From assembly GCA_019637225.1 (NCBI GenBank), contig JAHBWC010000035.1, positions 1 to 64,000 of the forward strand: DNA of 64,000 nt, in the 5' to 3' direction. This DNA comes from Labilithrix sp. (lineage in GTDB: Bacteria; Myxococcota_A; Polyangia; Polyangiales; Polyangiaceae). The position numbers were made by a program, and so were the translations under genes. The notes under the pieces were generated by a model. It worked only from the letters and a program-made list of their open reading frames with translations, was not told the DNA's origin and did not search any database. Below, in pieces: positions 1 through 64,000 of this stretch (position 1 is the first letter of the stretch; the number at the start of each line of letters is the position of its first letter).

Positions 1-1
1 A

Positions 2-178
2 GCCGCTCACGCCGCTGGAACAGCTCATCAGTTCACGAGTGACGAGGCACGCGCTGCCGGCAAGAAGGGCGGTGTTGCACCGCACGTACGCCGCGGTCGC
101 GGTCCCCGCCAGTCGGCGACCGTTCCCACAGCCGAGCCGGCGAGCCCCGAGTCGTCGAAGGAAGCCAAGTCGGCCTGA
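2..178 (+). CDS. C-terminal fragment of a KGG-motif (stress-type) protein
   Basis: The gene enters from the left edge, so only its last 58 residues are visible; it ends at TGA 176-178. The fragment contains HQFTSDEARAAGKKGG, close to the short KGG repeat of general stress proteins, in which an F-T-x-E-E-A motif precedes A-G-(K/R)-(K/R)-G-G. It is followed by a basic stretch (HVRRGRGPR) and an Ala/Ser/Glu/Lys-rich tail. One KGG unit is visible; others may lie upstream. The molecular role of KGG proteins is poorly known. The family call rests on this one motif, so it is moderate. Confidence 0.5.
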   Translation, partial: AAHAAGTAHQFTSDEARAAGKKGGVAPHVRRGRGPRQSATVPTAEPASPESSKEAKSA

Positions 179-282
179 GCCGTCGAGACTTCCACCGCGA
201 CCGCCTCCGCGTGGACCGGCTCGGGCCTCGCGCGTCGACCAGGCGTTGACCGCCGTCCGAAACGGAGCCATGAGGACGTTCA

Positions 283-618
283 GTGAGCGGACGCCTCCCT
301 CCTGTCGTGGTCCATCATCCGCACGTCGAGGTGCGTGACGATCTGCTCGGCGGTAGCCCCGTCGTGCGTGGGACCCGCGTGCCCGTACGCCGTCTTTGGG
401 CGTGGCACCGGAAGGGCGTGTCCGTCGAGACCTTGGTGAAACGGTACCCGAGTCTCGGGTGGGCCAAGGTGCTCGGCGGATTGGCGTTTGCTTATGATAA
501 CGAGGCGCTCGTCGAGGCGGACCTCGACCGCGAGCGCGCGCTGCTCGAGTCGGAGCCGGAGCGCGTGCCGGGGCGGATGGACCAGACCACCCTGCCGTTC
601 CCGAAGAAGCCTGCGTGA
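283..618 (+). CDS. DUF433 family protein (VapB45-type antitoxin-like)
   Basis: A 111-residue protein with the DUF433 pattern: a GGSPVVRGTRVPV motif (residues about 24-36), then GVSVETLVKRYPSLGWAKVLGGLAFAYDN, a small helix-turn-helix-like fold. DUF433 proteins usually act as the antitoxin partner of a DUF5615 PIN-like toxin encoded immediately downstream. Here no toxin follows: the next 158 bases carry no convincing gene. The start is GTG 283; an ATG at 270 is out of frame. A TTGACC hexamer lies at 245-250 but no good -10 pairs with it. Family assignment is good; function as an antitoxin is inference. Confidence 0.8.
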   Translation: MSGRLPPVVVHHPHVEVRDDLLGGSPVVRGTRVPVRRLWAWHRKGVSVETLVKRYPSLGWAKVLGGLAFAYDNEALVEADLDRERALLESEPERVPGRMDQTTLPFPKKPA

Positions 619-776
619 AGGTCGGCGACGTCGTGACGTGACCGTGGCACCTACATGGCGCCCGGGAGCTGCCGTCCGGCCGCCGACCGCGGCGTGCGCC
701 TGAAATTCCGGGCCGCCGGCGCGAAGACCGACGATCGCGAAAACTTTTCCCGCTGTCGGGCGTCCGATGACCGATC

Positions 777-1325
777 ATGAGAGCGGTCGGGCGCGAGATG
801 AGCGAAGACGGGGAGGATAGGGGAGGCGGCGCACCGTCCGCGGGACGCGAGGCCCGGAGCGCGCTGCTCGCCGACCACGCCCCCGTGCTCGGACGGGTGG
901 CGATGGCGCTCGTCGGCGATCCCGCGCGCGTCGAGCAGGTGCTCGAGCAAGTGGCGCGCGAAGCCGGCGCCGCGGTGGCGCCCGACGGCGTCGCGCCGCT
1001 CGCCTGGCTCCTCGGCCTCGTCCGCGCCGCGAGCGCGACGCAGCTCTCGAAGCTCCCGCTCCGGACGCGGCCCGGCCGTGAGGACGCGGCGCCGACCACC
1101 GAGCGCATGGGCGCGGGCGAGGCGATCGCCGCGCGCGCGGCCCTCGCGACGCTGAAGCCGACCGAGCGCGAGGCGGTCATCCTCAGCCTCGTCGGCGGGC
1201 TCGAGGCGGCCGACGTGGCCGCGGCGTGCGGCGTCGACGTCGGCACGGCCAAGACGCGCATCGCGAGGGGTGTCGAGCAGCTGCTCGAGTCTCGAGCGCC
1301 GGGCGACGACGGAGGTGCACGATGA
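777..1325 (+). CDS. ECF-like sigma factor with degenerate region 2
   Basis: A 182-residue protein. Residues about 125-170 form a clear sigma-4 helix-turn-helix (LKPTEREAVILSLVGG, then a DVAAACGVDVGTAKTRI-type recognition helix). The N-terminal half aligns only loosely with sigma region 2: it keeps the LAWLLGLVRAAS segment (compare aWLf.IARN) but lacks the usual acidic core-binding and -10 motifs. An alternative start is ATG 798. The very large downstream protein begins with a zinc-finger anti-sigma domain, so the pair probably forms a sigma/anti-sigma switch. The weak region 2 leaves open that it is a divergent DNA-binding regulator. Confidence 0.75.
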   Translation: MRAVGREMSEDGEDRGGGAPSAGREARSALLADHAPVLGRVAMALVGDPARVEQVLEQVAREAGAAVAPDGVAPLAWLLGLVRAASATQLSKLPLRTRPGREDAAPTTERMGAGEAIAARAALATLKPTEREAVILSLVGGLEAADVAAACGVDVGTAKTRIARGVEQLLESRAPGDDGGAR

Positions 1326-1374
1326 GCCGAGTGACGTACGCGAGCGGCGGCCGGAACGACCGAAGGAGCGTGTC

Positions 1375-4300
1375 ATGAGCGCCGCTCGCTGCAACGCGTT
1401 CAGCTCCGACGTCGTCGGTCTGCTCGAAGGCACGGCGGACGAGTCGCTCCGCGCCCACGTCGCGACGTGCGATGCCTGTCGCGACGCCGCGCACGGCATC
1501 GAGCAGCTCGCCGCGCGCGTCGCCCGGGCCGGCGACGACTTCACCGTCACTCCGCCGCTCGCCGAGCGCCTCGCTCGGATCGCGGAGGAGGCCGCGCGCG
1601 AGACCGGCCCGCAGACTCCCAGGGCAGCCGCGTCGAGCGACGGCGAGCGCATCAGCGCGACGCGCCTTCGCACCGAGCCGCCGGCGGCCTCGTCGACGAA
1701 GAAGAGCGAGCCGCGGAAGAGCAAGAAGGCGCTCTGGCTCCTGCTCGCCGCCTGCGCGAGCATCGGCGTGAGCGCGATCGTCGGCGTCAAGCTGGCCGAC
1801 CACCAGCGCTCGCCCGGCGTCGCGGCGACGCGCGCGTGGCACGGCAAGGTCGCGAAGGTGGCGCGGAGCGGCGCGGACGCCGCCGGAGAGCCGGGCCTCA
1901 GCGTGGTGACGCCCTCGGGCAAGACGCCGCTCGCCGAGGGCGCCGAGATCAAGGCCGGGATGCACGTCGCGACCGACGGCCGGACGCGTGCGCGGCTCTG
2001 GCTCGACGACGGCACCACGGTCGTCCTCGATCGGGCGACCGAGATCGCCGTCGAGAGCGCGCCGCGCACGATCTCCGTCGTCGACGGCGCCGTGCTCGCG
2101 GACGTCGCGCACGTCGACGGCGCGCCGTGGGCGAAGGTGAAGACGCCGAACGGCGACGTGAAGGTGCTCGGGACCAAGTTCGCCGTGACCGCCCTCGCGG
2201 ATCGCACGAACGTGGAGGTGCTCCGCGGCGAGGTCGAGGTCATCGCCGGCGACGGCAGCCAGAAGGTGAGCGCCGGCCAGGAGGGCGTCGTCGGCAAGGA
2301 CGGCAAGATCGACATCGCGCCCGCCAACGATCTCGCGCAGCGCGCGGCCTTCGGCGAGCAGCTCCTCTCGACGCACAACGAGGACGCCGAGGCGCCCGCG
2401 AGCGGCCTCGGCGAGCTCCGCGCGAAGCGGCCGGGCCGCGCCGACGAGAAGGACCACGCGGTCCGCCTCGAGCGGCACGCGGTCAAGGTGCGCATCGCCG
2501 GCAACGTCGCGCGCACGGAGATCGACGAGACGTTCGGCAACGACACCGACGACGAGCTCGAGGGCATCTACCGCTTCCCGCTCCCGCCGGGCGCGCAGAT
2601 CGAGCGGCTGGCGCTCGAGGTCGACGGGAAGCTCCTCGACGGCGAGTTCATCGACAAGGCCAAGGCCTCGGCGATCTGGCGCGGCGCGATCCAGAACGCG
2701 GCGCCGAAGGCGCCGAAGCCGCGGGAGGAGATCGTCTGGGTCCCCGGACCGTGGCACGATCCGGCGCTCCTCGAGTGGAAGCGCGGCGGTCGCTTCGAGC
2801 TTCGCATCTTCCCGATCCCGAAGCGCGGCTCGCGGCGGGTGGTCATCGCGTACACCGAGACCGTCGCGCCGGTGTCCGGCGTCCGTCGCTACGTCTACCC
2901 GCTGCCGCAGGGCTCTTCGAGCCGGATCGCGATCGACCAGTTCTCGGTCGACGCCCAGGTGCTCGGGCACGCGGCGAGCGTCCCGGTGCGCGTGCGCGGC
3001 TACGAGCTCGACAAGAAGGACGAGGGCGGCGCCGTGCGGCTCACGTCGACGATGACGTCGTTCGCGCCCTCGGGCGACCTCGCCATCGAGTACGGGCTCG
3101 ACGACAAGAAGACCGACGCCACGGTCTGGGCCTACCGTGCCGAGAGCGGCGCGCCGGCCCCGGCGGCGGCGGAGCCCGCGGGCGTGCGGCCGAGCGCGAA
3201 GGCGAGCAAGGACGAAGACCTGGTCGGGACCGATCCGTTCGTCGCGATCGCGCTCCGGCCGAAGCTCCCGAGGTGGTCCGAGAGCAAGCCGCGCGACCAG
3301 GTCATCGTCGTCGATGCCGGTCGCACGATGTACGGCGAGCGCTTCGCGCGCGCCAAGCGCCTCGCGGTCCAGATGACGCAGGAGATGGACCGGCGCGACC
3401 GCGTCACGGTCATCGCGTGCGACGTGAGCTGCAAGGCGCTGCCCGGTGGCTTCGTGGCGCCGGGTGCGCCGAGCGCGCACGACGTCGACGCGTTCCTCGG
3501 CGGAGTGACGCCCGACGGCGCGAGCGATCTCGTCGGCGCGGTGCGCGCCGCGTCGAAGCTCGCCGGCCACGAGGAGGGCCGCGACCTCCGCGTCGCGCTC
3601 CTCAGCGACGGCGTCGCGACGGCAGGCTACCGCTCGGCGGCGCGCGTCTCGGCGGAGATCGCCGACGCCGCGCTCGGCGCGCGCTCGCTCGTCGTCGCCG
3701 TCCCGATCGGCGCCGACGCGGACGTGAACCTGCTCTCGGACATCGCGCGGGGAGGCGGGGGCGTCGTCGTCCCGTACCAGCCGGGTCAGCGGCTCGAGGC
3801 GACCGCCATCGAGGTCCTCAACGCCACCTACGGCACCACCCTCCGCGACGTGGAGGTCATCCTCCCCGAAGGCCTGCGCGATCGCGCGCCGGCGGCGGTC
3901 GCCCCGCTCCGCGCGGGCGCCGAGACGATCGTGACCGCGCGGATGAGCGGCGACTTCGTCAAGGGCGACATCGTCCTGCGCGGCAAGGTCGGCGGCGACG
4001 CGTTCGAGGCGAAGTACCCGATCGAGGTCCGCGCGACGACCGACGCAGGCAACGCGTTCGTGCCGCGCCTCTTCGCGGCGGCTCGCGTCGCCGATCGCGA
4101 GCGCGAGCCCGGCGACGGCGCGCACGCCGAGCTCGTGGCGCTCTCGCGTCGCTTCGCCGTCCCGTCGCGGACGACGTCGCTCCTCGTCCTCGAGAGCGAG
4201 GCGATGTTCAAGGCGTTCGGCATCGAGCGCGCCGCGCACGGCCCGAAGTGGACCGGCGAGGCCCTCGCGCAAGGCGCGCTGGTCGCCTCCAATACGGCGG

Positions 4301-5907
4301 GCGATCCGAGCGCCGCGGCGGGGGCGCTCACGAAGGCGCTCGTCGGCGACGAAGAGGCGAGCACGAGCGGCTTCGGCGAGCTCGCGGAGGCGAAGAAGGA
4401 CAAGGACAGCACGGGGCTCGGCAGCGTCGGCACGCTCGGCCACGGCAAGGGCGGCGGCGGGTCCGCTCCGCGCGACCTCAGTGGCGCGCTGGGCAACGCC
4501 GCGGGCAAGCCCGCCCCGACGGCGGCGCCGGCCCAGCCGGCGAGCCCGCCGCCCCCCGCGAAGGCCGCGCAGCGCGCCGAGCGCTTCGACGACGCGGCGG
4601 AGCCGTTCACCGAGCAGAGCCGCCGGCGTCCGCCGAACGGCTTCGGCGGCCGCTTCATGAAGAAGGTCTTCGTGCGCCGCGCCACGCTCACGGCGGACGC
4701 GTCTCCCGGCGTCGCGGCCGACAAGCTCGCGCAGGCACGCGCCGCCGTCGCGGCCGCGCCCGACGAGCGCGAAAAGCACAAGGACCTCGCGCGAATGCTG
4801 GCTCTCTCCGGGCAGCTCGACGAGCTCGGCGAGACGCTCGAGAAGTGGTCGTCGCGCGATCCGCTCGACGTCGACGTCATCGTCGGTCGGGCCGACGTGG
4901 CCGCTCGCCGAGGCGATCGCGACGCATCGCTTCGCATCCTCGGCGGCGCGCTCGCGGCGAGCGCCCTCACGCCGGCGGACGCGTTCACCGTCGCGCAGGC
5001 GGTCGGGCGCTCGCACGATCGACTCGGCAAGGCCGAAGGCTGCGCCTTCCACGTCGCCGCCGCCGAGCTCCGCTCGACGGATCCCGACGCGCTCGCCCGC
5101 GCGATCTCGTGCGAGCGCGCGCAGGGCAGGCCGGCCTCGGCCGAGCGCTGGTTCGTGGGCCTCAAGGAGACCCAGCGAAGCGCCGTGAACGCGGCGATCG
5201 TCAAGCTCGACGCGCAGCGGAGCGAGGGCACGTTCGGCGACGTCGTCGTCAGCGCGAGCTGGAGCGGCGGGGCGGATCTCGACGTCGCGCTCGTGGACCC
5301 GTCCGGGCGCCGCGCCGGCGCGGTCAGCCGCCTGAAGAACGCGCGCGTCGAGGGCGCGACCTCGCGCGATCGCGAGACCGTCGCGCTCTCGAGCAACGAG
5401 GCGGGCTCCTTCCTCGTCGAGGTCGTTCGCACGAGCGCGTCCGATTCGGCCGCCAGCGCCGTCCCGGTCAGCGGAACGGTCACGCTCAAGGCGTTCGGCC
5501 AGACGCGGTCGATCCCGTTCACGCTGTCCGGCGCTCGCGTCCAGGTCGGACGCGTCGACGTTCGCTGGGAGGCCGAGCTCGTGCCCGTCGACGACGTGCC
5601 GGTCTTCGCGCCGCCTCCGGTGGTCGGCGGCGGGCCGTTCGACCGCGCGGCGGCGGCGAGCGCCCTCGAGCGCGTCGGCGTCCAGCACTGCGCGTCCTCC
5701 GGACAGGTCGGCACCGGGCACGCCACGGTGACGTTCGGTCCGACGGGCCGCGTCTCCGAGGTCGTCATCGACGACGCGAACTTCAGCGGGACGCCCGCGG
5801 GGCGCTGCGTCCAGACCGCGTTCTTCAATGCCTCCGTCCCGTCGTTCACCGGCGGGCCGGTGAGGGTCGGCAAGAGCTTCACCCTCGGCGCGCCGCTCGC
5901 GCGCTGA
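1375..5907 (+). CDS. Giant anti-sigma/FecR/VIT/vWA transmembrane protein
   Basis: A 1510-residue protein starting at ATG 1375, preceded by AAGGAG at good spacing and 49 nt after the sigma-factor stop. Domains in order: a ZAS-type zinc-finger anti-sigma module (C6, H28, C32, C35); one transmembrane segment (about 119-139); a FecR-like domain (about 157-310, with LWLDDGTTVVLD and VLGTKFAV); a VIT domain (about 363-500); a von Willebrand A domain (about 640-800) whose MIDAS reads DAGRT instead of DxSxS; a Gly/Ala/Pro linker; TPR-like helices; a DUF2135-like beta domain near 1288 (SWSGGADLDVALVDPSG); and a C-terminal AgmX/TonB-like module with conserved Cys. The zinc finger would face the cytoplasm and hold the sigma factor; everything after the membrane span would be periplasmic or surface exposed. 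It probably relays an envelope or contact signal. Confidence 0.8.
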   Translation: MSAARCNAFSSDVVGLLEGTADESLRAHVATCDACRDAAHGIEQLAARVARAGDDFTVTPPLAERLARIAEEAARETGPQTPRAAASSDGERISATRLRTEPPAASSTKKSEPRKSKKALWLLLAACASIGVSAIVGVKLADHQRSPGVAATRAWHGKVAKVARSGADAAGEPGLSVVTPSGKTPLAEGAEIKAGMHVATDGRTRARLWLDDGTTVVLDRATEIAVESAPRTISVVDGAVLADVAHVDGAPWAKVKTPNGDVKVLGTKFAVTALADRTNVEVLRGEVEVIAGDGSQKVSAGQEGVVGKDGKIDIAPANDLAQRAAFGEQLLSTHNEDAEAPASGLGELRAKRPGRADEKDHAVRLERHAVKVRIAGNVARTEIDETFGNDTDDELEGIYRFPLPPGAQIERLALEVDGKLLDGEFIDKAKASAIWRGAIQNAAPKAPKPREEIVWVPGPWHDPALLEWKRGGRFELRIFPIPKRGSRRVVIAYTETVAPVSGVRRYVYPLPQGSSSRIAIDQFSVDAQVLGHAASVPVRVRGYELDKKDEGGAVRLTSTMTSFAPSGDLAIEYGLDDKKTDATVWAYRAESGAPAPAAAEPAGVRPSAKASKDEDLVGTDPFVAIALRPKLPRWSESKPRDQVIVVDAGRTMYGERFARAKRLAVQMTQEMDRRDRVTVIACDVSCKALPGGFVAPGAPSAHDVDAFLGGVTPDGASDLVGAVRAASKLAGHEEGRDLRVALLSDGVATAGYRSAARVSAEIADAALGARSLVVAVPIGADADVNLLSDIARGGGGVVVPYQPGQRLEATAIEVLNATYGTTLRDVEVILPEGLRDRAPAAVAPLRAGAETIVTARMSGDFVKGDIVLRGKVGGDAFEAKYPIEVRATTDAGNAFVPRLFAAARVADREREPGDGAHAELVALSRRFAVPSRTTSLLVLESEAMFKAFGIERAAHGPKWTGEALAQGALVASNTAGDPSAAAGALTKALVGDEEASTSGFGELAEAKKDKDSTGLGSVGTLGHGKGGGGSAPRDLSGALGNAAGKPAPTAAPAQPASPPPPAKAAQRAERFDDAAEPFTEQSRRRPPNGFGGRFMKKVFVRRATLTADASPGVAADKLAQARAAVAAAPDEREKHKDLARMLALSGQLDELGETLEKWSSRDPLDVDVIVGRADVAARRGDRDASLRILGGALAASALTPADAFTVAQAVGRSHDRLGKAEGCAFHVAAAELRSTDPDALARAISCERAQGRPASAERWFVGLKETQRSAVNAAIVKLDAQRSEGTFGDVVVSASWSGGADLDVALVDPSGRRAGAVSRLKNARVEGATSRDRETVALSSNEAGSFLVEVVRTSASDSAASAVPVSGTVTLKAFGQTRSIPFTLSGARVQVGRVDVRWEAELVPVDDVPVFAPPPVVGGGPFDRAAAASALERVGVQHCASSGQVGTGHATVTFGPTGRVSEVVIDDANFSGTPAGRCVQTAFFNASVPSFTGGPVRVGKSFTLGAPLAR

Positions 5908-5908
5908 G

Positions 5909-5936
5909 GTTCAGCCGCGCCGTCCGCGCGCTGAAC
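5909..5936. terminator. Bidirectional hairpin between convergent genes
   Basis: Arms GTTCAGC (5909-5915) and GCTGAAC (5930-5936) enclose a GCGC/GCGC inner stem with a one-base bulge and a CGTCC loop, giving about 11 base pairs. It sits between the vWA protein stop (+) and the MarR gene end (-). There is no U-tract. Confidence 0.55.
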
Positions 5937-5942
5937 GAGGCC

Positions 5943-5985
5943 GCGCGTCTGGTCGAGGCCGCGCTGTCAGCGCGTCTGGTCGAGG
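5943..5985. repeat. Duplicated 3' end of the MarR gene
   Basis: The 16-mer GCGCGTCTGGTCGAGG occurs at 5943-5958 and again at 5970-5985. The second copy encodes the last residues of the MarR protein (LDQTR, minus strand); the first lies just beyond that gene's stop. The period is 27 bp. Confidence 0.8.
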
Positions 5986-6395
5986 ACCTTCACGAGCAGC
6001 TCCATCGCGTCGATGACGCGCGCGCGCTCTCCGCGCGGGACGCGATCGAGCAGGGAGGCGAAGGCTGACGTCGCGCCGCTCCCGACGCTCTGGGCCGCAC
6101 GCCGCCCGCGCGGGGTGAGACGGACGTCGGTCTGGCGCCCGTCGTCGGAGCCCTTCTGGCGGGCGATGAGCCCGGCGCGCTCGAGCCCCGAGAGGTTGCG
6201 GCTCGCGGTCGAAGGATCGATGCCGAGCAGCGTCGCGAGCGTCGAGGTGGAGAGGGCGCCGCGCTCGGCGATGAGCTGCAGCGTCTCTGCTTGCTGCGGA
6301 GTCACGTCACCAGCGCGCGCGCGCTCGCGGGCGATGCGGCCGAGACCACGTGCAACGGCGAGGAGGGCGCGTGCGAACCTGTCCTGGTCGGCCAT
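5967..6395 (-). CDS. MarR family transcriptional regulator
   Basis: A 142-residue winged-helix regulator. The MarR core is visible: TPQQAETLQLIAERGALS, then a recognition helix TLATLLGIDPSTASRNLSGL, and a wing with GSDDGRQTDVRLTPRG. MarR proteins act as dimers on short palindromes and are often released by small aromatic or lipophilic ligands. The frame is open further upstream, but ATG 6395 (MADQDRFARAL) is preferred because it gives a normal family length and has AGGGG upstream. A TTGTC-N6-GACAA palindrome lies just upstream and may be its own operator. The neighbouring fatty-acid hydroxylase gene is a possible but unproven target. Confidence 0.85.
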   Translation of the reverse strand: MADQDRFARALLAVARGLGRIARERARAGDVTPQQAETLQLIAERGALSTSTLATLLGIDPSTASRNLSGLERAGLIARQKGSDDGRQTDVRLTPRGRRAAQSVGSGATSAFASLLDRVPRGERARVIDAMELLVKVLDQTR

Positions 6396-6404
6396 GAGGA
6401 GGCC

Positions 6405-6436
6405 CCTGTACTCTACAAGTCTTGCCCTCGCGTCAA
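6405..6436 (-). promoter_or_regulatory. Putative promoter of the MarR gene
   Basis: On the minus strand TTGACG (6436-6431) is followed after 15 nt by TAGAGT, ending about 10 nt upstream of the start codon. The spacing is shorter than the 17 nt seen at other promoters here, so support is modest. Confidence 0.35.
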
Positions 6437-6444
6437 GCCTCGAG

Positions 6445-6460
6445 TTGTCACGATCGACAA
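6445..6460. promoter_or_regulatory. MarR-type operator candidate
   Basis: TTGTC-ACGATC-GACAA is an inverted repeat with 5-bp arms and a 6-nt centre, the size of a MarR box, immediately upstream of the putative -35 of the MarR gene. Autoregulation is inferred from position only. Confidence 0.4.
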
Positions 6461-6760
6461 GAGGCCGATTCTCCCGAAGAACTGAGAGGGCGCGAGGCCT
6501 CGCCGTCGGTCCGCGCGCAACGCTTCGCCGCGCAGCGGCGTTCGCGCGAACGCGATCGGGAGGTGGCGCGCGAAAATTGCGCCCCCGCGTCGGACGCAAG
6601 CGCGAGCGCGTCGCGAAGCGCTTCGACTCCGTCGACTTTTCGCGCCCGGCCCGTGGAAAAGCTCGGGCCGGGCGCTACGCTCGCGCGTAGCTTGCATCGA
6701 AAGACGAGCGTCAGGACCGTGGCCCGGCGCAATCCGTACGAGACTCCTCACGAACCCGGG

Positions 6761-6789
6761 TTGCGTCGCGCGGTTTTGCTCTTTAGTGT
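6761..6789 (+). promoter_or_regulatory. Promoter for the fatty-acid hydroxylase gene
   Basis: TTGCGT (6761-6766), 17-nt spacer, TAGTGT (6784-6789). The implied transcription start near 6796 lies downstream of a possible GTG at 6786, so translation should begin at 6861 or later. Confidence 0.55.
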
Positions 6790-6860
6790 GGGGGGCGCAA
6801 CATGAGTCCTCGCCGGTCGGCCTGGCGCGTGCTAACCCCCGACGCGGAAGCGAAATCCTC

Positions 6861-7547
6861 GTGAACCAGATCGTGCAAGAGACGCAGCCTACGGGCGAGC
6901 GGCGAGCGAAGCGTCCGGAGACCTGCCGGATGTTCGAGAGCGACTTCCTCGAGAAGTTCTCCCGCATTCATCCGATCACGCCATTCGTCGTCTACGTCCC
7001 CGTCATCGGCGTGATGCTGTACCGCACGCTGATGCGGAGCGTGCCGGTGCCCTCGGTCGTGGGCCTCTGCCTCGGCGGGCTCTTCGTCTGGACGCTCACC
7101 GAGTACGTCCTGCACCGCTACGTCTTTCACTGGACGAAGGACACGCCGTGGGGTCGGCGCGTGCACTTCCTCCTCCACGGCGTCCACCACGACTACCCGA
7201 ACGACGGCGACCGCCTCGTGATGCCGCTCCTGACGAGCGCGCCCCTCGCGGTCATCTTCTACTCGCTCTTCTACGTCGCGTTCGGCGGGATGCGCTACGC
7301 CGAGCCCTTCTACGCGGGCTTCACGCTCGGGTACCTCGCCTACGACGGCACCCACTACGCGGTTCACCACTTCAAGCAGACGAGCCGCCTCGGCAAGTTC
7401 TTGCGGCGGCACCACATGCTCCACCACCACGCCGACCACGACGGCGGCTTCGGCGTCTCGTCGCCGATCTGGGACTACGTCTTCGGCACGATGCCGCAGG
7501 TGAAGAAGCTCGGCGCGACGCGCGCGGCGGCGAGCGACAACAGCTAG
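6861..7547 (+). CDS. Fatty acid hydroxylase superfamily protein (FA2H-like)
   Basis: A 228-residue integral membrane di-iron hydroxylase. The histidine clusters of the family are all present in order: HRYVFH, HGVHH, HYAVHH and HHMLHHHADHD. Hydrophobic segments (VVYVPVIGVMLYRT, GLCLGGLFVWTLTEYVL, APLAVIFYSLFYVAF) lie between them. The opening FESDFLEKFSRIHP resembles bacterial and yeast fatty acid 2-hydroxylases (Scs7 without cytochrome b5). It probably 2-hydroxylates acyl chains of sphingolipids or lipid A-type lipids. GTG 6861 is chosen because GGAAG lies about 10 nt upstream and the promoter would exclude 6786; ATG 6930 is an alternative. Nearby MarR control is possible. Confidence 0.85.
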   Translation: MNQIVQETQPTGERRAKRPETCRMFESDFLEKFSRIHPITPFVVYVPVIGVMLYRTLMRSVPVPSVVGLCLGGLFVWTLTEYVLHRYVFHWTKDTPWGRRVHFLLHGVHHDYPNDGDRLVMPLLTSAPLAVIFYSLFYVAFGGMRYAEPFYAGFTLGYLAYDGTHYAVHHFKQTSRLGKFLRRHHMLHHHADHDGGFGVSSPIWDYVFGTMPQVKKLGATRAAASDNS

Positions 7548-7590
7548 CGCGATCTCGTTCGCGCGGTCGCTTACGCCGTCACGAGGCCGT

Positions 7591-7618
7591 CGACCCCGTC
7601 GCGAGCGCGGCGGGGTCG
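7591..7618. terminator. Strong bidirectional hairpin
   Basis: CGACCCCGTCGC (7591-7602), GAGC loop, GCGGCGGGGTCG (7607-7618): a 12-bp stem with one G·T wobble. It lies between the convergent hydroxylase and 58-residue peptide genes. No U-run follows on either strand. Confidence 0.6.
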
Positions 7619-7665
7619 CAGGCGCGTCGGGCGCGCGAACGCAGGGCGGCCCGACGTTCGGCGGC

Positions 7666-7842
7666 TCAGCGTGCGCCCGGCGACGGGCTCGCCATCACGG
7701 GCATCGGAACGCGCGCGACGGAGATCGCCATGACGCGTCCGTTCAGGAGCGCTCCGGCTTGCGCGCCCACGATGAACGCGGCGGCGGTGCCCGCGAGCGC
7801 GAGGGCGACGACGGCAGACTTGGTGGCAACTCGGCTTCGCAT
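7666..7842 (-). CDS. 58-residue signal-anchored peptide of unknown function
   Basis: This short gene encodes MRSRVATKSAVVALALAG, then a hydrophobic stretch TAAAFIVGAQAGALL and a polar tail ending MASPSPGAR. The basic start followed by a 25-residue hydrophobic core indicates a signal peptide or single membrane anchor with the tail outside. The start is well supported: GAAGGAGGT, a near-perfect Shine-Dalgarno sequence, lies 4-5 nt before ATG 7842. Frames reaching further upstream lack such a site. I recognise no family. The unusually strong ribosome site suggests high expression. Confidence 0.7.
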   Translation of the reverse strand: MRSRVATKSAVVALALAGTAAAFIVGAQAGALLNGRVMAISVARVPMPVMASPSPGAR

Positions 7843-8296
7843 TTCGACCTCCTTCAAAAAAGCGACCGAAGCGAAGCGGGCACGAAGCGCACGGGTCGGG
7901 GATCCCCAAAGACCGGAACCGTTGACGCAGCAGTGAGTGTACATGCCGAGCCACTCCGCGGTACCGGAGAATTGCCGCACGCGGATCTTCGGTGGGCGGC
8001 GGAAGATTCCGCGTCGGCCGGTCGCGGTGGCGACACGCGCCCACCCCAAGGCACCTCGGCCGCGCGCGTCGAATGGGCTGTCTTTCCTCCGGAAGTGCTC
8101 GGCGAGCGAGGAAGCGCCGGACGAGCCCTTCGTCCGAACAGGGAAGAGCCGGACGTACGACACCGGCGCACAACGTCGTGCATGACCTTACGACAATGCT
8201 AGGCTACGCTCGCCTCCGTTCGCTTCGGTCCTCGTGCTCGTCGTCGGATCGCTTCCGACCGTCGAAGCTTGTTAGTCTCCTTACCCGGAACATCCG
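7843..8296. other. Intergenic region between divergent peptide and kinase genes
   Basis: These 454 bases hold a GGGGATCCCC palindrome (7898-7907) and a TAGTCT hexamer (8273-8278) 18 nt before the kinase ATG without a clear -35. Open frames here are short and compositionally random; I see no gene. Confidence 0.45.
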
Positions 8297-11200
8297 ATGA
8301 CGCAGGGCAAGACGCCCAAGAGCGGCGACGATGCGAAGAAGTCCGAGATCGGGACCGTCCTCGCGAATCGTTACGAGGTACTGCGGGAGCTCGGACGCGG
8401 GGGCATGGGTGTCGTGTACCTGTGCAAGGACATCGTCACGCACGAGCGCGTCGCGCTGAAGCGGCTCCGCCCGCCGGAAGAAGCGAAGGCCACGCGCGCG
8501 GAAGAGAGCTGGTGGTTTCAGCAGGAGGCGCGTGCGGTCGCCTCGCTCGAGCACCCGGCGATCGTGCGCGCGCGCGACTTCGGGACGCTGCACGACGGCT
8601 CGCCTTACCTCGTGATGGATGCGCTCCCCGGACGCAGCGTCCACGAGTGGATGCACACGACCACGATGCCGTGGTCGGTGATCTGGGCGCTCGTCGATCA
8701 GGTGCTCGCGGGGATGGCGCACGCGCACGCGCGGCACATCATCCACGGCGATCTCAAGCCGTCGAACGTGATGCTCGATCTCGCGGGCGCCGGCCGCGGC
8801 CCGCGCGCGTACGTCCTCGATCTGGGGCTCGCGTGGCTCCGCGAGTCGCGCCACGACTCGCGCCTCGACGGCGCGCCCGAGCCCGAGCTCGCAGTGCACG
8901 CCGGCGCCGGCACCGTCGGCTGGGTCGCGCCGGAGCAGATCCGCAAGCAGGCCACGCTCGTCGGCCCCGCGACCGATCTCTACGCGCTCGGCTGCATCAT
9001 GTACCGCGTGCTCACCGGCAAGGAGGTCTTCGAGGGCACCGCCCAGGAGGTCCTCCGCGCGCACAAGCGGACGCCGGTGCCCGCGCCCGTGCTCCCCGAG
9101 GGCGTCCCGCACCAGGTCGGGCTCTTCGTTCAGCGGCTGCTCGCGAAGAAGCCGTGGCACAGGTTCGAGCTCGCCGCCGATGCGCGTCGCGTCTGGGCGC
9201 AGTTCCGCCCGCGCCACGCGCCGACGCTCGAGGAGACCGTCGCGAGCGCGCCCGCGCCGCCGCCGGAGCCGTCGAGCTCGCCGGACATGGGCCGCGCCGT
9301 CGCGGCCGCGCGCTCGCTCGCGCCGGGGCTCCTGTCGCTCCGCCCGTCGCCGATGGTCGCGCGCGAGCCCGAGCGTCAGGAGCTCATCGACCTCGTGCTC
9401 TCCGTCTGCGCGGGGCAGCCGCCGCAGCACCGGATGGTCGCGCTGATCGGCGAAGCCGGCGTCGGCAAGAGCCGCCTCGCCGAGTGGGTCTGCGAGCAGG
9501 TGCACGAGCGCGGGCTCATGTGGCCGCTCCGCGCGCGCTACGGACGAACGCCGTCGCCGCTCGACGGCCTCACCGGCGCGGTGAACTCGTTCTACGGTCT
9601 GCAGGGCGCGGATCGCGAGACCGTCGAGCAGACGCTGCTCGATCGCTGGGAGGTCGACAAGGCCGACAGCGAGGAGCTCGCGTGGGTCGCCGCCGCCGCC
9701 GAGTGGCTCCGCCCGACGCCGCCGGGCACCGTGCCGCCCGTCGGCCCGACCGGCAAGCGCTTCGTCCTCGACACGCCCGAGCTCCGCTTCGCCGTCGCGC
9801 GGCGCATCCTCGAGCGCATCGGCAGCGACAGGCCGCTGATGATCTGGTTCGACGATCTGCACCTGACGAGCGCCAACACGTTCGAGACGCTCACGCGCCT
9901 CAAGCGCGACGCGACGAAGCTCAGGCTGCTCATCCTCGCGACGGCGCGCAGCGAGTCGCTCGAGACGGATCTCGACGCGGCCGTCCGGATGGAGGCCCTC
10001 CGCGCCGACTGGGGCGGGCGCGTCCTCGATCTGCCGCCGCTCGGGGTCGAAGAGACCGAGGTCCTCCTCCGCGCGACCCTGCCGCTGACGTCGAACGCGA
10101 TCACCGCGGCCGTCGCGCAGAGCCGCGGCAACCCGTTGTTCGCGCTGCAGCTGCTCCACGCGTGGGCGGGCGGCGGCTACCTCACGCTCGAGGGCGGCAA
10201 GTACCGCGTGCCGGACGAGGCGCTCCACGGGCGCGCGATCACGACGGCCGATCTGTGGGACGAGCGCCTCCGCGCGGTGCCGACCGATCTCCGCCTCGCA
10301 GCCTACGCGGCCGCCTCGCTCGGCGACGACGTCCGCGGCGTGGTGCTGAAGGCGCTCGTCGCCGCGCTCGGGATGGACCCGCGCGACGCGCTCGTCGCGC
10401 TCACGCGCGCGCAGATCCTCCTCGCGTCCGGCAACGATCAGTTCCGCTGGCCGCACGCCCTGCTCCAGGAGCACTTGCTCGGGCGCCTCCACGAGCGCAA
10501 CGACGCGCCGGCGATCTTCCGGCTCGCGGCGAACGCGCTGGCGAAGCACCCCGAGGTCGGCTCGCGCCGCATCATGAAGCACCGCGTGAGGAACCTCCTC
10601 CGCGCGGGCGACGACGACGTCGCGGCGAGCCTCATGTTCTCGTTCATCGAGGGCGCCTGGGCGCGCGGACGCGACACCGCGGCGACGCTGAAGGACCTCG
10701 CGCTCCTCGACGGGCGCGTCTCCGGCGCGGCGGCCGCCGAGTACGCCTACTGGCGGGCGGAGGCGCTCCGTCACATCGGCAAGCTCGAGGAAGCTCGCGA
10801 GCAAGCCGAGACCGCGCGGCGCGCGTTCGAGCACGCCGGCGACAGGACGCGCGAGGCGCACGCGCTCCGCCTCCTCGGCCACCTCGCGAGCGACACCGGC
10901 GCTCCCGCGCAGGGCCGCCTGCAGGTCGCGCTCGCGATCTCGCGCTTCGAGGAGCTGAAGGACGATCGCGGGCTCGCGGCCGCGCTCGTCGTGCTCGGCG
11001 AGATCGACTACCTCCTCGGCGAGCACGCCCGCGCGCGCGAGGTCCTCAGCGAGGCGAGCCAGCGGTGCGACGCCGTCGCCGACATGCTCGGCGGCGCGCA
11101 GTGCTTCATCCTCCTCGCGATGATCGAGACGGCCGTCGGCGGCTTCCGGCGCGCCCGTGACCTCCTCATCCACGCGCGTCAGTCGTTCGACGCCATCGGC

Positions 11201-11839
11201 TATCGCCTCGGCATCGCGCAGTGCGACATCGTCCTCGGCCACGCCGACCACCGCGCCGGCGAGATGGACACGGCGCGCGCGCGTGCGCTCTCGGCGCGCG
11301 CGGCGTTCCGCGAGCTGATGAACCCGCGCGGCGAGGCCGCTTGCGAGCGCTTGCTGGCGCTCATCGCGATCGACACAGACGACTTCGCCGCCGGCGGCGC
11401 GCACGCCTCGGTCGCCGCGAAGATCTTCGAGCGCCTGCAGGACCCGTGGGGCGACCTCGAGGCGCGGCTCCTCCTCGCGCAGGTCGCGCTCGCGCGCGGC
11501 GACGACGACGCGAAGGACCTCGTGCAGGACTGCGAGCGCATCGTCCTCGACGAGGCCGAGCCGCGCCAGCACCGCCACCTCACGCTCGCGTGGCTCGCGC
11601 AGATCGAGCGGCGCTGGCAGGACGCGGCCAACGAGATCGAGCGCGCCCGCGCGGCCTTCGGCGACAAGGCGCGCTGCGGCGACCACACCCCGCAGCTGCT
11701 CAAGCGTTTCGCGACGATGGAGTGGCAGGACGCGGCCGCGGGGAAGGTCGCGCACTGGCTCGACCTCGTCGAGAACGCGAACCCGGACGAGTCGGTCTCG
11801 TCGCGCTGGCCGACCTCGCCCCGCCTCGTCGATTCCTGA
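8297..11839 (+). CDS. Ser/Thr protein kinase with AAA-type ATPase and TPR domains
   Basis: A 1180-residue cytoplasmic protein. An N-terminal eukaryotic-type kinase domain (about 26-290) has the glycine loop GRGGMGVVY, VALKRL lysine, catalytic loop HGDLKPSNVM and metal motif DLGLA. The HRD arginine is Gly and DFG reads DLG, both tolerated in bacterial kinases. A STAND/AAA-type ATPase follows, with Walker A GEAGVGKSRL near residue 385 and a Walker B-like LMIWFDDLHL. The remaining 450 residues are TPR-like helices. Such multidomain kinases are a hallmark of myxobacteria and are thought to act as signal integrators. No target is apparent from the neighbours. Confidence 0.9.
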   Translation: MTQGKTPKSGDDAKKSEIGTVLANRYEVLRELGRGGMGVVYLCKDIVTHERVALKRLRPPEEAKATRAEESWWFQQEARAVASLEHPAIVRARDFGTLHDGSPYLVMDALPGRSVHEWMHTTTMPWSVIWALVDQVLAGMAHAHARHIIHGDLKPSNVMLDLAGAGRGPRAYVLDLGLAWLRESRHDSRLDGAPEPELAVHAGAGTVGWVAPEQIRKQATLVGPATDLYALGCIMYRVLTGKEVFEGTAQEVLRAHKRTPVPAPVLPEGVPHQVGLFVQRLLAKKPWHRFELAADARRVWAQFRPRHAPTLEETVASAPAPPPEPSSSPDMGRAVAAARSLAPGLLSLRPSPMVAREPERQELIDLVLSVCAGQPPQHRMVALIGEAGVGKSRLAEWVCEQVHERGLMWPLRARYGRTPSPLDGLTGAVNSFYGLQGADRETVEQTLLDRWEVDKADSEELAWVAAAAEWLRPTPPGTVPPVGPTGKRFVLDTPELRFAVARRILERIGSDRPLMIWFDDLHLTSANTFETLTRLKRDATKLRLLILATARSESLETDLDAAVRMEALRADWGGRVLDLPPLGVEETEVLLRATLPLTSNAITAAVAQSRGNPLFALQLLHAWAGGGYLTLEGGKYRVPDEALHGRAITTADLWDERLRAVPTDLRLAAYAAASLGDDVRGVVLKALVAALGMDPRDALVALTRAQILLASGNDQFRWPHALLQEHLLGRLHERNDAPAIFRLAANALAKHPEVGSRRIMKHRVRNLLRAGDDDVAASLMFSFIEGAWARGRDTAATLKDLALLDGRVSGAAAAEYAYWRAEALRHIGKLEEAREQAETARRAFEHAGDRTREAHALRLLGHLASDTGAPAQGRLQVALAISRFEELKDDRGLAAALVVLGEIDYLLGEHARAREVLSEASQRCDAVADMLGGAQCFILLAMIETAVGGFRRARDLLIHARQSFDAIGYRLGIAQCDIVLGHADHRAGEMDTARARALSARAAFRELMNPRGEAACERLLALIAIDTDDFAAGGAHASVAAKIFERLQDPWGDLEARLLLAQVALARGDDDAKDLVQDCERIVLDEAEPRQHRHLTLAWLAQIERRWQDAANEIERARAAFGDKARCGDHTPQLLKRFATMEWQDAAAGKVAHWLDLVENANPDESVSSRWPTSPRLVDS

Positions 11840-11982
11840 CCGCGCGGTCGTGCGCGCCTCGGGTCCGGGCGGCGGCGCCGTCGGAGCTGAGCCGCCGGTG
11901 GGTCGGGACCGCCGGCGGGGCGGGATCGGGCTCCCGCTAGAGCATCTCGCTCGCGCCGGCAAACGTGCTAGGGTCCGCCGCC

Positions 11983-12108
11983 ATGTCGACCCCCCAGGAT
12001 GCTCCGAAGCGCAGGAAGCAGAAGGCCCGCCGTTCCAAGCAGCTCGCCGAGTGGCGTGAGAAGAAGGTCATTGCCGAGCAGGCGACCGCGAAGAAGCCCG
12101 CCGGCTGA
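11983..12108 (+). CDS. 41-residue highly basic peptide
   Basis: A small gene encoding MSTPQDAPKRRKQKARRSKQ and then LAEWREKKVIAEQATAKKPAG. Fifteen of 41 residues are Lys or Arg, and the centre would form an amphipathic basic helix, suggesting nucleic-acid or ribosome contact. There is no Shine-Dalgarno sequence; instead TAGGGT (11969-11974) sits 8 nt before the ATG, consistent with a leaderless or nearly leaderless transcript. No family recognised. The case rests on composition and codon use, so it is moderate. Confidence 0.5.
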   Translation: MSTPQDAPKRRKQKARRSKQLAEWREKKVIAEQATAKKPAG

Positions 12109-12137
12109 CGCTGCCTTGAAGGGGCGGCGCGGTGGGC

Positions 12138-12166
12138 TTGGTCGTGCGATGAACCTGCCGTAGTCT
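12138..12166 (+). promoter_or_regulatory. Promoter of the LURP-like gene
   Basis: TTGGTC (12138-12143), 17-nt spacer, TAGTCT (12161-12166). The start codon is at 12176, so the predicted transcript has almost no leader. Confidence 0.55.
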
Positions 12167-12175
12167 CGGAGCGCG

Positions 12176-12655
12176 ATGGTCACCTACGAGATCACCCAGG
12201 CGTTTCTGAGCGTCGGCACGGTGTACCACGCCCGAAAGCCGCGCGAAGAAGCCGTGCTCTACACGGTGCGGGGCGTGCTCATGAGCGCGACCCCGAAGTT
12301 TCGTCTGGTCGAGGGTGACGACGGCAAGGAAGTCGGGACCCTCACCGGCAACTTCATCAAGACCAAGTACGACATCAACGACGAGTCGAAGACCGTCGGC
12401 TCGCTCGTCTTTCCCGCGGTCGCCTTCAAGAAGACCCTCACGCTGACCGTCGGAGACGAGGTCTACGAGGCGGACGGCGGCGTCTTCCGCGGCGTCTTCC
12501 AGTGCAAGAGGAAGGACGGCGAGGTGATGCTCGAGATCGCGAAGGAGCTCTCCATCCGCGACACGTTCTCGGTGAAGACGGACGAAGCGGTGCCCTACCA
12601 GGTCGGGCTGCTCGCGGCGGTGGCCATCCACTCGCGCTTCTACGAGATGGTCTGA
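12176..12655 (+). CDS. LURP-one/Tubby-like beta-barrel protein
   Basis: A 159-residue soluble protein matching the LURP-one-related (Tubby C-terminal/scramblase-like) fold: YEITQAFLSVGTVYHAR, then repeated short strands such as LYTVRGVLMSATPKFRLVEG, EVGTLTGNF and GDEVYEADGG, ending with IHSRFYEMV. In bacteria these proteins have no settled function; relatives bind phosphoinositides or act near membranes. The gene has its own promoter and no Shine-Dalgarno sequence. Its last eight codons and stop are part of a 44-bp unit duplicated exactly just downstream. Family call is good, role unknown. Confidence 0.75.
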   Translation: MVTYEITQAFLSVGTVYHARKPREEAVLYTVRGVLMSATPKFRLVEGDDGKEVGTLTGNFIKTKYDINDESKTVGSLVFPAVAFKKTLTLTVGDEVYEADGGVFRGVFQCKRKDGEVMLEIAKELSIRDTFSVKTDEAVPYQVGLLAAVAIHSRFYEMV

Positions 12656-12747
12656 GCGTCGTCCGCGGCGGCGGAGCGCGCTTCTACGAGATGGTCTGAG
12701 CGTCGTCCGCGGCGGCGGAGCGCGCTTCTGCGAGACGGTCGGAGCGC
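12633..12747. repeat. 44-bp tandem duplication over a gene 3' end
   Basis: Two identical 44-bp units (12633-12676, 12677-12720) and a degenerate third (from 12721). Unit 1 contains the final codons FYEMV and the stop of the LURP-like gene; unit 2 repeats them outside the gene. Confidence 0.95.
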
Positions 12748-12811
12748 TCAGCGGCGACGCGCGCGCTTCGCGAGCTGGCGCTCAGCGGCGACGAGCGCGC
12801 TTCGCGAACTT
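12744..12811. repeat. 34-bp tandem duplication over a gene 3' end
   Basis: Units at 12744-12777 and 12778-12811 differ at a few positions. On the minus strand the right unit encodes the C-terminus KFAKRARRR plus stop of the 12782-13528 gene; the left unit would encode QLAKRARRR plus stop. Confidence 0.9.
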
Positions 12812-13528
12812 GGGGGCCGGCGTCGGCCGCGCCGTCGCGGTGACCTTGCTCGGAGCCTTGCCGCGCGGCGTCGCGTCGAGCGTCTCGACGGGGACGACGC
12901 CTGCAGCCGGCGCCGTCTTGATCGACGCGGCGGCGTTCGCGGCGGCGGCGTGGCTCGATCCGGCGACGGCGGAGACGGCGGTCGCGGCGGTGGCGATCAC
13001 GCAGAAGGCGACGCACGCGCCGAGGGCGGCCTTCACGACCTTGCGGAAGCGCGCGCGGCGCTCGGCGACGCGCGGCTGCATCTTCTCGCCGAGGATCGGG
13101 TCGGTCGGCAGGACGATGCTCTCCCACGTGAGGCGGGCCGGGCCGAGCTCCGCGGCGCGGAGCAGGAGGTCCTGACGCGACGGCGCCGCGTCCTCGTGGG
13201 TCGCGTCGTCGGCGGACATCTGCATGTCGACGACGACGTCGACCGCGCCGCTCGGCGTCGCCGGCGCCACGCCGAACGCGGCCGGAGGCGGGAAGGGCGC
13301 GGGAACGGGAACGGCGAAGGGAGGCTCTGGGATCGTCGCCGCGACGCCGAACGGGTTGGCCGTCGGCGCGAAGGGGGCGAGGAAGGGATTGGAGTTTGCG
13401 CGCTGTCCCACGACCGTCTCAGCAGCAAGCTCCACGCCACGCGTCGCGGCGTTGCCGTGGAGGCAACAGACAGCGAGAAGCTGCGTGATCTCGAACGTGT
13501 GCGAGCTGCGACCAGGCGCCGTTCCCAC
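12782..13528 (-). CDS. Uncharacterised single-span membrane protein
   Basis: A 248-residue protein of unknown function. The first third is Pro/Ala-rich low-complexity (NPFLAPFAPTANPFG and similar). A conserved-looking cytoplasmic segment AELGPARLTWESIVLPTDP follows, then one transmembrane helix (KAALGACVAFCVIATAATAV, near residue 170) and an Ala/Thr/Pro/Lys tail ending KRARRR. The start is uncertain: GTG 13528 gives the full length, but no good ribosome site is seen, and a GTG giving MGQRANSNPF is possible. It converges on the LURP-like gene with tandem duplications between them. Confidence 0.6.
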   Translation of the reverse strand: MGTAPGRSSHTFEITQLLAVCCLHGNAATRGVELAAETVVGQRANSNPFLAPFAPTANPFGVAATIPEPPFAVPVPAPFPPPAAFGVAPATPSGAVDVVVDMQMSADDATHEDAAPSRQDLLLRAAELGPARLTWESIVLPTDPILGEKMQPRVAERRARFRKVVKAALGACVAFCVIATAATAVSAVAGSSHAAAANAAASIKTAPAAGVVPVETLDATPRGKAPSKVTATARPTPAPKFAKRARRR

Positions 13529-13680
13529 GCGAGGTGGATCCTCGCTTCGTCACGGTGGCGAACCACCCCCGCGGCGCGCGCCGAGGCCGCGGAGCTCGAC
13601 GCCGCCCGCGAAGGCATGCGCGTGAAACCCTTCGGCTTGCCGTCGGGCCGCGGAGCTCGGGCCGGTCCCTTCCGGGGCGG

Positions 13681-14856
13681 TCAGTTCTCGGCGTCGACCC
13701 AGGCCTTGATGCCGACGATGATCGAGTCGCTCTCGGCGAGGCTCTTCATCGGGTGCTGGGGGTTTCCCTTGCCCATCGGGTTCAGCAGGATCGTGCTCTG
13801 GGCCTTGTCCTGGCGGTTGATCCAGATCTTCGCCTGCGCGCACGCCGCGGCGGGATCGGTGGCGGCCGCGCGGAGGTCCATCGCCTGCACGGCCGGCGTG
13901 GGCGCCTCGTTCGCCGGCGGGGCCTTGCCGTGGCAGCCGATGCACGAGCCCTGACCGAGCGGCTCGCCGGCGTCCTGGTCGTCGTCGGGCAGGATGTCGA
14001 CGAGCTTGCCCATCGCCGGCAGCGCGCTCGACTTGAACAGCTCGAGCGCCGTGCATCCCGCGGACGTTCCCTGTCCGGGCGTCGACTCGATCTTGTTGAA
14101 CGCGACCTTGAGCCGTCCGGTCGGATCCCAGCGCAGCAGGATCATCTTGCCGGTGAACAGATCGACGCTCTCGCCCGCGGCGACCGTGAGCTCGCCCTTG
14201 AAGCCGTTCACCTCGGGATCGGCCTTCACCTTTCCGCTTCGCGGGAGGATGACGAAGAACGGCGAGTCGACCTTGACGTTCGCGTTGTCGGGCGCGACGA
14301 GCTTCAGGGCGTCGAGCGTGAGCGTTCCGTTCGTCTCCGTCGCGAGGAACGTGAGCCGCGCGTTCGTCAGGCCGGGCGCGACCGTGTCGAGCGGGATGCT
14401 GTTGAAGCCGCTCATGACGCTGAACGCGCCCGTGTTCGGGAGCGGAGGCCCTGGCACCTCCGCGGTGAGCCAGTCCGAGACGCGGCGATAGAGGTCGTTC
14501 GGCGCGTCCGCGAGCGCCGGTCCGGCGTGCCTGACCTGCGTGAGCAGGATGCTGTCGCCGACCTCCTTCGTCGCGGGCAAGACGCCCCGGTACTTCTTCA
14601 CCGTCACGTACGGATCGGGGCCGCCGAGCCACGCGGGCGCTTGCTGGAAGCTGCCGCGGACGTGGCACGTCCCGTTGGTCCCACCGCACGTCTTGATGAG
14701 ATCGTCCTCGAGGGCGCGGAAGAGCGGCTCGGGATCGGGAGCGTCGTCCGGACCCCGTCCGTTGCTCTCGTCGTTGTCGCCACAAGCGAAGACTCCGAGC
14801 GAGATCACCGCCGCCGCAAGGCTGCCGATGACCACGCGGCCGCGCGAAGACACCAT
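13681..14856 (-). CDS. Lipoprotein with one CxxCH c-type haem motif
   Basis: A 391-residue exported protein. The signal peptide ends in lipobox LGVFAC, so it should be lipid-anchored. A single canonical haem c site, SCIGCHG, lies near residue 310. An earlier Cys-rich motif (TCGGTNGTCH) resembles the N-terminal cysteine/histidine pair of myxobacterial cytochrome-like lipoproteins but is not CxxCH. The middle is beta-rich (LTFLATETNGTLTL and similar) and may be a carbohydrate-binding or CARDB-like domain. Probably an envelope electron carrier or haem-dependent sensor; partner unknown. The next gene upstream on the same strand starts 57 nt away and may be co-transcribed. Confidence 0.7.
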   Translation of the reverse strand: MVSSRGRVVIGSLAAAVISLGVFACGDNDESNGRGPDDAPDPEPLFRALEDDLIKTCGGTNGTCHVRGSFQQAPAWLGGPDPYVTVKKYRGVLPATKEVGDSILLTQVRHAGPALADAPNDLYRRVSDWLTAEVPGPPLPNTGAFSVMSGFNSIPLDTVAPGLTNARLTFLATETNGTLTLDALKLVAPDNANVKVDSPFFVILPRSGKVKADPEVNGFKGELTVAAGESVDLFTGKMILLRWDPTGRLKVAFNKIESTPGQGTSAGCTALELFKSSALPAMGKLVDILPDDDQDAGEPLGQGSCIGCHGKAPPANEAPTPAVQAMDLRAAATDPAAACAQAKIWINRQDKAQSTILLNPMGKGNPQHPMKSLAESDSIIVGIKAWVDAEN

Positions 14857-14913
14857 GACGGGATCGTGCCCGTCCGCGCCGTCACTTGCAAGTCTGCCGA
14901 GCGGGACGCCGGG

Positions 14914-15531
14914 TCAGCGCACCGACGTGTCGGTGGCGTTCGCCCGCGCCGCATGGGGGCCGCCCCCGCGTGTCGGGACGGAGTCGATCGACGTCGAGCG
15001 CGGTTGGGTGCGCGGGCCGCCGGCCTCTGGGGTCGACTCGAGCGCGAACGCGCCGGCGGTCGCCACGAGGACGAAGACGACGAGCCCGATCCAGGCTGCG
15101 CGCAGCATGTCGGCGCGGTCCCACTCGAAGAACGAGAAGAACGTGCGGACGCGGCGGCCGACGACGGCGGCGCGGGCGAGCGGGTCTTCCTCGCGGACGA
15201 GGGCGCCCGCGGCGTCGTGCTCGTGGACGGCGGTCGCGCTCCAGAGCTCGTTCATCTCGGCGCGCGAGGCCTTCATCCCGTAGCGCACGCGCGCCCAGGC
15301 GACGCGCAAGCGTGTCGCGAAGTCCGGGTTCGCCTCGACGATCGGCGGCGCGTAGGCGACGGGCGTGAGCATGCACTGCCCGGTGTCGTCGCTGACGAGC
15401 ACCCCGCTCGGCGGGACGATCTCGTCGAGGTCGGCGGCGACGACCGTGTCCGCGAACGCGAAGTCCTCTACCGGGGCGTCGCCGGCGACGTCGTCGGGCA
15501 CTCCGTCGTAGTAGGCGTGGACGTCTCGCAT
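14914..15531 (-). CDS. Uncharacterised protein with C-terminal membrane helix
   Basis: A 205-residue protein starting at ATG 15531 (MRDVHAYYDGVPDDVAGD); the open frame upstream of this is arginine-rich shadow sequence. It has an acidic N-terminal half and a helical middle (FATRLRVAWARVRYGMKASRAEMNELWSA-type), then one membrane helix (AWIGLVVFVLVATAGAFAL, near 155-175) and a short Pro/Thr/Arg tail. No family recognised. It lies 57 nt upstream of the haem-motif lipoprotein gene in the same direction, so the two may form an operon. Confidence 0.6.
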   Translation of the reverse strand: MRDVHAYYDGVPDDVAGDAPVEDFAFADTVVAADLDEIVPPSGVLVSDDTGQCMLTPVAYAPPIVEANPDFATRLRVAWARVRYGMKASRAEMNELWSATAVHEHDAAGALVREEDPLARAAVVGRRVRTFFSFFEWDRADMLRAAWIGLVVFVLVATAGAFALESTPEAGGPRTQPRSTSIDSVPTRGGGPHAARANATDTSVR

Positions 15532-15787
15532 CGCGGCTGTCGAGGGTGGAGCAAGCGACGAGCCATCGGCGCGAAGGCCGCGGACGCTCGCGCGCGTCCG
15601 GCATCTGCGCGTGTTTCGTGCGTGATCGCGACGCGGCACGGCGCTCGCAGCGCGGGATGATGGATATCCGGTTCCCCAGGTCGAGGGCCCACGGGGCGGT
15701 GGCAAGCTCCGTTCGTGTCGAAATTCGCGCGGATCTGTGAGGTTCGCGAGACGGGCTCCACGGCATGACGACTGCTAGCTCGAGGGT

Positions 15788-16861
15788 GTGCGTTGGCGTG
15801 AGACGCGGGACATCGCGGTCCGGGCCGTCGGGCTCGCGGCGACGCTCGTCGTCGCGGCCGGGTGCGCGGCCGCCTCCAGCGAGGCCCACGAGGGCCGCCC
15901 GGCGGCGCGCGCGGGCAGAGGGACCGTCGACACGGGCGACGGCGCGGCGAGCCGCGCGAAGACGGAGCGGAGCGTCGGCTTCGTCGCCGCGGCGCTCGGC
16001 GCGACGGCGGCCGAGGCCGCGCGCGGCGGCTGCACGCCGGACATGGTCTCGATCGAGGGGCGCTACTGCATCGATCGCTACGAGGCGAGCCTCCTCGAGG
16101 TCACGTCGAGCGGCGAGGAGTATCGCTTCTCGCCGTTCGCGACCGTCACGCAGCAGCACCACGTCCGCGCCGTCAGCGAGCCCAACGTCACCCCGCAGGG
16201 CTACATCAGCGCGACGCAGGCCGAGCGCGCGTGCAGCGCCTCGGGCAAGCGGCTCTGCAAGGCCGCGGAGTGGCAGCAGGCGTGTCGCGGGCCCGAGAAC
16301 AAGCGCTACGGCTACGCCGAGCAGCGCGAGGTCGGGCGCTGCAACGACAACGGCAAGAACCCCGTCGTGACGCTGTTCGGCTTCCGGTACGACGCGTCGA
16401 CGATGAACCAGCCCTCGCTCAATCAGCTCGAGGGCACGCTCGCGAAGACGGGCGAGCACGCGGGCTGCTCGAACGGCTACGGCGTCTACGACATGGTCGG
16501 CAACCTCCACGAGTGGGTCGACGATCCGAACGGCACCTTCTACGGCGGCTACTACCAGGACGTGTCGAGCGTCGGTCACGGCGACGGCTGCGGCTACCAG
16601 ACGACGGCGCACGAGGCGCGCTACCACGACTACTCGACCGGCTTCCGCTGCTGCGCCGACGTCCTCGGCGGCGAGCTCGCGGTGACGGCGTCGCCCGCGG
16701 CCGCGCCGCCGGCGCCGAACGGGAAGGCGAGCATGCGCTCGCCGACGGGCAAGGGCGGCAAGAGCAAGGGCGGCAAGGCCGGGCGCGGCAAGGGCCCCGG
16801 CAAGCCCGGCGCGGCCGGCGCGCCGCGCACGTCGCCAAAGCGCAGCGGCCCGCGCCGCTGA
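15788..16861 (+). CDS. SUMF1/formylglycine-generating-type lipoprotein
   Basis: A 357-residue exported protein. The signal sequence ends in lipobox VVAAGC (near residue 26). Residues about 80-290 carry the FGE-sulfatase/SUMF1 fold: MVSIEGRYCIDRYEAS, SGKRLCKAAEWQQACRG, GVYDMVGNLHEWVDD, and a final GFRCCAD. The domain is used by formylglycine-generating enzymes, PvdO and many non-catalytic sensor lipoproteins; the context (lipoprotein, no sulfatase nearby) favours the last. The final 65 residues are a Gly/Lys-rich tail (GKGGKSKGGKAGRGKG-like), likely unstructured and cell-wall or polyanion binding. The start is GTG 15788; a ribosome site is poor. Confidence 0.85.
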   Translation: MRWRETRDIAVRAVGLAATLVVAAGCAAASSEAHEGRPAARAGRGTVDTGDGAASRAKTERSVGFVAAALGATAAEAARGGCTPDMVSIEGRYCIDRYEASLLEVTSSGEEYRFSPFATVTQQHHVRAVSEPNVTPQGYISATQAERACSASGKRLCKAAEWQQACRGPENKRYGYAEQREVGRCNDNGKNPVVTLFGFRYDASTMNQPSLNQLEGTLAKTGEHAGCSNGYGVYDMVGNLHEWVDDPNGTFYGGYYQDVSSVGHGDGCGYQTTAHEARYHDYSTGFRCCADVLGGELAVTASPAAAPPAPNGKASMRSPTGKGGKSKGGKAGRGKGPGKPGAAGAPRTSPKRSGPRR

Positions 16862-16875
16862 GCGGCTCCGGCTGC

Positions 16876-16965
16876 GGCTTCGGCGAAGGCCGAAACGCAG
16901 TGAACCGGAGCGGACGGAGTCCGTGGAGGTGCACGAGGCTTCGGCGGAGGCCGAAACGCAGTGAA
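16876..16965. repeat. Pair of 29-bp hairpin repeats
   Basis: The 29-mer at 16876-16904 recurs at 16937-16965 with one loop difference. Each copy holds the hairpin TTCGGC-N4-GCCGAA followed by ACGCAGTGAA. A further CGGAC-GGA-GTCCG palindrome lies between. It could be a tandem terminator for the SUMF1 gene or a small REP-like element. Confidence 0.85.
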
Positions 16966-17004
16966 GTTGGCCGAGGGACGGGGGTGACACTTACGATCAC
17001 CCAC

Positions 17005-17418
17005 ATGCCGCTCTTCGTCCGCAAGAACGAACGCCGCGAAGTTCGGCGTGCCATCCCGATGTCCTGCCAGATCGTGCGCGAGCGCGATTTTCGCCTCGTC
17101 TCGGAGAGGGCGCTCGACGTCTCTCCCGACGGGATGCTCGTCGCGACCGACGTCGAGCTCGAGCCCGGCGAGAACGTGTTCGTCTCGTTTCGCGCGACGC
17201 AGCTCGGGATCTGGTTCGACACCGAGGCGCACGTCGCGCGCGTGATTCGCGGGAGGCGACCGGGCGACAAGGGGAGGGGCATCGCGCTCCGCTTCTCGAC
17301 GATGCCGCGCGTGAAGCGGTTCATCCTCCGCGGTCACTTGAGAAACGTTCCACCGCCCGTCCCGCGCCGCGCGCAGCGGATCGACTGGGCGGCCACCGTC
17401 CGGAGCATCTTGCCATGA
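17005..17418 (+). CDS. PilZ domain protein (c-di-GMP receptor candidate)
   Basis: A 137-residue protein that is essentially one PilZ domain. The c-di-GMP signature is intact: RREVR near residue 12 (RxxxR) and DVSPDG near residue 40 ([D/N]xSxxG). Strands such as FVSFRATQLGIWFDTEAHVARVIRG follow. PilZ proteins bind c-di-GMP and modulate motility, secretion or polysaccharide synthesis. ATG 17005 begins the domain directly; TTGGCC (16967) and TACGAT (16992), 19 nt apart, may be its promoter. Its stop overlaps the next ATG (ATGA), so the two PilZ genes are translationally coupled. Confidence 0.85.
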   Translation: MPLFVRKNERREVRRAIPMSCQIVRERDFRLVSERALDVSPDGMLVATDVELEPGENVFVSFRATQLGIWFDTEAHVARVIRGRRPGDKGRGIALRFSTMPRVKRFILRGHLRNVPPPVPRRAQRIDWAATVRSILP

Positions 17419-18056
17419 TCGCTTTTGCCTCTCCGTCGCTCGTCTCACCGTTCATGCCGCCGTCGCTCCCTGCGGCGGGCTCGCTTCACGAGTCGCGCCG
17501 TGGCTCGCCGCGCCGCGAGGTCGTGTTGCCTTGCCAGGCCGTCCGCGAGCACGACTTCCGGCTCATCGCCGATCGCACGCTCGACATCTCGATCGAGGGA
17601 CTCCTCTTGCCCCTCCGCACGCGGGTGCTCACGGGAGAGACGCTGATCGTGTCGTTCGCGATCCCCGGCATGTGGATCGACGCCGAGGCGACCGTCGCGC
17701 GCGTCGTCCACGGACGCCGTCCGGGCGACGACGGGCTCGCTGTCGGCGTCATCTTCGATTGGCTCGCGCCCTCCGCCCGCGCCGCGCTGGCCGGCTTCCT
17801 TCACGGACGCCGATCGCCGCTCCCGCGTCGCGGACCGCTCGCGCGCCTCCGCCGAGGCGAGGCCGCGCCGCGGCTCGCCGATGAGACCGCCATGCAGAAC
17901 ATCCTCCTCCCGAAGATCGAAGAAGTCGCCGACGTGACCGCGGAGGCCGCGGACGTCGTCGACGACGACGCCGTGGACGGGCTCGGCGTGCTTCGCGCCG
18001 TCGTCGGCGCGTGGCAGAGCCTCATCGTCGACGAGGGCGCCGCGAACGTCGAGTAG
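17415..18056 (+). CDS. Second PilZ domain protein, degenerate ligand motif
   Basis: A 213-residue paralogue of the preceding protein, overlapping it by four bases. The PilZ body is recognisable (CQAVREHDFRLIADRTLDIS, then ARVVHGRRPGDDG, nearly identical to its neighbour). The second motif DISIEG is kept, but the first reads RREVV, so the second arginine of RxxxR is lost. It also has an extra N-terminal stretch and an acidic C-terminal tail of about 70 residues (EEVADVTAEAADVVDDDAVD-like). It may be a partner or regulator of the first protein rather than a direct c-di-GMP binder. Its last codons are echoed beyond the stop. Confidence 0.8.
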   Translation: MIAFASPSLVSPFMPPSLPAAGSLHESRRGSPRREVVLPCQAVREHDFRLIADRTLDISIEGLLLPLRTRVLTGETLIVSFAIPGMWIDAEATVARVVHGRRPGDDGLAVGVIFDWLAPSARAALAGFLHGRRSPLPRRGPLARLRRGEAAPRLADETAMQNILLPKIEEVADVTAEAADVVDDDAVDGLGVLRAVVGAWQSLIVDEGAANVE

Positions 18057-18090
18057 GGGCGACCGCGGAGCCTCATCGTCGACGAGGGCG
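18017..18090. repeat. Duplicated 3' end of the second PilZ gene
   Basis: A 23-mer GAGCCTCATCGTCGACGAGG plus GCG occurs at 18017-18039, inside the gene (residues SLIVDEG), and at 18068-18090, 12 nt past the stop. The period is 51 bp. Confidence 0.85.
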
Positions 18091-18189
18091 TGACGCGCCG
18101 TCGCGTAGGCGCACCACGCGCTTCGCGCGAGGTCGGCCGCCCTCACGAGGGTGCGCGCGCTCGCGGGGCATCGACCGCACCAAATGCGA

Positions 18190-18223
18190 CGACGCCGCGC
18201 CCTTGGGGAGGGACGCGGCGTCG
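18190..18223. terminator. Hairpin between convergent genes (outer)
   Basis: CGACGCCGCG (18190-18199) pairs perfectly with CGCGGCGTCG (18214-18223) around a loop containing CCC/GGG. It lies between the second PilZ gene (+) and the protease-like gene (-). Confidence 0.6.
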
Positions 18224-18228
18224 GGGTG

Positions 18229-18252
18229 ACGTGCGCCGTTGCCGGCGCACGT
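18229..18252. terminator. Hairpin at the end of the protease-like gene
   Basis: ACGTGCGCCG (18229-18238), TTGC loop, CGGCGCACGT (18243-18252): a perfect 10-bp stem, 17 nt past the stop of the minus-strand gene. Confidence 0.6.
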
Positions 18253-18268
18253 GGCACGGTTGGGTCGG

Positions 18269-19831
18269 TCAGCGCAGGATGATCGTCCCGTCGCTCGAGC
18301 CGCCGCCGCAGCTGCCGCAGCCGCCGTAGTCGATCGAGTTGTCCGGCTCGCCGCCGCCGCACGACGGACCGGTGCAGCCATCGGGCTCGGGCGGGCAGAC
18401 GTCGGGGTTGTCCTGCGGACCGGTGCAGACCTCGGCGTCGCCGTCGCCGCCGTTGCTGCCGGCGCCGGACGAACCGGAGGAGGAGCCGGAGCTGCCCGAC
18501 GAGCCCGACGAGCCCGCACCCGAGCTGCCGGAGGAGCCGGAGCTGCCGGAGCTGCCCGAGGAGCCGGAGCTACCCGAGGAGGAAGCGCCGGAGGAGCCGG
18601 AGCTGCCCGAGGAGCCGGAGCTACCCGAGGAGGAAGCGCCGGAGGAGCCGGAGCTGCCCGAGGAGCCGGAGCTACCCGAGGAGCCGGAGCTGCCCGAGGA
18701 GCCGGAGCTACCCGACGAGCCGGAGCTGCCCGACGAGCCCGACGAACCGTCGCCGGAGGAGCCCGACGAGCCCGAGCTGCCGGAGGAGCCGTCGCTGCCG
18801 CTCGACGAGCCGTTGCTGCCGCTCGAGGAGCCGTCGCTGCCCGCGCCGCCGCCCGGGTTGGGCGAGCCGTCGGAGTTGTAGCCGCCGCCGCCGTCGTCGC
18901 AGTTGCCGGGGACGCCGTCATCGCCGCCCGACGAGCCGGAGCTGCCCGAGCTGCCGTCGCCCGACGAGCCGGAGCTGCCCGAGCTGCCGTCGCCCGACGA
19001 GCCCGACGAGCCGGAGCTGCCCGAGCTGCCGCCGCTCGAAGAACCGCCGCTCGACGAGGTGCCGTTGCCCTCATCCTCGCAGCCCGGCTTCGGCGGAGGC
19101 GTCCCGTAGGTGCGGGTGCTCAGGGCCTTCGCAGACTTGTGACCGCAGGCGGCCTTGGGGGAGAGCCAGCCGACGAGGTCGTTGACGCGCGCGATGTGGA
19201 GCTTGCCGGTCGTCAAGCCGCGTCCGGTGACGACGCCGACGATCTCGTTCTTCTCGTTCACGACCGCGCCGCCGGTGTCGAGCGTCTCGCCCGTCGGGAT
19301 GTCGGTGATGAACGCGTGGGGGAACGTGCGGAAGCGGTCGAACGTCGAGGGGAGCATCTCGAACGAGCTCCCGGTGCCGCGGACGCGCATGCCCTTGGTG
19401 TTCGTCGCGACCTTCTGCTCCGACAGCTTCGGGTACGCCGCGAGCTGGATCGGGCGATCGAGGTAGATGACGCCGACGTCGTGCTTGCGCGGGTGCGACA
19501 GGTCGCTGTTGTAGTTCATCCAGTCGTACGTCATGCCGCGCACGCCGTTGACCTTCGTCTTGCCGTCGGCGGACGTCACCGTCCAGCGCGCCTTGCCCGC
19601 GATGAGGTGACCCGAGGTCAGCACGACGCGGGGGGCGATCAGGATGCCCGACCCCTCTCCGACACGCGTGCCGTTCGCGTCATGAAGGACGAGCGAGACG
19701 CTGGCAGCCTGGATGGTCTGAGCGGTGGCGCCTTCCGTCTTCTCGTCGGCGCTCCCGCAGCCCGCGAGGGTGCCGAGCGAGCTGATGAGGATGGCGGCGC
19801 ATGCTGCTCCGAGAACCCGGGATCCGATCAT
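18269..19831 (-). CDS. Trypsin-like protease-fold lipoprotein with long SSG repeat
   Basis: A 520-residue exported protein. ATG 19831 is chosen because GGAGG lies 8 nt upstream and the signal peptide with lipobox LAGC25 follows at once. Residues about 38-225 are an S1-type protease fold: LTSGH75 in place of TAAHC, D118 in KHDVGVIYL, and LDT186GGAV where GDSGGP is expected, so the nucleophile position is Thr. Residues about 258-460 are nearly pure Ser-Ser-Gly repeats. The last 60 residues have paired cysteines (CTGPQDNPDVCPP, CGSCGGG) and end TIILR. The repeat probably forms a flexible stalk displaying the C-terminal module. It may be an inactive protease homologue or a Thr variant. Confidence 0.8.
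   Translation of the reverse strand: MIGSRVLGAACAAILISSLGTLAGCGSADEKTEGATAQTIQAASVSLVLHDANGTRVGEGSGILIAPRVVLTSGHLIAGKARWTVTSADGKTKVNGVRGMTYDWMNYNSDLSHPRKHDVGVIYLDRPIQLAAYPKLSEQKVATNTKGMRVRGTGSSFEMLPSTFDRFRTFPHAFITDIPTGETLDTGGAVVNEKNEIVGVVTGRGLTTGKLHIARVNDLVGWLSPKAACGHKSAKALSTRTYGTPPPKPGCEDEGNGTSSSGGSSSGGSSGSSGSSGSSGDGSSGSSGSSGDGSSGSSGSSGGDDGVPGNCDDGGGGYNSDGSPNPGGGAGSDGSSSGSNGSSSGSDGSSGSSGSSGSSGDGSSGSSGSSGSSGSSGSSGSSGSSGSSGSSGSSGSSGASSSGSSGSSGSSGSSGASSSGSSGSSGSSGSSGSSGSSGAGSSGSSGSSGSSSGSSGAGSNGGDGDAEVCTGPQDNPDVCPPEPDGCTGPSCGGGEPDNSIDYGGCGSCGGGSSDGTIILR
18471..19070. repeat. Ser-Gly codon repeat array
   Basis: Imperfect 9-, 18- and 54-bp units of gagctgcc/gaggagccg type encode (SSG)n on the minus strand. 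A higher-order unit ending GAGGAGGAAGCGCCG recurs near 18570 and 18624. This is a coding microsatellite likely to vary in length between strains. Confidence 0.85.
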
Positions 19832-20352
19832 GGTCTGAACCTCCGCTTCGACTGAGTTTCCAGCAGCAGCGCCCCAATCCGCCGTCGCTGATTTACCCGT
19901 CGGGCTTTGGTTTTCATGTGCATGCGGCCTGCCAAGCGCGACTGATCGCGGGATCAGGGGATTTGGGCGCGATTGTCGATGTGGGCTCCTGGGGGTAGTG
20001 CGTCCTGCAGACATCAGCCTGGATCATCGTTTTCCCCCCGGACGATCCAGCCTCACGGCGCGTCCACCCCCGCTGGATTACAGCTGTTTTGGAGAAGTGT
20101 GGCCAGGGCGGTGTGGCGCGCTCACAACGGCGGATCGCGCGCGACGCTCGCGCGTGTGGGCCGCCTGCGCGCCGTGGCGTCGAACGTGCAGTCCTTCTGG
20201 CGAGGCATCGCCGGCGTCCGTCCGCACGAAGGAGCCTCGGTCGACGATCGATGAGAAGATGAACCGACGGCGTCGCGCTCGCTGGACCGTGTCCACCGGG
20301 GTCCGAGAGCACGCGCCGGCTGCCGATACCGCGTTCGAGAGGGAGCTTGTTC
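19832..20352. other. Intergenic region between divergent lipoprotein genes
   Basis: These 521 bases carry no frame I would call a gene. An inverted repeat CTGGATC (20019-20025) / GATCCAG (20044-20050) with an 18-nt loop is the only clear structure. The ribosome sites of both flanking genes lie at the edges. Confidence 0.45.
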
Positions 20353-21102
20353 ATGCAGAAGACGCGCGCATTCTTGTCCGTCGCTTTGACCGCGAGCTTG
20401 ATCGTGCTGGCCGCCGGCGCGTGTGACAGTGATCCGTCGAGCAGCTTCAACGACGGCGAGGATGACTCGGGAGCCGGCGATACGGGGCCGGGCTTCAACA
20501 CCGACGGCGACACGACCGGCCGAGACGCGACGGGACCCGTCGACTGCAAGCCGTCGCTGCCCGCGTCGTTTACGCCGGCCTGGAAGCCGCCGACGAAGGC
20601 CAACGTCTGCGGTACCGACCAGATCAGCGCGTACTTCCAGGCGTGCATCGCGAACCTGGGCCTCGACGCCGGCGACGCCTGCAAGACATGGATGGACGCG
20701 AACACCGCGTGCGGCACCTGCATCGAGACGGCCGACAACTCGGGGCCGATCCAGTGGCACCGCGACCGCTACTACTACACGCTCAACATCGCGGGCTGCC
20801 TCGCCATCGAGCGGAACGAGCTCGCCGAGGGGCAGTGCCCGGCCACGTACGCCGCGTCGATTCAGTGTCAGCGCGACTCGTGCGACGGCTGCTTCCAGTC
20901 GGGCGACGCGACGTTCGAGGACTTCCAGCGCTGCCAGCAGAGCGCGAAGCAGAGCGCGTGCGCCGGCTTCGAAGGGAAGGTCGGGCAGATCTGCGGGACC
21001 ACGTACAACGATCCGGACGGCGGCGCGTTCCGCTGCTTCCGCAACAACGACAATGCGGGGACCCACATTCTCCGCCTCGCGGGCATCTTCTGCGGGCCGT
21101 GA
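20353..21102 (+). CDS. Cysteine-rich lipoprotein of unknown function
   Basis: A 249-residue exported protein. ATG 20353 is chosen over the in-frame TTG 20347 because GGGAG (20341-20345) is then well placed. The signal peptide ends in lipobox LAAGAC (near residue 26). An acidic Asp/Gly/Thr linker follows (DGEDDSGAGDTGPG-like), then a domain with more than a dozen cysteines in pairs (CGTDQISAYFQAC, CGTCIE, CQRDSCDGCFQ, RCQQSAKQSACAG), probably disulfide-bonded. This architecture is common among myxobacterial surface lipoproteins, but the function is unknown. Confidence 0.7.
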   Translation: MQKTRAFLSVALTASLIVLAAGACDSDPSSSFNDGEDDSGAGDTGPGFNTDGDTTGRDATGPVDCKPSLPASFTPAWKPPTKANVCGTDQISAYFQACIANLGLDAGDACKTWMDANTACGTCIETADNSGPIQWHRDRYYYTLNIAGCLAIERNELAEGQCPATYAASIQCQRDSCDGCFQSGDATFEDFQRCQQSAKQSACAGFEGKVGQICGTTYNDPDGGAFRCFRNNDNAGTHILRLAGIFCGP

Positions 21103-21126
21103 GGCGAGGGCGGCGCGGCGGCGCGA

Positions 21127-22158
21127 CTACCAGTCGGCGATCGCCGCGCCCCAGGTGAACCCGGAGCCGAACGCGATCATCGCGACCTTCATTCCGCGAC
21201 GGAGCTTGCCGCTCGCCTCGGCCTCGGCGAGGAGGATCGGGATCGTCGCGGCGGTCGTGTTCCCGTAGCGCTCGATGTTGTGGACGATCTTCTCGTCCGG
21301 GATGCCGAGCTGCTGCTGGATGAACTGGTTGATGCGCATGTTCGCCTGGTGGAAGAAGAACATGTCGATGTCCTGCCCGGTGCAGCCCGCATCGATGCAG
21401 ACTTCCATCAGGACGGTCATCATCCGCTCGACGGCGTTCTTGAAGACGAGCTTGCCCTCCATCTTCGCCCACATCATCTCGGGATCGACCTGACCGGTCC
21501 CGTCGGCGTTCTGCGGGATGAACGGGCGGCGGCGCATGTCCCAGATCTTCTGGCAGAGCGCGTCGGCGAAGCGGCCGTCGGCGCCGAGCTTCCACGAGCG
21601 GACGCCGCGGTCTTCGTCGGTCGCGCTCACGACGACGGCGCCGGCCCCGTCGCCGAAGAGCGAGGCGACGTTGCGGCCGTTCGTCGAGAGGTCGATCGCG
21701 GCGGAGTGAACCTCGGCGCCCACGACGAGCACGTGCTTGCAGGCGCCGGACTTCACCATCGAGGCGGCCGTGCCGAGCGAGTAGAGGAAGCCCGAGCACT
21801 GGTTGCGGACGTCGAGCGCCGGGACGAACTTCGCGTTCGGGCCGTCGCAGACACCGAGCTTCTTCTGCAGGTAGACGCCCGAGCCGGGGAACGCGTGATC
21901 CGGCGAGAGCGTCGCGAAGATGATCATGTCGAGATCGGTCTTCGCGATCCCGGCGCGCGCGATCGCCGCCTCCGCGGCGTGGAGGCCGAGGTCGCTCGTG
22001 GCGACGCCCTCGTCCGCGAAGCGCCGCTCCTCGATGCCGGTGCGCTTGTGGATCCACTCGTGCGTCGTGTCGATGCCGTACTGCGCGCGGAGATCGTCGT
22101 TGGTCACACGGCGCGGCGGTACGTAGAAGCCGGTGCCGGAGATGAATGCGTTGGGCAC
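21127..22158 (-). CDS. fabH: 3-oxoacyl-ACP synthase III (KAS III)
   Basis: A 343-residue thiolase-fold condensing enzyme. The KAS III triad is complete: C121 in RNQCSGFLYS, H270 in FFFHQANMRI and N300 in ERYGNTTAATIP. It also has the GDGAGAVVV glycine loop and C-terminal FGSGFTWGA. FabH condenses an acyl-CoA starter with malonyl-ACP to begin fatty acid synthesis; in branched-chain producers several paralogues exist. It is slightly longer than typical FabH (about 320). The start GTG 22158 has GAGGA 8 nt upstream; the frame remains open further upstream without a better start. TTGCAA with an AATCGT 17 nt on may be its promoter. No fab neighbours, so it may serve a special starter unit. Confidence 0.88.
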   Translation of the reverse strand: MPNAFISGTGFYVPPRRVTNDDLRAQYGIDTTHEWIHKRTGIEERRFADEGVATSDLGLHAAEAAIARAGIAKTDLDMIIFATLSPDHAFPGSGVYLQKKLGVCDGPNAKFVPALDVRNQCSGFLYSLGTAASMVKSGACKHVLVVGAEVHSAAIDLSTNGRNVASLFGDGAGAVVVSATDEDRGVRSWKLGADGRFADALCQKIWDMRRRPFIPQNADGTGQVDPEMMWAKMEGKLVFKNAVERMMTVLMEVCIDAGCTGQDIDMFFFHQANMRINQFIQQQLGIPDEKIVHNIERYGNTTAATIPILLAEAEASGKLRRGMKVAMIAFGSGFTWGAAIADW

Positions 22159-22309
22159 GTTTGGAGTCCTCGGGAGCCACGATTCCAGACCGCCGTGGCC
22201 GTTGCAAGGGCGGGCGGACCCGAGGAGGCGATGTGCGATGCGCCGCGCTCGACCGCGCCGGCTTGGAACCGCACGAGAAGCTCGATCGTTTCTTGCTAGG
22301 ATGCGGTCC

Positions 22310-23335
22310 ATGCTTCGACGCCTCGCTTCGCTGTCGGTCCTCGTCCTCGCCGTCCCGTCTTGCTCGTCGGAGAGCACCACCCCGCAGGTCGACACGAAGA
22401 TCGGCGACATACGGGCCAACGAGGTCTGGAAGGACGGGCTCGAGCTCACCGGTCCGGTGCGCATCTTCGAGGGGGCCACGGTGGAGATCGAGCCGGGCGC
22501 GCGGATCCGCTGCCGCGAGTCCGTGATCATCCAGGTCGGCGGCGTGCTCCGGGTCAAGTCGACCGCCGAGCACGCGCGCATCTCGTGCACGCGCTGGCGC
22601 GGCATCCAGGTCGCGCAGAACGGGCAGCTCGACGTCGACGGGCTCGACATCGAGAACGCGGAGGTCGGCGTCGACACGACGAAGGGCGCGGGGCAGGTGA
22701 ACGTCACCAACTCGAGCATCCTCGCGACGGTCCGCCCGTTCCTCGTCGGCGCCGACTCGACGCTGAACCTCACGCGCGTGAAGGCGACGACGCCGACGCA
22801 GCTCGCGGACTTCGAGTCGAGCGTCTCGGAGGTCTTCGGCAAGCTCGTCGCGAAGTTCCTGGACTACGAGGCCAACACGAACGAAGGCATCATGATCCAG
22901 AAGGGCGGAGAGGCGGAAATCGAAGACTCCGTGCTCAAGGCGAAGAACGGCCTCGACCTCGTCTCGATGTACGGCGGCAAATCGCTGAAGCTCAGCTACT
23001 CGACGCTGAAGGGCGCGCACTGCGGGCCGCATCTCGGGGTGTCGAAGGACGAGGAGAAGCGGCCGCCGGGGAAGCTCGAGATCGATCACGTGACGAGCGA
23101 AGAGAACATCTTCGGGATCACGATCTACGCGGCGAGCGTCGAGGGGCCGCACATCGTGAAGGACTCCAACTTCACCGGCACCGCCGCGTGGCTCGACCTC
23201 CAGGGAGACCACGGGCCGATCACGTTCCAGAACGTCTTTACGACGGGGCCGGAGACGATCCTCAACACGGATCCGCCGACGATCACGAGGGCGCCGGCGA
23301 AGATCGAGGGCGCCGGCCCGCGCGGGACGTTCTAG
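22310..23335 (+). CDS. Parallel beta-helix lipoprotein
   Basis: A 341-residue exported protein. The signal peptide ends in lipobox AVPSC (near residue 18). The body is a right-handed parallel beta-helix: repeated rungs such as ATVEIEPGARIRCRES, VIIQVGGVLRVKS, GIQVAQNGQLDVDGLDIENAE and VNVTNSSI, as in pectate-lyase-like surface proteins. No catalytic residues of polysaccharide lyases are obvious, so binding or adhesion is as likely as catalysis. ATG 22310 has no Shine-Dalgarno site; TAGGAT (22297-22302) lies 7 nt before it. Divergent from fabH. Confidence 0.75.
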   Translation: MLRRLASLSVLVLAVPSCSSESTTPQVDTKIGDIRANEVWKDGLELTGPVRIFEGATVEIEPGARIRCRESVIIQVGGVLRVKSTAEHARISCTRWRGIQVAQNGQLDVDGLDIENAEVGVDTTKGAGQVNVTNSSILATVRPFLVGADSTLNLTRVKATTPTQLADFESSVSEVFGKLVAKFLDYEANTNEGIMIQKGGEAEIEDSVLKAKNGLDLVSMYGGKSLKLSYSTLKGAHCGPHLGVSKDEEKRPPGKLEIDHVTSEENIFGITIYAASVEGPHIVKDSNFTGTAAWLDLQGDHGPITFQNVFTTGPETILNTDPPTITRAPAKIEGAGPRGTF

Positions 23336-23400
23336 CGGGCGGGTCGCGAGGGGCGGCTCGTCGCCCGCGGCGACGTTACGCGGGGTGGAGGCCGGCTTTT

Positions 23401-23429
23401 TTGGCCCTCTTTCGGCGGCCCGTTAGTGT
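23401..23429 (+). promoter_or_regulatory. Promoter of the Ala/Glu/Val repeat gene
   Basis: TTGGCC (23401-23406), 17-nt spacer, TAGTGT (23424-23429). Transcription would start near 23436, after a possible GTG at 23433, leaving GGAGGT (23438-23443) as ribosome site for GTG 23448. Confidence 0.6.
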
Positions 23430-23447
23430 CGGGTGCTGGAGGTAGAT

Positions 23448-24542
23448 GTGGTCAACCTCGCATCCGAGTTCCCGAACGACAACCCGGCGCTTCACCGTGG
23501 CGTGATCTGGGTCTGCCTCGAGCCGACCGGGCGACCGCAGGCCGAGCGCGCGTGTTCCCACGAACCTTGCGCGCCGCGCCATGTGCCCGGCGAGGGCGCG
23601 GAGGCGGTCGCGGAGGCGGTCGAGGTCGCGGAGGCGGTCGAGGTCGCGGAGGCGATCGAGGTCGCGGAGGCGGTCGAGGCCGCGGAGGCGGTCGCGGTCG
23701 AGGTCGAGGTCGCGGAGGCGGTCGCGGTCGCGGAGGCGGTCGCGGTCGCGGAGGCGGTCGAGGTCGCGGAGGCGGTCGAGGTCGCGGAGGCGATCGAGGT
23801 CGCGGTCGAGGCCGCGGAGGCGGTCGCGGTCGCGGACGAGGCGCTCGAAGCGACGGCGGCCGCGCACGACTCGCTCGCTCCGCCGGAGGACGACCAGGAA
23901 GATGCGCTCGCGGGGGCGATCCTCGTCGAGGAGCTCGAGCCCGTCGAGACGAGCGTCGAAGGTGCGCTCGAGGCGCCGGCGCCTGCGATCAGTGAGGTCG
24001 TGCTCGCGGCGTCGCGCGCCGAGGTCGACGTCGACGCCGAGCTTCGGGAGCTCGCGGGTGAGGAGCCTCCGTCGAGGGTCGGAGACGTGACGCCGGTCTT
24101 CGAGGAGGTCGTCGCGAGCGATCTCGCCGCGCACGACTCGAGCGCGCTTCCGCCCGCTCCGGACGATCCGTTCACCGTCTTCGTGTGCACGCTCGCGGAC
24201 GTCGCGCTCGGCGCCGGTTCACCGCATGTGGCGTCGCTCTTGCCGGGCCTCCTCTACGATGGGCGGCTCCCGGACGTGCTCGACGCGGAGGCCGCCGAGG
24301 CCCTGCGCGCGGCGGGCGTGCTCGAGGGCGCGGAGGTGGCGCCGGCGTTCGTCGCCGTCACGTCGGCATGGCGCGCGATCCTGCGCGGTACGAGCGACGA
24401 CTTCGACGCGTGCGGCGCGTCGATGCTCGACGAGTGGGCGTCCGCCCTGCTCGCGAGCATGCTCGCGGCTCCGGCGAGCGCGTCGTCGCTCCGCCAGGAG
24501 CTTCGGACCCGCGGCGTCGCCGCGTTCGGCCTCGCCGCCTGA
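23448..24542 (+). CDS. Ala/Glu/Val-repeat protein with conserved-looking C-terminal domain
   Basis: A 364-residue protein starting at GTG 23448, four nt after GGAGGT. Residues about 50-132 are an almost pure alternation of Glu, Ala and Val (EAVEVAEA units), predicted to form a long helix or amphipathic coil. Residues about 240-364 form an ordinary globular domain (FTVFVCTLADVALGAGSPHV, GLLYDGRLPDVLDAEAAEAL, AWRAILRGTSDDFDACGASM) that I do not recognise. All codons in the repeat end in G or C, matching local coding bias, which supports this frame over the Arg/Ser-rich alternative. Function unknown; it converges on the thioredoxin-like gene with an 8-nt gap. Confidence 0.65.
   Translation: MVNLASEFPNDNPALHRGVIWVCLEPTGRPQAERACSHEPCAPRHVPGEGAEAVAEAVEVAEAVEVAEAIEVAEAVEAAEAVAVEVEVAEAVAVAEAVAVAEAVEVAEAVEVAEAIEVAVEAAEAVAVADEALEATAAAHDSLAPPEDDQEDALAGAILVEELEPVETSVEGALEAPAPAISEVVLAASRAEVDVDAELRELAGEEPPSRVGDVTPVFEEVVASDLAAHDSSALPPAPDDPFTVFVCTLADVALGAGSPHVASLLPGLLYDGRLPDVLDAEAAEALRAAGVLEGAEVAPAFVAVTSAWRAILRGTSDDFDACGASMLDEWASALLASMLAAPASASSLRQELRTRGVAAFGLAA
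23595..23845. repeat. GAGGCGGTC/GAGGTCGCG codon repeat array
   Basis: Tandem, shuffled 6-, 9- and 18-bp units of gcggaggcggtc and gaggtc. The array is stop-free in several frames because its units are multiples of three without T-A combinations. Confidence 0.85.
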
Positions 24543-24550
24543 GCGCGGAT

Positions 24551-25102
24551 CTACTTGTCGAGCAGCTTGCGGAGGCGCGGCGCGATGTTCGACACCGCGC
24601 GCTCGCCCTTCACGCCGCCCTCGAAGCGTCGCTCGGAGCCGCGGCCGTCGTCGCCGGGCTTCACGAAGAGCGGGATGAGCTTCGACGCGTAGCCGGCGGC
24701 GTTGATGCGGTCACGGTCCTCGTCGAGATCGAACTCGAGGATCGTGAGCTCGGGGAAGTCGGCGTCGAGGTCACCGCGCTGCGCCGCCTGGTGGAAGCGC
24801 TGGCACGGCTCGCACCACTTCGCGCCGACGTAGACGATGAGCTCGCGGCCGTCGGCGGCGGCCTTCGCGCGCTCGGCGCGGACGAGCGCGGGGACGTCGC
24901 CGTCGCTCGCCTTCACGAAGCGGATGCCGCGCGACAGGACGAGGGGCGCGCTCGGACCGGTGGCGCGGCTCGGGTTCGCGGGGCCGGCGGAGTCGACGGG
25001 ATCGGGCGTGGCGGTCGAGCTCTCCGCCCGGCTGCAGCCGGACAGGGCGAGGGCTAGGACGGCGATCGACGCGAGCGAACGAACGGAGGGCACCTTCGGC
25101 AT
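24551..25102 (-). CDS. Thioredoxin-fold lipoprotein (WCEPC)
   Basis: A 183-residue exported protein. The signal peptide ends in lipobox LALSGC (near residue 22). A linker rich in Ser/Pro/Ala follows, then a thioredoxin fold with ELIVYVGAKWCEPCQRF, the redox pair being C-E-P-C, and a LIPLFVKPGDDGRG cis-proline region. It probably reduces or isomerises disulfides, or delivers reductant to haem-protein maturation, at the outer face of the membrane. ATG 25102 is preferred over a GTG four codons upstream. A same-strand gene of unknown function lies 48 nt upstream. Confidence 0.85.
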   Translation of the reverse strand: MPKVPSVRSLASIAVLALALSGCSRAESSTATPDPVDSAGPANPSRATGPSAPLVLSRGIRFVKASDGDVPALVRAERAKAAADGRELIVYVGAKWCEPCQRFHQAAQRGDLDADFPELTILEFDLDEDRDRINAAGYASKLIPLFVKPGDDGRGSERRFEGGVKGERAVSNIAPRLRKLLDK

Positions 25103-25150
25103 TCTACAGCCCACGCGCCTCCGCCGGCGCGTCTTTGGAGGCCCGCGGCT

Positions 25151-25765
25151 TCAACGCGGCGGCGGCTCCGACCAGCGGCTCGCGATCTCGTCCCAGGTCG
25201 GGACTGCGTCGGCGCTCGAGGTGTGGAGCACGCGGATGCGGACGATCATCCGCTCGACGATCGACGTGTACCCGTACTTCTTCGCCTTCATGAACATCGC
25301 CTCCATGCCGGGGAGCGGGAGGGGATAGCTGAAGCGCACCGTGTCCTTCTCGCGCAGCCGGCCGCCGCCGAGGCGCGCGCCGAGCATCTCGTGGCCGAGC
25401 TCGGGTCGGCCCGTCTCGCGGTCGAGGATCGCGACGCACTTGAACGTCGAGTCGAGGCCGTAGACGCGCCGCTTGGTCCAGACCTCGGCGGCGCGCCACG
25501 GCTTGCGCTCGCCGCCCGGAAGCTGCGTCTCGTCGATCACGAACAGCTCGACGCTCTTGCCCGCGGCGCGCGGGACCGAGGCTGCCGGCTCGACGCCCCC
25601 CCGCGGGCGCTCGGAGGCGGCGCGGGCCGTGGCCATCCGGACGGTGGGTCGCGGCTCGTCGTCGTCCTCCCAGCGCTTCGAGTCCGCCGCGGGCGGGGAG
25701 GCGACCGTGCGAGGCGCGAGCGACGGGGTCTTCTCGCGATCCCTCGGCTTCTTGGTGTCGGCCAT
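25151..25765 (-). CDS. Uncharacterised soluble protein
   Basis: A 204-residue protein starting at ATG 25765. The first 70 residues are charged and Pro/Ala-rich, probably disordered. Residues about 70-195 look folded (SVELFVIDETQLPGGERKPW, RRVYGLDSTFKCVAILDRET, KKYGYTSIVERMIVRIRVLH) but match no family I know. No signal peptide or membrane segment. It probably shares a transcript with the thioredoxin-like lipoprotein downstream. Confidence 0.6.
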   Translation of the reverse strand: MADTKKPRDREKTPSLAPRTVASPPAADSKRWEDDDEPRPTVRMATARAASERPRGGVEPAASVPRAAGKSVELFVIDETQLPGGERKPWRAAEVWTKRRVYGLDSTFKCVAILDRETGRPELGHEMLGARLGGGRLREKDTVRFSYPLPLPGMEAMFMKAKKYGYTSIVERMIVRIRVLHTSSADAVPTWDEIASRWSEPPPR

Positions 25766-25913
25766 CGCCGCGATGCTACCAAGCCGCGCCTGTCTCGCTC
25801 ACGGATCGAGCGCGATCCCATCGGTCGATCGCCACAACGCGCCGAAAGCCGACGCGTTCCTTGGTGTGCGTCGGCCGCGCACATCTGGCACCCGAGATGC
25901 AGCTCGAGCGGAC

Positions 25914-27011
25914 ATGCCCGCCTCCCGATTCGTGTCCGCCTGCCTCGCCGCTCTCTCCATCGCTTGCCTCGCCGGCTGCGCATCGCCCGTCGAAGACGAC
26001 GCAGCCAGCAGCGAAGCGGCCCTCGCCGAGGGCGACGCGATCGTCGCCGTCGATCGCCTGAACCTGCGCGCCGGCCCGAGCACGAACGACGCCGTCCTCG
26101 TCGTGATGTCGCGCGGCGATCGCGTGCGCGTCCGGAGCGGCGTGAGCGACAACGGCTTCGCGCCGGTCACGTTCGAGGGTCGCGACGGCTGGGCCTTCGA
26201 GGAGTACCTCACGCCCGCGGGACCGCCGGCGGACGTCGCCTCGCTGGCGGACGCCGTCGCCGCGCTCGCCGCCGAGGCGCCCGCGCGGTCGCCGGGGACG
26301 GAGCTTGGCGTCGCCGTCTTGAACCTGTCGACCGGCGAGTACGCGGGCGCCGGCGACGAGGTCCGTCACGTCTCGGCCAGCGCGGCCAAGGTCATGTGGG
26401 TCGCGGCGGCGATGCACGCGGGCGCACGCGTCAGCGACATCGCCGGTCCGATCTTCGAGAGCTCGGACAACGCTCTGTCGGGGACGGCGATCGATCGGGC
26501 CGGCGGCATCGACGCGGTCAACGCCTTCTACTGGGACGTGGTCGGCATGAACAAGAGCATCACCGCGAACTGGAGCTTCGGCCGGACGCGCCGCGCGACG
26601 CACCAGGGCCAGCTCGGCGGCGACAACTACTTCACCCCGCGCGACGCGATCACGTTCCTCTCGAAGCTCGACCGCGGGGAGCTCCTCGGTGAGCGCACCG
26701 ACGAGCTTCGCGGGTACATGACGCGCTCGCCCCGCTCCGGCTACGGCGGATGGCTCGGCAGTCTCCTGCCCGCGGGGGCGCGCGCGCAGATGATGCACAA
26801 GGCGGGCTGGCTGCCGCCGCCGGCGTACGCGGAGTACGCGACGCTCAACGAGGTCGGCCTCGTCCAGGTGCCCGGCGGCGAGCGGTACGCGATCGCGCTC
26901 CTCGCGCGCCACGGCTCGGACTACGCCGCCGAGGCGCGCTTCGTCGAGCGGGCGTCGTGCGTCGTCTACCGGTCCGTCTCGCGCGACGGATCGCTCGGCT
27001 GCCGCGACTGA
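25914..27011 (+). CDS. SH3b plus beta-lactamase/DD-peptidase-like lipoprotein
   Basis: A 365-residue exported protein with lipobox CLAGC22. Residues about 42-100 form a bacterial SH3 domain (VDRLNLRAGPSTNDAVL). The rest is a penicillin-recognising serine hydrolase of class A type: S156-A-A-K159 (SxxK), S184-D-N186 (SDN), and K296-A-G298 in place of KTG. No clear omega-loop Glu of true beta-lactamases is visible, so it may be a DD-peptidase or a non-hydrolysing relative rather than a resistance enzyme. The SH3b domain suggests binding to peptidoglycan. ATG 25914 is the only start giving an intact signal peptide. Its 3' end overlaps the convergent zinc-ribbon gene by 46 nt. Confidence 0.8.
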   Translation: MPASRFVSACLAALSIACLAGCASPVEDDAASSEAALAEGDAIVAVDRLNLRAGPSTNDAVLVVMSRGDRVRVRSGVSDNGFAPVTFEGRDGWAFEEYLTPAGPPADVASLADAVAALAAEAPARSPGTELGVAVLNLSTGEYAGAGDEVRHVSASAAKVMWVAAAMHAGARVSDIAGPIFESSDNALSGTAIDRAGGIDAVNAFYWDVVGMNKSITANWSFGRTRRATHQGQLGGDNYFTPRDAITFLSKLDRGELLGERTDELRGYMTRSPRSGYGGWLGSLLPAGARAQMMHKAGWLPPPAYAEYATLNEVGLVQVPGGERYAIALLARHGSDYAAEARFVERASCVVYRSVSRDGSLGCRD

Positions 27012-27241
27012 GCGACCGGCTCCGGGCGTCCGCTCGAGGCCCACCTCGAGAACACGGTGGCCGCTTCGTAGAACGTGAGCGCCGTCGCGGGGCCGTGCCC
27101 GCGGCGCGCGCGCTTGTTCGTGTGCGACCGCATCCAGACCCAGAAGGTCTCGACGCACGCGCGACAGGCGAGGGTGCGCGGCCCGTACTGGCAGCCGGTC
27201 GCAGGATGCGCGGCTGGGGAGCTGCAGAAGGTACACCGCAT
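26966..27241 (-). CDS. Small zinc-ribbon protein
   Basis: A 91-residue protein starting at ATG 27241, with GGAGGG 10 nt upstream. It opens MRCTFCSSPAAHPATGCQ and continues with LACRACVETFWVWMRSHTNK: two CxxC pairs (C3/C6 and C26/C29) 19 residues apart, typical of a structural zinc ribbon, followed by a basic helix. The last 15 codons overlap the end of the convergent beta-lactamase-like gene, which is unusual but possible. Likely nucleic-acid or protein binding; function unknown. Confidence 0.6.
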   Translation of the reverse strand: MRCTFCSSPAAHPATGCQYGPRTLACRACVETFWVWMRSHTNKRARRGHGPATALTFYEAATVFSRWASSGRPEPVAQSRQPSDPSRETDR

Positions 27242-27417
27242 GACGACACGCCCTCCGAGGGCGTCGTCGATACGGTATGCACGCCGAAGGCCGCTGCCAG
27301 GGCGCGCGCGTCGATTCGATCGCGCCGAGCGACCGAAGGGCGAGGGCGGGAAGTCTCCGAGAGTGAGACCTCCCGCCGGCCGGGCGCTCGCGCTCGTCCG
27401 CGCAGGCTCGAGCTCGA

Positions 27418-28734
27418 TCAGAACTGGTGAGCTTCGGTCGACTCCTCGAGCGCGAGCGTCGAGGCCTTGCCGCCCGAGATGACCTCGGCCACCTGATCGA
27501 AGTAGCCGGTGCCGACCTCGCGCTGGTGGCGCGTCGCGGAGTAGCCGTCCTTCTCGGCGGCGAACTCGGCCTGCTGGAGCTCCGAGTACGCGGCCATGCC
27601 GGCGTCCTTGTACTTCCGCGCGAGCTCGAACATCCCGAAGTTCAGGGCGTGGAAGCCCGCGAGCGTGACGAACTGGAATTTGTAGCCCATCGCGCCGAGC
27701 TCGCGCTGAAACTTGGCGATCGTCGCGTCGTCGAGGTGCTTCTTCCAGTTGAACGACGGCGAGCAGTTGTAGGCGAGGAGCTTGTTCGGGAACTGCTTCT
27801 TGATGCCCTCGGCGAACTGCTTGGCCTGCGCGAGGTCGGGCGTCGAGGTCTCGCACCAGACGAGGTCCGCGTAGGGCGCGTAGGCGAGGCCGCGCGCGAT
27901 CGCGGTCTCGACGCCGCTCTTGATCCGGTAGAAGCCCTCGGCGGTGCGCTCGCCCTTCACGATGAACGGGTGATCGCGCTCGTCGATGTCGCTCGTGAGG
28001 AGCTTGGCGCTGTCGGCGTCGGTCCGCGCGACGAGGAGCGTCGGCACGTCGCAGACGTCGGCGGCGAGGCGCGCCGCGGTGAGCGTGCGGACGAACGCGG
28101 CGGTCGGGATGAGGACCTTGCCGCCCATGTGTCCGCACTTCTTCTCGCTGGCGAGCTGGTCCTCGAAGTGGACGCCCGCGGCGCCCGCCTCGATCATCGA
28201 CTTCATCAGCTCGTAGGCGTTCAGCGGGCCGCCGAAGCCCGCCTCCGCGTCCGCCATGATCGGCGCGAGCCAGTGGCGCTCGCGACGACCTTCGGCGTGC
28301 TCGATCTGATCGGCGCGGAGGAGCGCGGCGTTGATCTTCTTCACCACGGTCGGGACGCTGTCGACCGGGTAGAGGCTCTGATCGGGGTACATCTGCCCGG
28401 CCGAGTTCGCGTCCGCCGCGACCTGCCAGCCCGAGAGGTAGATCGCCTTGAGGCCCGCGCGGACCTGCTGCACGGCCATGTTGCCGGTGAGCGCGCCGAG
28501 CGCGTGGACGTACGCCTCGGTGTGGAGCAGCTCCCAGAGGCGCTTCGCGCCGAGCGTCGCGACGGTGTAGTCGATCTTGAACGAGCCCCGGAGGCGCTCG
28601 ACGTCGGCCTTCGAGTAGGCGCGGACGATGCCGTCGAAGCGCTTGGCGTGGAGGGCGTCGCGCGAGTCGCGGAGCGCGATCTCCCGGAGGTCGGTCTGCT
28701 TGGGATCGAGGACGTCGGTGCGGGCGGCGCTCAT
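27418..28734 (-). CDS. aceA: Isocitrate lyase
   Basis: A 438-residue enzyme cleaving isocitrate to glyoxylate and succinate, the first step of the glyoxylate shunt that allows growth on acetate and fatty acids. The family signature [11 protein letters not shown], with the catalytic cysteine, is intact, as are the metal and substrate segments [20 protein letters not shown] and [15 protein letters not shown]. Length is normal. The start ATG 28734 has AGGAGA 8 nt upstream. It is the second gene of an aceB-aceA operon (37-nt gap) divergent from a RamB/ScfR-type regulator. Confidence 0.97.
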
Positions 28735-28771
28735 GGGTGATTCTCCTGAGGTCGGGTGCAGGGTCGGGGCG

Positions 28772-30394
28772 TCATGCCTCGAGAGGGTCGCGGGTGACGA
28801 TCTCGTAGGCGGGGAGGGTGAGGAACTCCTCGAACCGAGGAGCGAGGGAGAGGCGCACGAAGAGGTCGCGGGCCTCGCTGAACTTTCCGGTGGCGATGCG
28901 GTCCGGGCCGACCTCGCCCTCGATGCGCTTCATCTCCTCGGAGACGGTGCGCTCGAAGCGCTCGCGCGAGACGACGCTGCCGTCGTCGAGCGGCGCGGCG
29001 TGGTGGATCCACTGCCAGACCTGCGCGCGCGAGATCTCCGCCGTCGCGGCGTCTTCCATGAGGTCGTAGATCGGGACGCAGCCCTGGCCGCGGAGCCAGG
29101 CGTCGAGGTACTGCACGCCGACGCGGATGTTGTGGCGGAGCCCCGCGTCGGTGCGCTTGCCGTCGTGCGGTCGGAGGAGGTCCGCGCGTCCGACCTTCGC
29201 GCCCGGCCGCGCGCCGAGCTGGTTCTTCGCCGGCATGTGCTCGTCGAAGATCTCCTTGGCGATCGGGACGAGGCCGGGGTGTGCGACCCAGGTGCCGTCG
29301 TGACCCTTCGTCACCTCGCGGAGCTTGTCGGCGCGCACCTTCGCGAGCGCCTGCTCGTTCTTAGTGGCGTCGCTCTTGATCGGGATCTGCGCGGCCATGC
29401 CGCCCATCGCGTGGACGCCGCGCCGGTGGCACGTCTCGATGAGGAGCGTCACGTAGGCGTCGAGGAACGCCTTGTCCATCGTGACCTCGCCGCGATCGGG
29501 CAAGAGCGCCGTCGCGTCGTTCGCGCGCTTCTTGATGAAGCTGAAGATGTAGTCCCAGCGTCCGCAGTTGAGGCCGGCCGAGTGCTCGCGTAGCTCGTAG
29601 AGGAACTCGTCCATCTCGAACGCGGCGGGGAGCGTCTCGATGAGGCAGGTCGCCTTGATCGTCCCGCGCGGGATCCCGAGCTTGTCCTCGGCGAAGACGA
29701 AGACGTCGTTCCAGAGCCGCGCCTCGAGGTGGCTCTCCATCTTCGGCAGGTAGAAGAAGGGGCCCGCGCCGCGCGCGATCTGCTCCTTCGCGTTGTGGAA
29801 GAAGAAGAGACCGAAGTCGACGAGCGCGCCGGGCGCGACCTCGCCGTCGACGTGGAGGTGCTTCTCCGGGAGGTGCCAGCCGCGCGGGCGGACGAAGAGG
29901 ACCGCCGTGTGGTCCTTCAGCGCGTACTTCTTCGCGGGCGCGTCGGGCGTCGCGCCCGGCTGCTCGAACGAGATGGTCCGGCGGACGGCGTCGCGCAGGT
30001 TCTGTTGCCCCTCGATGAGGTTCTGCCAGGTCGGCGTGGTGGCGTCCTCGAAGTCCGCCATGAAGACGCTGGCCCCCGAGTTGAGGGCGTTGATGATCAT
30101 CTTGCGGTCGACGGGCCCCGTGATCTCGACGCGGCGGTCGGCGATCGCCTCGGGCACCGGAGCGCAGCGCCAGTCCCCGGCGCGGACCTCGGCGGTCTCG
30201 GGGAGGAAGTCGGGCGCCTTGCCCGAGTCGAAGTCCGCCTGCCGGGCGGCCCGCTTGGCGAGGAGCGAGGCGACCCGCGGCCGGAACGTCCGGACGAGCT
30301 CGACGACGAACGCGAGGGCGTCCGCGGTGAGGATGCTCTCCTGCCCTTGGACCGGCTTCGCGTGGAGGGAGTAGGGGGGAACGGGGGGCGTCAT
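28772..30394 (-). CDS. aceB: Malate synthase A
   Basis: A 540-residue enzyme that condenses glyoxylate with acetyl-CoA to malate, completing the glyoxylate shunt. Family landmarks are present: [70 protein letters not shown] and MGGMAAQIP. Length matches the A isoform. It is the promoter-proximal gene of the aceB-aceA operon. The 168-nt divergent region upstream holds two TTGCAGT direct repeats that may be the operators of the neighbouring regulator. Confidence 0.97.
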
Positions 30395-30433
30395 GTTCGC
30401 ACTCTACCGCCGCGTTGATGCAACGTGTTAGGA

Positions 30434-30459
30434 GATTGCAGTGAGGGCTGTTTGCAGTC
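30434..30459. promoter_or_regulatory. Direct-repeat operator candidate for aceB
   Basis: GATTGCAGTG (30434-30443) and GTTTGCAGTC (30450-30459) are direct repeats 16 bp apart. Read on the minus strand each gives ACTGCAA(A/T)C, which resembles the TTTGCAAA core of corynebacterial RamB sites. TTGACT overlaps the right copy and could be the aceB -35. Confidence 0.4.
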
Positions 30460-30499
30460 AAGATCGCTCATGACATGCGGAAGAAACAGGCGTTCTGAG

Positions 30500-30528
30500 T
30501 TGTCAATGACAGGCTGTAGTGTTGTAAT
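30500..30528 (+). promoter_or_regulatory. Promoter of the RamB/ScfR-type regulator
   Basis: TTGTCA (30500-30505), 17-nt spacer, TGTAAT (30523-30528), the best match to a sigma-70 promoter in the window (five of six in each box). The -35 lies inside the first TGTCAATGACA palindrome. Confidence 0.7.
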
Positions 30529-30543
30529 GTCTGTCAATGACAG
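30501..30543. promoter_or_regulatory. Twin palindromic operators
   Basis: TGTCA-A-TGACA at 30501-30511 and CTGTCA-A-TGACAG at 30531-30543 are perfect palindromes with centres 31 bp apart, about three helical turns. The first covers the -35 box and the second the expected transcription start, the arrangement expected for autorepression. Confidence 0.65.
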
Positions 30544-30562
30544 CGCGCCACGGAGGTGAGTA

Positions 30563-32008
30563 GTGCCCCTGCGTCAAAGTGCCGAAGCGCCCCGATTCGG
30601 AGCGAAGGTCCGCGCCCTCCGCCGGCGTGAAGGGCTGAGCCAGGTGCAGCTCGCGGACAAGCTCGCGATCTCGCCGAGCTACCTGAACCTCATCGAGAAC
30701 AACCGGCGGCCGCTGCCGGCGAACCTGCTCATCAAGCTCGCGCAGCTGTGCAACGTCGACGTGCACTCGTTCGCGACCGACGAGGACGCGCGGCTCGTCG
30801 CCGATCTGACCGAGGCGTTCGCCGATCCCCTCTTCGAAGAGCAAGACCTGACCTCGGTCGACGTGCGCGAGATGGCCGTCGCCAGCCCGAGCGCCGCGCG
30901 CGCGGTCCTCTCGCTCTACCGCGCCTACCAGGCCGCTCGCTCCTCGGCCGACGATCTCTCGTCGCGCCTGTCGGACGGCGAGGAGCTCGCGTCACCGGGC
31001 GCGCACCTGCCGAGCGAAGAGGTGACCGATCTCATCCAGCGCGCGTCGAACCACTTCCCGGAGCTCGAGGCGGCCGCGGAGGCGCTGGCGTCGCGCGCCA
31101 AGCTGACGAGCGACGATCTCTACCCCGGTCTCATCCGCTACCTCGAGAAGCACCTCGGCATCCAGGTGCAGATCGCGCGCTGGGGATCGGAGCGGGGTGT
31201 GCTCCGTCGCTTCGACCCGCATCGCAAGCTCCTCGTGCTCTCGGAGCTCCTCCCCACGCGCAGCCGCACCTTCCAGCTCGCCAACCAGATCGCGGTCATG
31301 ACGCAGGGCGCGCTGATGGACCGCATCACGGCCGACGCGCGGCTCACCGACGAGGAGTCGCGCGGCCTCGCGCGGGTCACGCTCGCGAACTACTTCGCCG
31401 GCGCGGTGCTGATGCCGTACGCGGCGTTCCTCGAGGCGGCGAAGCAGGAACGCTACGACATCGACGTGCTCGGCCGGCGCTTCCGCGTCGGCTTCGAGCA
31501 GGTGTGTCACCGCCTGACGACGCTCCGGCGGCCGGGCGCGGAGGGCGTGCCGTTCCACATGATCCGCATCGACGTCGCGGGGAACATCTCGAAGCGGTTC
31601 AGCGCCTCGGGGATCCGCTTCGCGCGCTTCTCCGGAGCCTGCCCGCGCTGGAACGTCTTCAGCGCCTTCCTCACGCCAGGGATGATCCGCATCCAGGTCT
31701 CGCGGATGCCCGACGCCAACGAGTTCTTCTGCATCGCGCGGACGATCCAGAAGGACTCGGGCGGCTACCACGCGCAGCACCCCGTCCAGGCGATCGGCCT
31801 CGGGTGCAAGGTCGAACACGCGCGCGAGCTCGTGTACTCGGACGGGATCGACATGGCGAACCCCGATACGTGCGTCCCCGTCGGCGTCACCTGCCGGCTC
31901 TGCGAGCGCACGGACTGCGAGCAGCGCGCGCTGCCTTCGCTCAAGGTGCCGCTCCGCGTCGACGAGAACGTCCGCGGCGTCTCGCTCTACGCGCCCGTCG
32001 CGCGCTGA
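30563..32008 (+). CDS. XRE-family acetate/short-chain acyl regulator (RamB/ScfR type)
   Basis: A 481-residue regulator. Residues about 12-65 are an XRE helix-turn-helix (VRALRRREGLSQVQLADKL, then ISPSYLNLIENNRRPL). The centre is the degenerate ImmA/IrrE-like region of this family, and the C-terminal half (FRVGFEQVCHRLTTLRRPG, RIDVAGNISKRFSASGIRFA, GLGCKVEHARELVY) with a final cysteine motif CVPVGVTCRLCERTDC is typical of RamB/ScfR proteins. RamB represses aceA/aceB in actinobacteria in response to the acetate/acyl-CoA state. Its position divergent from aceBA supports the same role. GTG 30563 has GGAGGT 5 nt upstream. Twin palindromes in its promoter suggest autoregulation. Confidence 0.9.
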   Translation: MPLRQSAEAPRFGAKVRALRRREGLSQVQLADKLAISPSYLNLIENNRRPLPANLLIKLAQLCNVDVHSFATDEDARLVADLTEAFADPLFEEQDLTSVDVREMAVASPSAARAVLSLYRAYQAARSSADDLSSRLSDGEELASPGAHLPSEEVTDLIQRASNHFPELEAAAEALASRAKLTSDDLYPGLIRYLEKHLGIQVQIARWGSERGVLRRFDPHRKLLVLSELLPTRSRTFQLANQIAVMTQGALMDRITADARLTDEESRGLARVTLANYFAGAVLMPYAAFLEAAKQERYDIDVLGRRFRVGFEQVCHRLTTLRRPGAEGVPFHMIRIDVAGNISKRFSASGIRFARFSGACPRWNVFSAFLTPGMIRIQVSRMPDANEFFCIARTIQKDSGGYHAQHPVQAIGLGCKVEHARELVYSDGIDMANPDTCVPVGVTCRLCERTDCEQRALPSLKVPLRVDENVRGVSLYAPVAR

Positions 32009-32104
32009 CTCGCTCGACGCGCCCGACGCGTCGCCGCGACGCGCGCTCGAGCTTCCGACCGGGGGGTTGACGAAAGGGGCTTGCACGGACGCGGGGGGCC
32101 ACCG

Positions 32105-33556
32105 ATGATGTCCTCGAACATGTCTCGGAGTTCGGCGGCCAAGGTCGCGCGTTGGCTTGTAGGCAAGGAAAAACGCGACGAAGCGGTCGCTCTCCTGTGC
32201 TCCTGGGCCGCGAACGGCGCGAACGACAAGGAAGGCCAGGAGCTCCTCGCGGAGGCGTTCCGCCTCGATCCCGGCTCGCAGCTCGCGCAGCTCGCGTTCG
32301 AGCGGATGGAGGGGATCGCCGCCAAGGACCACGGACCGCTCGACGAGGCGATCACGCGGTGGACCGCCGACGAGATCGCCAAGCTCGAGAAGCAGATCGC
32401 TCGCCCGAACTTCATGCGGGCGCAGGTCGGCTTCAACAACAACGTGAAGTTCAACGGGCTGGTGTTCCACATCCAGACCGAGGACTCCGGCCTCGACCGC
32501 CCGCACATCATCACGCACCTCTTCGCCGACGGCGGGCGCATCATCAAGAGCCACAAGCGCGTCTACGCCAGCGAGGTGAAGCGCGACGACATCGCCAAGT
32601 ACGTGCGCGCCCTGATGAAGGGCCAGCACATGGAGATGGCGATCATGCTGCGCGAGGGCCGCTTCGACGAGGTCATCGCTGGCCGCGCCGTCGGCGGCAT
32701 GGAGCTGTTCGAGACGGCGCCCCGCCTCGAGGTCCAGAAGCTCGCCACGAAGAAAGAGGAGCGCGTCGAGGCGGCCGCGGCCTCGCGCTCGATCCCGCCG
32801 CCGGCCGTCGCCGCCGTCGATTTCCCGCCCGTGGCGGCCGCCGCGCCGCCGCCGGCCGTCGAGTCCGCGCAGTCGATCTCGAAGCTCGTCGGCAAGCCCA
32901 CGCCGAAGTCGCAGAAGGCGCGCTTCCGCCTGAACGTCGTCCGCAGCCTCACCGGCGGCCCGGCGTTCTACGAGCCGCTCGGCGACGCGGCGATCATCGG
33001 TCGCGACGGCGCGATCGCCCTCGAGAACGAGCGCTTCTGTCACCCGCGCGAGGCGCAGATCCGCTGGCAGAAGGGCCGGATGTGGCTCGTCGATCTCGAG
33101 GCGGGCAACGGCGTCTTCCTGCGCATCCGCCAGCCGGTCGAGCTCGAGATCGGCGACGAGTTCATGGTCGGCGACCAGGTGCTCCTCATCGATCGCAACC
33201 CCGAGCCGAACGACGGCCCCGGCCCCGGCCCGACGTACTTCTACTCGTCGCCGAAGTGGTCCTCGTCGTTCCGCGTCGTGCAGCTCTTCGAGGGCGGCGC
33301 GAAGGGCGCGTGCGTCGTCGCCCGCGGGACCACGATGCAGATCGGCTCGGCCATCGGCGACTTCGTGTTCACCGCGGACCCGCTCGTCGAGGACCAGCAC
33401 TGCCTCGTCGAGGAGCAGGCCGGCTCGATCGTCCTGTCGGACCTCGGCTCGCGCACCGGCGTCTTCGTCCGCATCAAGGGCGAGCAGGAGCTGCTCGCGG
33501 GCGACGAGATCATCGTCGGGCGCACGCGCCTGACGCTCGAAGCACTCTCGGCCTGA
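32105..33556 (+). CDS. FHA-domain signalling protein
   Basis: A 483-residue soluble protein. Residues about 1-60 are helical (TPR-like). Residues about 95-200 form an unidentified alpha/beta domain (QVGFNNNVKFNGLVFHIQTE, HIITHLFADGGRIIKSHKRV) found in other myxobacterial proteins. After an Ala/Pro linker come two FHA domains: one about 285-365 (IIGRDGAIALENERFCHPRE, WLVDLEAGNGVFLRI) and one about 395-480 (LSDLGSRTGVFVRI). FHA domains bind phosphothreonine, so this is a likely partner of Ser/Thr kinases such as those encoded at 8.3 and 38.9 kb. TTGACG occurs at 32067 without a clear -10. ATG 32105 is chosen; ATG 32108 is equally possible. Confidence 0.8.
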   Translation: MMSSNMSRSSAAKVARWLVGKEKRDEAVALLCSWAANGANDKEGQELLAEAFRLDPGSQLAQLAFERMEGIAAKDHGPLDEAITRWTADEIAKLEKQIARPNFMRAQVGFNNNVKFNGLVFHIQTEDSGLDRPHIITHLFADGGRIIKSHKRVYASEVKRDDIAKYVRALMKGQHMEMAIMLREGRFDEVIAGRAVGGMELFETAPRLEVQKLATKKEERVEAAAASRSIPPPAVAAVDFPPVAAAAPPPAVESAQSISKLVGKPTPKSQKARFRLNVVRSLTGGPAFYEPLGDAAIIGRDGAIALENERFCHPREAQIRWQKGRMWLVDLEAGNGVFLRIRQPVELEIGDEFMVGDQVLLIDRNPEPNDGPGPGPTYFYSSPKWSSSFRVVQLFEGGAKGACVVARGTTMQIGSAIGDFVFTADPLVEDQHCLVEEQAGSIVLSDLGSRTGVFVRIKGEQELLAGDEIIVGRTRLTLEALSA

Positions 33557-33583
33557 GGCCGCCGACGCCTCGCCTCGCGCGGG

Positions 33584-34369
33584 TCAGCGCTTCGCGATCC
33601 GATGCGTCACGACGCGGCCGAGCTCCGGAAGCAGGCCGCCGACGCGGTTCATGAGGGCCACGTTGGCCTGGGGGATGTAGTGGACGCCGCGCCCGTGGGC
33701 GGCCTTCCAGACCGTATTGGCGACGCGCTCGGCGGTCAGGTTGACGCCGAGCCGATCGAGCGAGCGCGGCGTGTGCGACTGCGTCTGCACCATCGGCGTG
33801 TCGACGTAGCCCGGCATCACGTCGCAGACGTGGATCTTCCGCGGGGCGAGCTCGACGTCGAGGGCCTCGGTGAGCGCGCGCACGGCGAACTTCGTCGCCG
33901 AGTACACCGCGAGCTCGGGCTGGCCGTACGTCGCCGACGCGCTCGACATGTTGACGATCGCGCTCACTCCGTGCTCGGCGGCCGTGCGCTCGAGGAGCGG
34001 GAGGCTCTTCTGGATGCCGAGGATGACGCCCATGACGTTGACGTCGAGCTGCTTTCTGCACTCCGAGGGCGACACGTCCTCGAAGTGACCGGTGCGGAGG
34101 ATCCCGGCGCAGTTGAAGAGCACGTCCAGGCGATGGGCGTGCGCCTCGAAGTCCTCGAGCGCCGAGGTCCACGACTCTTCGTTCGTCACGTCGATGCGGC
34201 CGTGGCAGCTCGTGCCCTTGCTGGCTCCGGCGTCGATCTCCTCGGCGACGCGGCGAGCGCCCTCGACGTCGATGTCGTAGCAGCCGACCTTGAACCCCCG
34301 TCGCGAGAAGAGGAGCGCGGTCGCTCGGCCGATTCCCGACGCCGCCCCCGTCACGAAGATCGCCTTCAT
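33584..34369 (-). CDS. Short-chain dehydrogenase/reductase
   Basis: A 261-residue classical SDR. It has the nucleotide-binding TGAASGIG near residue 7, NCAG at about 85, catalytic Ser in NMSSASA, and YSATK with the Tyr/Lys pair. The acidic residue after the second strand (CYDIDVEG) suggests NAD(H) preference. The C-terminal part (MPGYVDTPM, TAERVANTVWKAAHGRG) is like SDRs acting on hydrophobic alcohols or lipids. ATG 34369 begins the fold; a GTG three codons upstream is possible. Substrate unknown. It is divergent from the TPR gene and convergent with the FHA gene. Confidence 0.85.
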   Translation of the reverse strand: MKAIFVTGAASGIGRATALLFSRRGFKVGCYDIDVEGARRVAEEIDAGASKGTSCHGRIDVTNEESWTSALEDFEAHAHRLDVLFNCAGILRTGHFEDVSPSECRKQLDVNVMGVILGIQKSLPLLERTAAEHGVSAIVNMSSASATYGQPELAVYSATKFAVRALTEALDVELAPRKIHVCDVMPGYVDTPMVQTQSHTPRSLDRLGVNLTAERVANTVWKAAHGRGVHYIPQANVALMNRVGGLLPELGRVVTHRIAKR

Positions 34370-34412
34370 CCGCCGCACTGTACCAGCGGCCTCGGCCGGC
34401 GCCGCGTGCGGA

Positions 34413-34441
34413 TTGAGGTGCGCCCGCGCTTCCGCTACGGT
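34413..34441 (+). promoter_or_regulatory. Promoter of the TPR protein gene
   Basis: TTGAGG (34413-34418), 17-nt spacer, TACGGT (34436-34441). ATG is at 34453 with no Shine-Dalgarno site, so the transcript is predicted to be nearly leaderless. Confidence 0.55.
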
Positions 34442-34452
34442 CCCGGCCCATC

Positions 34453-34890
34453 ATGGCCGGCCGCTACGGAATGTCGTTCGCGAAGAAGCACATCGAGCAG
34501 GGGGACTACGAGGAGGCGATCGTCGCCGCGACCTCGGAGATCGAAGGAGGCAACGACGGCCCCGAGCCGCTCTTCGATCGCGGCACCGCCTACGAGCTGG
34601 CGGAGCGCTACGCCGAGGCCGTCGCCGACATCGAGCAGGCGATCGTGAAGAACAACGCCGAAAAAGAGCTCGATCCGTTCGTGCTCGACGACGCCTACTT
34701 CAGCGCCACGCTCGCGGCCTCGCGCGCCGAGGCGAAGGAGAGCCTTTCGAAGGCGCTCGGGCGGCTCGACCGCTACCGCGAGCTCTTGCCGGAGGGCGCG
34801 CACGTCGCCGAGAGCCGCGACTGGCAGAAGCGCCTCCGCGGCGAGCTCCCGAGCCTGCTCGACAAGACGAAGAGCGTCGACGCGGTCTGA
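34453..34890 (+). CDS. Small TPR-like protein
   Basis: A 145-residue soluble protein. KKHIEQGDYEEAIVAATSEI and LFDRGTAYELAERYAEAVADIEQAI are two recognisable tetratricopeptide repeats; the rest is helical. TPR proteins scaffold protein complexes; no partner is evident. No Shine-Dalgarno site is seen, in line with its start-proximal promoter. A strong hairpin follows the stop. Confidence 0.8.
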   Translation: MAGRYGMSFAKKHIEQGDYEEAIVAATSEIEGGNDGPEPLFDRGTAYELAERYAEAVADIEQAIVKNNAEKELDPFVLDDAYFSATLAASRAEAKESLSKALGRLDRYRELLPEGAHVAESRDWQKRLRGELPSLLDKTKSVDAV

Positions 34891-34904
34891 CCGAGGCGCT
34901 GGCG

Positions 34905-34934
34905 CGCGCGAGGCGTGTTTCACGTCCTCGCGCG
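34905..34934. terminator. Strong bidirectional hairpin
   Basis: CGCGCGAGGCGTG (34905-34917), TTT loop, CACG, one bulged T, CCTCGCGCG (to 34934): 13 base pairs between the convergent TPR and pgi genes. Confidence 0.65.
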
Positions 34935-34954
34935 GCTCGAGGGGCCCGCGGAGA

Positions 34955-37694
<2,740 letters not shown>

Positions 37695-37702
<8 letters not shown>

Positions 37703-38777
37703 GTCCGTCAGCGCGCGGCGCGCTCGGCTGAACGCGATCACCGAGCTCGCGCTCGCGCGCTTCCGCCTCTTCTACCGCGAGCCCGGGACGATGTTCTGGA
37801 CGTTCGGCTTCCCGCTCGTCCTGTCGATCGTGCTCGGAATCGCGTTCCGTAACCGCGATCCCGAGCCGGTCGTCGTCGCCGTCGAGTCGTCGTCGGCCGT
37901 GACGCTGGCGCGCGCGGAGCGAGCGCGGGAGATCCTCGCCGCGGCCGACGACGTGAAGGTCAAGGTGCTGCCGCCCGAAGAGGCGAACGCCGAGCTCCGC
38001 ACGGGGAAGGTGAGCCTCGTCGTCGTCCCGACGGAGGGCGAGGCGGGCTACACGTACCGCTTCGATCCGACGCGCCCCGAGAGCCGCCTCGCGCGCTCGG
38101 TGACCGACGACGTCCTCCAGCGCGGCGAGGGGCGGAAGGACGCCTACGCGCCGGTCGCGAAGATCGTCACCGAGCCCGGATCGCGTTACATCGACTTCCT
38201 CATCCCCGGCCTCGTCGGGCTCGGCCTGATGTCGACGGGGCTCTGGGGGATCGGGTTTTCGCTCGCGGAGATGCGGACGAAGAAGCTGATCAAGCGGCTC
38301 ACCGCGACGCCGATGCGGCGGAGCGATTTCTTGCTCTCGTTCCTCCTCGTGCGCGCCGTGCTCTTGCCGATCGAGCTCGCGCCGCTCCTCGTGTTCTCGC
38401 GGATCGTGTTCGACGTCGGCGTGCGCGGGAGCGTCTTCACGCTGGCCCTGACGGCGCTCGTCGGTGGGCTGACCTTCGCGGTGATGGGGCTCTTTCTCGC
38501 GTGTCGCGCGGAGAATCCGCAGATCGTGAGCGGGCTCATCAACGTGGTGTCGTTCCCGATGTACCTCTGCTCGGGCGTCTTCTTCTCGTCGTCGCGCTTC
38601 CCCGACGCGGTCCAGCCGGTGATCCGGTATTTGCCGCTCACGGCGCTCAACGACGCGCTTCGGGGCGTGATGATCGACGGTGCGTCGCTCGCGGACGTCG
38701 CTGGGAAGATCGGGCTTTGCGCGGTGTGGGGCGTCGTGTCGTTCGTGCTTGCGGTGCGCCTGTTCAAGTGGCGCTGA
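37695..38777 (+). CDS. ABC-2 type exporter permease
   Basis: A 360-residue inner-membrane protein overlapping the ATPase gene by 8 nt (GTG start 37695), hence translationally coupled. It has the ABC-2 layout: one N-terminal membrane helix (FWTFGFPLVLSIVLGIAF), a 140-residue extracytoplasmic region, and five C-terminal helices beginning IDFLIPGLVGLGLMSTGLWG, including the conserved MRTKKLIKRLTATPMRR coupling helix and a late NDALRGVMIDG. Together with the ATPase it would form a homodimeric exporter. Substrate not predictable. Confidence 0.92.
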
Positions 38778-38800
38778 GTGCGTCCGGCTCGAGAAGATCC

Positions 38801-38834
38801 GGGCACGGGCACGGGCACGGGCACGGGCACGGGC
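38801..38834. repeat. GGGCAC hexanucleotide repeat
   Basis: Five and a half tandem copies of GGGCAC, 24 nt after the permease stop. A non-coding microsatellite likely to change length. Confidence 0.9.
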
Positions 38835-38908
38835 GAGAGAAGAGAGCATGAGGCCTGGCCGACTGCGCTTACGGCACGGCGGAGCCTCGACGCGAACGGC
38901 GGGCGACG

Positions 38909-41122
38909 CTACTCGGTGGCGTCTTGCGAGGGTGGGTCGGGCGGCGTCGGGACGGGAGCGGGCGGCGGCTCGGCGGTCGGCGCGTCGGAGGTGGGAGCGC
39001 CGGCGGTGGATGGCCCGCTTGGCGGCTTGGTGCGCGGTCGGGGTCGGGGCTTCTTCGGCGCGGCGCTCGGTGCGTGGGCCGCGACGCTGGCCGGCGGGGC
39101 GGCCTCGGCGGACGGCGCCGCGGGGCTCTCCGCCGAGGCGCTCGGGGCATCGAGCGGCGCGGTCGCGACGGCGCTCGGCGCCGCCGAGGGCGGGGAGGAG
39201 GGCTCGGCGGGCGCGGCCACGGCGTGGCTCGCGTTCGCCGCGCGCTGGCGGACGACGATCGCGTAGGTGACCACGCCCGCGAGGACGCCGATCGCGATCG
39301 GCACGAGGACGCGGAGCGCGCCGCCCGACTTCTTCGGGACGATCGTGGCGAGCAACGGGCCGGGGCCTTCGGGCGTCTGCGAAGGGCGGCGGCGCGTGTC
39401 CGCGAGCGCGGCCGCGGGGATGCTCGCGGAGGCGGACTCGCCCAGCGGCACCGTCCGCGTGAACCTCGCCGGCGCCGGCGCCGCGCGATCGCCGCCCGGC
39501 GCCTCGTGCGCGCCGTACGGAGGGGCCGCCGCGGCCGGCTCGACGGGAAACATCGCCGGCGATGGGCCGCCGATGCCCGGCGCGGTCCGCGTCGACAAGA
39601 GCGCCGGCGCGCCGCCGTGGGGCGTTACCGGCGCCGAGCGGGCCGCCAGCCCCCCCTCGCGCCGCGCGTCCGCGGGCGCGCCCGCGGCGGGTCGCGGTAG
39701 ACTGCTCTCCTCGAGCGCTGCGCGCGCGTCGAAGCGCGGCAGCGTGTGGTGATCGGAGCTCTCGTCGTCGTCGAACGCGAGCGCCGTGCTCGCGAGCGCG
39801 GCCTTGATCAGCGCTGCCGCGTCGGCGGCCGACTCGGCCGAGTGCAGCGCCGCGATCGGGCGTTCGGCGGTCGAGACCTCGGTGCGGTGCGGGATCCGCT
39901 CGGTGATCGGCGCCGGGTCGGCGCCTCGTGCGAGCTCGGCGCCCTGGCGGAGCGAGAAGATGGGATCGTTCCTGAGCGAGAACGTCGGGTCTTCGCTCAT
40001 CGCCATCGACGGCGGCAGGTCGCGCTGCGTGACCGGCGGCGCGCTGGTGATCACGCCGTCGCTCATCGGCTGCCGCCGCGCGGCGGCGGCGAGGGCCTTG
40101 CGCCGCTCGGTCCGCTCGTCGAACGACGCGTCGGTGAACGCGGACGCGCGGCCCGCGAGCGTCGGCTCGTCCTCCGGCGTCCGTCGCGTGGGGACCGGCG
40201 GCGCGATCGGGTCGAAGTCGAAGCGCTCGAGCTCCGAGGCGGCCTCGCCCTCGAGCGACATCCGCGCCCAGCGGAGAGCCTCGCGCATCGCTTTGGCGTC
40301 GGCCCAGCGCTCCGCCTTCTCGAACGCGAGCGCGCGATCGACGACCTGCGCGACCGCACGTGGCGTCTCGGGCGCCACGTCCCGGAGCGGACGCGCGCGT
40401 GTGCGCGCCGTCGCGATCAGCTTGGTCTTCGCGTCGCCGCCGGCGTGGACGGCCTCGCCGGTGATGACGGTGAAGATCGTCGCGCCGACCCCCCAGATGT
40501 CGCTCCGCGCGTCGACGTCCTCGCGTCGCCCGAGCGCCTGCTCCGGCGGCATGAAGGCCGGCGTGCCGAGCACCATGCCCGCGGCGGTCATGTCGCTCGA
40601 GCTCCGGCCGTCGTTGAAGCGAGCGACGCCGAAGTCGAGGAGCTTGACCTCGTTCTTCCGGGTGATGAACACGTTCTCCGGCTTGAGGTCGCGGTGGAGC
40701 ACCTCGTGGTCGTGCGCGGCGGAGAGCACGTCGAGCATCGCGTCGGCGATCTGCAGCGCCTCCGCGAGCGGCACGCGGCCGCCGAGGCGCTGGCGGCGCT
40801 CCTCGAGGTTCTCGCCCTCGAGCAGCTCCATCACGATGAACGCGCAGCCGTCGTCGGCGACGTCGTCGTCGATCGCGCGGACGACGCCCGCGTGTCCGAT
40901 CGAGTTCGCGAAGTAGCCCTCGCGGCGGAAGCGCTCCGCCATCGACGGATCGCGCGAGAGCTCGCGGTGGAGGATCTTGAGCGCGACGCGGCTCCCGTTC
41001 CGGTGGGTCGCCGCGTACACGTTCGCCATCGACCCGGTGGCGATGAACGCGTCGATCCGGTACTTGTCCCGGACCATCGTCCCGACCCGGCGGTGTGCGC
41101 GCTGTCCCGGCCCCTCCGCCAA
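38909..41122 (-). CDS. Transmembrane Ser/Thr protein kinase
   Basis: A 737-residue PknB-type kinase. The kinase domain (about 22-285) has a variant glycine loop ATGSMANVYAA, VALKIL lysine, HRDLKPENVF catalytic loop, DFGVA and a PPE activation-segment end, so it should be active. A long Ala/Pro/Arg-rich juxtamembrane region follows, then one transmembrane helix (VLVPIAIGVLAGVVTYAIVV, near 605) and a Pro/Ala-rich periplasmic tail. The start is TTG 41122: AGGAGG lies 7 nt upstream, whereas the internal ATG 41077 has no ribosome site. It lies divergently from the exonuclease gene. Confidence 0.9.
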   Translation of the reverse strand: MAEGPGQRAHRRVGTMVRDKYRIDAFIATGSMANVYAATHRNGSRVALKILHRELSRDPSMAERFRREGYFANSIGHAGVVRAIDDDVADDGCAFIVMELLEGENLEERRQRLGGRVPLAEALQIADAMLDVLSAAHDHEVLHRDLKPENVFITRKNEVKLLDFGVARFNDGRSSSDMTAAGMVLGTPAFMPPEQALGRREDVDARSDIWGVGATIFTVITGEAVHAGGDAKTKLIATARTRARPLRDVAPETPRAVAQVVDRALAFEKAERWADAKAMREALRWARMSLEGEAASELERFDFDPIAPPVPTRRTPEDEPTLAGRASAFTDASFDERTERRKALAAAARRQPMSDGVITSAPPVTQRDLPPSMAMSEDPTFSLRNDPIFSLRQGAELARGADPAPITERIPHRTEVSTAERPIAALHSAESAADAAALIKAALASTALAFDDDESSDHHTLPRFDARAALEESSLPRPAAGAPADARREGGLAARSAPVTPHGGAPALLSTRTAPGIGGPSPAMFPVEPAAAAPPYGAHEAPGGDRAAPAPARFTRTVPLGESASASIPAAALADTRRRPSQTPEGPGPLLATIVPKKSGGALRVLVPIAIGVLAGVVTYAIVVRQRAANASHAVAAPAEPSSPPSAAPSAVATAPLDAPSASAESPAAPSAEAAPPASVAAHAPSAAPKKPRPRPRTKPPSGPSTAGAPTSDAPTAEPPPAPVPTPPDPPSQDATE

Positions 41123-41176
41123 CGTCTCTCCTCCTCGCTCCCGAAACCGTCATCGTATCATGCCTCGCCCGCGCCC

Positions 41177-42043
41177 ATGAGAGTCCACCTCGTCGACGGA
41201 ACATTCGAGCTCTTCCGGGCCCACTTCGCGCCGCGGCCGGGCAAGGTCGTGGGCGGCGTGGACGTGAAGGCGACCGCGGGCGTCGTCGGGTCGATGCTCG
41301 CCCTGCTCGAGGACAAGGCCGAGGCGGTGACGCACCTCGCGATCGCGTTCGACAACCCGATCGTGAGCTTCCGCAACGAGCTCTTCGACGGCTACAAGAC
41401 GGACGCGGGGATGCCGGCCTCGCTGCGCGGGCAGTTCGACCTCGTGGAGGAGGCGGCGCGCGCGCTCGGCATCGTCGTGTGGTCGATGGACCGCTGGGAG
41501 GCCGACGACGCGCTGGCGACGGCGGCCACGCGCTTCGCCGACGAAGGCGCGCACGTGCGCATCCTCACTCCGGACAAGGACCTCGGGCAGGTCCTCTCGG
41601 GCGATCGCGTCGTCCAGGTCGACCGGATCCGCCGCAAGGTCATCGACGAAGCCGCGATGCGCGCGCGGCGCGGCGTCGGGCCGAAGAGCATCCCCGACCT
41701 CCTCGGGCTCATGGGAGACACCTCCGACGGCATTCCGGGGATCCCCGGCTTCGGGGAGAAGTCGTCGGCGACGTTGCTCGCACGCTACGAGACCATCGAG
41801 GCGATCCCCGACGACGCGACGGCCTGGGACGTCAAGGTGCCCGGCGCCCCGCGGCTCGCCGCGACGCTGGCCTCGCGGCGCGACGACGCGCTCCTCTACA
41901 AGCGCCTGGCGACGCTCGTGCGCGACGTCCCGCTCGCCGAGTCGCTCGCGGATCTCGAGTACAAGGGCGCGCCGCGCGGCCCGTTCGAGGCCCTCTGCGC
42001 CCGGCTCGAGATCAAGCCGCGCGGGGCGCGCCTCAGGGACTGA
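41177..42043 (+). CDS. 5'-3' exonuclease (PolA N-terminal/flap endonuclease type)
   Basis: A 288-residue stand-alone FEN-family nuclease. Metal-binding residues are at D7 in VDGTFELFRAHF, E/DD in MDRWEADDALAT and D in LTPDKDLGQVL; the helix-three-turn-helix LMGDTSDGIPGIPGFGEKSS binds DNA. It corresponds to the N-terminal domain of DNA polymerase I without the polymerase part, as in ExoIX/Xni or T5-type nucleases. The likely job is removal of RNA primers or 5' flaps. TATCAT lies 15 nt before ATG 41177 in a 54-nt divergent promoter region shared with the kinase gene. Confidence 0.92.
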   Translation: MRVHLVDGTFELFRAHFAPRPGKVVGGVDVKATAGVVGSMLALLEDKAEAVTHLAIAFDNPIVSFRNELFDGYKTDAGMPASLRGQFDLVEEAARALGIVVWSMDRWEADDALATAATRFADEGAHVRILTPDKDLGQVLSGDRVVQVDRIRRKVIDEAAMRARRGVGPKSIPDLLGLMGDTSDGIPGIPGFGEKSSATLLARYETIEAIPDDATAWDVKVPGAPRLAATLASRRDDALLYKRLATLVRDVPLAESLADLEYKGAPRGPFEALCARLEIKPRGARLRD

Positions 42044-42045
42044 CC

Positions 42046-42062
42046 CGCCGACGCGTTCGGCG
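42046..42062. terminator. Short hairpin between convergent genes
   Basis: CGCCGA-N5-TCGGCG, a 6-bp stem starting 2 nt after the exonuclease stop and ending 5 nt before the end of the opposing gene. Confidence 0.4.
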
Positions 42063-42067
42063 CGGCG

Positions 42068-42493
42068 CTAGAACGTGACGCCGAAGACGTCGCGGAAGCG
42101 GAGGTACGGCTCGCGGTTCGGATCGACGTCGGCGAGCCCGACGCGGAGCGAGACGGTCTCGCCGTCGCCCCACGGCCACCAGAGGCCGTAGACGAGCAGC
42201 CCGTTCACCGGACCGGTCGACAGGGCGAGCTGCCCCTGGCGGATCCCGCCGGCGCGCTCGACGACGTCGCGGAGCGGCTGGGGCGCGCGCACGATCGTCG
42301 CGGCGGTCCACTCGTTCTGGTGAGCGATTTGCGTCGCCTTGCGCGCCGCCGGCTCCTGCTCCGTCGTGAACGACGACGTCACGCAGAGCAGTCGCGGGTC
42401 CCAGCTCCAGCCCCGCGTGGGCCACGCGGCCTTCATGCGGCCCAGGCTGTCGAAGAGCGGCTGCCAGGCGTCGTTCCAACCACGAATGGTCAT
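42068..42493 (-). CDS. Uncharacterised small protein
   Basis: A 141-residue soluble protein beginning MTIRGWNDAWQPLFDSLGRM. Strand-rich and tryptophan-rich (WPTRGWSWDPRLLCVTSSF, LLVYGLWWPWGDGETVSLRVG). No signal peptide or known motif. TAGACT lies 7 nt before ATG 42493 on the coding strand. Function unknown; codon use is like its neighbours. Confidence 0.6.
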   Translation of the reverse strand: MTIRGWNDAWQPLFDSLGRMKAAWPTRGWSWDPRLLCVTSSFTTEQEPAARKATQIAHQNEWTAATIVRAPQPLRDVVERAGGIRQGQLALSTGPVNGLLVYGLWWPWGDGETVSLRVGLADVDPNREPYLRFRDVFGVTF

Positions 42494-42585
42494 GCGGGCA
42501 GTCTAGATCAGTCTCGAGCGTCACAACGGATGATCTGCTCGGAAATGCGCCGCCCCGCGCCGCGCCCCCTTCCTTCGCGCCGGGG

Positions 42586-43176
42586 TCAGTACGGGATGAC
42601 CGGTCCCTTGGCGAGGCCGCCGTTCGGAGCGCGCGCATAGAGTCGCAGGTGGCTCCCCGGCCGGAGGTTCCCGGTGTTCGGCACATACAGCTTGAGCTGG
42701 TGCGGGCCCGGCGACAGGTTCCCGAGCGCGCCGCCCTCGGTGTTGATGAACTTCCCGTCCTCCACGACGGCGATCCAGACCGTGAGCCGCCCGACGTCGA
42801 CGACGCTGCCGAGCTCGCTCGGGAGCTCTTCGTGGCCGGAGATCGTGTCCGCGCGGAAGCCGTAGTGGGGCTCGCCCTTGTCGGACGTCGTCACGATGTA
42901 GAGCGCGTCGGCCGGGCCTTCGACGGTCGCGCGAAAGACGAGATCGCGGTTGCCGTCCGGGCGGATGCCGCCGTCGCGCATCGCGATCTTGTCGACGTTG
43001 AGGTTCTCGGGGTCGACGGAGAACGCCGTCACGCGCGTCGAGTCGGGCGGAACGGGCGGCGTGTCGCCGCGCGCCCTCCGCGAGGGGCCGGTACCGGCGG
43101 TCGTCTCCGCCTCCTGGGCCGGTCCGCACGCGCCGAGGACGACGAGAGCCGCGAGGAGGGGGAGGGCCGCACGCAT
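42586..43176 (-). CDS. Uncharacterised lipoprotein
   Basis: A 196-residue exported protein. The signal peptide ends in lipobox VLGAC (residue 17). A short Thr/Arg/Pro linker leads to a beta-sandwich-like domain (DLVFRATVEGPADALYIVTTS, VDVGRLTVWIAVVEDGKFI, LSPGPHQLKLYVPNTGNLRPG). No family recognised. It is divergent from the DUF2804 gene with a 57-nt gap. Confidence 0.65.
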   Translation of the reverse strand: MRAALPLLAALVVLGACGPAQEAETTAGTGPSRRARGDTPPVPPDSTRVTAFSVDPENLNVDKIAMRDGGIRPDGNRDLVFRATVEGPADALYIVTTSDKGEPHYGFRADTISGHEELPSELGSVVDVGRLTVWIAVVEDGKFINTEGGALGNLSPGPHQLKLYVPNTGNLRPGSHLRLYARAPNGGLAKGPVIPY

Positions 43177-43233
43177 GCCGATCTTCTACTCCGTCCGGGA
43201 GGCGCTCGACAACCGCGGTAGACTCTCGTCCCG

Positions 43234-44235
43234 ATGAGGACGCTCTCGCCCGCGCCGTCCGCGTTCGTCGATCCGGAGACGCGCGCTCCCGCCTTCGGAT
43301 CGTACGCCGGGCCGCTCCCGCCCATCGACCTCGGCCGCGCGCTCGTCGATCGCGCGCTCCGGCGGAAGAAGTGGGTGTACGTCGCGCTCGCGTCCGACGA
43401 GGTCTGGGTCTCGCTCGCCGTCGTCCGCATGGGCTACGCGACGAGCGCGTTCGGGTTCGCGTTCGACCTCCCGTCGCGGAGGATGCTCGCCGACGCGACG
43501 GTCGTGGCGCCGCCGCGCGCCGCGGAGATCGCGGACGACGCCCACGCCGCCGGCGTCCTCGCGCGCTTCGGCTTCGGACGGACGAGCATCGCGATCGAGC
43601 GCCGGCCCGCGCGCGGAGCGACGACGGAGGTCTGCGAGCTCCGTGCGCGCTTCGCAGGCCTCGACATCGACGTGGCGATCGACGAAGCGGCCGCGCCGCC
43701 GTCCATCTCCGCCATCGCGGAGCTCGGCCCGTCGCTCGTGTCGGCGACGGAGAAGCGCGCGCTCGCGACGGCCCGCGGGAGCGTGGTGGCCGGGGGGCGA
43801 CGGTTCTCGCTCGACGGCGCGATGGCCGCCTACGACTACACCCATGGCCTGATGCCGCGTCACACGCGGTGGCGGTGGGCGTTCGCGATGGGCCGCGCGA
43901 AGGACGGGGCGCCCGTCGCCTTCAACTTCGTCCAGGGGTTCGTGGGCGAGGCCGAGTGCGCGGCGTTCCGGACCGACGGCGTCTTCCCGATGGGCGAGCC
44001 GCGCTTCGACTTCGACGTCGCGCGTCCCGAGGCGCCGTGGCGCCTCGTCGGTGACGGGACGGACCTCACGTTCGACGTCGGCGGGGTCCACGCGCAGCGC
44101 ACGAACCTCGTGGTCGTGCGCTCGCGCTTCCTCCAGCCTGTGGGCACGTTCCGCGGAACGCTCCGTGTCGACGGCCGCGATGTCGAGCTCGACGGCGTCC
44201 CCGGCGTCGTCGAGGACCAGGACGTCCTCTGGTGA
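43234..44235 (+). CDS. DUF2804 family protein
   Basis: A 333-residue soluble protein with the features of DUF2804: WVYVALASDEVWVSLAVVRM, YDYTHGLMPRHTRWRWAFAMG, GFVGEAECAAFRTDGVF and a closing RGTLRVDGRDVELDGVPGVVEDQDVLW. The family is related to lipocalin-like or AttH-type proteins and its members are often near lipid genes; no activity is established. TAGACT (43219-43224) lies 9 nt before ATG 43234, with no ribosome site. The permease gene starts 20 nt after its stop, so they may be cotranscribed. Confidence 0.8.
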   Translation: MRTLSPAPSAFVDPETRAPAFGSYAGPLPPIDLGRALVDRALRRKKWVYVALASDEVWVSLAVVRMGYATSAFGFAFDLPSRRMLADATVVAPPRAAEIADDAHAAGVLARFGFGRTSIAIERRPARGATTEVCELRARFAGLDIDVAIDEAAAPPSISAIAELGPSLVSATEKRALATARGSVVAGGRRFSLDGAMAAYDYTHGLMPRHTRWRWAFAMGRAKDGAPVAFNFVQGFVGEAECAAFRTDGVFPMGEPRFDFDVARPEAPWRLVGDGTDLTFDVGGVHAQRTNLVVVRSRFLQPVGTFRGTLRVDGRDVELDGVPGVVEDQDVLW

Positions 44236-44255
44236 CACCTGTAGAGTGGGCGTAG

Positions 44256-45590
44256 ATGGGCGATTCGAGCGGGAAAACGCAGGAGCTCCCGCGTGTTCTC
44301 ACGCTTCGCGACGCCACGATGCTCGTCGTGTCGTCCGTCATCGGCGTCGGCATCTTCCTCACGCCGGGAGACGTCGCGAAGCAGTTCCCGAGCGTCGGCT
44401 GGTTCTTCTTCGCGTGGCTCCTCGGCGGCGCGCTCGCGCTCGGGGGCGCGCTCGCGAACGCCGAGCTCGGCGCGATGTTTCCGAAGGCGGGCGGCAACTA
44501 CGTCTACCTGACGGCCGCGTACCATCCGATGGCCGGCTTCATGGTCGGGTGGCTCTCGTTCTTCGGCATCTTCGCCGGTACGGTCGCGACTCTCGCGATC
44601 GGCTTCACCATCTCTCTCTCGAGCCTCGTCCCGCTCGCCCCCGTCGCGAAGATCGGGGTCGCGATCGCCGTCATCTGGATCGCGTCGGCGGTGAACGCGT
44701 GGGCGACCCGAGCCGGCGCCGCGCTCAACACGTCGACGGCGTACCTGAAGATCGCTGCGCTCGTCCTCCTGGTCGTCCTCGGACCGATCGTCGGTCGCGA
44801 GCGCGCCGCTCCCGACGCCTTCGTCAGCGAGGGGAGCGCGTCGTTCGCGTCGTTCGGCGTGGGCCTCGCGCCCGTCTTGTTCTCGTACCTCGGGTGGAAC
44901 GCGAGCGTGTACGTCGCGGGTGAGATCGAGTCGCCCGGCAAGAACCTCCCGCGGTCGCTCTTCGTGGGTCTCGGCGTCTGCACGACGATCTACGTCCTCG
45001 TGACGGCGACGTACGTGGGCGCGCTCGGCATGCGCGCGCTGCCGGGAATGCCCGTCGTCGGCATCCAGGCGGGGCACGTCTTGTTCGGGACGAGCGGCGG
45101 TCCGATCCTCGCGATCGTCATGATGGCGTCGATCTTCGGGACCGTGAACGCGAACGTCCTCGTCGGTCCGCGCATCGCCTACGCGATGGCCACGGACGGG
45201 CTGTTCTTCCGCGCGGCGGCCAGCCTCAACGCGGCGAAGACGCCGCACGTCGCCGTGATCGTGCAGGGGGTCGTCGCGACGATCCTCGTCGTCGCGTTCG
45301 AGGCGAACATCGAGAGCCTCGGCGGCGTGCTCAACTACACGACGTTCGCCATCGTGCTCGCGACGATCGCCGACACGACGGCGCTCTACGTCCTGCGCCG
45401 CCGCGAGCCGGAGCGCGAGCGCCCGTACCGCGCGAAGGGGTACCCCGTCGTCCCGTTCTTCTACATCGTGGCGAACGTCGCGATCGCGATCTCGATGGTC
45501 CGCGGAAAGCCGGTCGAGTGTCTGACGAGCGTGGCGGTCCTCCTCGCGGGGGCGCCGATCTACCTGCTCTTCACCAGGCGGCGCGCGTAG
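44256..45590 (+). CDS. APC-superfamily amino acid permease
   Basis: A 444-residue inner-membrane transporter with about 12 hydrophobic segments. The APC signature helix 1 is clear (LTLRDATMLVVSSVIGVGIF, with the GVGIF unwound segment), followed by GALANAELGAMFPKAGGNYVYL and helix 6 ELPVGEIESPGKNLPRSLFVG-type sequence (YVAGEIESPGKNLP). It resembles LAT/heteromeric-type amino acid exchangers and probably imports or exchanges amino acids. The CBS-pair gene follows after 14 nt, probably in the same operon. Confidence 0.92.
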   Translation: MGDSSGKTQELPRVLTLRDATMLVVSSVIGVGIFLTPGDVAKQFPSVGWFFFAWLLGGALALGGALANAELGAMFPKAGGNYVYLTAAYHPMAGFMVGWLSFFGIFAGTVATLAIGFTISLSSLVPLAPVAKIGVAIAVIWIASAVNAWATRAGAALNTSTAYLKIAALVLLVVLGPIVGRERAAPDAFVSEGSASFASFGVGLAPVLFSYLGWNASVYVAGEIESPGKNLPRSLFVGLGVCTTIYVLVTATYVGALGMRALPGMPVVGIQAGHVLFGTSGGPILAIVMMASIFGTVNANVLVGPRIAYAMATDGLFFRAAASLNAAKTPHVAVIVQGVVATILVVAFEANIESLGGVLNYTTFAIVLATIADTTALYVLRRREPERERPYRAKGYPVVPFFYIVANVAIAISMVRGKPVECLTSVAVLLAGAPIYLLFTRRRA

Positions 45591-45604
45591 ACTCGGGCCA
45601 CGCC

Positions 45605-46039
45605 ATGCTGACCGTCGCCGACATCATGACCCGGAGCGTCGTGACGCTCTCGCCGTTCGAGTCCCTCGCCCAGGCCGCCGACACGCTCGCGATGATGGGC
45701 GTCAGCGGCGCTCCGGTCTGCGACGCCGGTGCGCGCGCGCTCGGCGTCTTCTCGAAGTCGGACGTCGTCGGTGGGCTCGTCGACGGACACCTCCGCCCCG
45801 ACGCGCTCGTGAGGGATCACATGACGAAGGTGACGGTCTCGCTCCGCGCCGAAGACACCGTCGCGGCGGCCGCGAGCGTGATGGCCGAGCGCTCGATCCA
45901 CCGCGTGCTCGTCCTCGACGACGACGAGCACGTCGTCGGGATCGTCTCGCCGCTCGACATCCTCAAGGCCATTCACGACGGGCGGCTCCGCCTCGAGGCT
46001 GCCGCGGCTCCACCGGCAGGAGCGCCGCGCCGCGTCTGA
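45605..46039 (+). CDS. Tandem CBS-domain protein
   Basis: A 144-residue protein consisting of two CBS motifs (MLTVADIMTRSVVTLSPFES to about 60; VRDHMTKVTVSLRAEDTVAA to about 130), forming one Bateman module. These bind adenosine nucleotides or S-adenosylmethionine and act as energy sensors. ATG 45605 directly begins the domain; the longer open frame is not supported. It lies 14 nt after the amino acid permease and might regulate it; this is inference from position. Confidence 0.88.
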   Translation: MLTVADIMTRSVVTLSPFESLAQAADTLAMMGVSGAPVCDAGARALGVFSKSDVVGGLVDGHLRPDALVRDHMTKVTVSLRAEDTVAAAASVMAERSIHRVLVLDDDEHVVGIVSPLDILKAIHDGRLRLEAAAAPPAGAPRRV

Positions 46040-46137
46040 GTGAACGGCCCGGCGCTCGCCGTGGCAAATCGCAACGAAATGCCTGAAAAATAGCGCGATC
46101 GATGGTGCGGTGGCCGGCGGTGGGCCAAGATTGGCTC

Positions 46138-46680
46138 GTGCGCCACCACACCCTCTGCACGGCAGCATCCGCGGTCCTCTTCGTCGCCTGCACGCACACG
46201 CGCGAGGAGGTCCGCGCGCCGGCGGTGACGGCGGACGACGCGGCGACCGCGATCGAGGCCGACGCGATCGCGCTGGACGACACGCCGATCGAGGCGGCCC
46301 CGCAGCGGCGACCGCGCCTCTCGCAGACGATCACGCTCGGTCAGGGCGCCGAGCAGCCGTACACGCCGACGGCGCCGCCTCCGCCGGCGGGAGCGCCGAG
46401 CCAGAACGTCGTCGTCAACAACAACGTGGTCGTGCAGCAGGCGCCGGGCTTCTACGGCTATGGCTACGGCTTCGGCGGTGGCTTCGGTGGCTTCGGCGGC
46501 TTCGGGCGGACGACGACGTCGTTCACCGGCGACGGCCACTCGGGCGGCGGTCGCGGCACGCCGCAGTGGGGCGCGAGCGGCTGGGAGGGCGCGCGGCGGA
46601 CGGCGGCTCCGGGGCAGACGCCGGGGATCGGCGGCAACTGGTCGCCGCCCCCGAGCTACGGCCCGGCGCCGATGAGGTAG
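46138..46680 (+). CDS. Gly/Pro-rich lipoprotein
   Basis: A 180-residue exported protein. GTG 46138 (MRHHTLCTAASAVLFVACT) gives a normal lipoprotein signal with lipobox LFVAC; ATG 46102 would add 12 polar residues ahead of it. The body has low-complexity segments: TAPPPPAGAPSQNVVVNNNV, then a Gly/Phe/Tyr run (YGYGYGFGGGFGGFGGFG), then Gly/Pro/Trp-rich sequence. Such aromatic-glycine regions tend to be adhesive or phase-separating surface material. No family recognised. Confidence 0.6.
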   Translation: MRHHTLCTAASAVLFVACTHTREEVRAPAVTADDAATAIEADAIALDDTPIEAAPQRRPRLSQTITLGQGAEQPYTPTAPPPPAGAPSQNVVVNNNVVVQQAPGFYGYGYGFGGGFGGFGGFGRTTTSFTGDGHSGGGRGTPQWGASGWEGARRTAAPGQTPGIGGNWSPPPSYGPAPMR

Positions 46681-46736
46681 CGCCTCGGGTGACGCACCCG
46701 CGCCGGCGCTAGCCACGGCGAGGGGCTCGCCCTAAC

Positions 46737-47228
46737 GTGGCCTTCGTCGTGGCGACGGCGGGCGTCGACTTCTTTCGTGTCGATCGATCGGGGGCGACGA
46801 GGCGCCTCCTGGTGGTCGCCGGCGTGCTCGTCGCGATCGGAGCGACGTCGATCGGCGCGCACCTCGTCCGCCGGATCGAACCGGACGTGGGGCACGTCGT
46901 GAGCCTCGTCGGCGGGCTCCTCGTGATCGCGGGTCTCATCCTCGGGTTCGGGGCGATGGCGATGCTCGTCTTCGAGAACGTCTACCTGCTCGTTCGCGAG
47001 GACGACGTCCTCTGCCACGAGAACGGCAAGGAGACGGCGATCGCCTGGGCGGACCTCGAGACGGTCTCCGCGGACGGGACCACGGGCTTCGTCGTGTTCG
47101 CGCGAAGGGGCGGAGAGCCGGTGCGCTGGTTCGCCGGCAAGAACGCGAAGGACGTCGCGGGCCGCCTCGAGGCCGCGCGGCGCAAGGCGATCCACGGGCT
47201 GCTCCGCTCCGACGCGCCCCGCGCGTGA
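46737..47228 (+). CDS. Two-span membrane protein with PH-like tail
   Basis: A 163-residue inner-membrane protein. Two hydrophobic segments (RLLVVAGVLVAIGATSIGAHL and VGGLLVIAGLILGFGAMAML) are followed by a cytoplasmic beta-rich tail (VYLLVREDDVLCHENGKETA, WADLETVSADGTTGFVVFAR) resembling the PH-like domain of small bacterial membrane proteins. GTG 46737 is the start. No function is known. Confidence 0.6.
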   Translation: MAFVVATAGVDFFRVDRSGATRRLLVVAGVLVAIGATSIGAHLVRRIEPDVGHVVSLVGGLLVIAGLILGFGAMAMLVFENVYLLVREDDVLCHENGKETAIAWADLETVSADGTTGFVVFARRGGEPVRWFAGKNAKDVAGRLEAARRKAIHGLLRSDAPRA

Positions 47229-47309
47229 CGCTGCCGCGCGCGCGTCGCGGCCGTTCGCCGTCGAGCGCGATCGGTCATCGATCATAAAGCCCGCCGGCTC
47301 GTCCCACTC

Positions 47310-47900
47310 ATGGGCATGAGACGCTCCTCACGCCCGCGCGCGGCCGCGACCTCAGCCGTCGCCGTCGCGCTCGCGGGCCTTTTCTTCGCTCCTCCTGCGC
47401 GCGCCGGCGCCGAGGTCCAGGTCGCCTCGGGGCCGGACGTGCAAGGCTCGTCGTGGCGCGGCGACGCCGCGATCGCGCAGTCGCTCAAGCTCGGCGTCCG
47501 CTTCAAGGAGGTCATCGCGATCGACGCGCTCACGCGCCTCGGGTACGCGACGGTCGACCAGCGGGTGCTCACGTACCTGTCGCTCGGCGTGAGCGTGTAC
47601 GGCAAGCTCGCGGGCGGGAGGCTGCGCCCGTTCGGACGCCTCTCGCTCGTGCACCAGCACGAGGAGCCGATGTCGGCGTACCGGCACGATCCGTTCGGCG
47701 CGATCTTCGGCGTCGGAGACGGCATCCGGCACCGCGGAGGGTTCGGCGGGAGCCTCGGGACGGACTTCGTGATCGCGCGGGGCGCCGCTACGGCGTTCTT
47801 GCTCGGCGTCGACGTCAACAGCACGTGGTTCCCCGATCCGCGTGGACCGGCCGTGTATTTCGGAGGCGGGCTATGGGCCGGACTCGACTACTCGCTCTAG
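47310..47900 (+). CDS. Outer-membrane beta-barrel-like protein
   Basis: A 196-residue exported protein. A cleavable signal peptide (to about AGLFFAPPARAGA) is followed by alternating hydrophobic strands (LKLGVRFKEVIAIDALTRLG, YLSLGVSVYGKLAGGRLRPFG, GPAVYFGGGLWAGLDYSL) with a C-terminal aromatic strand, as in small outer-membrane barrels. The start may be ATG 47310 or ATG 47316. Its stop overlaps the next gene's GTG by one base (TAGTG), so the two are probably coupled. Confidence 0.7.
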   Translation: MGMRRSSRPRAAATSAVAVALAGLFFAPPARAGAEVQVASGPDVQGSSWRGDAAIAQSLKLGVRFKEVIAIDALTRLGYATVDQRVLTYLSLGVSVYGKLAGGRLRPFGRLSLVHQHEEPMSAYRHDPFGAIFGVGDGIRHRGGFGGSLGTDFVIARGAATAFLLGVDVNSTWFPDPRGPAVYFGGGLWAGLDYSL

Positions 47901-48310
47901 TGGCCAGGCCTGTCGAAGCCGCCCCCTCGCGTGTCGTGGGATCGACGCGCGGCGGTTGGCCGCGCGGCGCCTTGATCGTTTGCCTCGCCGCGATCGCGCT
48001 CGGCGCGTGCAAGGAGACGACGATCGAGGACCGCCCGTGTCCGCCGGAGGGGACGACGCTCACGTACGAGAGCTTCGGCAAGGGCTTCATGGACGCGCAC
48101 TGCCAGAGCTGCCACGGCGCGCCGACGAAGGACCGCAAGGGCGCGCCGAGCGGCTACGACTTCGCGACCGTCGAGGACGTGCGGCGCTGGCGGAGCCGTA
48201 TCTTCTCGCGCGCCGCCGCCGATAACACGACGATGCCGCCCGGCCCCGACGATCCGCCGGAGGCCGAGCGCGAGCGGCTCGCCGAGTGGCTCGCCTGCGG
48301 CGCGCCGTGA
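47900..48310 (+). CDS. Lipoprotein with single c-type haem motif
   Basis: A 136-residue exported protein. A hydrophobic signal with lipobox IALGAC (near residue 37) precedes TLTYESFGKGFMDAHCQSCHGAP, with one CxxCH haem-attachment site, and a late Met in NTTMPPGP as possible axial ligand. This fits a small mono-haem cytochrome c. GTG 47900 gives a long signal; ATG 47873 in the same frame is an alternative. It probably works with the barrel protein encoded just before it. Confidence 0.75.
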   Translation: MARPVEAAPSRVVGSTRGGWPRGALIVCLAAIALGACKETTIEDRPCPPEGTTLTYESFGKGFMDAHCQSCHGAPTKDRKGAPSGYDFATVEDVRRWRSRIFSRAAADNTTMPPGPDDPPEAERERLAEWLACGAP

Positions 48311-48360
48311 GCGAACGGCGGCCGCCGCGGCGAAGAAGCGCGCGCGGCGGCGACCGGGAC

Positions 48361-48423
48361 GACTCGACGAAGACGACTCGACGAAGACGACTCGACGAAG
48401 ACGACTCGACGAAGACGACTCGA
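48361..48423. repeat. 14-bp minisatellite
   Basis: Four perfect tandem copies of GACTCGACGAAGAC plus a partial fifth, between the cytochrome gene and the convergent phosphoesterase gene. Confidence 0.95.
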
Positions 48424-48438
48424 TCGAGATGGCGTCGA

Positions 48439-49278
48439 TCAGCCGCGGCGATGCTCGAACTGGTAGCGCGCGGGATCGGCGCCGAGGACGCGCACCGTCG
48501 TCCGCGCGTCCTCGAGGACGGCGACCGCGCACGCCGACGCGGGCCGGCCGGGCGCGTCCTCGTCGAGGTTCTCGATCAGGCTTTGCACCGTGACGTACGG
48601 GATGCCGGCGATGATGTCGAGGTGGTTTCGGTGCACGTGGCCGTTGAAGACGACGCGCACCTTGCCGCTCGCCTCGAGGATCGCTCGGAGCTCCGCGCGC
48701 TCCTTCACGAGCGCGAGGTGGGCGAGGCCGGCGAACCACATCGAGTCCGACAGATCCTGCTCACTCGCGGAGTGATGCATCAGCACGATCGCCGGCAGCG
48801 TCGTCCTCGCGAGATCGTCGCGGAGCCACGCGAGCTGGGCCTCGGGGATCCGGACGGCGACGTCCTTCTGCTCGATCGTGTGGAGGACGACGATGTGAAA
48901 GCCGCCGCGATCGAAGCTGTAGAACAGGCGCCCGCCGTGCGGAGGCGTGCGACCGCCCTCGGGGGTCCAGATCCGCGTCAGATCCTCGCGCGTCAGGTGG
49001 ATCGTGTCGTGGTTCCCGGCGACGTTCACCAGCTCGGCGCTCGCCGTCCGGAGGATCTCCTGGCACGCGCCGTAGCGGGTCAGGTCGGCGTCGCGGCTTT
49101 CGTCCTCGATGTCGTCGCCGAGGTTGACGAGGAGGTCGGGCCGGACCTCCTCGTTCATCCGCCGGACGACCGCGCGCGTCAGCTCGGCCGCGTGGTGCGT
49201 GAGCTTCCGGAGCTTGCCGTCGTGGTACGCCTCCGGCCCGAAGTGGAGGTCGGTAACGAAGCCGATCTTCAGGGCCAT
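48439..49278 (-). CDS. Metallophosphoesterase (GpdQ/cyclic-nucleotide PDE type)
   Basis: A 279-residue binuclear metallophosphatase. The five motifs are in order: VTDLHFG (DxH), NLGDDIED (GD), VAGNHDTIH (GNHD), LMHHSAS (H) and FNGHVHRNH (GHxH). The pattern and length suit the class III phosphodiesterases, including glycerophosphodiesterase GpdQ and cAMP phosphodiesterase CpdA. ATG 49278 begins the fold. It lies 27 nt from the divergent nucleotidyltransferase/ABC-transport genes, which suggests hydrolysis of a phosphodiester taken up by that system; this is inference. Confidence 0.88.
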   Translation of the reverse strand: MALKIGFVTDLHFGPEAYHDGKLRKLTHHAAELTRAVVRRMNEEVRPDLLVNLGDDIEDESRDADLTRYGACQEILRTASAELVNVAGNHDTIHLTREDLTRIWTPEGGRTPPHGGRLFYSFDRGGFHIVVLHTIEQKDVAVRIPEAQLAWLRDDLARTTLPAIVLMHHSASEQDLSDSMWFAGLAHLALVKERAELRAILEASGKVRVVFNGHVHRNHLDIIAGIPYVTVQSLIENLDEDAPGRPASACAVAVLEDARTTVRVLGADPARYQFEHRRG

Positions 49279-49305
49279 GGCGCCCCATGGTAGCTTGCCT
49301 TGACC

Positions 49306-50061
49306 ATGCGTCCCGTCCTCATTGGCGCCGGCAGAGGTAGCCGCCTCGAACACAGGACCGACGAGATCCCGAAGACGCTCGTGCCCGTGATGGGGCGGCC
49401 GATGCTCGAGTGGATCCTCGACGCCCTCGCCGAGGCCGGGTTCACGCGGCGCGACGTCGTCTTCGTCTGCGGCTACCGGGCCGACGTCCTCCGGGCCGCG
49501 TACCCCGAGTTCACCTACGTCGAGAACCGCGACTGGGAGAACAACAACATCCTCGAGTCACTCGTCTGCGCGCGCGACTACCTCGGCGGCGGGTTCCTCT
49601 CGTCGTACACGGACATCGTCTACCGCGGCAGCGCGGTGAAGGACGTCGTCGCGTCCCGCCACGACAAGACGCTCGTCTGCGACACCGACTGGCGGCGGCG
49701 CTACGTCCGGCGCACCAAGCACCCCGAGACCGACGCCGAGAAGATGCGCGCCGACGGTGAGCGGGTCGTCGAGCTCTCGCGCACCATCGCGAGCGAGGAG
49801 GCCTCGGGCGAGTTCATCGGCGTCGCGAAGCTCAGCGCCGACGGCGCGAAGGAGATGCTCGCCGCCTACGAAGAGGCGAAGGCCACCTGTGCGACGCTCG
49901 GCGACCGCCCCTTCCAGAAGGCGTACCTGATCCACCTCTGGCAGTGGATGATCGAGCGCGGCTCGGCGTTCCACCGCGTCGACACGCCCGGCGGCTATAT
50001 GGAGCTCGACACGCTCGAGGATCTCTCGCTCGCCGAGACCTGGTGGCAAGGCGGGTCGTGA
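49306..50061 (+). CDS. NTP-sugar/phosphocholine nucleotidyltransferase (LicC-like)
   Basis: A 251-residue nucleotidyltransferase. The nucleotide loop reads LIGAGRGSRL (an A-to-G variant of LAAGRGSRL), followed by IPKTLVPVMGRPMLEW with the conserved Lys, YRADVL, ENNNILESLVCARDYL and YTDIVY in place of the usual D-x-D strand. The short size and NNILESL motif resemble LicC-type CTP:phosphocholine cytidylyltransferases more than large NDP-sugar pyrophosphorylases. ATG 49306 is chosen over TTG 49300. The stop overlaps the next gene's GTG (GTGA), so the products are probably made together. Confidence 0.82.
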   Translation: MRPVLIGAGRGSRLEHRTDEIPKTLVPVMGRPMLEWILDALAEAGFTRRDVVFVCGYRADVLRAAYPEFTYVENRDWENNNILESLVCARDYLGGGFLSSYTDIVYRGSAVKDVVASRHDKTLVCDTDWRRRYVRRTKHPETDAEKMRADGERVVELSRTIASEEASGEFIGVAKLSADGAKEMLAAYEEAKATCATLGDRPFQKAYLIHLWQWMIERGSAFHRVDTPGGYMELDTLEDLSLAETWWQGGS

Positions 50062-51185
50062 CCACCGCGGGGGCGCCGCGCGGGGGCGATCCGGCTTCGC
50101 CGGGTCGCGAGGGGAGGGCGCTCGAGGTCGAGCTCGACGGCGTCACCAAGCGCTTCGAGCAAGGGGAGGGCGCGGCGCTCCGCGGCATCACGCTCGGCGT
50201 CGAGAAGGGCGAGCTCGTCGTCGTCGTCGGGCCGTCCGGCTGCGGGAAATCGACGACGCTCCGGATCGTCGCCGGGCTCGAGGAGGCCGACTCCGGCGGT
50301 GTGCGCATCGGCGGAAAGTCGATGGCCGGCGTCGCGCCGCAGGACCGCGACGTCGCCATGGTCTTCCAGGGCTACGCGCTCTACCCGACGATGACCGTGC
50401 GCGAGAACATCGAGTTCCCGCTCCGGATGCGAAAGGTGGACCCCGCCGAGCGCACGAAGCGCGCGAACGAGGCCGCCGAGCTCCTCGCGCTCGGGCGCTT
50501 GATGGACCGCCTCCCGTCGGAGCTCTCCGGCGGCGAGCGCCAGCGCGTCGCCATGGGCCGCGCGATCGTGCGCCGGCCGCGCGTGTTTCTCTTCGACGAG
50601 CCGCTGTCGAACCTCGACGCCGCGCTCCGGCAGGAGCTCCGCGTGGAGATCGGCGTCCTCGTCCGCGAGCTGGGCGTCACGGCGATCTACGTCACGCACG
50701 ATCAGGTCGAGGCGATGACGCTCGCCGATCGCATCTGCATCATGAACAAGGGCGCGATCGAGCAGGTCGCCCCGCCGCGCACGATCTACGAAACGCCGGC
50801 CACGAGCTTCGTCGCCACGTTCATCGGCGCGCCGAAGATGAACCTGCTCGAGGGGACGGTGGCCGACGGCGCGATCGCGTGCGGGCCGTTCAAGCTCGTC
50901 GCGCCTCCCGGCAAGGCGCTGCCCGATCGCGTCGTCGTCGGCGTACGCCCGGAAGACGTGCGGCTCGTCGGCGCGAGCGACGAGGGCGCGACGCCGCTCG
51001 AGGTCGCCGTGGCCGAGCCGCTCGGCGCAGAGACGAACTTCGTCCTCCGCGCCGGCGACGTCGAGCTCCGGGCGCGCGCGCCGGGGTTCGATCCGCGGGA
51101 CAAGGGCGCGGCCGTCCACGTCTCGCTCGCCGGCGCGACGCTGCACCTCTTCGATCCCGCCGCGTCGGGCGCGCGGCTCGGATGA
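50058..51185 (+). CDS. ABC importer ATPase (MalK/UgpC type)
   Basis: A 375-residue ATPase of the carbohydrate-uptake class. Walker A GPSGCGKSTT, signature LSGGERQR, Walker B VFLFDEPLSN and VTHDQVEAM are present, with FIGAPKMNLLEG leading into a C-terminal OB/TOBE regulatory domain (about 240-375). UgpC/MsmX/MalK proteins serve glycerol-3-phosphate, glycerophosphodiester or sugar importers. GTG 50058 overlaps the preceding stop. The solute-binding protein follows after 25 nt; no permease gene is present in the window. Confidence 0.92.
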   Translation: MTTAGAPRGGDPASPGREGRALEVELDGVTKRFEQGEGAALRGITLGVEKGELVVVVGPSGCGKSTTLRIVAGLEEADSGGVRIGGKSMAGVAPQDRDVAMVFQGYALYPTMTVRENIEFPLRMRKVDPAERTKRANEAAELLALGRLMDRLPSELSGGERQRVAMGRAIVRRPRVFLFDEPLSNLDAALRQELRVEIGVLVRELGVTAIYVTHDQVEAMTLADRICIMNKGAIEQVAPPRTIYETPATSFVATFIGAPKMNLLEGTVADGAIACGPFKLVAPPGKALPDRVVVGVRPEDVRLVGASDEGATPLEVAVAEPLGAETNFVLRAGDVELRARAPGFDPRDKGAAVHVSLAGATLHLFDPAASGARLG

Positions 51186-51210
51186 AGCGCCGCGAAGCGC
51201 GGGAGGACGC

Positions 51211-52491
51211 GTGAGCGCGCGGGCCCGCGGGACGGGGGCGCGCATCGGGCGGCGCGCGCTCCTCGCGGGCGGGGCCGCGCTCGCGAGCGGATGCAGCCGT
51301 CCGTCGCGCGACGAGCGCGGGCGCGTGAGGCTCCGCTTCTGGTACACGCTCGGCGGTCGCAATCGCGAGGTGCTCGTCGAGATCGTCCGGCGCTTCCACG
51401 CCTCCCAGGACGACGTGCGCGTCGAGGCGACCTACCAGGGCGACTACTTCGAGTCGCTCGCGAAGCTACGGACCGCGATCGCAGCGAAGGCCGCGCCGGC
51501 GCTGAGCCACGTCGTCGCCGAGGTGGTGCCGTACCTGGCGCGCGCGAACGCGCTCGAGCCGCTCGACGGGTATCCGGGGATGAAGGAGATCCCGTTCGTG
51601 CCGGCGCTCGCGCAGGCCGGCGCGTTCCGCGGGGGGAGCGCCGCGCCGCTCTACGGCGTGCCGCTCAACCGCTCGACACCGCTCATGTACTGCAACGGCG
51701 AGCTCTTCGCGAAGGAGGGCCTGCGCCCGCCGGAGACGTGGGACGAGCTCCGCCGCATGGCGCGCGCGCTCACGCGTCCGGGCGAGCGCTGGGGGCACGA
51801 GGTGCCCATTTCCTGGTGGTTCTGGGTCGCGCTCGTCGGGCAGGCGGGCGGCGCGGTGTTCGACGCCGAGGGACGCCCGACGCTCGGCGGTGAGGCGGGC
51901 GTGCGCGCGCTCCGGCTCTGGCAGGACATGATCCATCGCGAGCGCGTCATGCGCCCGCCGCCGGGCCGCGACTACGACGCCTGGAACGTCACGAACCAGG
52001 ACTTCCTCGGCGGCCGCGCGGCGTTCATCTGGACCTCGACGGCGTACATCCGTTACCTCGAAGACAACGCCAAGTTCCCCGTGGTCGCCGCGCCGCTCCC
52101 CCGGGACGTGCGCGCGTCCGTGCCGACCGGTGGCACGTTCTTCGTCGTCGTGCGAGAAGCGCCGGAAGAGGAGAAGGCGGCGGCGGCGCGCTTCCTCCGC
52201 TTCTTCTGCGAGGCCGAGCAGGCGGCCTATGTCTCGACGCGCACGGGCTACCTCCCGATCACCGTGCCCGCCGTCGAGAGGATGCGCGCGGAGGGCTTCT
52301 TCGCGAAGCACCCGAACGACGAGGTGGCGCAGCGGCAGCTCGCGAACGTCGATCCGTGGCCGTGGGAGCCGATGCTCTTCCGCATCGAGCGCGACATCGT
52401 CGATCCGCGGCTCGAGGAGGCGGTCTTGCTCGACCGCGACGCGAAGGCCGTGCTCGACCACGCGCGCGCGCTCGCGTCCCGTCCGGGGTGA
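51211..52491 (+). CDS. ABC solute-binding lipoprotein (UgpB/MalE type, Tat signal)
   Basis: A 426-residue periplasmic binding protein. The N-terminus GARIGRRALLAGGAALASGC carries a twin-arginine signal with a lipobox, so it should be exported folded and lipid-anchored. The body is a type-1 extracellular solute-binding fold (LRFWYTLGGRNREVLVEIVR, YGVPLNRSTPLMYCNGELFA, GRAAFIWTSTAYIRYL, VPTGGTFFVVVREAPEEEKA). The closest known class is UgpB, which binds glycerol-3-phosphate or glycerophosphocholine. It pairs with the ATPase upstream; the two permeases normally between them are missing. Confidence 0.9.
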   Translation: MSARARGTGARIGRRALLAGGAALASGCSRPSRDERGRVRLRFWYTLGGRNREVLVEIVRRFHASQDDVRVEATYQGDYFESLAKLRTAIAAKAAPALSHVVAEVVPYLARANALEPLDGYPGMKEIPFVPALAQAGAFRGGSAAPLYGVPLNRSTPLMYCNGELFAKEGLRPPETWDELRRMARALTRPGERWGHEVPISWWFWVALVGQAGGAVFDAEGRPTLGGEAGVRALRLWQDMIHRERVMRPPPGRDYDAWNVTNQDFLGGRAAFIWTSTAYIRYLEDNAKFPVVAAPLPRDVRASVPTGGTFFVVVREAPEEEKAAAARFLRFFCEAEQAAYVSTRTGYLPITVPAVERMRAEGFFAKHPNDEVAQRQLANVDPWPWEPMLFRIERDIVDPRLEEAVLLDRDAKAVLDHARALASRPG

Positions 52492-52513
52492 CGCGCGCCT
52501 GGGCGGAGCCGAA

Positions 52514-53575
52514 TCAGCCCGCGCGCGACGAGCGCGCCGGCGGGGGCTCGGCGGTGGGCGAGGCGTCCGCGGACGGAAGCTCGCCGCGGCGACGGAGCGA
52601 GAGGAACGGGAAGACACCGAGCAAGCACGGAACGATCTGCCCGAGCAGGTACACGTTGAACACCGTCGCGCCGCCGGCGAGGCCGATCGCCTCGAAGAGG
52701 CGCTTGAAGGCGACGTGGCCGACGCCGAGGCCGGAGGGCGAGATCGGGAGCACCAGGGTGAGGAGGCCGAGCGGGAAGACCGTCGCGACGGACGAGTACG
52801 GCACGTCGCGCTGGAGCAGCGCCTGGGTGAGCACCGTGAAGAACGCCATCCCGAGGCCGTGGAACGCCATCGAGAGGCCCAGGGCGATCACGAGGCGACG
52901 CGGACCCGCCGAGAGCAGGCGCATCGAGGCGACGAGCTGGTTCAGGAGCTTGCTGAGCTTCGACGGCCCGCTCGTGTAGGCGTCGAGCCGGTCGCCCGCC
53001 CTCTGCACGATCACGAGGGCGATCGCGCCGCCGATCAGCGTCGCCGCGCCGAGGGCCGCGACGACGGAGGCGAGGGGACGGAGCAGGGGATCCGACCAGA
53101 TCCCTGGCCGTACCACCGTCACGAGCGTCCCCATCAGCACGAGCGCGGTGAGGCCGAGGAGGCGCTCGACGAAGGCCACGAGGAGGATCGTGGTCCGCTT
53201 CTCCTTCGGCGCGTCGCGCGCGACGTAGAGCGCCTTGACCACGTCGCCGCCGACGTTGCCGGGGATGACGACGTTGAAGAAGAAGGCCGTCATCTGCAGG
53301 CGGAGCACGGTGAAGACGGGCACCGTGACGTCGGCGAGGCCGAGCAGGACGCGGAAGCGCAGCGTGGCGACGACCGCGCCCACCGCGAAGAGGCCGAGGT
53401 CCATCGCGAGCAACGACGGGCGGTCGATGAGGATGCGCAGCGCGCCGGCGTCGAGGTTTCCGCTCCGCACGAGCCAGCCGATGAGGAGGGCGGCGACGAG
53501 CGCCTTCGCGGCGAAGAGGACGAGGCCCTTCGCGCGCGACGGCGGAGCCTTCGACGAAGGCGCGGTCGAGCTCAT
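52514..53575 (-). CDS. Flippase-like membrane protein (UPF0104/AglD2 family)
   Basis: A 353-residue inner-membrane protein with about eight helices, matching the lysylphosphatidylglycerol synthetase transmembrane family (MprF flippase domain, AglD). Landmarks are MTAFFFNVVIPGNVGGDVVKAL, SMAFHGLGMAFFTVLTQALL and PISPSGLGVGHVAFKRLFEA. Relatives move lipids or lipid-linked sugars across the membrane. ATG 53575 starts the protein. It lies divergently from the aminotransferase gene of the sugar cluster, so it may flip that cluster's product. Confidence 0.85.
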   Translation of the reverse strand: MSSTAPSSKAPPSRAKGLVLFAAKALVAALLIGWLVRSGNLDAGALRILIDRPSLLAMDLGLFAVGAVVATLRFRVLLGLADVTVPVFTVLRLQMTAFFFNVVIPGNVGGDVVKALYVARDAPKEKRTTILLVAFVERLLGLTALVLMGTLVTVVRPGIWSDPLLRPLASVVAALGAATLIGGAIALVIVQRAGDRLDAYTSGPSKLSKLLNQLVASMRLLSAGPRRLVIALGLSMAFHGLGMAFFTVLTQALLQRDVPYSSVATVFPLGLLTLVLPISPSGLGVGHVAFKRLFEAIGLAGGATVFNVYLLGQIVPCLLGVFPFLSLRRRGELPSADASPTAEPPPARSSRAG

Positions 53576-53885
53576 CGGGCACCCGAGGCGCCGCCGCGGA
53601 GGCCGGCGCGCGCGAGACGCTGCTTCGACGGAGCGCCCGATCGGGATCGGCGGGGAGGTCTCAACTCGCGGACAAGTACACGTCCTTGCCCGATCCTTCA
53701 ACGTCCTCGCCGCCTGCGCTCGTGGAGCGCCCCGAGCCGAGCCGGCGCCGCCCGCGTGTGTCACGGGCGCTCGAGCACGCCGAGGAGAAAGCTCCGCGCG
53801 CCGAGGTGCGACGTGGCAAATCGGCGTCGCCGGCACTATACGGAGTCGTCGTCCTCGTTCGTCCGGGGGGCGCTGGGAGCATCGA
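53576..53885. other. Intergenic region between divergent flippase and aminotransferase genes
   Basis: 310 bases. TATACG (53837-53842), preceded at 17 nt by TGGCAA (53814-53819), may be the aminotransferase promoter, and GGGAG (53875-53879) is its ribosome site. No gene seen. Confidence 0.45.
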
Positions 53886-55004
53886 ATGCCCGTTCCTTTC
53901 ATCGACCTGACCCGCATCGTCGCCCGCGTCCGTGATGACGTGCTCCCCGCGTGGACGGAGTGCCTCGACCGCTGCGAGTTCGTCGGTGGCCCGCGCGTCG
54001 GCGCCCTCGAGAAGAAGCTCGCCGGCGTGCTCGGTGTGCCCCGCGTCGTGTCGTGCGCGAACGGGACGGACGCGCTCCTCATCGGCCTCCAGGCGCTGGG
54101 GGTCAAGGCGGGGTCGAAGGTCGCGCTGCCGAACCTCACGTTCTGGGCGACGTTCGAGGCGATCGTCCAGCTCGGCGCGACGCCCGTGCTCGTCGACGTC
54201 GATCCGGACGATCTCCAGGTGAGCCTCGACGAGCTCCGGTCGGCGCACGACGCCCACCGGTTCGACGCGGCGATCCTCGTGCATCTCTTCGGCTGGACGT
54301 CGGCGCGGCTCGGCGAGATCCGCGCGTTCTGCAAGGAGCGCGGCGTGGCGCTGCTCGAGGACGGCGCGCAGTGCTTCGGCGTCGAGGTCGGCGGCGAGCC
54401 GGTGCTCGCGAAGGCCGACGTCGCGACCCTCTCGTTCTACCCCGCGAAGGTGGTCGGTGGCGCCATGGACGGCGGCGCGATCACGCTGCAGACCGAGGCC
54501 GCCGAGGCGCGCGTTCGATCGCTCTGCAACCACGGGCGCTCGGACCACTACGCCTACGCGCACGTCGGGTGGAACTCGCGCATGGGCGGCGTCCAGGCGG
54601 CGTTCATCCTGCGTGTCCTCGACGAGCTGCCGGCGATCCTCGCCTCGCGCCGCGAGGCCGCCGAGTACTACCGCGCGCGGCTGACCGGGGAGAACAAGCG
54701 CGTGAAGGTCTACGGACCGCCGGCGGGCGTGCTCGAGAACGGCTACCTCAACGTCGTCACCGTCGAAGGCAAGAAGGGCGCGGAGCTCGCCGACGCGCTG
54801 AAGAAGGCCGGCATCGGCGCGGCGCGCACGTATCCGGAGACGATGGACGTCCAGCCGCCGGTCAAGCAGACGGGCGCGATCGCGCACGGCGATCTCGCGG
54901 TCTCGAAGCGCTTCTGCGAGTCGGTCGTGAACCTGCCGCTGTTCTACGGCATCCGCGACGACGAGCGCGAGGCATCGGCGACCGCGCTGCTCGCTGCGAT
55001 CTGA
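53886..55004 (+). CDS. DegT/DnrJ/EryC1 sugar aminotransferase
   Basis: A 372-residue PLP enzyme. The family opening (PFIDLTRIVARVRDDVLPAW, CEFVGGPRVGALEKKLAGVL), cofactor pocket ANGTDALLIGLQALG, ALLEDGAQCFG and the PLP lysine in SFYPAKVVGG are all present, as is the late HVGWNSRMGGVQAAFI. Such enzymes transfer an amino group onto a nucleotide-linked keto-sugar. With the LpxD-like acyltransferase downstream and the Gfo/Idh oxidoreductase at 62.5 kb it resembles WlbC/WlbE or GnnB, which make 3-amino sugars. ATG 53886 has GGGAG 6 nt upstream. Confidence 0.92.
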   Translation: MPVPFIDLTRIVARVRDDVLPAWTECLDRCEFVGGPRVGALEKKLAGVLGVPRVVSCANGTDALLIGLQALGVKAGSKVALPNLTFWATFEAIVQLGATPVLVDVDPDDLQVSLDELRSAHDAHRFDAAILVHLFGWTSARLGEIRAFCKERGVALLEDGAQCFGVEVGGEPVLAKADVATLSFYPAKVVGGAMDGGAITLQTEAAEARVRSLCNHGRSDHYAYAHVGWNSRMGGVQAAFILRVLDELPAILASRREAAEYYRARLTGENKRVKVYGPPAGVLENGYLNVVTVEGKKGAELADALKKAGIGAARTYPETMDVQPPVKQTGAIAHGDLAVSKRFCESVVNLPLFYGIRDDEREASATALLAAI

Positions 55005-55088
55005 TCGCCTCGCTCGCCGATCGCGTCGCCCGGGCCGCATCGTACGCACGCGCTCGCAGCGCTCGCGGTCGTGGCTACGGTCTACGCG

Positions 55089-55949
55089 ATGTCGACTCGA
55101 CTCAAGCGCGCGGTGCGGGCGTCCGAGCTGGCGAGGGCGCTCGGGCGGACGTTCGAGGGCGACGACGTCGATCTCCAGGCCGTGGCGCCGCTCTCCGCCC
55201 CGCGCGAAGGCGCGCTCCTCTTCATGTCGCGAAAGGCCGCGCTGACATTCCCGCCGAAGGTCGTCGTCCTCGCGGCGGAGAGGCCGAGCGCGGTCGCCTG
55301 GATCCCGACGGAGCGCCCGCGCCTCGACTTCGTCAAGGCGCTCCTGTGGCTCGACGATCGCGGCGGCTTCGAGCGCTTCGAGCTCGCGCCCGTCATCCAC
55401 CCGAGCGTGACGATCGGCGGCGGCACGACGCTCGGCCGCGGCGTCGTCGTCGGCGAGCGCACCGTCATCGGGCACGGCGTCCGCATCGCCGACGGCGTCC
55501 GCATCGGGAGCCACTGCCACATCAAGTCGGGCGCGGTGATCGGCGAGGACGGCTTCGGCTTCGAGCGCGACACGGACGGCACGCCGCTCCGCATGCTCCA
55601 CCTCGGCGGCGTCATCCTGGGCGATCGCGTCGAGGTCGGCAGTCTGTCGACCGTGTGCCAGGGCACGCTCGCGCCGACGATCCTCGAGGACGACGTGAAG
55701 GTCGACGACCACGTCCATATCGCGCATAACTGCTGGATCAAGAAGAAGACGCTCGTGACCGCGTGCGCCGAGCTCAGCGGCGGAGTCACCGTGGGTGAGC
55801 AGTCGCTCGTCGCGCCCGGCTCGAGCGTCCTCGAGAACGTGCACCTCGGCGACCGCGTCCTCGTCGGGCTCGGCGCTGTCGTCCTCGGGAACGTCCCGGC
55901 GGGGACGGTCGTGGTCGGCAACCCGGCGCGCGCGCTCGAGCGGAAGTGA
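55089..55949 (+). CDS. LpxD/WlbB-like hexapeptide acyltransferase
   Basis: A 286-residue left-handed beta-helix acyltransferase. An N-terminal uridine-binding-like domain (AVAPLSAPREGALLFMSRKA, IPTERPRLDFVKALLWLDD, like LpxD ENPR..F.K) precedes hexapeptide rungs (VIHPSVTIGGGTTLGRGVVVGERTVIG-type) with catalytic-position His in HIAHNCWIKKK. LpxD is usually about 340 residues; the shorter size fits nucleotide-sugar N-acetyl- or N-acyltransferases (WlbB, QdtC). It probably acylates the amino group installed by the preceding aminotransferase. ATG 55089 is chosen over ATG 55071. Confidence 0.85.
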   Translation: MSTRLKRAVRASELARALGRTFEGDDVDLQAVAPLSAPREGALLFMSRKAALTFPPKVVVLAAERPSAVAWIPTERPRLDFVKALLWLDDRGGFERFELAPVIHPSVTIGGGTTLGRGVVVGERTVIGHGVRIADGVRIGSHCHIKSGAVIGEDGFGFERDTDGTPLRMLHLGGVILGDRVEVGSLSTVCQGTLAPTILEDDVKVDDHVHIAHNCWIKKKTLVTACAELSGGVTVGEQSLVAPGSSVLENVHLGDRVLVGLGAVVLGNVPAGTVVVGNPARALERK

Positions 55950-56061
55950 GCTCTCCGGGGCGGGACGCGCCGTGGCTCGGCCGTTCGGCGCCGCGACCGC
56001 GCCGCGCACGCTGGAGACCTGGCGCCTCGGGTGCCGACGCGAGTATCGTACGCGCGGCGAA

Positions 56062-56865
56062 ATGAGCGCGAGAAACCACCCGAACGAGCCTGGAGCCTGG
56101 GACGCCGACTTCAGCTACCGGTACCTCGCGGAGCTCTACGCCGTGCTGCGGAGCGACTTCGCCCCCACGCTCGTCGGGGACGCCGCCGAGGTCGCGGGGC
56201 CGGACGACGGCCCGCCGCGCGCCTTCGTCCGGCACGACATCGACGTGTCGCTCGAGCGCGCCCTCCCGCTCGCGCGCCTCGAGCAGCGGTGGGGCGTCGG
56301 GTCGACGTACCACGTGATGCTCGAGTCGCCGTTCTACGACGTCCGCTCGGCGCGCTCGCGCGAGGCGCTCGCGGAGATCGCCTCCCTCGGCCACGAGGTC
56401 GGGCTCCACTACGACGTGAGCGCGCGCGGGACGCGGGACGCCGACAGCGCCGCGCGCGAGCGTGACATCGCGCGCGCGTGCGGAGAGCTCGAGGAGATCA
56501 CGGGCGCGCCGGTCCGCTCGCTCTCGTTCCACCTCCCGGTGAAGGAGCTGATCAACGGTCCGCTCCGCGTCGCGGGACGCGTCAGCGGCTACGCCAGCGC
56601 CCTGTTCGCCTGGTACATCTCCGACTCGCGCGCCCGCTGGCGCGAAGGTGCGCCGCTCGCGAGCCTCCGGCGGCCGCGCGCGAGGCAGCTCCAGATCCTC
56701 ATCCACCCGATCTGGTGGGGCGAAGAGCACGTGCACCCGACGATTCGCTTGCGCGACTTTCTCCGCGAGGTCCAGCCGGTGCTCGGCGGCACCTACGCAG
56801 AGCTGAACGACAAGCTCTGGGACCACATCATCTACAGCGCCGCGGACGCCCCCGCGGAGGCCTGA
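56062..56865 (+). CDS. Polysaccharide deacetylase-like protein
   Basis: A 267-residue protein of the NodB/CE4-like superfamily. It has the first motif as FVRHDIDVSLERALPLARLE (D-x-D), a middle GHEVGLHYDVS (corresponding to the HxxxH region, one His replaced), and late LQILIHPIWWGEEH. These marks occur in a subgroup (WalW-like) found in surface polysaccharide loci; some may be inactive or hydrolyse other amide bonds. ATG 56062 starts it. It is 4 nt upstream of the glycosyltransferase gene, so they are cotranscribed. Confidence 0.8.
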   Translation: MSARNHPNEPGAWDADFSYRYLAELYAVLRSDFAPTLVGDAAEVAGPDDGPPRAFVRHDIDVSLERALPLARLEQRWGVGSTYHVMLESPFYDVRSARSREALAEIASLGHEVGLHYDVSARGTRDADSAARERDIARACGELEEITGAPVRSLSFHLPVKELINGPLRVAGRVSGYASALFAWYISDSRARWREGAPLASLRRPRARQLQILIHPIWWGEEHVHPTIRLRDFLREVQPVLGGTYAELNDKLWDHIIYSAADAPAEA

Positions 56866-56869
56866 CGCG

Positions 56870-57604
56870 ATGGCCTACACGCTCGTCCTGCCGTTCCACA
56901 GCGACCTCACGTCGATCGGCGAGACCGTCCGCCGCGCGCGCGAGGAGGGCGGGCCCGTTCACGGGGTCCGCGAAGTGGTGCTCGCGCACAACGGCAGGCC
57001 GCTGTCCCCCGAGGCGCAGGCGAAGGTGGACGCGCTCGTCGCGCCGCGCGACGGCAAAAAGCCCGAGGTGCGATTCGCCGACACGACCGACAAGGGGATC
57101 GGCGCCGGCTACAAGCTCGGGATCCGCGAGGCGCGCGAGCCGTTCGTGATCCTCTCCGCGGACGATCTGCCCTTCGGGTGGTCCGACGTGATCGCGTTCG
57201 AGCGGGCCGGGCGCCCGGACTTCGCGATCGGCTCGAAGGCGCACCCGGAGTCGAAGCTCGTGGGCGTCACGAAGATGCGCCGCGCGTCGTCGCTCACGTT
57301 CTTGACGCTCCGGCGGCTATTGCTCGGCGCCGCGACGCCGGGCGACTCGCAGGGCAGCTTCATCCTCCGTACGTCGGTCGCGCAGGCGCTCGCCCCGGAG
57401 CTCGTCTACGACCACTACCTCTGCTCGCTCGAGCTCGCGACCCTCCACCTCGAGCGGGGTGGCCGCGTGGTGGAGGTGCCGATCGTGGTCGACCACAACC
57501 CGCACCAGAGCTCGGTCTCGGTCGTCAGCGACGGTTGGCGGATGGCGAAGGAGCTCGTCGAGCTGCGGCAGCGGATACGCCGGCGCCGCGTCAGGTCCAG
57601 CTGA
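56870..57604 (+). CDS. GT2-type glycosyltransferase-like protein
   Basis: A 244-residue cytoplasmic or membrane-associated transferase with a GT-A fold: LVLPFHSDLTSIGETVRRAR, GIGAGYKLGIREAREPFVILSADDLPFGW (with the D-D metal motif), and KMRRASSLTFLTLRRLLLGA. The final segment VVEVPIVVDHNPHQSS is like dolichol-phosphate-sugar synthases. It probably adds a sugar to a lipid carrier or to the cluster product. The last 14 nt overlap the convergent luxC-like gene. Confidence 0.8.
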   Translation: MAYTLVLPFHSDLTSIGETVRRAREEGGPVHGVREVVLAHNGRPLSPEAQAKVDALVAPRDGKKPEVRFADTTDKGIGAGYKLGIREAREPFVILSADDLPFGWSDVIAFERAGRPDFAIGSKAHPESKLVGVTKMRRASSLTFLTLRRLLLGAATPGDSQGSFILRTSVAQALAPELVYDHYLCSLELATLHLERGGRVVEVPIVVDHNPHQSSVSVVSDGWRMAKELVELRQRIRRRRVRSS

Positions 57605-58874
57605 TCCAGCGGACGAAGCGGTCGCAGGCGAACAGGCCGTCCCAGGGCTGGTCGTAGACGTTCATCAGCCCGAAGCGGACGAGGCGCGAGACGCCCTTCC
57701 GGGCGAGCGCCTCGGCGAGCGTGCCCGCGAGCGCGGCGTCGTCGACGAGCATCCCGATGGTCTGCACCTGCGGCGTCACGATCGGGACGACGTCCTCGAG
57801 GCTCGCGACCGCGCGGACGAAGAGCGTCCGCGACTGGACGCCCTCGGAGAGCACCGGGCCGTCGGCGTCGACGAGCACCGTGTAGTCGACGGAGCTCGAC
57901 GCCATGACGTCGCGCTGCTCGTCGAGCCCGTAGTCGGTGCGGAGCCGGAGGATCGCCGCGGCCGTGCCCTCGGCGATGGCGCGCTTCGGCGCGCGCTTCG
58001 TCTGCTTGGCGAGCTCGTTGGCGATCCTGCGGGCGAAGGCGCGGGCGTCGTCGAGAGCCCCCTCGACGTAGAGGATGTGCGGCGAAGAGCAGGCCGCCTG
58101 ATCGAAGAGGAGGACGTCGCGCACGAGCGATCGCGCGACGGCCGCGCCCTCTTCGCCGCCCTCCGCGACGCGCCGCCGCCCGGCCGCGTCGACGAGGCCG
58201 AGCGAGAACTTCGGGCCGAAGACGATGTCCTCGCAGTGCTCGTGGCGCGGGAGCGCGAGGACCGTCGCGAGCGTCTCCTGCCCGCCCCAGACGACGCGCG
58301 CGTCGGCGCGGAGGGAGAGGGCGGCGTGGAGCGCGCGGTCCTCGCCGGGAAAGTAGAAGAACGACGCGCCGTCGAGGAGGTCACGACCCGAGAGCGCGGC
58401 GCCGGCGCTGTCGGTGATCGAGCTCTCCTCGAGCGCCGCGAGCAGCCGCCGGACCACGGCGAGGCTCTCCTTCGGCACGCGGACGAGGTTCACGTTCTTC
58501 ACGAGCGCCGAGAGCACGAACGAGAAGATCGCGAGGGTGGGGATGTTGCCGGCGATCCACTGCGCGACGACGCCGCGCGGCGCCGCGCGGAGCCTCTGCG
58601 ATCCGTCGGCGACGAAGGCGTCGAGCGCTTCGGCGCGGCCGCCGAGGCTCGCGCGCACCATCGACTCGAGGCTCTTCTTCCGGAGCCAGGTGACGAGGAA
58701 CGCGATCCCCTCGACGTCGCCGAACGCCGGCGTCGCGAGCTTGGCCGCGAACGCGTCGAAGAGCCGGTAGAGATCGTCCGTGCGGCGCGCCGCGGCCGGC
58801 CCGGCGGCGCGGGTCACACGGTCGGCCTCGGCCGCGAGGCTCGCCGCGTCGATGCGCTCGTGGACCCGGCTCAT
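57591..58874 (-). CDS. luxC: Acyl-CoA/acyl-ACP reductase (LuxC family)
   Basis: A 427-residue aldehyde-forming reductase of the LuxC family. The active cysteine C262 lies in FDQAACSSPHILYVEG, the family signature, and the NADPH fold includes VVAQWIAGNIPTL and VVWGGQETLATVLALPRH. In luminous bacteria LuxC with LuxE and LuxD makes the fatty aldehyde for luciferase; no luciferase genes are here. The start codon overlaps the luxE-like stop (ATGA), so both are made together, as in the Lux fatty-acid reductase complex. The product is predicted to be a long-chain aldehyde for surface lipid or glycoconjugate synthesis. Confidence 0.92.
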   Translation of the reverse strand: MSRVHERIDAASLAAEADRVTRAAGPAAARRTDDLYRLFDAFAAKLATPAFGDVEGIAFLVTWLRKKSLESMVRASLGGRAEALDAFVADGSQRLRAAPRGVVAQWIAGNIPTLAIFSFVLSALVKNVNLVRVPKESLAVVRRLLAALEESSITDSAGAALSGRDLLDGASFFYFPGEDRALHAALSLRADARVVWGGQETLATVLALPRHEHCEDIVFGPKFSLGLVDAAGRRRVAEGGEEGAAVARSLVRDVLLFDQAACSSPHILYVEGALDDARAFARRIANELAKQTKRAPKRAIAEGTAAAILRLRTDYGLDEQRDVMASSSVDYTVLVDADGPVLSEGVQSRTLFVRAVASLEDVVPIVTPQVQTIGMLVDDAALAGTLAEALARKGVSRLVRFGLMNVYDQPWDGLFACDRFVRWISWT

Positions 58875-60004
58875 GCGCCGACCACCCGCTTGGCCGCGAA
58901 GGTGTCGCCGCAGCCGCGGATCTCGGCCTGCGCGACGCGCGACCGGATCCGGAAGTGACGTCCGCGCCGCCCGCAGGGGCAGCCGTCCTCGCCGACGAGG
59001 ACGCCGACGTCGTCGGTCAGGAGCGCCTGGCCGGGGTAGCTCTCCGGCAGGACGCTGAGCACCTCGATGAGGCCGGCCTCGCCCGCGCGCACGCGCTCGA
59101 GCGTGAGCGGATCGCGCAGGAGCACGTCGGCGAAGTCGGGCGGGTGCTTGTGGCCGGCCGCGCAGTCGACGAAGACGACGCCCACCTGCTCGGCCATGCC
59201 GTAGAAGTCGAGGACGTGGCTCGCCGGCATGCCGAAGGCGACCGCGGCCTCGGCGGCGAACGTGTCCTTGTCGACGGCTTGCTCGGTGAGCTTCTTCCAA
59301 CCGCCGCTGTGGAGGAGCATCGCTCCCGGCGCCGGACCGAAGCGCGCCCCGCCCTTGCCGAGCGCGTCGAGCACGACGCTCCAGACGATGAACGTGAAGC
59401 CGAAGAGCAAGGGAGACCTGTCCCTGTTCTTCTCGAAGAAGGCGCCGATGCGCGCCTCGTTCGGCGTGAGCTTGCCGTCCGGCTGGAGGTCGAGGGCGTA
59501 CGTGACCTCCGACGCGAAGGGGAGGAGCCCGCGGATCGCCGCGCCGCGCGCGCTGAGGCTGCTCGTCGCCGCGTTCGACTCGGCGGCGTCGAGGACGAGG
59601 TACGGGCGGCGCGTCTTGCCGACGACGTCGGCGAGCGTCGCCGCGAGCGCCTTGGCCTGGCGGAAGCTCGTCGGCTTGTCGATGTGGATCCGGCTCGGGG
59701 TTCCGCTCGTCGTCGCGCTCGACGTGACGACGCGGACGACCTTGTCCGCGGGGACGCTCCGCAGCTCGAACTTCTTGAACGCGGAGACGTGGATCCACGG
59801 GACGTCTTCGTAGCGCGCGCGCGGGCCTTCGCCGAAGCCGAGGCGCTCGACGAGGCGCGCGAACGCGGGGATGGCCGCGGCGTGGCGGGCGCTCTGGGCG
59901 CTCAGGATCGCGCAGAGGCGGCGCTCTTTGTCGGCGGGATCGAGCCGGAACTGCGGCTGATCGATGAGCGTGAGGACCTCGGCCTCGTGTGTGCTCGCAT
60001 CCAT
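58871..60004 (-). CDS. luxE: Acyl-protein synthetase (LuxE family)
   Basis: A 377-residue adenylating enzyme of the LuxE family. The nucleotide loop is VTSSATTSGTPSRIHIDKP, and the late YGMAEQVGVVF and GLIEVLSVLPESYPGQALLTDDVG with GCPCGRRGR are typical. LuxE activates a fatty acid as acyl-AMP and passes the acyl group to LuxC. ATG 60004 begins the usual N-terminus; GGGGTGAAG lies just upstream. It follows the acyl ligase by 4 nt and overlaps luxC by 4 nt. Confidence 0.92.
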   Translation of the reverse strand: MDASTHEAEVLTLIDQPQFRLDPADKERRLCAILSAQSARHAAAIPAFARLVERLGFGEGPRARYEDVPWIHVSAFKKFELRSVPADKVVRVVTSSATTSGTPSRIHIDKPTSFRQAKALAATLADVVGKTRRPYLVLDAAESNAATSSLSARGAAIRGLLPFASEVTYALDLQPDGKLTPNEARIGAFFEKNRDRSPLLFGFTFIVWSVVLDALGKGGARFGPAPGAMLLHSGGWKKLTEQAVDKDTFAAEAAVAFGMPASHVLDFYGMAEQVGVVFVDCAAGHKHPPDFADVLLRDPLTLERVRAGEAGLIEVLSVLPESYPGQALLTDDVGVLVGEDGCPCGRRGRHFRIRSRVAQAEIRGCGDTFAAKRVVGA

Positions 60005-60008
60005 CGCT

Positions 60009-61493
60009 TCACCCCGTCCGATCGCCCCGCGCGAGCTCCCGGAGCGTCGCCCGTGCAAGCTTACCCGCTGCCGTCTTCGGGAGCGCGTCGACGAACACGG
60101 TCACGCGCGGCTGGATGTGCGGGAGGAGGGCGCGCTTGCAGTAGGTCTCGAGGTCCGGCCGCGCCGCCTCGCCGCGGCCGTGGACGACGAACGCCTGGAC
60201 CGCCTCGCCCTGCAGCTCGTCGGGGATCCCGACGACCGCGGCCTCGACCATCCCGTCGAACGCGGCGAGGACGTCTTCGATCTCCTTCATCGCGACGCGG
60301 TAGCCCGCGCACTTGAGGAAGTCCTTCGCGCGATCGACGAGGATGAAGAACCCGTCGTCGTCGACCTTGCCGAGGTCGCCCGTGTAGAGCGCGCCGTCGC
60401 GGAAGGTCTCGGCCGTGGCCTCCGGCTCGTCGAGGTAGCCGAGGGCGACGTTCTTGCCGCGCGCGACGAGCTCGCCGACCTCGCCGCGCGGCACCGGCGC
60501 GCCGTCCGGGCCGACGAGCTCGAGCGTGACGCCGGCAATGGGCTTCCCGATCGTGTGCGCCTTGTCGGCGAGGTGCCTCGGTTCGAGGCACGAGAGCCGC
60601 GCCGTGGCCTCCGTCTGCCCGTACATCAGCCAGATCTCCGTCCCCGGCAGGCGCTCCTCGAGCTCGCGCACGAAGTTCGGCGGCAGCCGCCCGCCCGCCT
60701 GCTGGACGTAGCGGAGCCTCGGGAACGTCATCGTCGCGAGGCTCGAGCGCCGGAGGAGGAGCTGGTAGGTGCTCGGCACGCCCGCGAAGCTCGTGCACTC
60801 CTCACGCTGCATCTCCTCGAGGACGCGGTCGGCGAACATGAACTGGTTGTTCATGACCACGGAGGCGCCCGCGCGCACGTGCGTGAAGAGCACCGACGCG
60901 CCGAAGGAATAGTAGAAGGGCAGGACCGCCATCATCCGGTCGGTCTCGCGGATGGGCAGGCTGGCGAGGATCGAGCTCGTGTTCGCGACGATGTTCTCGT
61001 GCGAGAGCACGACGCCCCGCGGCTCGCCGGTGCTGCCGGACGTGAAGAGGACGAGCGCCGGATCGCTCGGCGCGGTCTCCGCGGCGGGAGCGTCCGACGG
61101 CGCCGTCGCGTCGAGCTCGGCCTTGCCGTAGACGAACGCGCTCGGGCAAAGCTCGGCGGCCGTCGTCGCCGCGCGCGCCTCGGCGAAGATCGCGACGGGC
61201 TTGGCGCGCGCGAGCATGCGCGCGAGCCTCGGCGCCGGATCGCTCGCCGGAAGCGGGACCGCGGTGGCGCCCGCGAGGAGCGCCCCGACGAGGGCGGCGG
61301 CGGCGTCGGGCGTGTTCGGCGAGATCGAGGCGACGCGATCGCCCGGCGCGACGCCGCGCGCGCGGAGGTGCGCGGCGACGGCGAGCACGCGCGCGCGCCA
61401 CTCGGCGTGAGAGAGGTGCTTGCCCTGCTGCGCGAAGGCCGGGGCGTCGGGACGCCGCTCGCTGCCTTCGAGGAGCCAGCCCGCCGCGTTCAC
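60009..61493 (-). CDS. AMP-dependent acyl-CoA/acyl-ACP ligase
   Basis: A 494-residue adenylate-forming enzyme. Motifs LFTSGSTGEPRGVVLSHENI, MYGQTEATARLS, YTGDLGKVDDDGFFILVDRAKD and the C-terminal catalytic lysine region PKTAAGKLAR are intact. It is shorter than long-chain acyl-CoA synthetases and resembles the ligases that load acyl carrier proteins in lipid or polyketide starter pathways. Its GTG start overlaps the stop of the acyl carrier protein gene (GTGA), so it probably loads that carrier. Confidence 0.9.
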   Translation of the reverse strand: MNAAGWLLEGSERRPDAPAFAQQGKHLSHAEWRARVLAVAAHLRARGVAPGDRVASISPNTPDAAAALVGALLAGATAVPLPASDPAPRLARMLARAKPVAIFAEARAATTAAELCPSAFVYGKAELDATAPSDAPAAETAPSDPALVLFTSGSTGEPRGVVLSHENIVANTSSILASLPIRETDRMMAVLPFYYSFGASVLFTHVRAGASVVMNNQFMFADRVLEEMQREECTSFAGVPSTYQLLLRRSSLATMTFPRLRYVQQAGGRLPPNFVRELEERLPGTEIWLMYGQTEATARLSCLEPRHLADKAHTIGKPIAGVTLELVGPDGAPVPRGEVGELVARGKNVALGYLDEPEATAETFRDGALYTGDLGKVDDDGFFILVDRAKDFLKCAGYRVAMKEIEDVLAAFDGMVEAAVVGIPDELQGEAVQAFVVHGRGEAARPDLETYCKRALLPHIQPRVTVFVDALPKTAAGKLARATLRELARGDRTG

Positions 61494-61723
61494 GCGGCCG
61501 ACTTGGACTCGCAGATCGCGACGATCTTCTGGACGCTATCCATGTCCATGACCTCGTTCACCTCGAACTCGACCCCGAACTGCTCTTGCAGCGCGGTGAC
61601 GAGGGTGAGGTGCCCGAGCGAGTCCCAGCCCTGGACGTCCTCCGGCATCATCTCGACGCTGAACTTGTCGGGCTCGACGCCGAACGCGGAGACGAACGCT
61701 GCTTTCACCTTGTCGACGACCAT
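61490..61723 (-). CDS. Acyl carrier protein
   Basis: A 77-residue acyl carrier protein. The phosphopantetheine serine is S35 in QGWDSLGHLTLVTAL, and the acidic helix II/III pattern (EVNEVMDMDSVQKIVAI) is typical. GAGGAG is followed by ATGTCC and then ATG 61723; it sits directly against the upstream ATG 61729 but 6 nt before ATG 61723, so the latter is the start. It is the second dedicated gene of the operon after the SDR and lies 10 nt from it. It would carry the acyl chain processed by the ligase, SDR and LuxE/LuxC. Confidence 0.93.
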   Translation of the reverse strand: MVVDKVKAAFVSAFGVEPDKFSVEMMPEDVQGWDSLGHLTLVTALQEQFGVEFEVNEVMDMDSVQKIVAICESKSAA

Positions 61724-61733
61724 GGACATCTCC

Positions 61734-62462
61734 TCAGAGTCCCACGCCGCCGTCGATGACGACGGAGGCGCCGGTCATGTAGGCCGCGTCGTCGGAGAGG
61801 AGGAACTCGACGAGCCCCGCGACCTCCTTCGGCTGCCCGATCCGCTTCATCGGCACCTTCTTGCCGATCATCGCGAACATCATCTTGTCCATCAGCGTCG
61901 TCTCGATCGTGCCGGGGCAGATCGTGATCGCGCGGATGTTCTTGTCGGCGTACTCGAGGGCGATCGACTTCGTGAAGTTCTCGACGCCGGCCTTGGCCGC
62001 GCCGTAGGCCGCCATCTTCGGCGAGGCCTTCTGCCCGCTCACCGAGCCGAGGTTCACGACGAGGCCGCGCTGCTGCGCGATGAACGTCGGCAGGAGCGCG
62101 CGGGTGACGTAGATCGTCCCGAGCAGGATCGTCTCGACCTGCGCGAGGAGGTCGGCGTCGGCGAGGTCGTGGGTGGCGCTGAACTTGAGCAGGCCCGCGT
62201 TGTTCACGACCGCGTCCACGGTCCCGACCTTCGCCACGGCCTCCTGGATGACCTCCTTCACGCGCGCGCCGTCGCGCACGTCGCAGACGAACGGCAGGAG
62301 CCTGTCCGGGTGCGCCGCCGCGAGCGCGTCGAGCTCGTCCTTCGAGCGGGCGAGCCCGACGATGCGGTGGCCCTTGCCGATGAGGCGCTCGGCGACCGCC
62401 TTGCCGATGCCGCGGGTGACGCCTGTGACGACGACCGTCTTCGCGGGAGAATCCGTAGTCAT
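61734..62462 (-). CDS. FabG-like short-chain dehydrogenase
   Basis: A 242-residue classical SDR. TGVTRGIGKAVAERL binds the cofactor, NNAGLLKF and catalytic Ser (NLGSVSG), Tyr and Lys (YGAAKAGVENF) follow, and the end ASVVIDGGVGL is the FabG type. It probably reduces a 3-keto acyl group on the carrier protein encoded next, or the aldehyde or a sugar keto group in this pathway. ATG 62462 is the start. Spacing to the acyl carrier protein gene is 10 nt. Confidence 0.9.
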   Translation of the reverse strand: MTTDSPAKTVVVTGVTRGIGKAVAERLIGKGHRIVGLARSKDELDALAAAHPDRLLPFVCDVRDGARVKEVIQEAVAKVGTVDAVVNNAGLLKFSATHDLADADLLAQVETILLGTIYVTRALLPTFIAQQRGLVVNLGSVSGQKASPKMAAYGAAKAGVENFTKSIALEYADKNIRAITICPGTIETTLMDKMMFAMIGKKVPMKRIGQPKEVAGLVEFLLSDDAAYMTGASVVIDGGVGL

Positions 62463-62515
62463 GACGGGGTCGGAGCCTACTCGAGCCGCCCGAGCTTGGC
62501 GAGCCCGTCCGGCGG

Positions 62516-63577
62516 TCAGAGCCAGGTGGCGTCGGCGGTGATCGGCGGCCGGGCGGCGGACGGCGCCGGACGCTCGGTCTTGCGCGCCGCGGCCGCCATC
62601 GCGCGCTCGGCGGCGAGCACCGCCGCGAGCGCGTCCTCGCCGAGGCAGAGCTCGCCAGCGTCGCCGTCGCGGAGGTACGCGGCGAACTGCTTCAGCTGGA
62701 TGAGCAGCGGCTCCTCCTTCGTCACGCCGAAGACGACGCGGTCGGTCGTGCGGTAGTGCTCCTGGATCGACTCGAAGCTCTCGACGCGGGCCGGCTCGAT
62801 GCGCTGGGTGAGGTTCCCGCCGTAGAGCTCGCAGCTCTGGAGGATGTAGTCCATGAAGCAGACGCCGCGCGTGCCGGTGACGCGGAGCGTGCGGATCTTC
62901 GTCGGGGTGACCCAGTTGACGTGGACGCTCGCGGTCGGTCCCGCGGCGGACTCGAGGACGATCTCCGCCGTGTCGAGGACGCCGGGGCGGAAGGACGAGT
63001 GCGCGGTGCTCGCCTCGACGCGAACGGGGCCGACGAGGCTCCGGAACGCGTCGATGTCGTGGACGGCGAGGTCGAGCAGGACGTTGTTCCCCTCGAGGAT
63101 GGTCTCCGGGTAGCCGCCGACGCGCGTGAAGCTGAAGTGGATGGGGTCGCCGAGCCACCCGCCGCGGATGATCTCGCGGAGCTTGCGGACGACGGGGTTG
63201 AAGCGCTCGACGTGGCCGACGGCGATCTTCACGCCCGCGGCGGCGGCGGCCTCGAGGACCTCGCGTCCGTGCGCGAACGTGCTCGCGATGGGCTTCTCGA
63301 CGAGCACGTGCTTCTTCATCTTCACGAGCTCGAGCACGACGTCGCGGTGCGTCGCGGTCGGCGTCGCGACGATGGCCGCCTCGAAGTCGACCGACTTCAA
63401 GCTCGCCACGTCGTCGTAGAAGGTCGCGTTGCCGCCGGGCGCCGAGGGCGGCGGCCTCTTGGCGGTCGGATCGACGACACCGACGAGCTCGAAGTCGGAC
63501 GACTCGCTCGTGAGGCGGAGGTGATTGCGGCCCATGCGGCCGATGCCCAGGAGGACGACGCGGAGTTTCTTTCCCAT
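62516..63577 (-). CDS. Gfo/Idh/MocA-family sugar oxidoreductase
   Basis: A 353-residue NAD(P)-dependent dehydrogenase. The Rossmann motif is LGIGRMGRNHL (GxGxxG), with the family EKP in HVLVEKPIAS and the catalytic-region VHDIDAFRSLVG. The C-terminal half is the family's alpha/beta domain. WlbA and GnnA, which oxidise the 3-hydroxyl of UDP-GlcNAc(A), belong here, and the aminotransferase at 53.9 kb could use the resulting keto-sugar. It is the first gene of the minus-strand operon, 53 nt upstream of the SDR. Confidence 0.88.
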   Translation of the reverse strand: MGKKLRVVLLGIGRMGRNHLRLTSESSDFELVGVVDPTAKRPPPSAPGGNATFYDDVASLKSVDFEAAIVATPTATHRDVVLELVKMKKHVLVEKPIASTFAHGREVLEAAAAAGVKIAVGHVERFNPVVRKLREIIRGGWLGDPIHFSFTRVGGYPETILEGNNVLLDLAVHDIDAFRSLVGPVRVEASTAHSSFRPGVLDTAEIVLESAAGPTASVHVNWVTPTKIRTLRVTGTRGVCFMDYILQSCELYGGNLTQRIEPARVESFESIQEHYRTTDRVVFGVTKEEPLLIQLKQFAAYLRDGDAGELCLGEDALAAVLAAERAMAAAARKTERPAPSAARPPITADATWL

Positions 63578-63669
63578 GCGCGGCTGATGGGTTGTCTACC
63601 ACACGGCACCGCGATCGAAGAGGCCGCTCCGGCGTCCCCCCGATCGTGGCGCGCCCGCGCCGCGCGAGC

Positions 63670-63698
63670 TTGCGCCACGCTTGCGACTCATCTAGATC
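63670..63698 (+). promoter_or_regulatory. Promoter of the right-edge gene
   Basis: TTGCGC (63670-63675), 17-nt spacer, TAGATC (63693-63698). ATG 63707 follows after 8 nt, so the message should be almost leaderless. Confidence 0.55.
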
Positions 63699-63706
63699 CC
63701 GGCTCG

Positions 63707-64000
63707 ATGAGCGGCGGCGACGAGCGGCCCAGCGCCGGCCAGGGGGCGTCGCCGGCTCGCGACGCCGGGGCCTCCGTCGCCCGTGAGCCGGCGGCGCTGC
63801 GGGAGTGGCGGAAGATCCTGCCGTACCTCCAGCTCTTCGACTTCGCGCGGAGACCCTCCTCCAAGGCCGCGTGGCTCGTTCGGGTCGCCGCCGTCGGCAT
63901 CGCGCTCTTCGCCCTCTGGCGCCGGGTCGACGCGGCGACGCAGCCCTTGCTCGCGGCGAAGCCGCCGCCGGCGATCCCGACCGAGGAGATCGAGGACTAC
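63707..64000 (+). CDS. N-terminal part of an unidentified membrane protein
   Basis: The gene runs off the right edge; 98 codons are visible. The protein starts MSGGDERPSAGQGASPARDA, then has EWRKILPYLQLFDFARRPSS, one hydrophobic segment (WLVRVAAVGIALFALW, near residues 58-73) and DAATQPLLAAKPPPAIPTEE. The layout fits a single-span inner-membrane protein with a cytoplasmic N-terminus. No family can be assigned from this much. It is divergent from the Gfo/Idh oxidoreductase gene. Confidence 0.55.
   Translation, partial: MSGGDERPSAGQGASPARDAGASVAREPAALREWRKILPYLQLFDFARRPSSKAAWLVRVAAVGIALFALWRRVDAATQPLLAAKPPPAIPTEEIEDY

Follow-up and report, generated by a model that had tools for sequence, protein, structure and literature searches.

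The window, a 64,000-nucleotide stretch of Labilithrix sp. DNA, carries on its minus strand a block of five genes (57591-62462, exactly where the first-pass annotation had placed it) encoding an SDR, an ACP, an acyl ligase, a LuxE-type protein and a LuxC-type reductase. In our judgement the chances are about even that this block is a laterally transferred module that activates and reduces a short-chain acid and has been joined to an amino-sugar locus. The ACP-ligase-LuxE-LuxC quartet within it is proposed to handle a short acid, probably a C4 dicarboxylate, and the SDR to make a hydroxyacyl-ACP. The five genes are:

62462-61734, minus strand: SDR oxidoreductase (FabG-like), PF13561 (adh_short_C2) 187.5 bits; opens the block; proposed aldehyde/keto reductase
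61729-61490, minus strand: dedicated ACP, PF00550 (PP-binding) 29.4 bits; phosphopantetheine site WDSLGH
61493-60009, minus strand: AMP-forming acyl ligase, PF00501 (AMP-binding) 269.7 bits and PF13193; proposed ACP loader
60004-58871, minus strand: LuxE-type acyl-protein synthetase, PF04443 177 bits; PDB 7xc6 chain E, E=2.8e-10
58874-57591, minus strand: LuxC-type acyl reductase, PF05893 221.4 bits; PDB 7xc6 chain A, E=2e-12

The successive spacings from SDR to LuxC are +4, -4, +4 and -4 nt, which bears out the close coupling noted earlier, but these are five separate overlapping genes and the word "fused" used by the first-pass annotation is wrong for this window. A second correction is that the block is preceded, at a distance of just 53 nt and in the same orientation, by a Gfo/Idh gene. 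The Pfam matches to LuxC, LuxE, AMP-binding, PP-binding and adh_short_C2 all exceed the curated cut-offs, and the catalytic residues of the block enzymes are intact. The catalytic Tyr of the SDR is present in 32 of 32 five-gene loci and its Lys in 31; W, D, S and H of the ACP are invariant (32/32); the ligase keeps its TSGSTG motif in 30-32 of the 32 and its C-terminal Lys in 31/32. Every one of the 32 has the Cys of the LuxE RGC motif, taken to be the acylated residue, and a LuxC Cys that aligns with the Cys of PDB 7xc6 chain A (32/32).

The block is kept in Myxococcales bacterium 68-20 (locus L005), with 82-92% identity to the window, and all five genes stand together in 32 of the 70 LuxE loci surveyed. 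This indicates that it is not a chance arrangement. The 70 loci are a part of the LuxE matches listed and leave out L062 and L063 (genomes G144 and G145), which have a strong LuxE match and the same gene order in a differing context. The tally gave one label to each reading frame, so that natural fusions hid two loci with all five genes (L006 and L011); adding them brings the number to 34. LuxE is fused to LuxC in L006, L158, L159 and L160, and the ligase to LuxE in L011; L158 and L159 (ACP, ligase, LuxE-LuxC) were counted outside the quartet class. The quartet occurs without the SDR in 13 further loci of the 70, and these have no left-handed beta-helix (LbH) acyltransferase within 7 kb either. 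Carriers of the block include bacteria, archaea and plasmids (39 plasmid records have a LuxE match, of which five were examined).

Sequence identities of ACP, ligase, LuxE and LuxC co-vary between loci, with Spearman coefficients of 0.65-0.87 and none of 499 Mantel shuffles as high. Those of the SDR follow this core at rho 0.32-0.49 (0/499), and the co-variation of the LbH protein with it is weak (0.14-0.41, 1 to 65 of 499 shuffles as high); all these statistics include shared ancestry, and the window-L005 pair was left out. Its sister aside, the closest block SDRs share only about 31% identity with the SDR of the window.

The following genes surround the block in the window:

62516-63577, minus strand: Gfo/Idh oxidoreductase, PF01408; possibly a nucleotide-sugar 3-dehydrogenase
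56870-57604, plus strand: weak GT2-like protein, PF00535 E=0.004, below cut-off; convergent with LuxC, 14-nt overlap
56062-56865, plus strand: protein without a Pfam match, deacetylase-like by eye only
55071-55949, plus strand: LpxD-like left-handed beta-helix acyltransferase, NF002060 178.5 bits, under the cut-off of 207; best solved relatives LpxD
53886-55004, plus strand: DegT sugar aminotransferase, PF01041 244 bits; top solved relative WbpE
52514-53575, minus strand: LPG_synthase_TM membrane protein, PF03706 97.8 bits

Gfo/Idh, DegT and LpxD-like genes thus flank the block, with the weak GT2 nearby, and the earlier placement against sugar genes holds here as in many relatives. No flagellin turned up among the scanned flanking proteins. 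The top NCBIfam model of the Gfo/Idh protein, NF040723 (UDP-GlcNAc 3-dehydrogenase, an archaea-named model), scores 209 bits against a cut-off of 450, so that the window Gfo/Idh does not reach the curated level that would mark a GlcNAc3N (GnnA/GnnB-type) pathway. Against TIGR01853 the LpxD-like protein scores 168.5 bits and does not reach the cut-off of 242.5. We rejected it as the housekeeping LpxD of lipid A, since contig C106 of the same genome has a stronger LpxD match (224 bits versus 144 for the window gene), itself also under the cut-off. A 57% identical counterpart of the 56062-56865 gene adjoins an LpxD-like gene in L184, and none was found in L005. An LPG_synthase_TM protein is found close to the L184 sugar genes as well.

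The first-pass annotation had proposed a search for the block and its neighbours in other genomes; sugar genes lead among the scanned neighbours of the five-gene loci. Glycosyltransferases and nucleotide-sugar enzymes head the 25 commonest neighbour families. The window aside, there are 31 five-gene loci, and this tally drew on 30 of them, with 155 of 206 neighbouring frames scanned. LbH acyltransferases are near 17 of the 32 five-gene loci, DegT near 12, a split transketolase near eight and Gfo/Idh near five. Transketolase requires an aldehyde acceptor. The quartet could be imagined to make a free short aldehyde or alcohol, with ACP and ligase merely feeding LuxE and LuxC, no acyl-ACP passing to a sugar, and the SDR or transketolase using the aldehyde. 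The split transketolases, the 13 quartets lacking both SDR and LbH protein, and the ligase-LuxE and LuxE-LuxC fusions, which suggest a single relay, all fit such a scheme. Against it stand the LbH acyltransferases near 17 of the 32 five-gene loci and the tetronate precedent, whose outcome is an amide (PMC3441752), and we find it improbable.

The first-pass annotation had also noted the absence of luciferase genes, and this is borne out: PF00296 (E<=1e-10) has no match in the genome that the window comes from (83% complete), and none around the block in the 31 of 32 five-gene loci with a searchable genome or record. The block is therefore not one that occurs mostly beside luciferase, and the luciferase link was rejected. 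For wax esters, the HHxxxDG wax-synthase motif was the sole test made; the 388 long frames taken from the 32 loci gave three matches, judged spurious by eye, and nothing convincing. No LuxD was seen in the block surroundings. The Pfam matches and these searches support the earlier view of a pathway that runs on a carrier protein, includes a LuxE/LuxC acid reductase and lacks luciferase. The pair shares both Pfam families with the bioluminescence LuxC-LuxE (PDB 7xc6), and the catalytic Cys of LuxC aligns, but it falls far under the two equivalog cut-offs (LuxC 80.2 bits against 750, LuxE 44.8 against 550).

These low scores count against the pathway first proposed, which would load a long acyl chain, reduce it to the fatty aldehyde or alcohol and incorporate the product into a glycolipid. 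The fatty-acid-reduction names of the LuxC and LuxE families favour it, as do the nearby LpxD-like acyltransferase and published labels of similar gene sets (see below). The search for FabD and ACP covered the genomes carrying the first 22 loci, and 10 of the 11 bacterial carriers have FabD, a further point in favour of this pathway. In contrast, no FabD match was found in any of the 11 archaeal carriers tested. Each of these has one PF00550 match, which is the block's own ACP in 10 of 11, and a holo-ACP-synthase-like gene lies within the block in 10 of 11. The lone carrier protein is not special to the block, since Methanosarcina acetivorans, a control archaeon, matches PF00550 but lacks any LuxE match. 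A literature search on archaeal ACP/LuxE found no paper. That archaea with no recognisable fatty-acid synthase carry the block suggests that its product is not a fatty aldehyde but a small hydroxy-acid group with which sugars are decorated, and the transketolase partners likewise suggest a polar aldehyde.

Six clostridial quartets add to this. Each has a homologue of AbfD (4-hydroxybutyryl-CoA dehydratase) within about 2-7 kb (that of L153 matches PDB 1u8v with E=3e-248), and five of the six also have a TIGR03948-type CoA-transferase. Since FabD is not detectable in the archaeal carriers tested and C4 hydroxyacyl genes accompany these quartets, the long-chain fatty aldehyde is disfavoured and we consider it unlikely. 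Ligase and ACP are retained in the clostridial quartets although no sugar-polymer gene was found among their scanned neighbours; a glycan role is thus not universal. The block might serve C4 carbon metabolism of the 4-hydroxybutyrate type and be merely parked beside unrelated sugar genes in the window. The AbfD and CoA-transferase genes near clostridial quartets favour this, as does the LuxE tree, in which the window branch belongs to a weakly supported group (92/87) that also holds five clostridial quartets, of which four are AbfD-linked, and most archaeal five-gene rows. The AbfD-linked quartets are split between two distant regions of the tree, with L153-L156 on the side of the window and L164 and L167 elsewhere, which counts against the short-acid module. 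Against the C4-metabolic reading, no AbfD-like match was found in the non-clostridial loci among the 69 searched, a set in which the window is not included. Sugar genes are the top scanned neighbours of five-gene loci and the Gfo/Idh gene is co-oriented with the block, and we regard a purely C4-metabolic role as very unlikely. A malate/lactate dehydrogenase beside the L007 quartet, considered as a sign of malate, was dropped as it had no match in other loci.

The analysis shows the genes with their intact catalytic residues, the quartet's co-occurrence and co-variation, the sugar context and the lack of detectable FabD in the tested archaeal carriers; for the short-acid module that we favour, we infer from these what it acts on, how its steps are ordered, which acceptor is used and that the block was laterally transferred. 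The ligase would attach a short acid, most likely a C4 dicarboxylate such as malate or succinate, by one of its carboxyls to the dedicated ACP. LuxE would activate the remaining carboxylate and pass it via its own Cys to the Cys of LuxC; using NAD(P)H, LuxC would reduce the bound acyl group to a semialdehyde, which the SDR would turn into an omega-hydroxyacyl-ACP. Finally an amino sugar would be amidated by an acyltransferase of the LpxD-like or PglD-like type; in the window the LpxD-like protein would receive the acyl group, and Gfo/Idh and DegT would supply the sugar, a UDP-GlcNAc-3-amine. In a genome of the same genus, Gfo/Idh, DegT, LpxD-like and 56062-type genes occur in a stretch from which ACP, ligase, LuxE and LuxC are absent. 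The LpxD-like protein therefore need not use the block ACP, and acyl transfer to the sugar is the weakest step of the proposal. Further points against the module are that just five (Gfo/Idh) and 12 (DegT) of the 32 five-gene loci have these genes nearby, that the LbH protein co-varies weakly with the core, that the window SDR is distant from other block SDRs, that bacterial carriers have FabD, and that an archaeon lacking a LuxE match has a carrier protein too.

The gene combination is not new, and the earlier statement that no characterised pathway has it is not supported. The exact five families occur in group II polar-flagellin glycosylation islands of Aeromonas (orf1-orf3-luxE-luxC; ACP, 3-oxoacyl-ACP reductase, AMP-dependent synthetase, LuxE and LuxC; PMC7874193) and, with variations, in flagellin islands of Enterobacteriaceae and Dickeya (Acp, CaiC/FadD, FabG, LuxE and LuxC; PMC4875605, PMC7575072, PMC4522980). 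All five families are likewise adjacent in the window. The Aeromonas islands differ in their flagellin/pseudaminic context, and the likeness to the window block is drawn at the level of protein families; the others differ in their sugar neighbours, and the Dickeya island adds TktA and TktB, comparable to the split transketolases found here. These papers, as far as their available text goes, describe no enzyme assay and assign the set to fatty-acid synthesis or to a liposugar. A. piscicola AH-3 carries the five genes, and its flagellin glycan ends in a 102-Da group of unassigned identity. Dihydroxybutyryl (C4H6O3) has a mass of 102.03, though the published value of 102 Da is nominal and other compositions would fit it; a literature search for dihydroxybutyric acid and lipopolysaccharide gave nothing that looks related.

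We tentatively raise the possibility, without holding it probable, that the quartet is a hitherto unrecognised carrier-tethered short-dicarboxylate reductase that has spread between bacteria and archaea, providing omega-hydroxyacyl groups for amino sugars and C4 hydroxyacyl groups in clostridia, that the flagellin-island labels "fatty acid" and "liposugar" are wrong, and that the Aeromonas group is dihydroxybutyryl. If small hydroxyacyl groups are made, the fatty-acid-synthesis annotation would be wrong for a gene set that recurs in published flagellin islands, polysaccharide loci, plasmids and methanogens. The unexplained Aeromonas flagellin mass would become testable, and some archaea would have an ACP pathway independent of fatty-acid synthesis.

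Two further known systems are comparable. GnnA/GnnB and WbpB/WbpE/WbpD are 3-amino-sugar pathways which, like the window, combine Gfo/Idh, DegT and an LbH acyltransferase in one locus, but the window Gfo/Idh and LbH proteins score under the curated cut-offs of their models and the product is a predicted one. In the tetronate pathway (RfbKLMNO), the dehydrogenase is an Fe-ADH, whereas the window has an SDR. Judged by Pfam family, the window has candidate analogues of the ligase, carrier, LuxE/LuxC-type reductase, dehydrogenase and acyltransferase. As a precedent for the short-acid module, the V. cholerae O1 ligase RfbL acts with 2,4-dihydroxybutanoate and the carrier RfbK (PMC12208996), and perosamine is acylated by tetronate (PMC3441752); the likeness of rfbK-rfbO to the window block, a ligase paired with a carrier, is drawn at the level of function.

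The five tightly coupled genes described by the first-pass annotation were confirmed, all on the minus strand, all passing their Pfam cut-offs and successively spaced by +4, -4, +4 and -4 nt:

62462-61734, minus strand, SDR
61729-61490, minus strand, ACP
61493-60009, minus strand, AMP-forming acyl ligase
60004-58871, minus strand, LuxE
58874-57591, minus strand, LuxC

The block indeed lies against sugar genes. A Gfo/Idh gene, also on the minus strand, ends 53 nt upstream of it, and plus-strand genes converge on it, coding for a DegT aminotransferase, an LpxD-like acyltransferase, a protein whose family is unknown and a weakly GT2-like protein, the gene for which overlaps the LuxC stop by 14 nt; an LPG_synthase_TM protein is encoded further out, past these sugar genes. 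The window lies on contig C112 in a genome of 8.2 Mb and 83% completeness, and its LpxD-like gene is a paralogue, a better LpxD match being found on C106 (224 versus 144 bits, both below the cut-off). The same genome carries a second, very divergent LuxC-LuxE pair (contig C9, 9993-12711; locus L064, 9723-14254), with an 89-aa gene in between and an alpha/beta hydrolase adjoining LuxE, which looks more like a luciferase-less luxCDE fatty-acid reductase than the window block does.

A LuxE search of genome contigs for relatives returned 22 loci. The closest, in Myxococcales bacterium 68-20 (L005), shares the block, Gfo/Idh, GT2-like, LpxD-like and DegT genes at 82-92% identity; no match to the 56062 gene (56062-56865, plus strand) was found there. 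LuxE was detected at E <= 4e-37 in 7 of 183 genomes of the window's order. Weak LuxE-like matches are frequent in this order (some match at E <= 0.001 in 146 of the 183), and the weakest of them might belong to adenylating enzymes of other kinds. Elsewhere LuxE passed a threshold of 1e-20 in 6/369 genomes of the class of G198, and of 1e-25 in 14/344 of the phylum of G188, 8/337 of the class of G202 and 23/341 of the class of G185. We scored 70 LuxE loci with one profile set, counting as members genes within 7 kb of LuxE: 32 hold all five genes, 13 the quartet without SDR and 25 neither, although L006 and L011, counted among these 25, do hold all five, their fusions being hidden by the rule of one label per frame. 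Natural LuxE-LuxC fusions occur in L006 (4488-6950), L158, L159 and L160, and a ligase-LuxE fusion in L011 (8399-11050).

The luciferase family was searched in 31 of the 32 five-gene genomes or records (L070 was left out). Matches occur somewhere in 17 of them; none was seen around the block, which agrees with the earlier remark that luciferase genes are missing and does not place the block mostly beside luciferase. Among the records whose contigs could be assigned, the nearest match is at a distance of about 112 kb (G552); in the case of L023 (G201, 32 matches), coordinates were compared with the frames by eye.

Gene order varies. Fifteen loci (13 archaeal) have ACPS-ACP-ligase-LuxE-LuxC-SDR, and nine bacterial loci have ACP-SDR-ligase-LuxE-LuxC, with LuxC on the opposite strand in one; the window order is common only to the window and L005, and the remaining loci vary. 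All 32 five-gene loci conserve the Cys of LuxC, that of the LuxE RGC motif, the SDR Tyr and the W, D, S and H of the ACP motif WDSxxH. ACP, ligase, LuxE and LuxC co-vary in pairwise identity (Spearman 0.65-0.87; 0/499 shuffles as high), SDR with this core more weakly (0.32-0.49; 0/499) and the LbH acyltransferase with the core least (0.14-0.41; 1 to 65 of 499, 16 loci), statistics that are not corrected for shared ancestry. From this co-variation we read the block as a probable four-gene core with an exchangeable SDR. In the LuxE tree the window and L005 form their own deep branch, within a weakly supported group (92/87) that includes the clostridial quartets L007 and L153-L156 and most archaeal five-gene loci; L164, L167 and, from the window's family, L059, L060 and L061 are placed elsewhere. 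The tree is compatible with repeated lateral transfer.

In the same genus, genome G126 (C51; L184, 5461-11221) encodes Gfo/Idh (62% identity), DegT (75%), LpxD-like (59%) and 56062-type (57%) proteins, with a double-SDR gene and an LPG_synthase_TM gene nearby; none of ACP, ligase, LuxE and LuxC was matched in this stretch. The comparison supports a shared amino-sugar pathway, in which the amino-sugar genes would seem to be the resident unit and the block something added to it. It also weakens the claim that the LpxD-like enzyme obligately uses the block's ACP.

In a scan of 155 frames neighbouring five-gene loci, glycosyltransferases are the commonest families (GT4-type 10, GT1-type 9 and GT2 9 in one set of 71; GT2 9 in another of 84), followed by epimerase/dehydratases and methyltransferases. 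An LbH acyltransferase lies near the block in 17 of the 32 loci, DegT in 12, a transketolase split into N and C halves in eight (L010, L014, L061, L069, L140, L141, L161, L162) and Gfo/Idh in five. The split transketolase suggests a variant in which the LuxC aldehyde may be chain-extended. Annotated plasmid loci mostly agree with a glycan context: on a Deinococcus NW-56 plasmid, glycosyltransferases and a sugar transferase are followed by ACP-SDR-ligase-LuxE-LuxC and by a PglD-type acetyltransferase, and a Rhizobium anhuiense plasmid has a transketolase pair, an annotated acyl-ACP--UDP-GlcNAc O-acyltransferase, ACP, ligase, DegT, LuxE, LuxC and SDR; a Ponticoccus plasmid has the set, with no annotated sugar genes in the stretch in view. 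A different LuxE-family setting occurs on 14 Priestia plasmid records; the one examined, Priestia megaterium plasmid NZ_CP085443.1 (L071), has AMP-binding genes, an FAD oxidoreductase, a carrier protein, LuxE, an Fe-S scaffold and a cysteine desulfurase.

The first-pass annotation proposed reduction of a fatty acid to its aldehyde. A search of 22 carrier genomes (completeness not given) matched FabD (TIGR00128) in 10, all of them bacterial according to their titles; the 11 archaeal genomes and one Simkania-labelled bacterial record gave no match, and 10 of 14 control genomes matched, none of these archaeal. Each of the 11 archaeal carriers has one PF00550 match, which by coordinates is the block's own ACP in 10; in the eleventh (L021) the contig starts inside LuxE and the ACP sits on a different contig. 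Twelve loci, ten archaeal, have a small protein inside the block, mostly directly upstream of ACP; the one scanned is a holo-ACP synthase (PF01648), and the others cluster with it. These archaea therefore seem to maintain an ACP, together with the enzyme that activates it, for the block's pathway, although in the control archaeon Methanosarcina acetivorans PF00550 is matched and LuxE is not.

Six clostridial quartets (L153, L154, L155, L156, L164, L167) have, about 2-7 kb away, an AbfD homologue. The L153 copy, to which the other five are 81-90% identical, matches PDB 1u8v (gamma-aminobutyrate metabolism dehydratase/isomerase; E=3e-248), which we take to be 4-hydroxybutyryl-CoA dehydratase. 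A relative of butyryl-CoA:acetate CoA-transferase TIGR03948 (two copies scanned, both below cut-off) accompanies all but L154, whose stretch ends inside AbfD. A sigma-54 activator is found at five of the six and in Clostridium tyrobutyricum (L007), whose stretch has no AbfD match; thiolase, 3-hydroxyacyl-CoA dehydrogenase, acyl-CoA dehydrogenase/ETF or MaoC genes lie near some clostridial quartets. No sugar-polymer genes were seen among their scanned neighbours, which speaks against every copy having a glycan role. The lack of FabD matches in the 11 archaeal carriers and these C4 genes disfavour the fatty-aldehyde reading; the evidence is better matched by a short acid, and the block does not seem to be a fatty-acid module.

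The operon combines two ATP-dependent carboxylate activations, one by the ligase and one by LuxE, which is best understood if both ends of a dicarboxylate are processed: one carboxyl would be tethered to ACP and the other reduced via LuxE and LuxC. The SDR would then yield an omega-hydroxyacyl-ACP, a suitable donor for an LbH N-acyltransferase. By our inference, reduction of L-malate at C4 would yield 2,4-dihydroxybutanoic acid. Tetronate is present in the Vibrio cholerae O1 antigen (PMC3441752), where 2,4-dihydroxybutanoic acid is reportedly activated by RfbL, either for CoA or for the carrier RfbK (PMC12208996). In Aeromonas piscicola AH-3, which carries the five genes, the flagellin glycan ends in an unassigned 102-Da group (PMC7874193). 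The mass of C4H6O3 is 102.03, and other formulas also fit 102.

The view that no characterised pathway has exactly this combination is not supported: the combination is already known from published flagellin islands, and the substrate is the interesting point. Published accounts describe Aeromonas group II islands (98 strains) with ACP, 3-oxoacyl-ACP reductase, AMP-dependent synthetase, luxE and luxC, said to channel fatty acids to fatty aldehyde, perhaps for a liposugar (PMC7874193), and enterobacterial islands that combine Acp, CaiC and FabG with LuxE (73 strains) and LuxC (80 strains) (PMC4875605). The portions available of these papers, and those of PMC7575072 and PMC4522980, report no assay of the enzymes, and none is announced in the literature searched, in which subscription journals are sparsely covered. 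The Aeromonas set comprises the same five families as the window block, and the enterobacterial and Dickeya sets do so with variations. Dickeya islands add two transketolases (PMC7575072, PMC4522980), comparable to the split transketolase of eight of the 32 loci, and the RfbL and RfbK of V. cholerae O1 tetronate synthesis may be functional analogues of the block's ligase and ACP.
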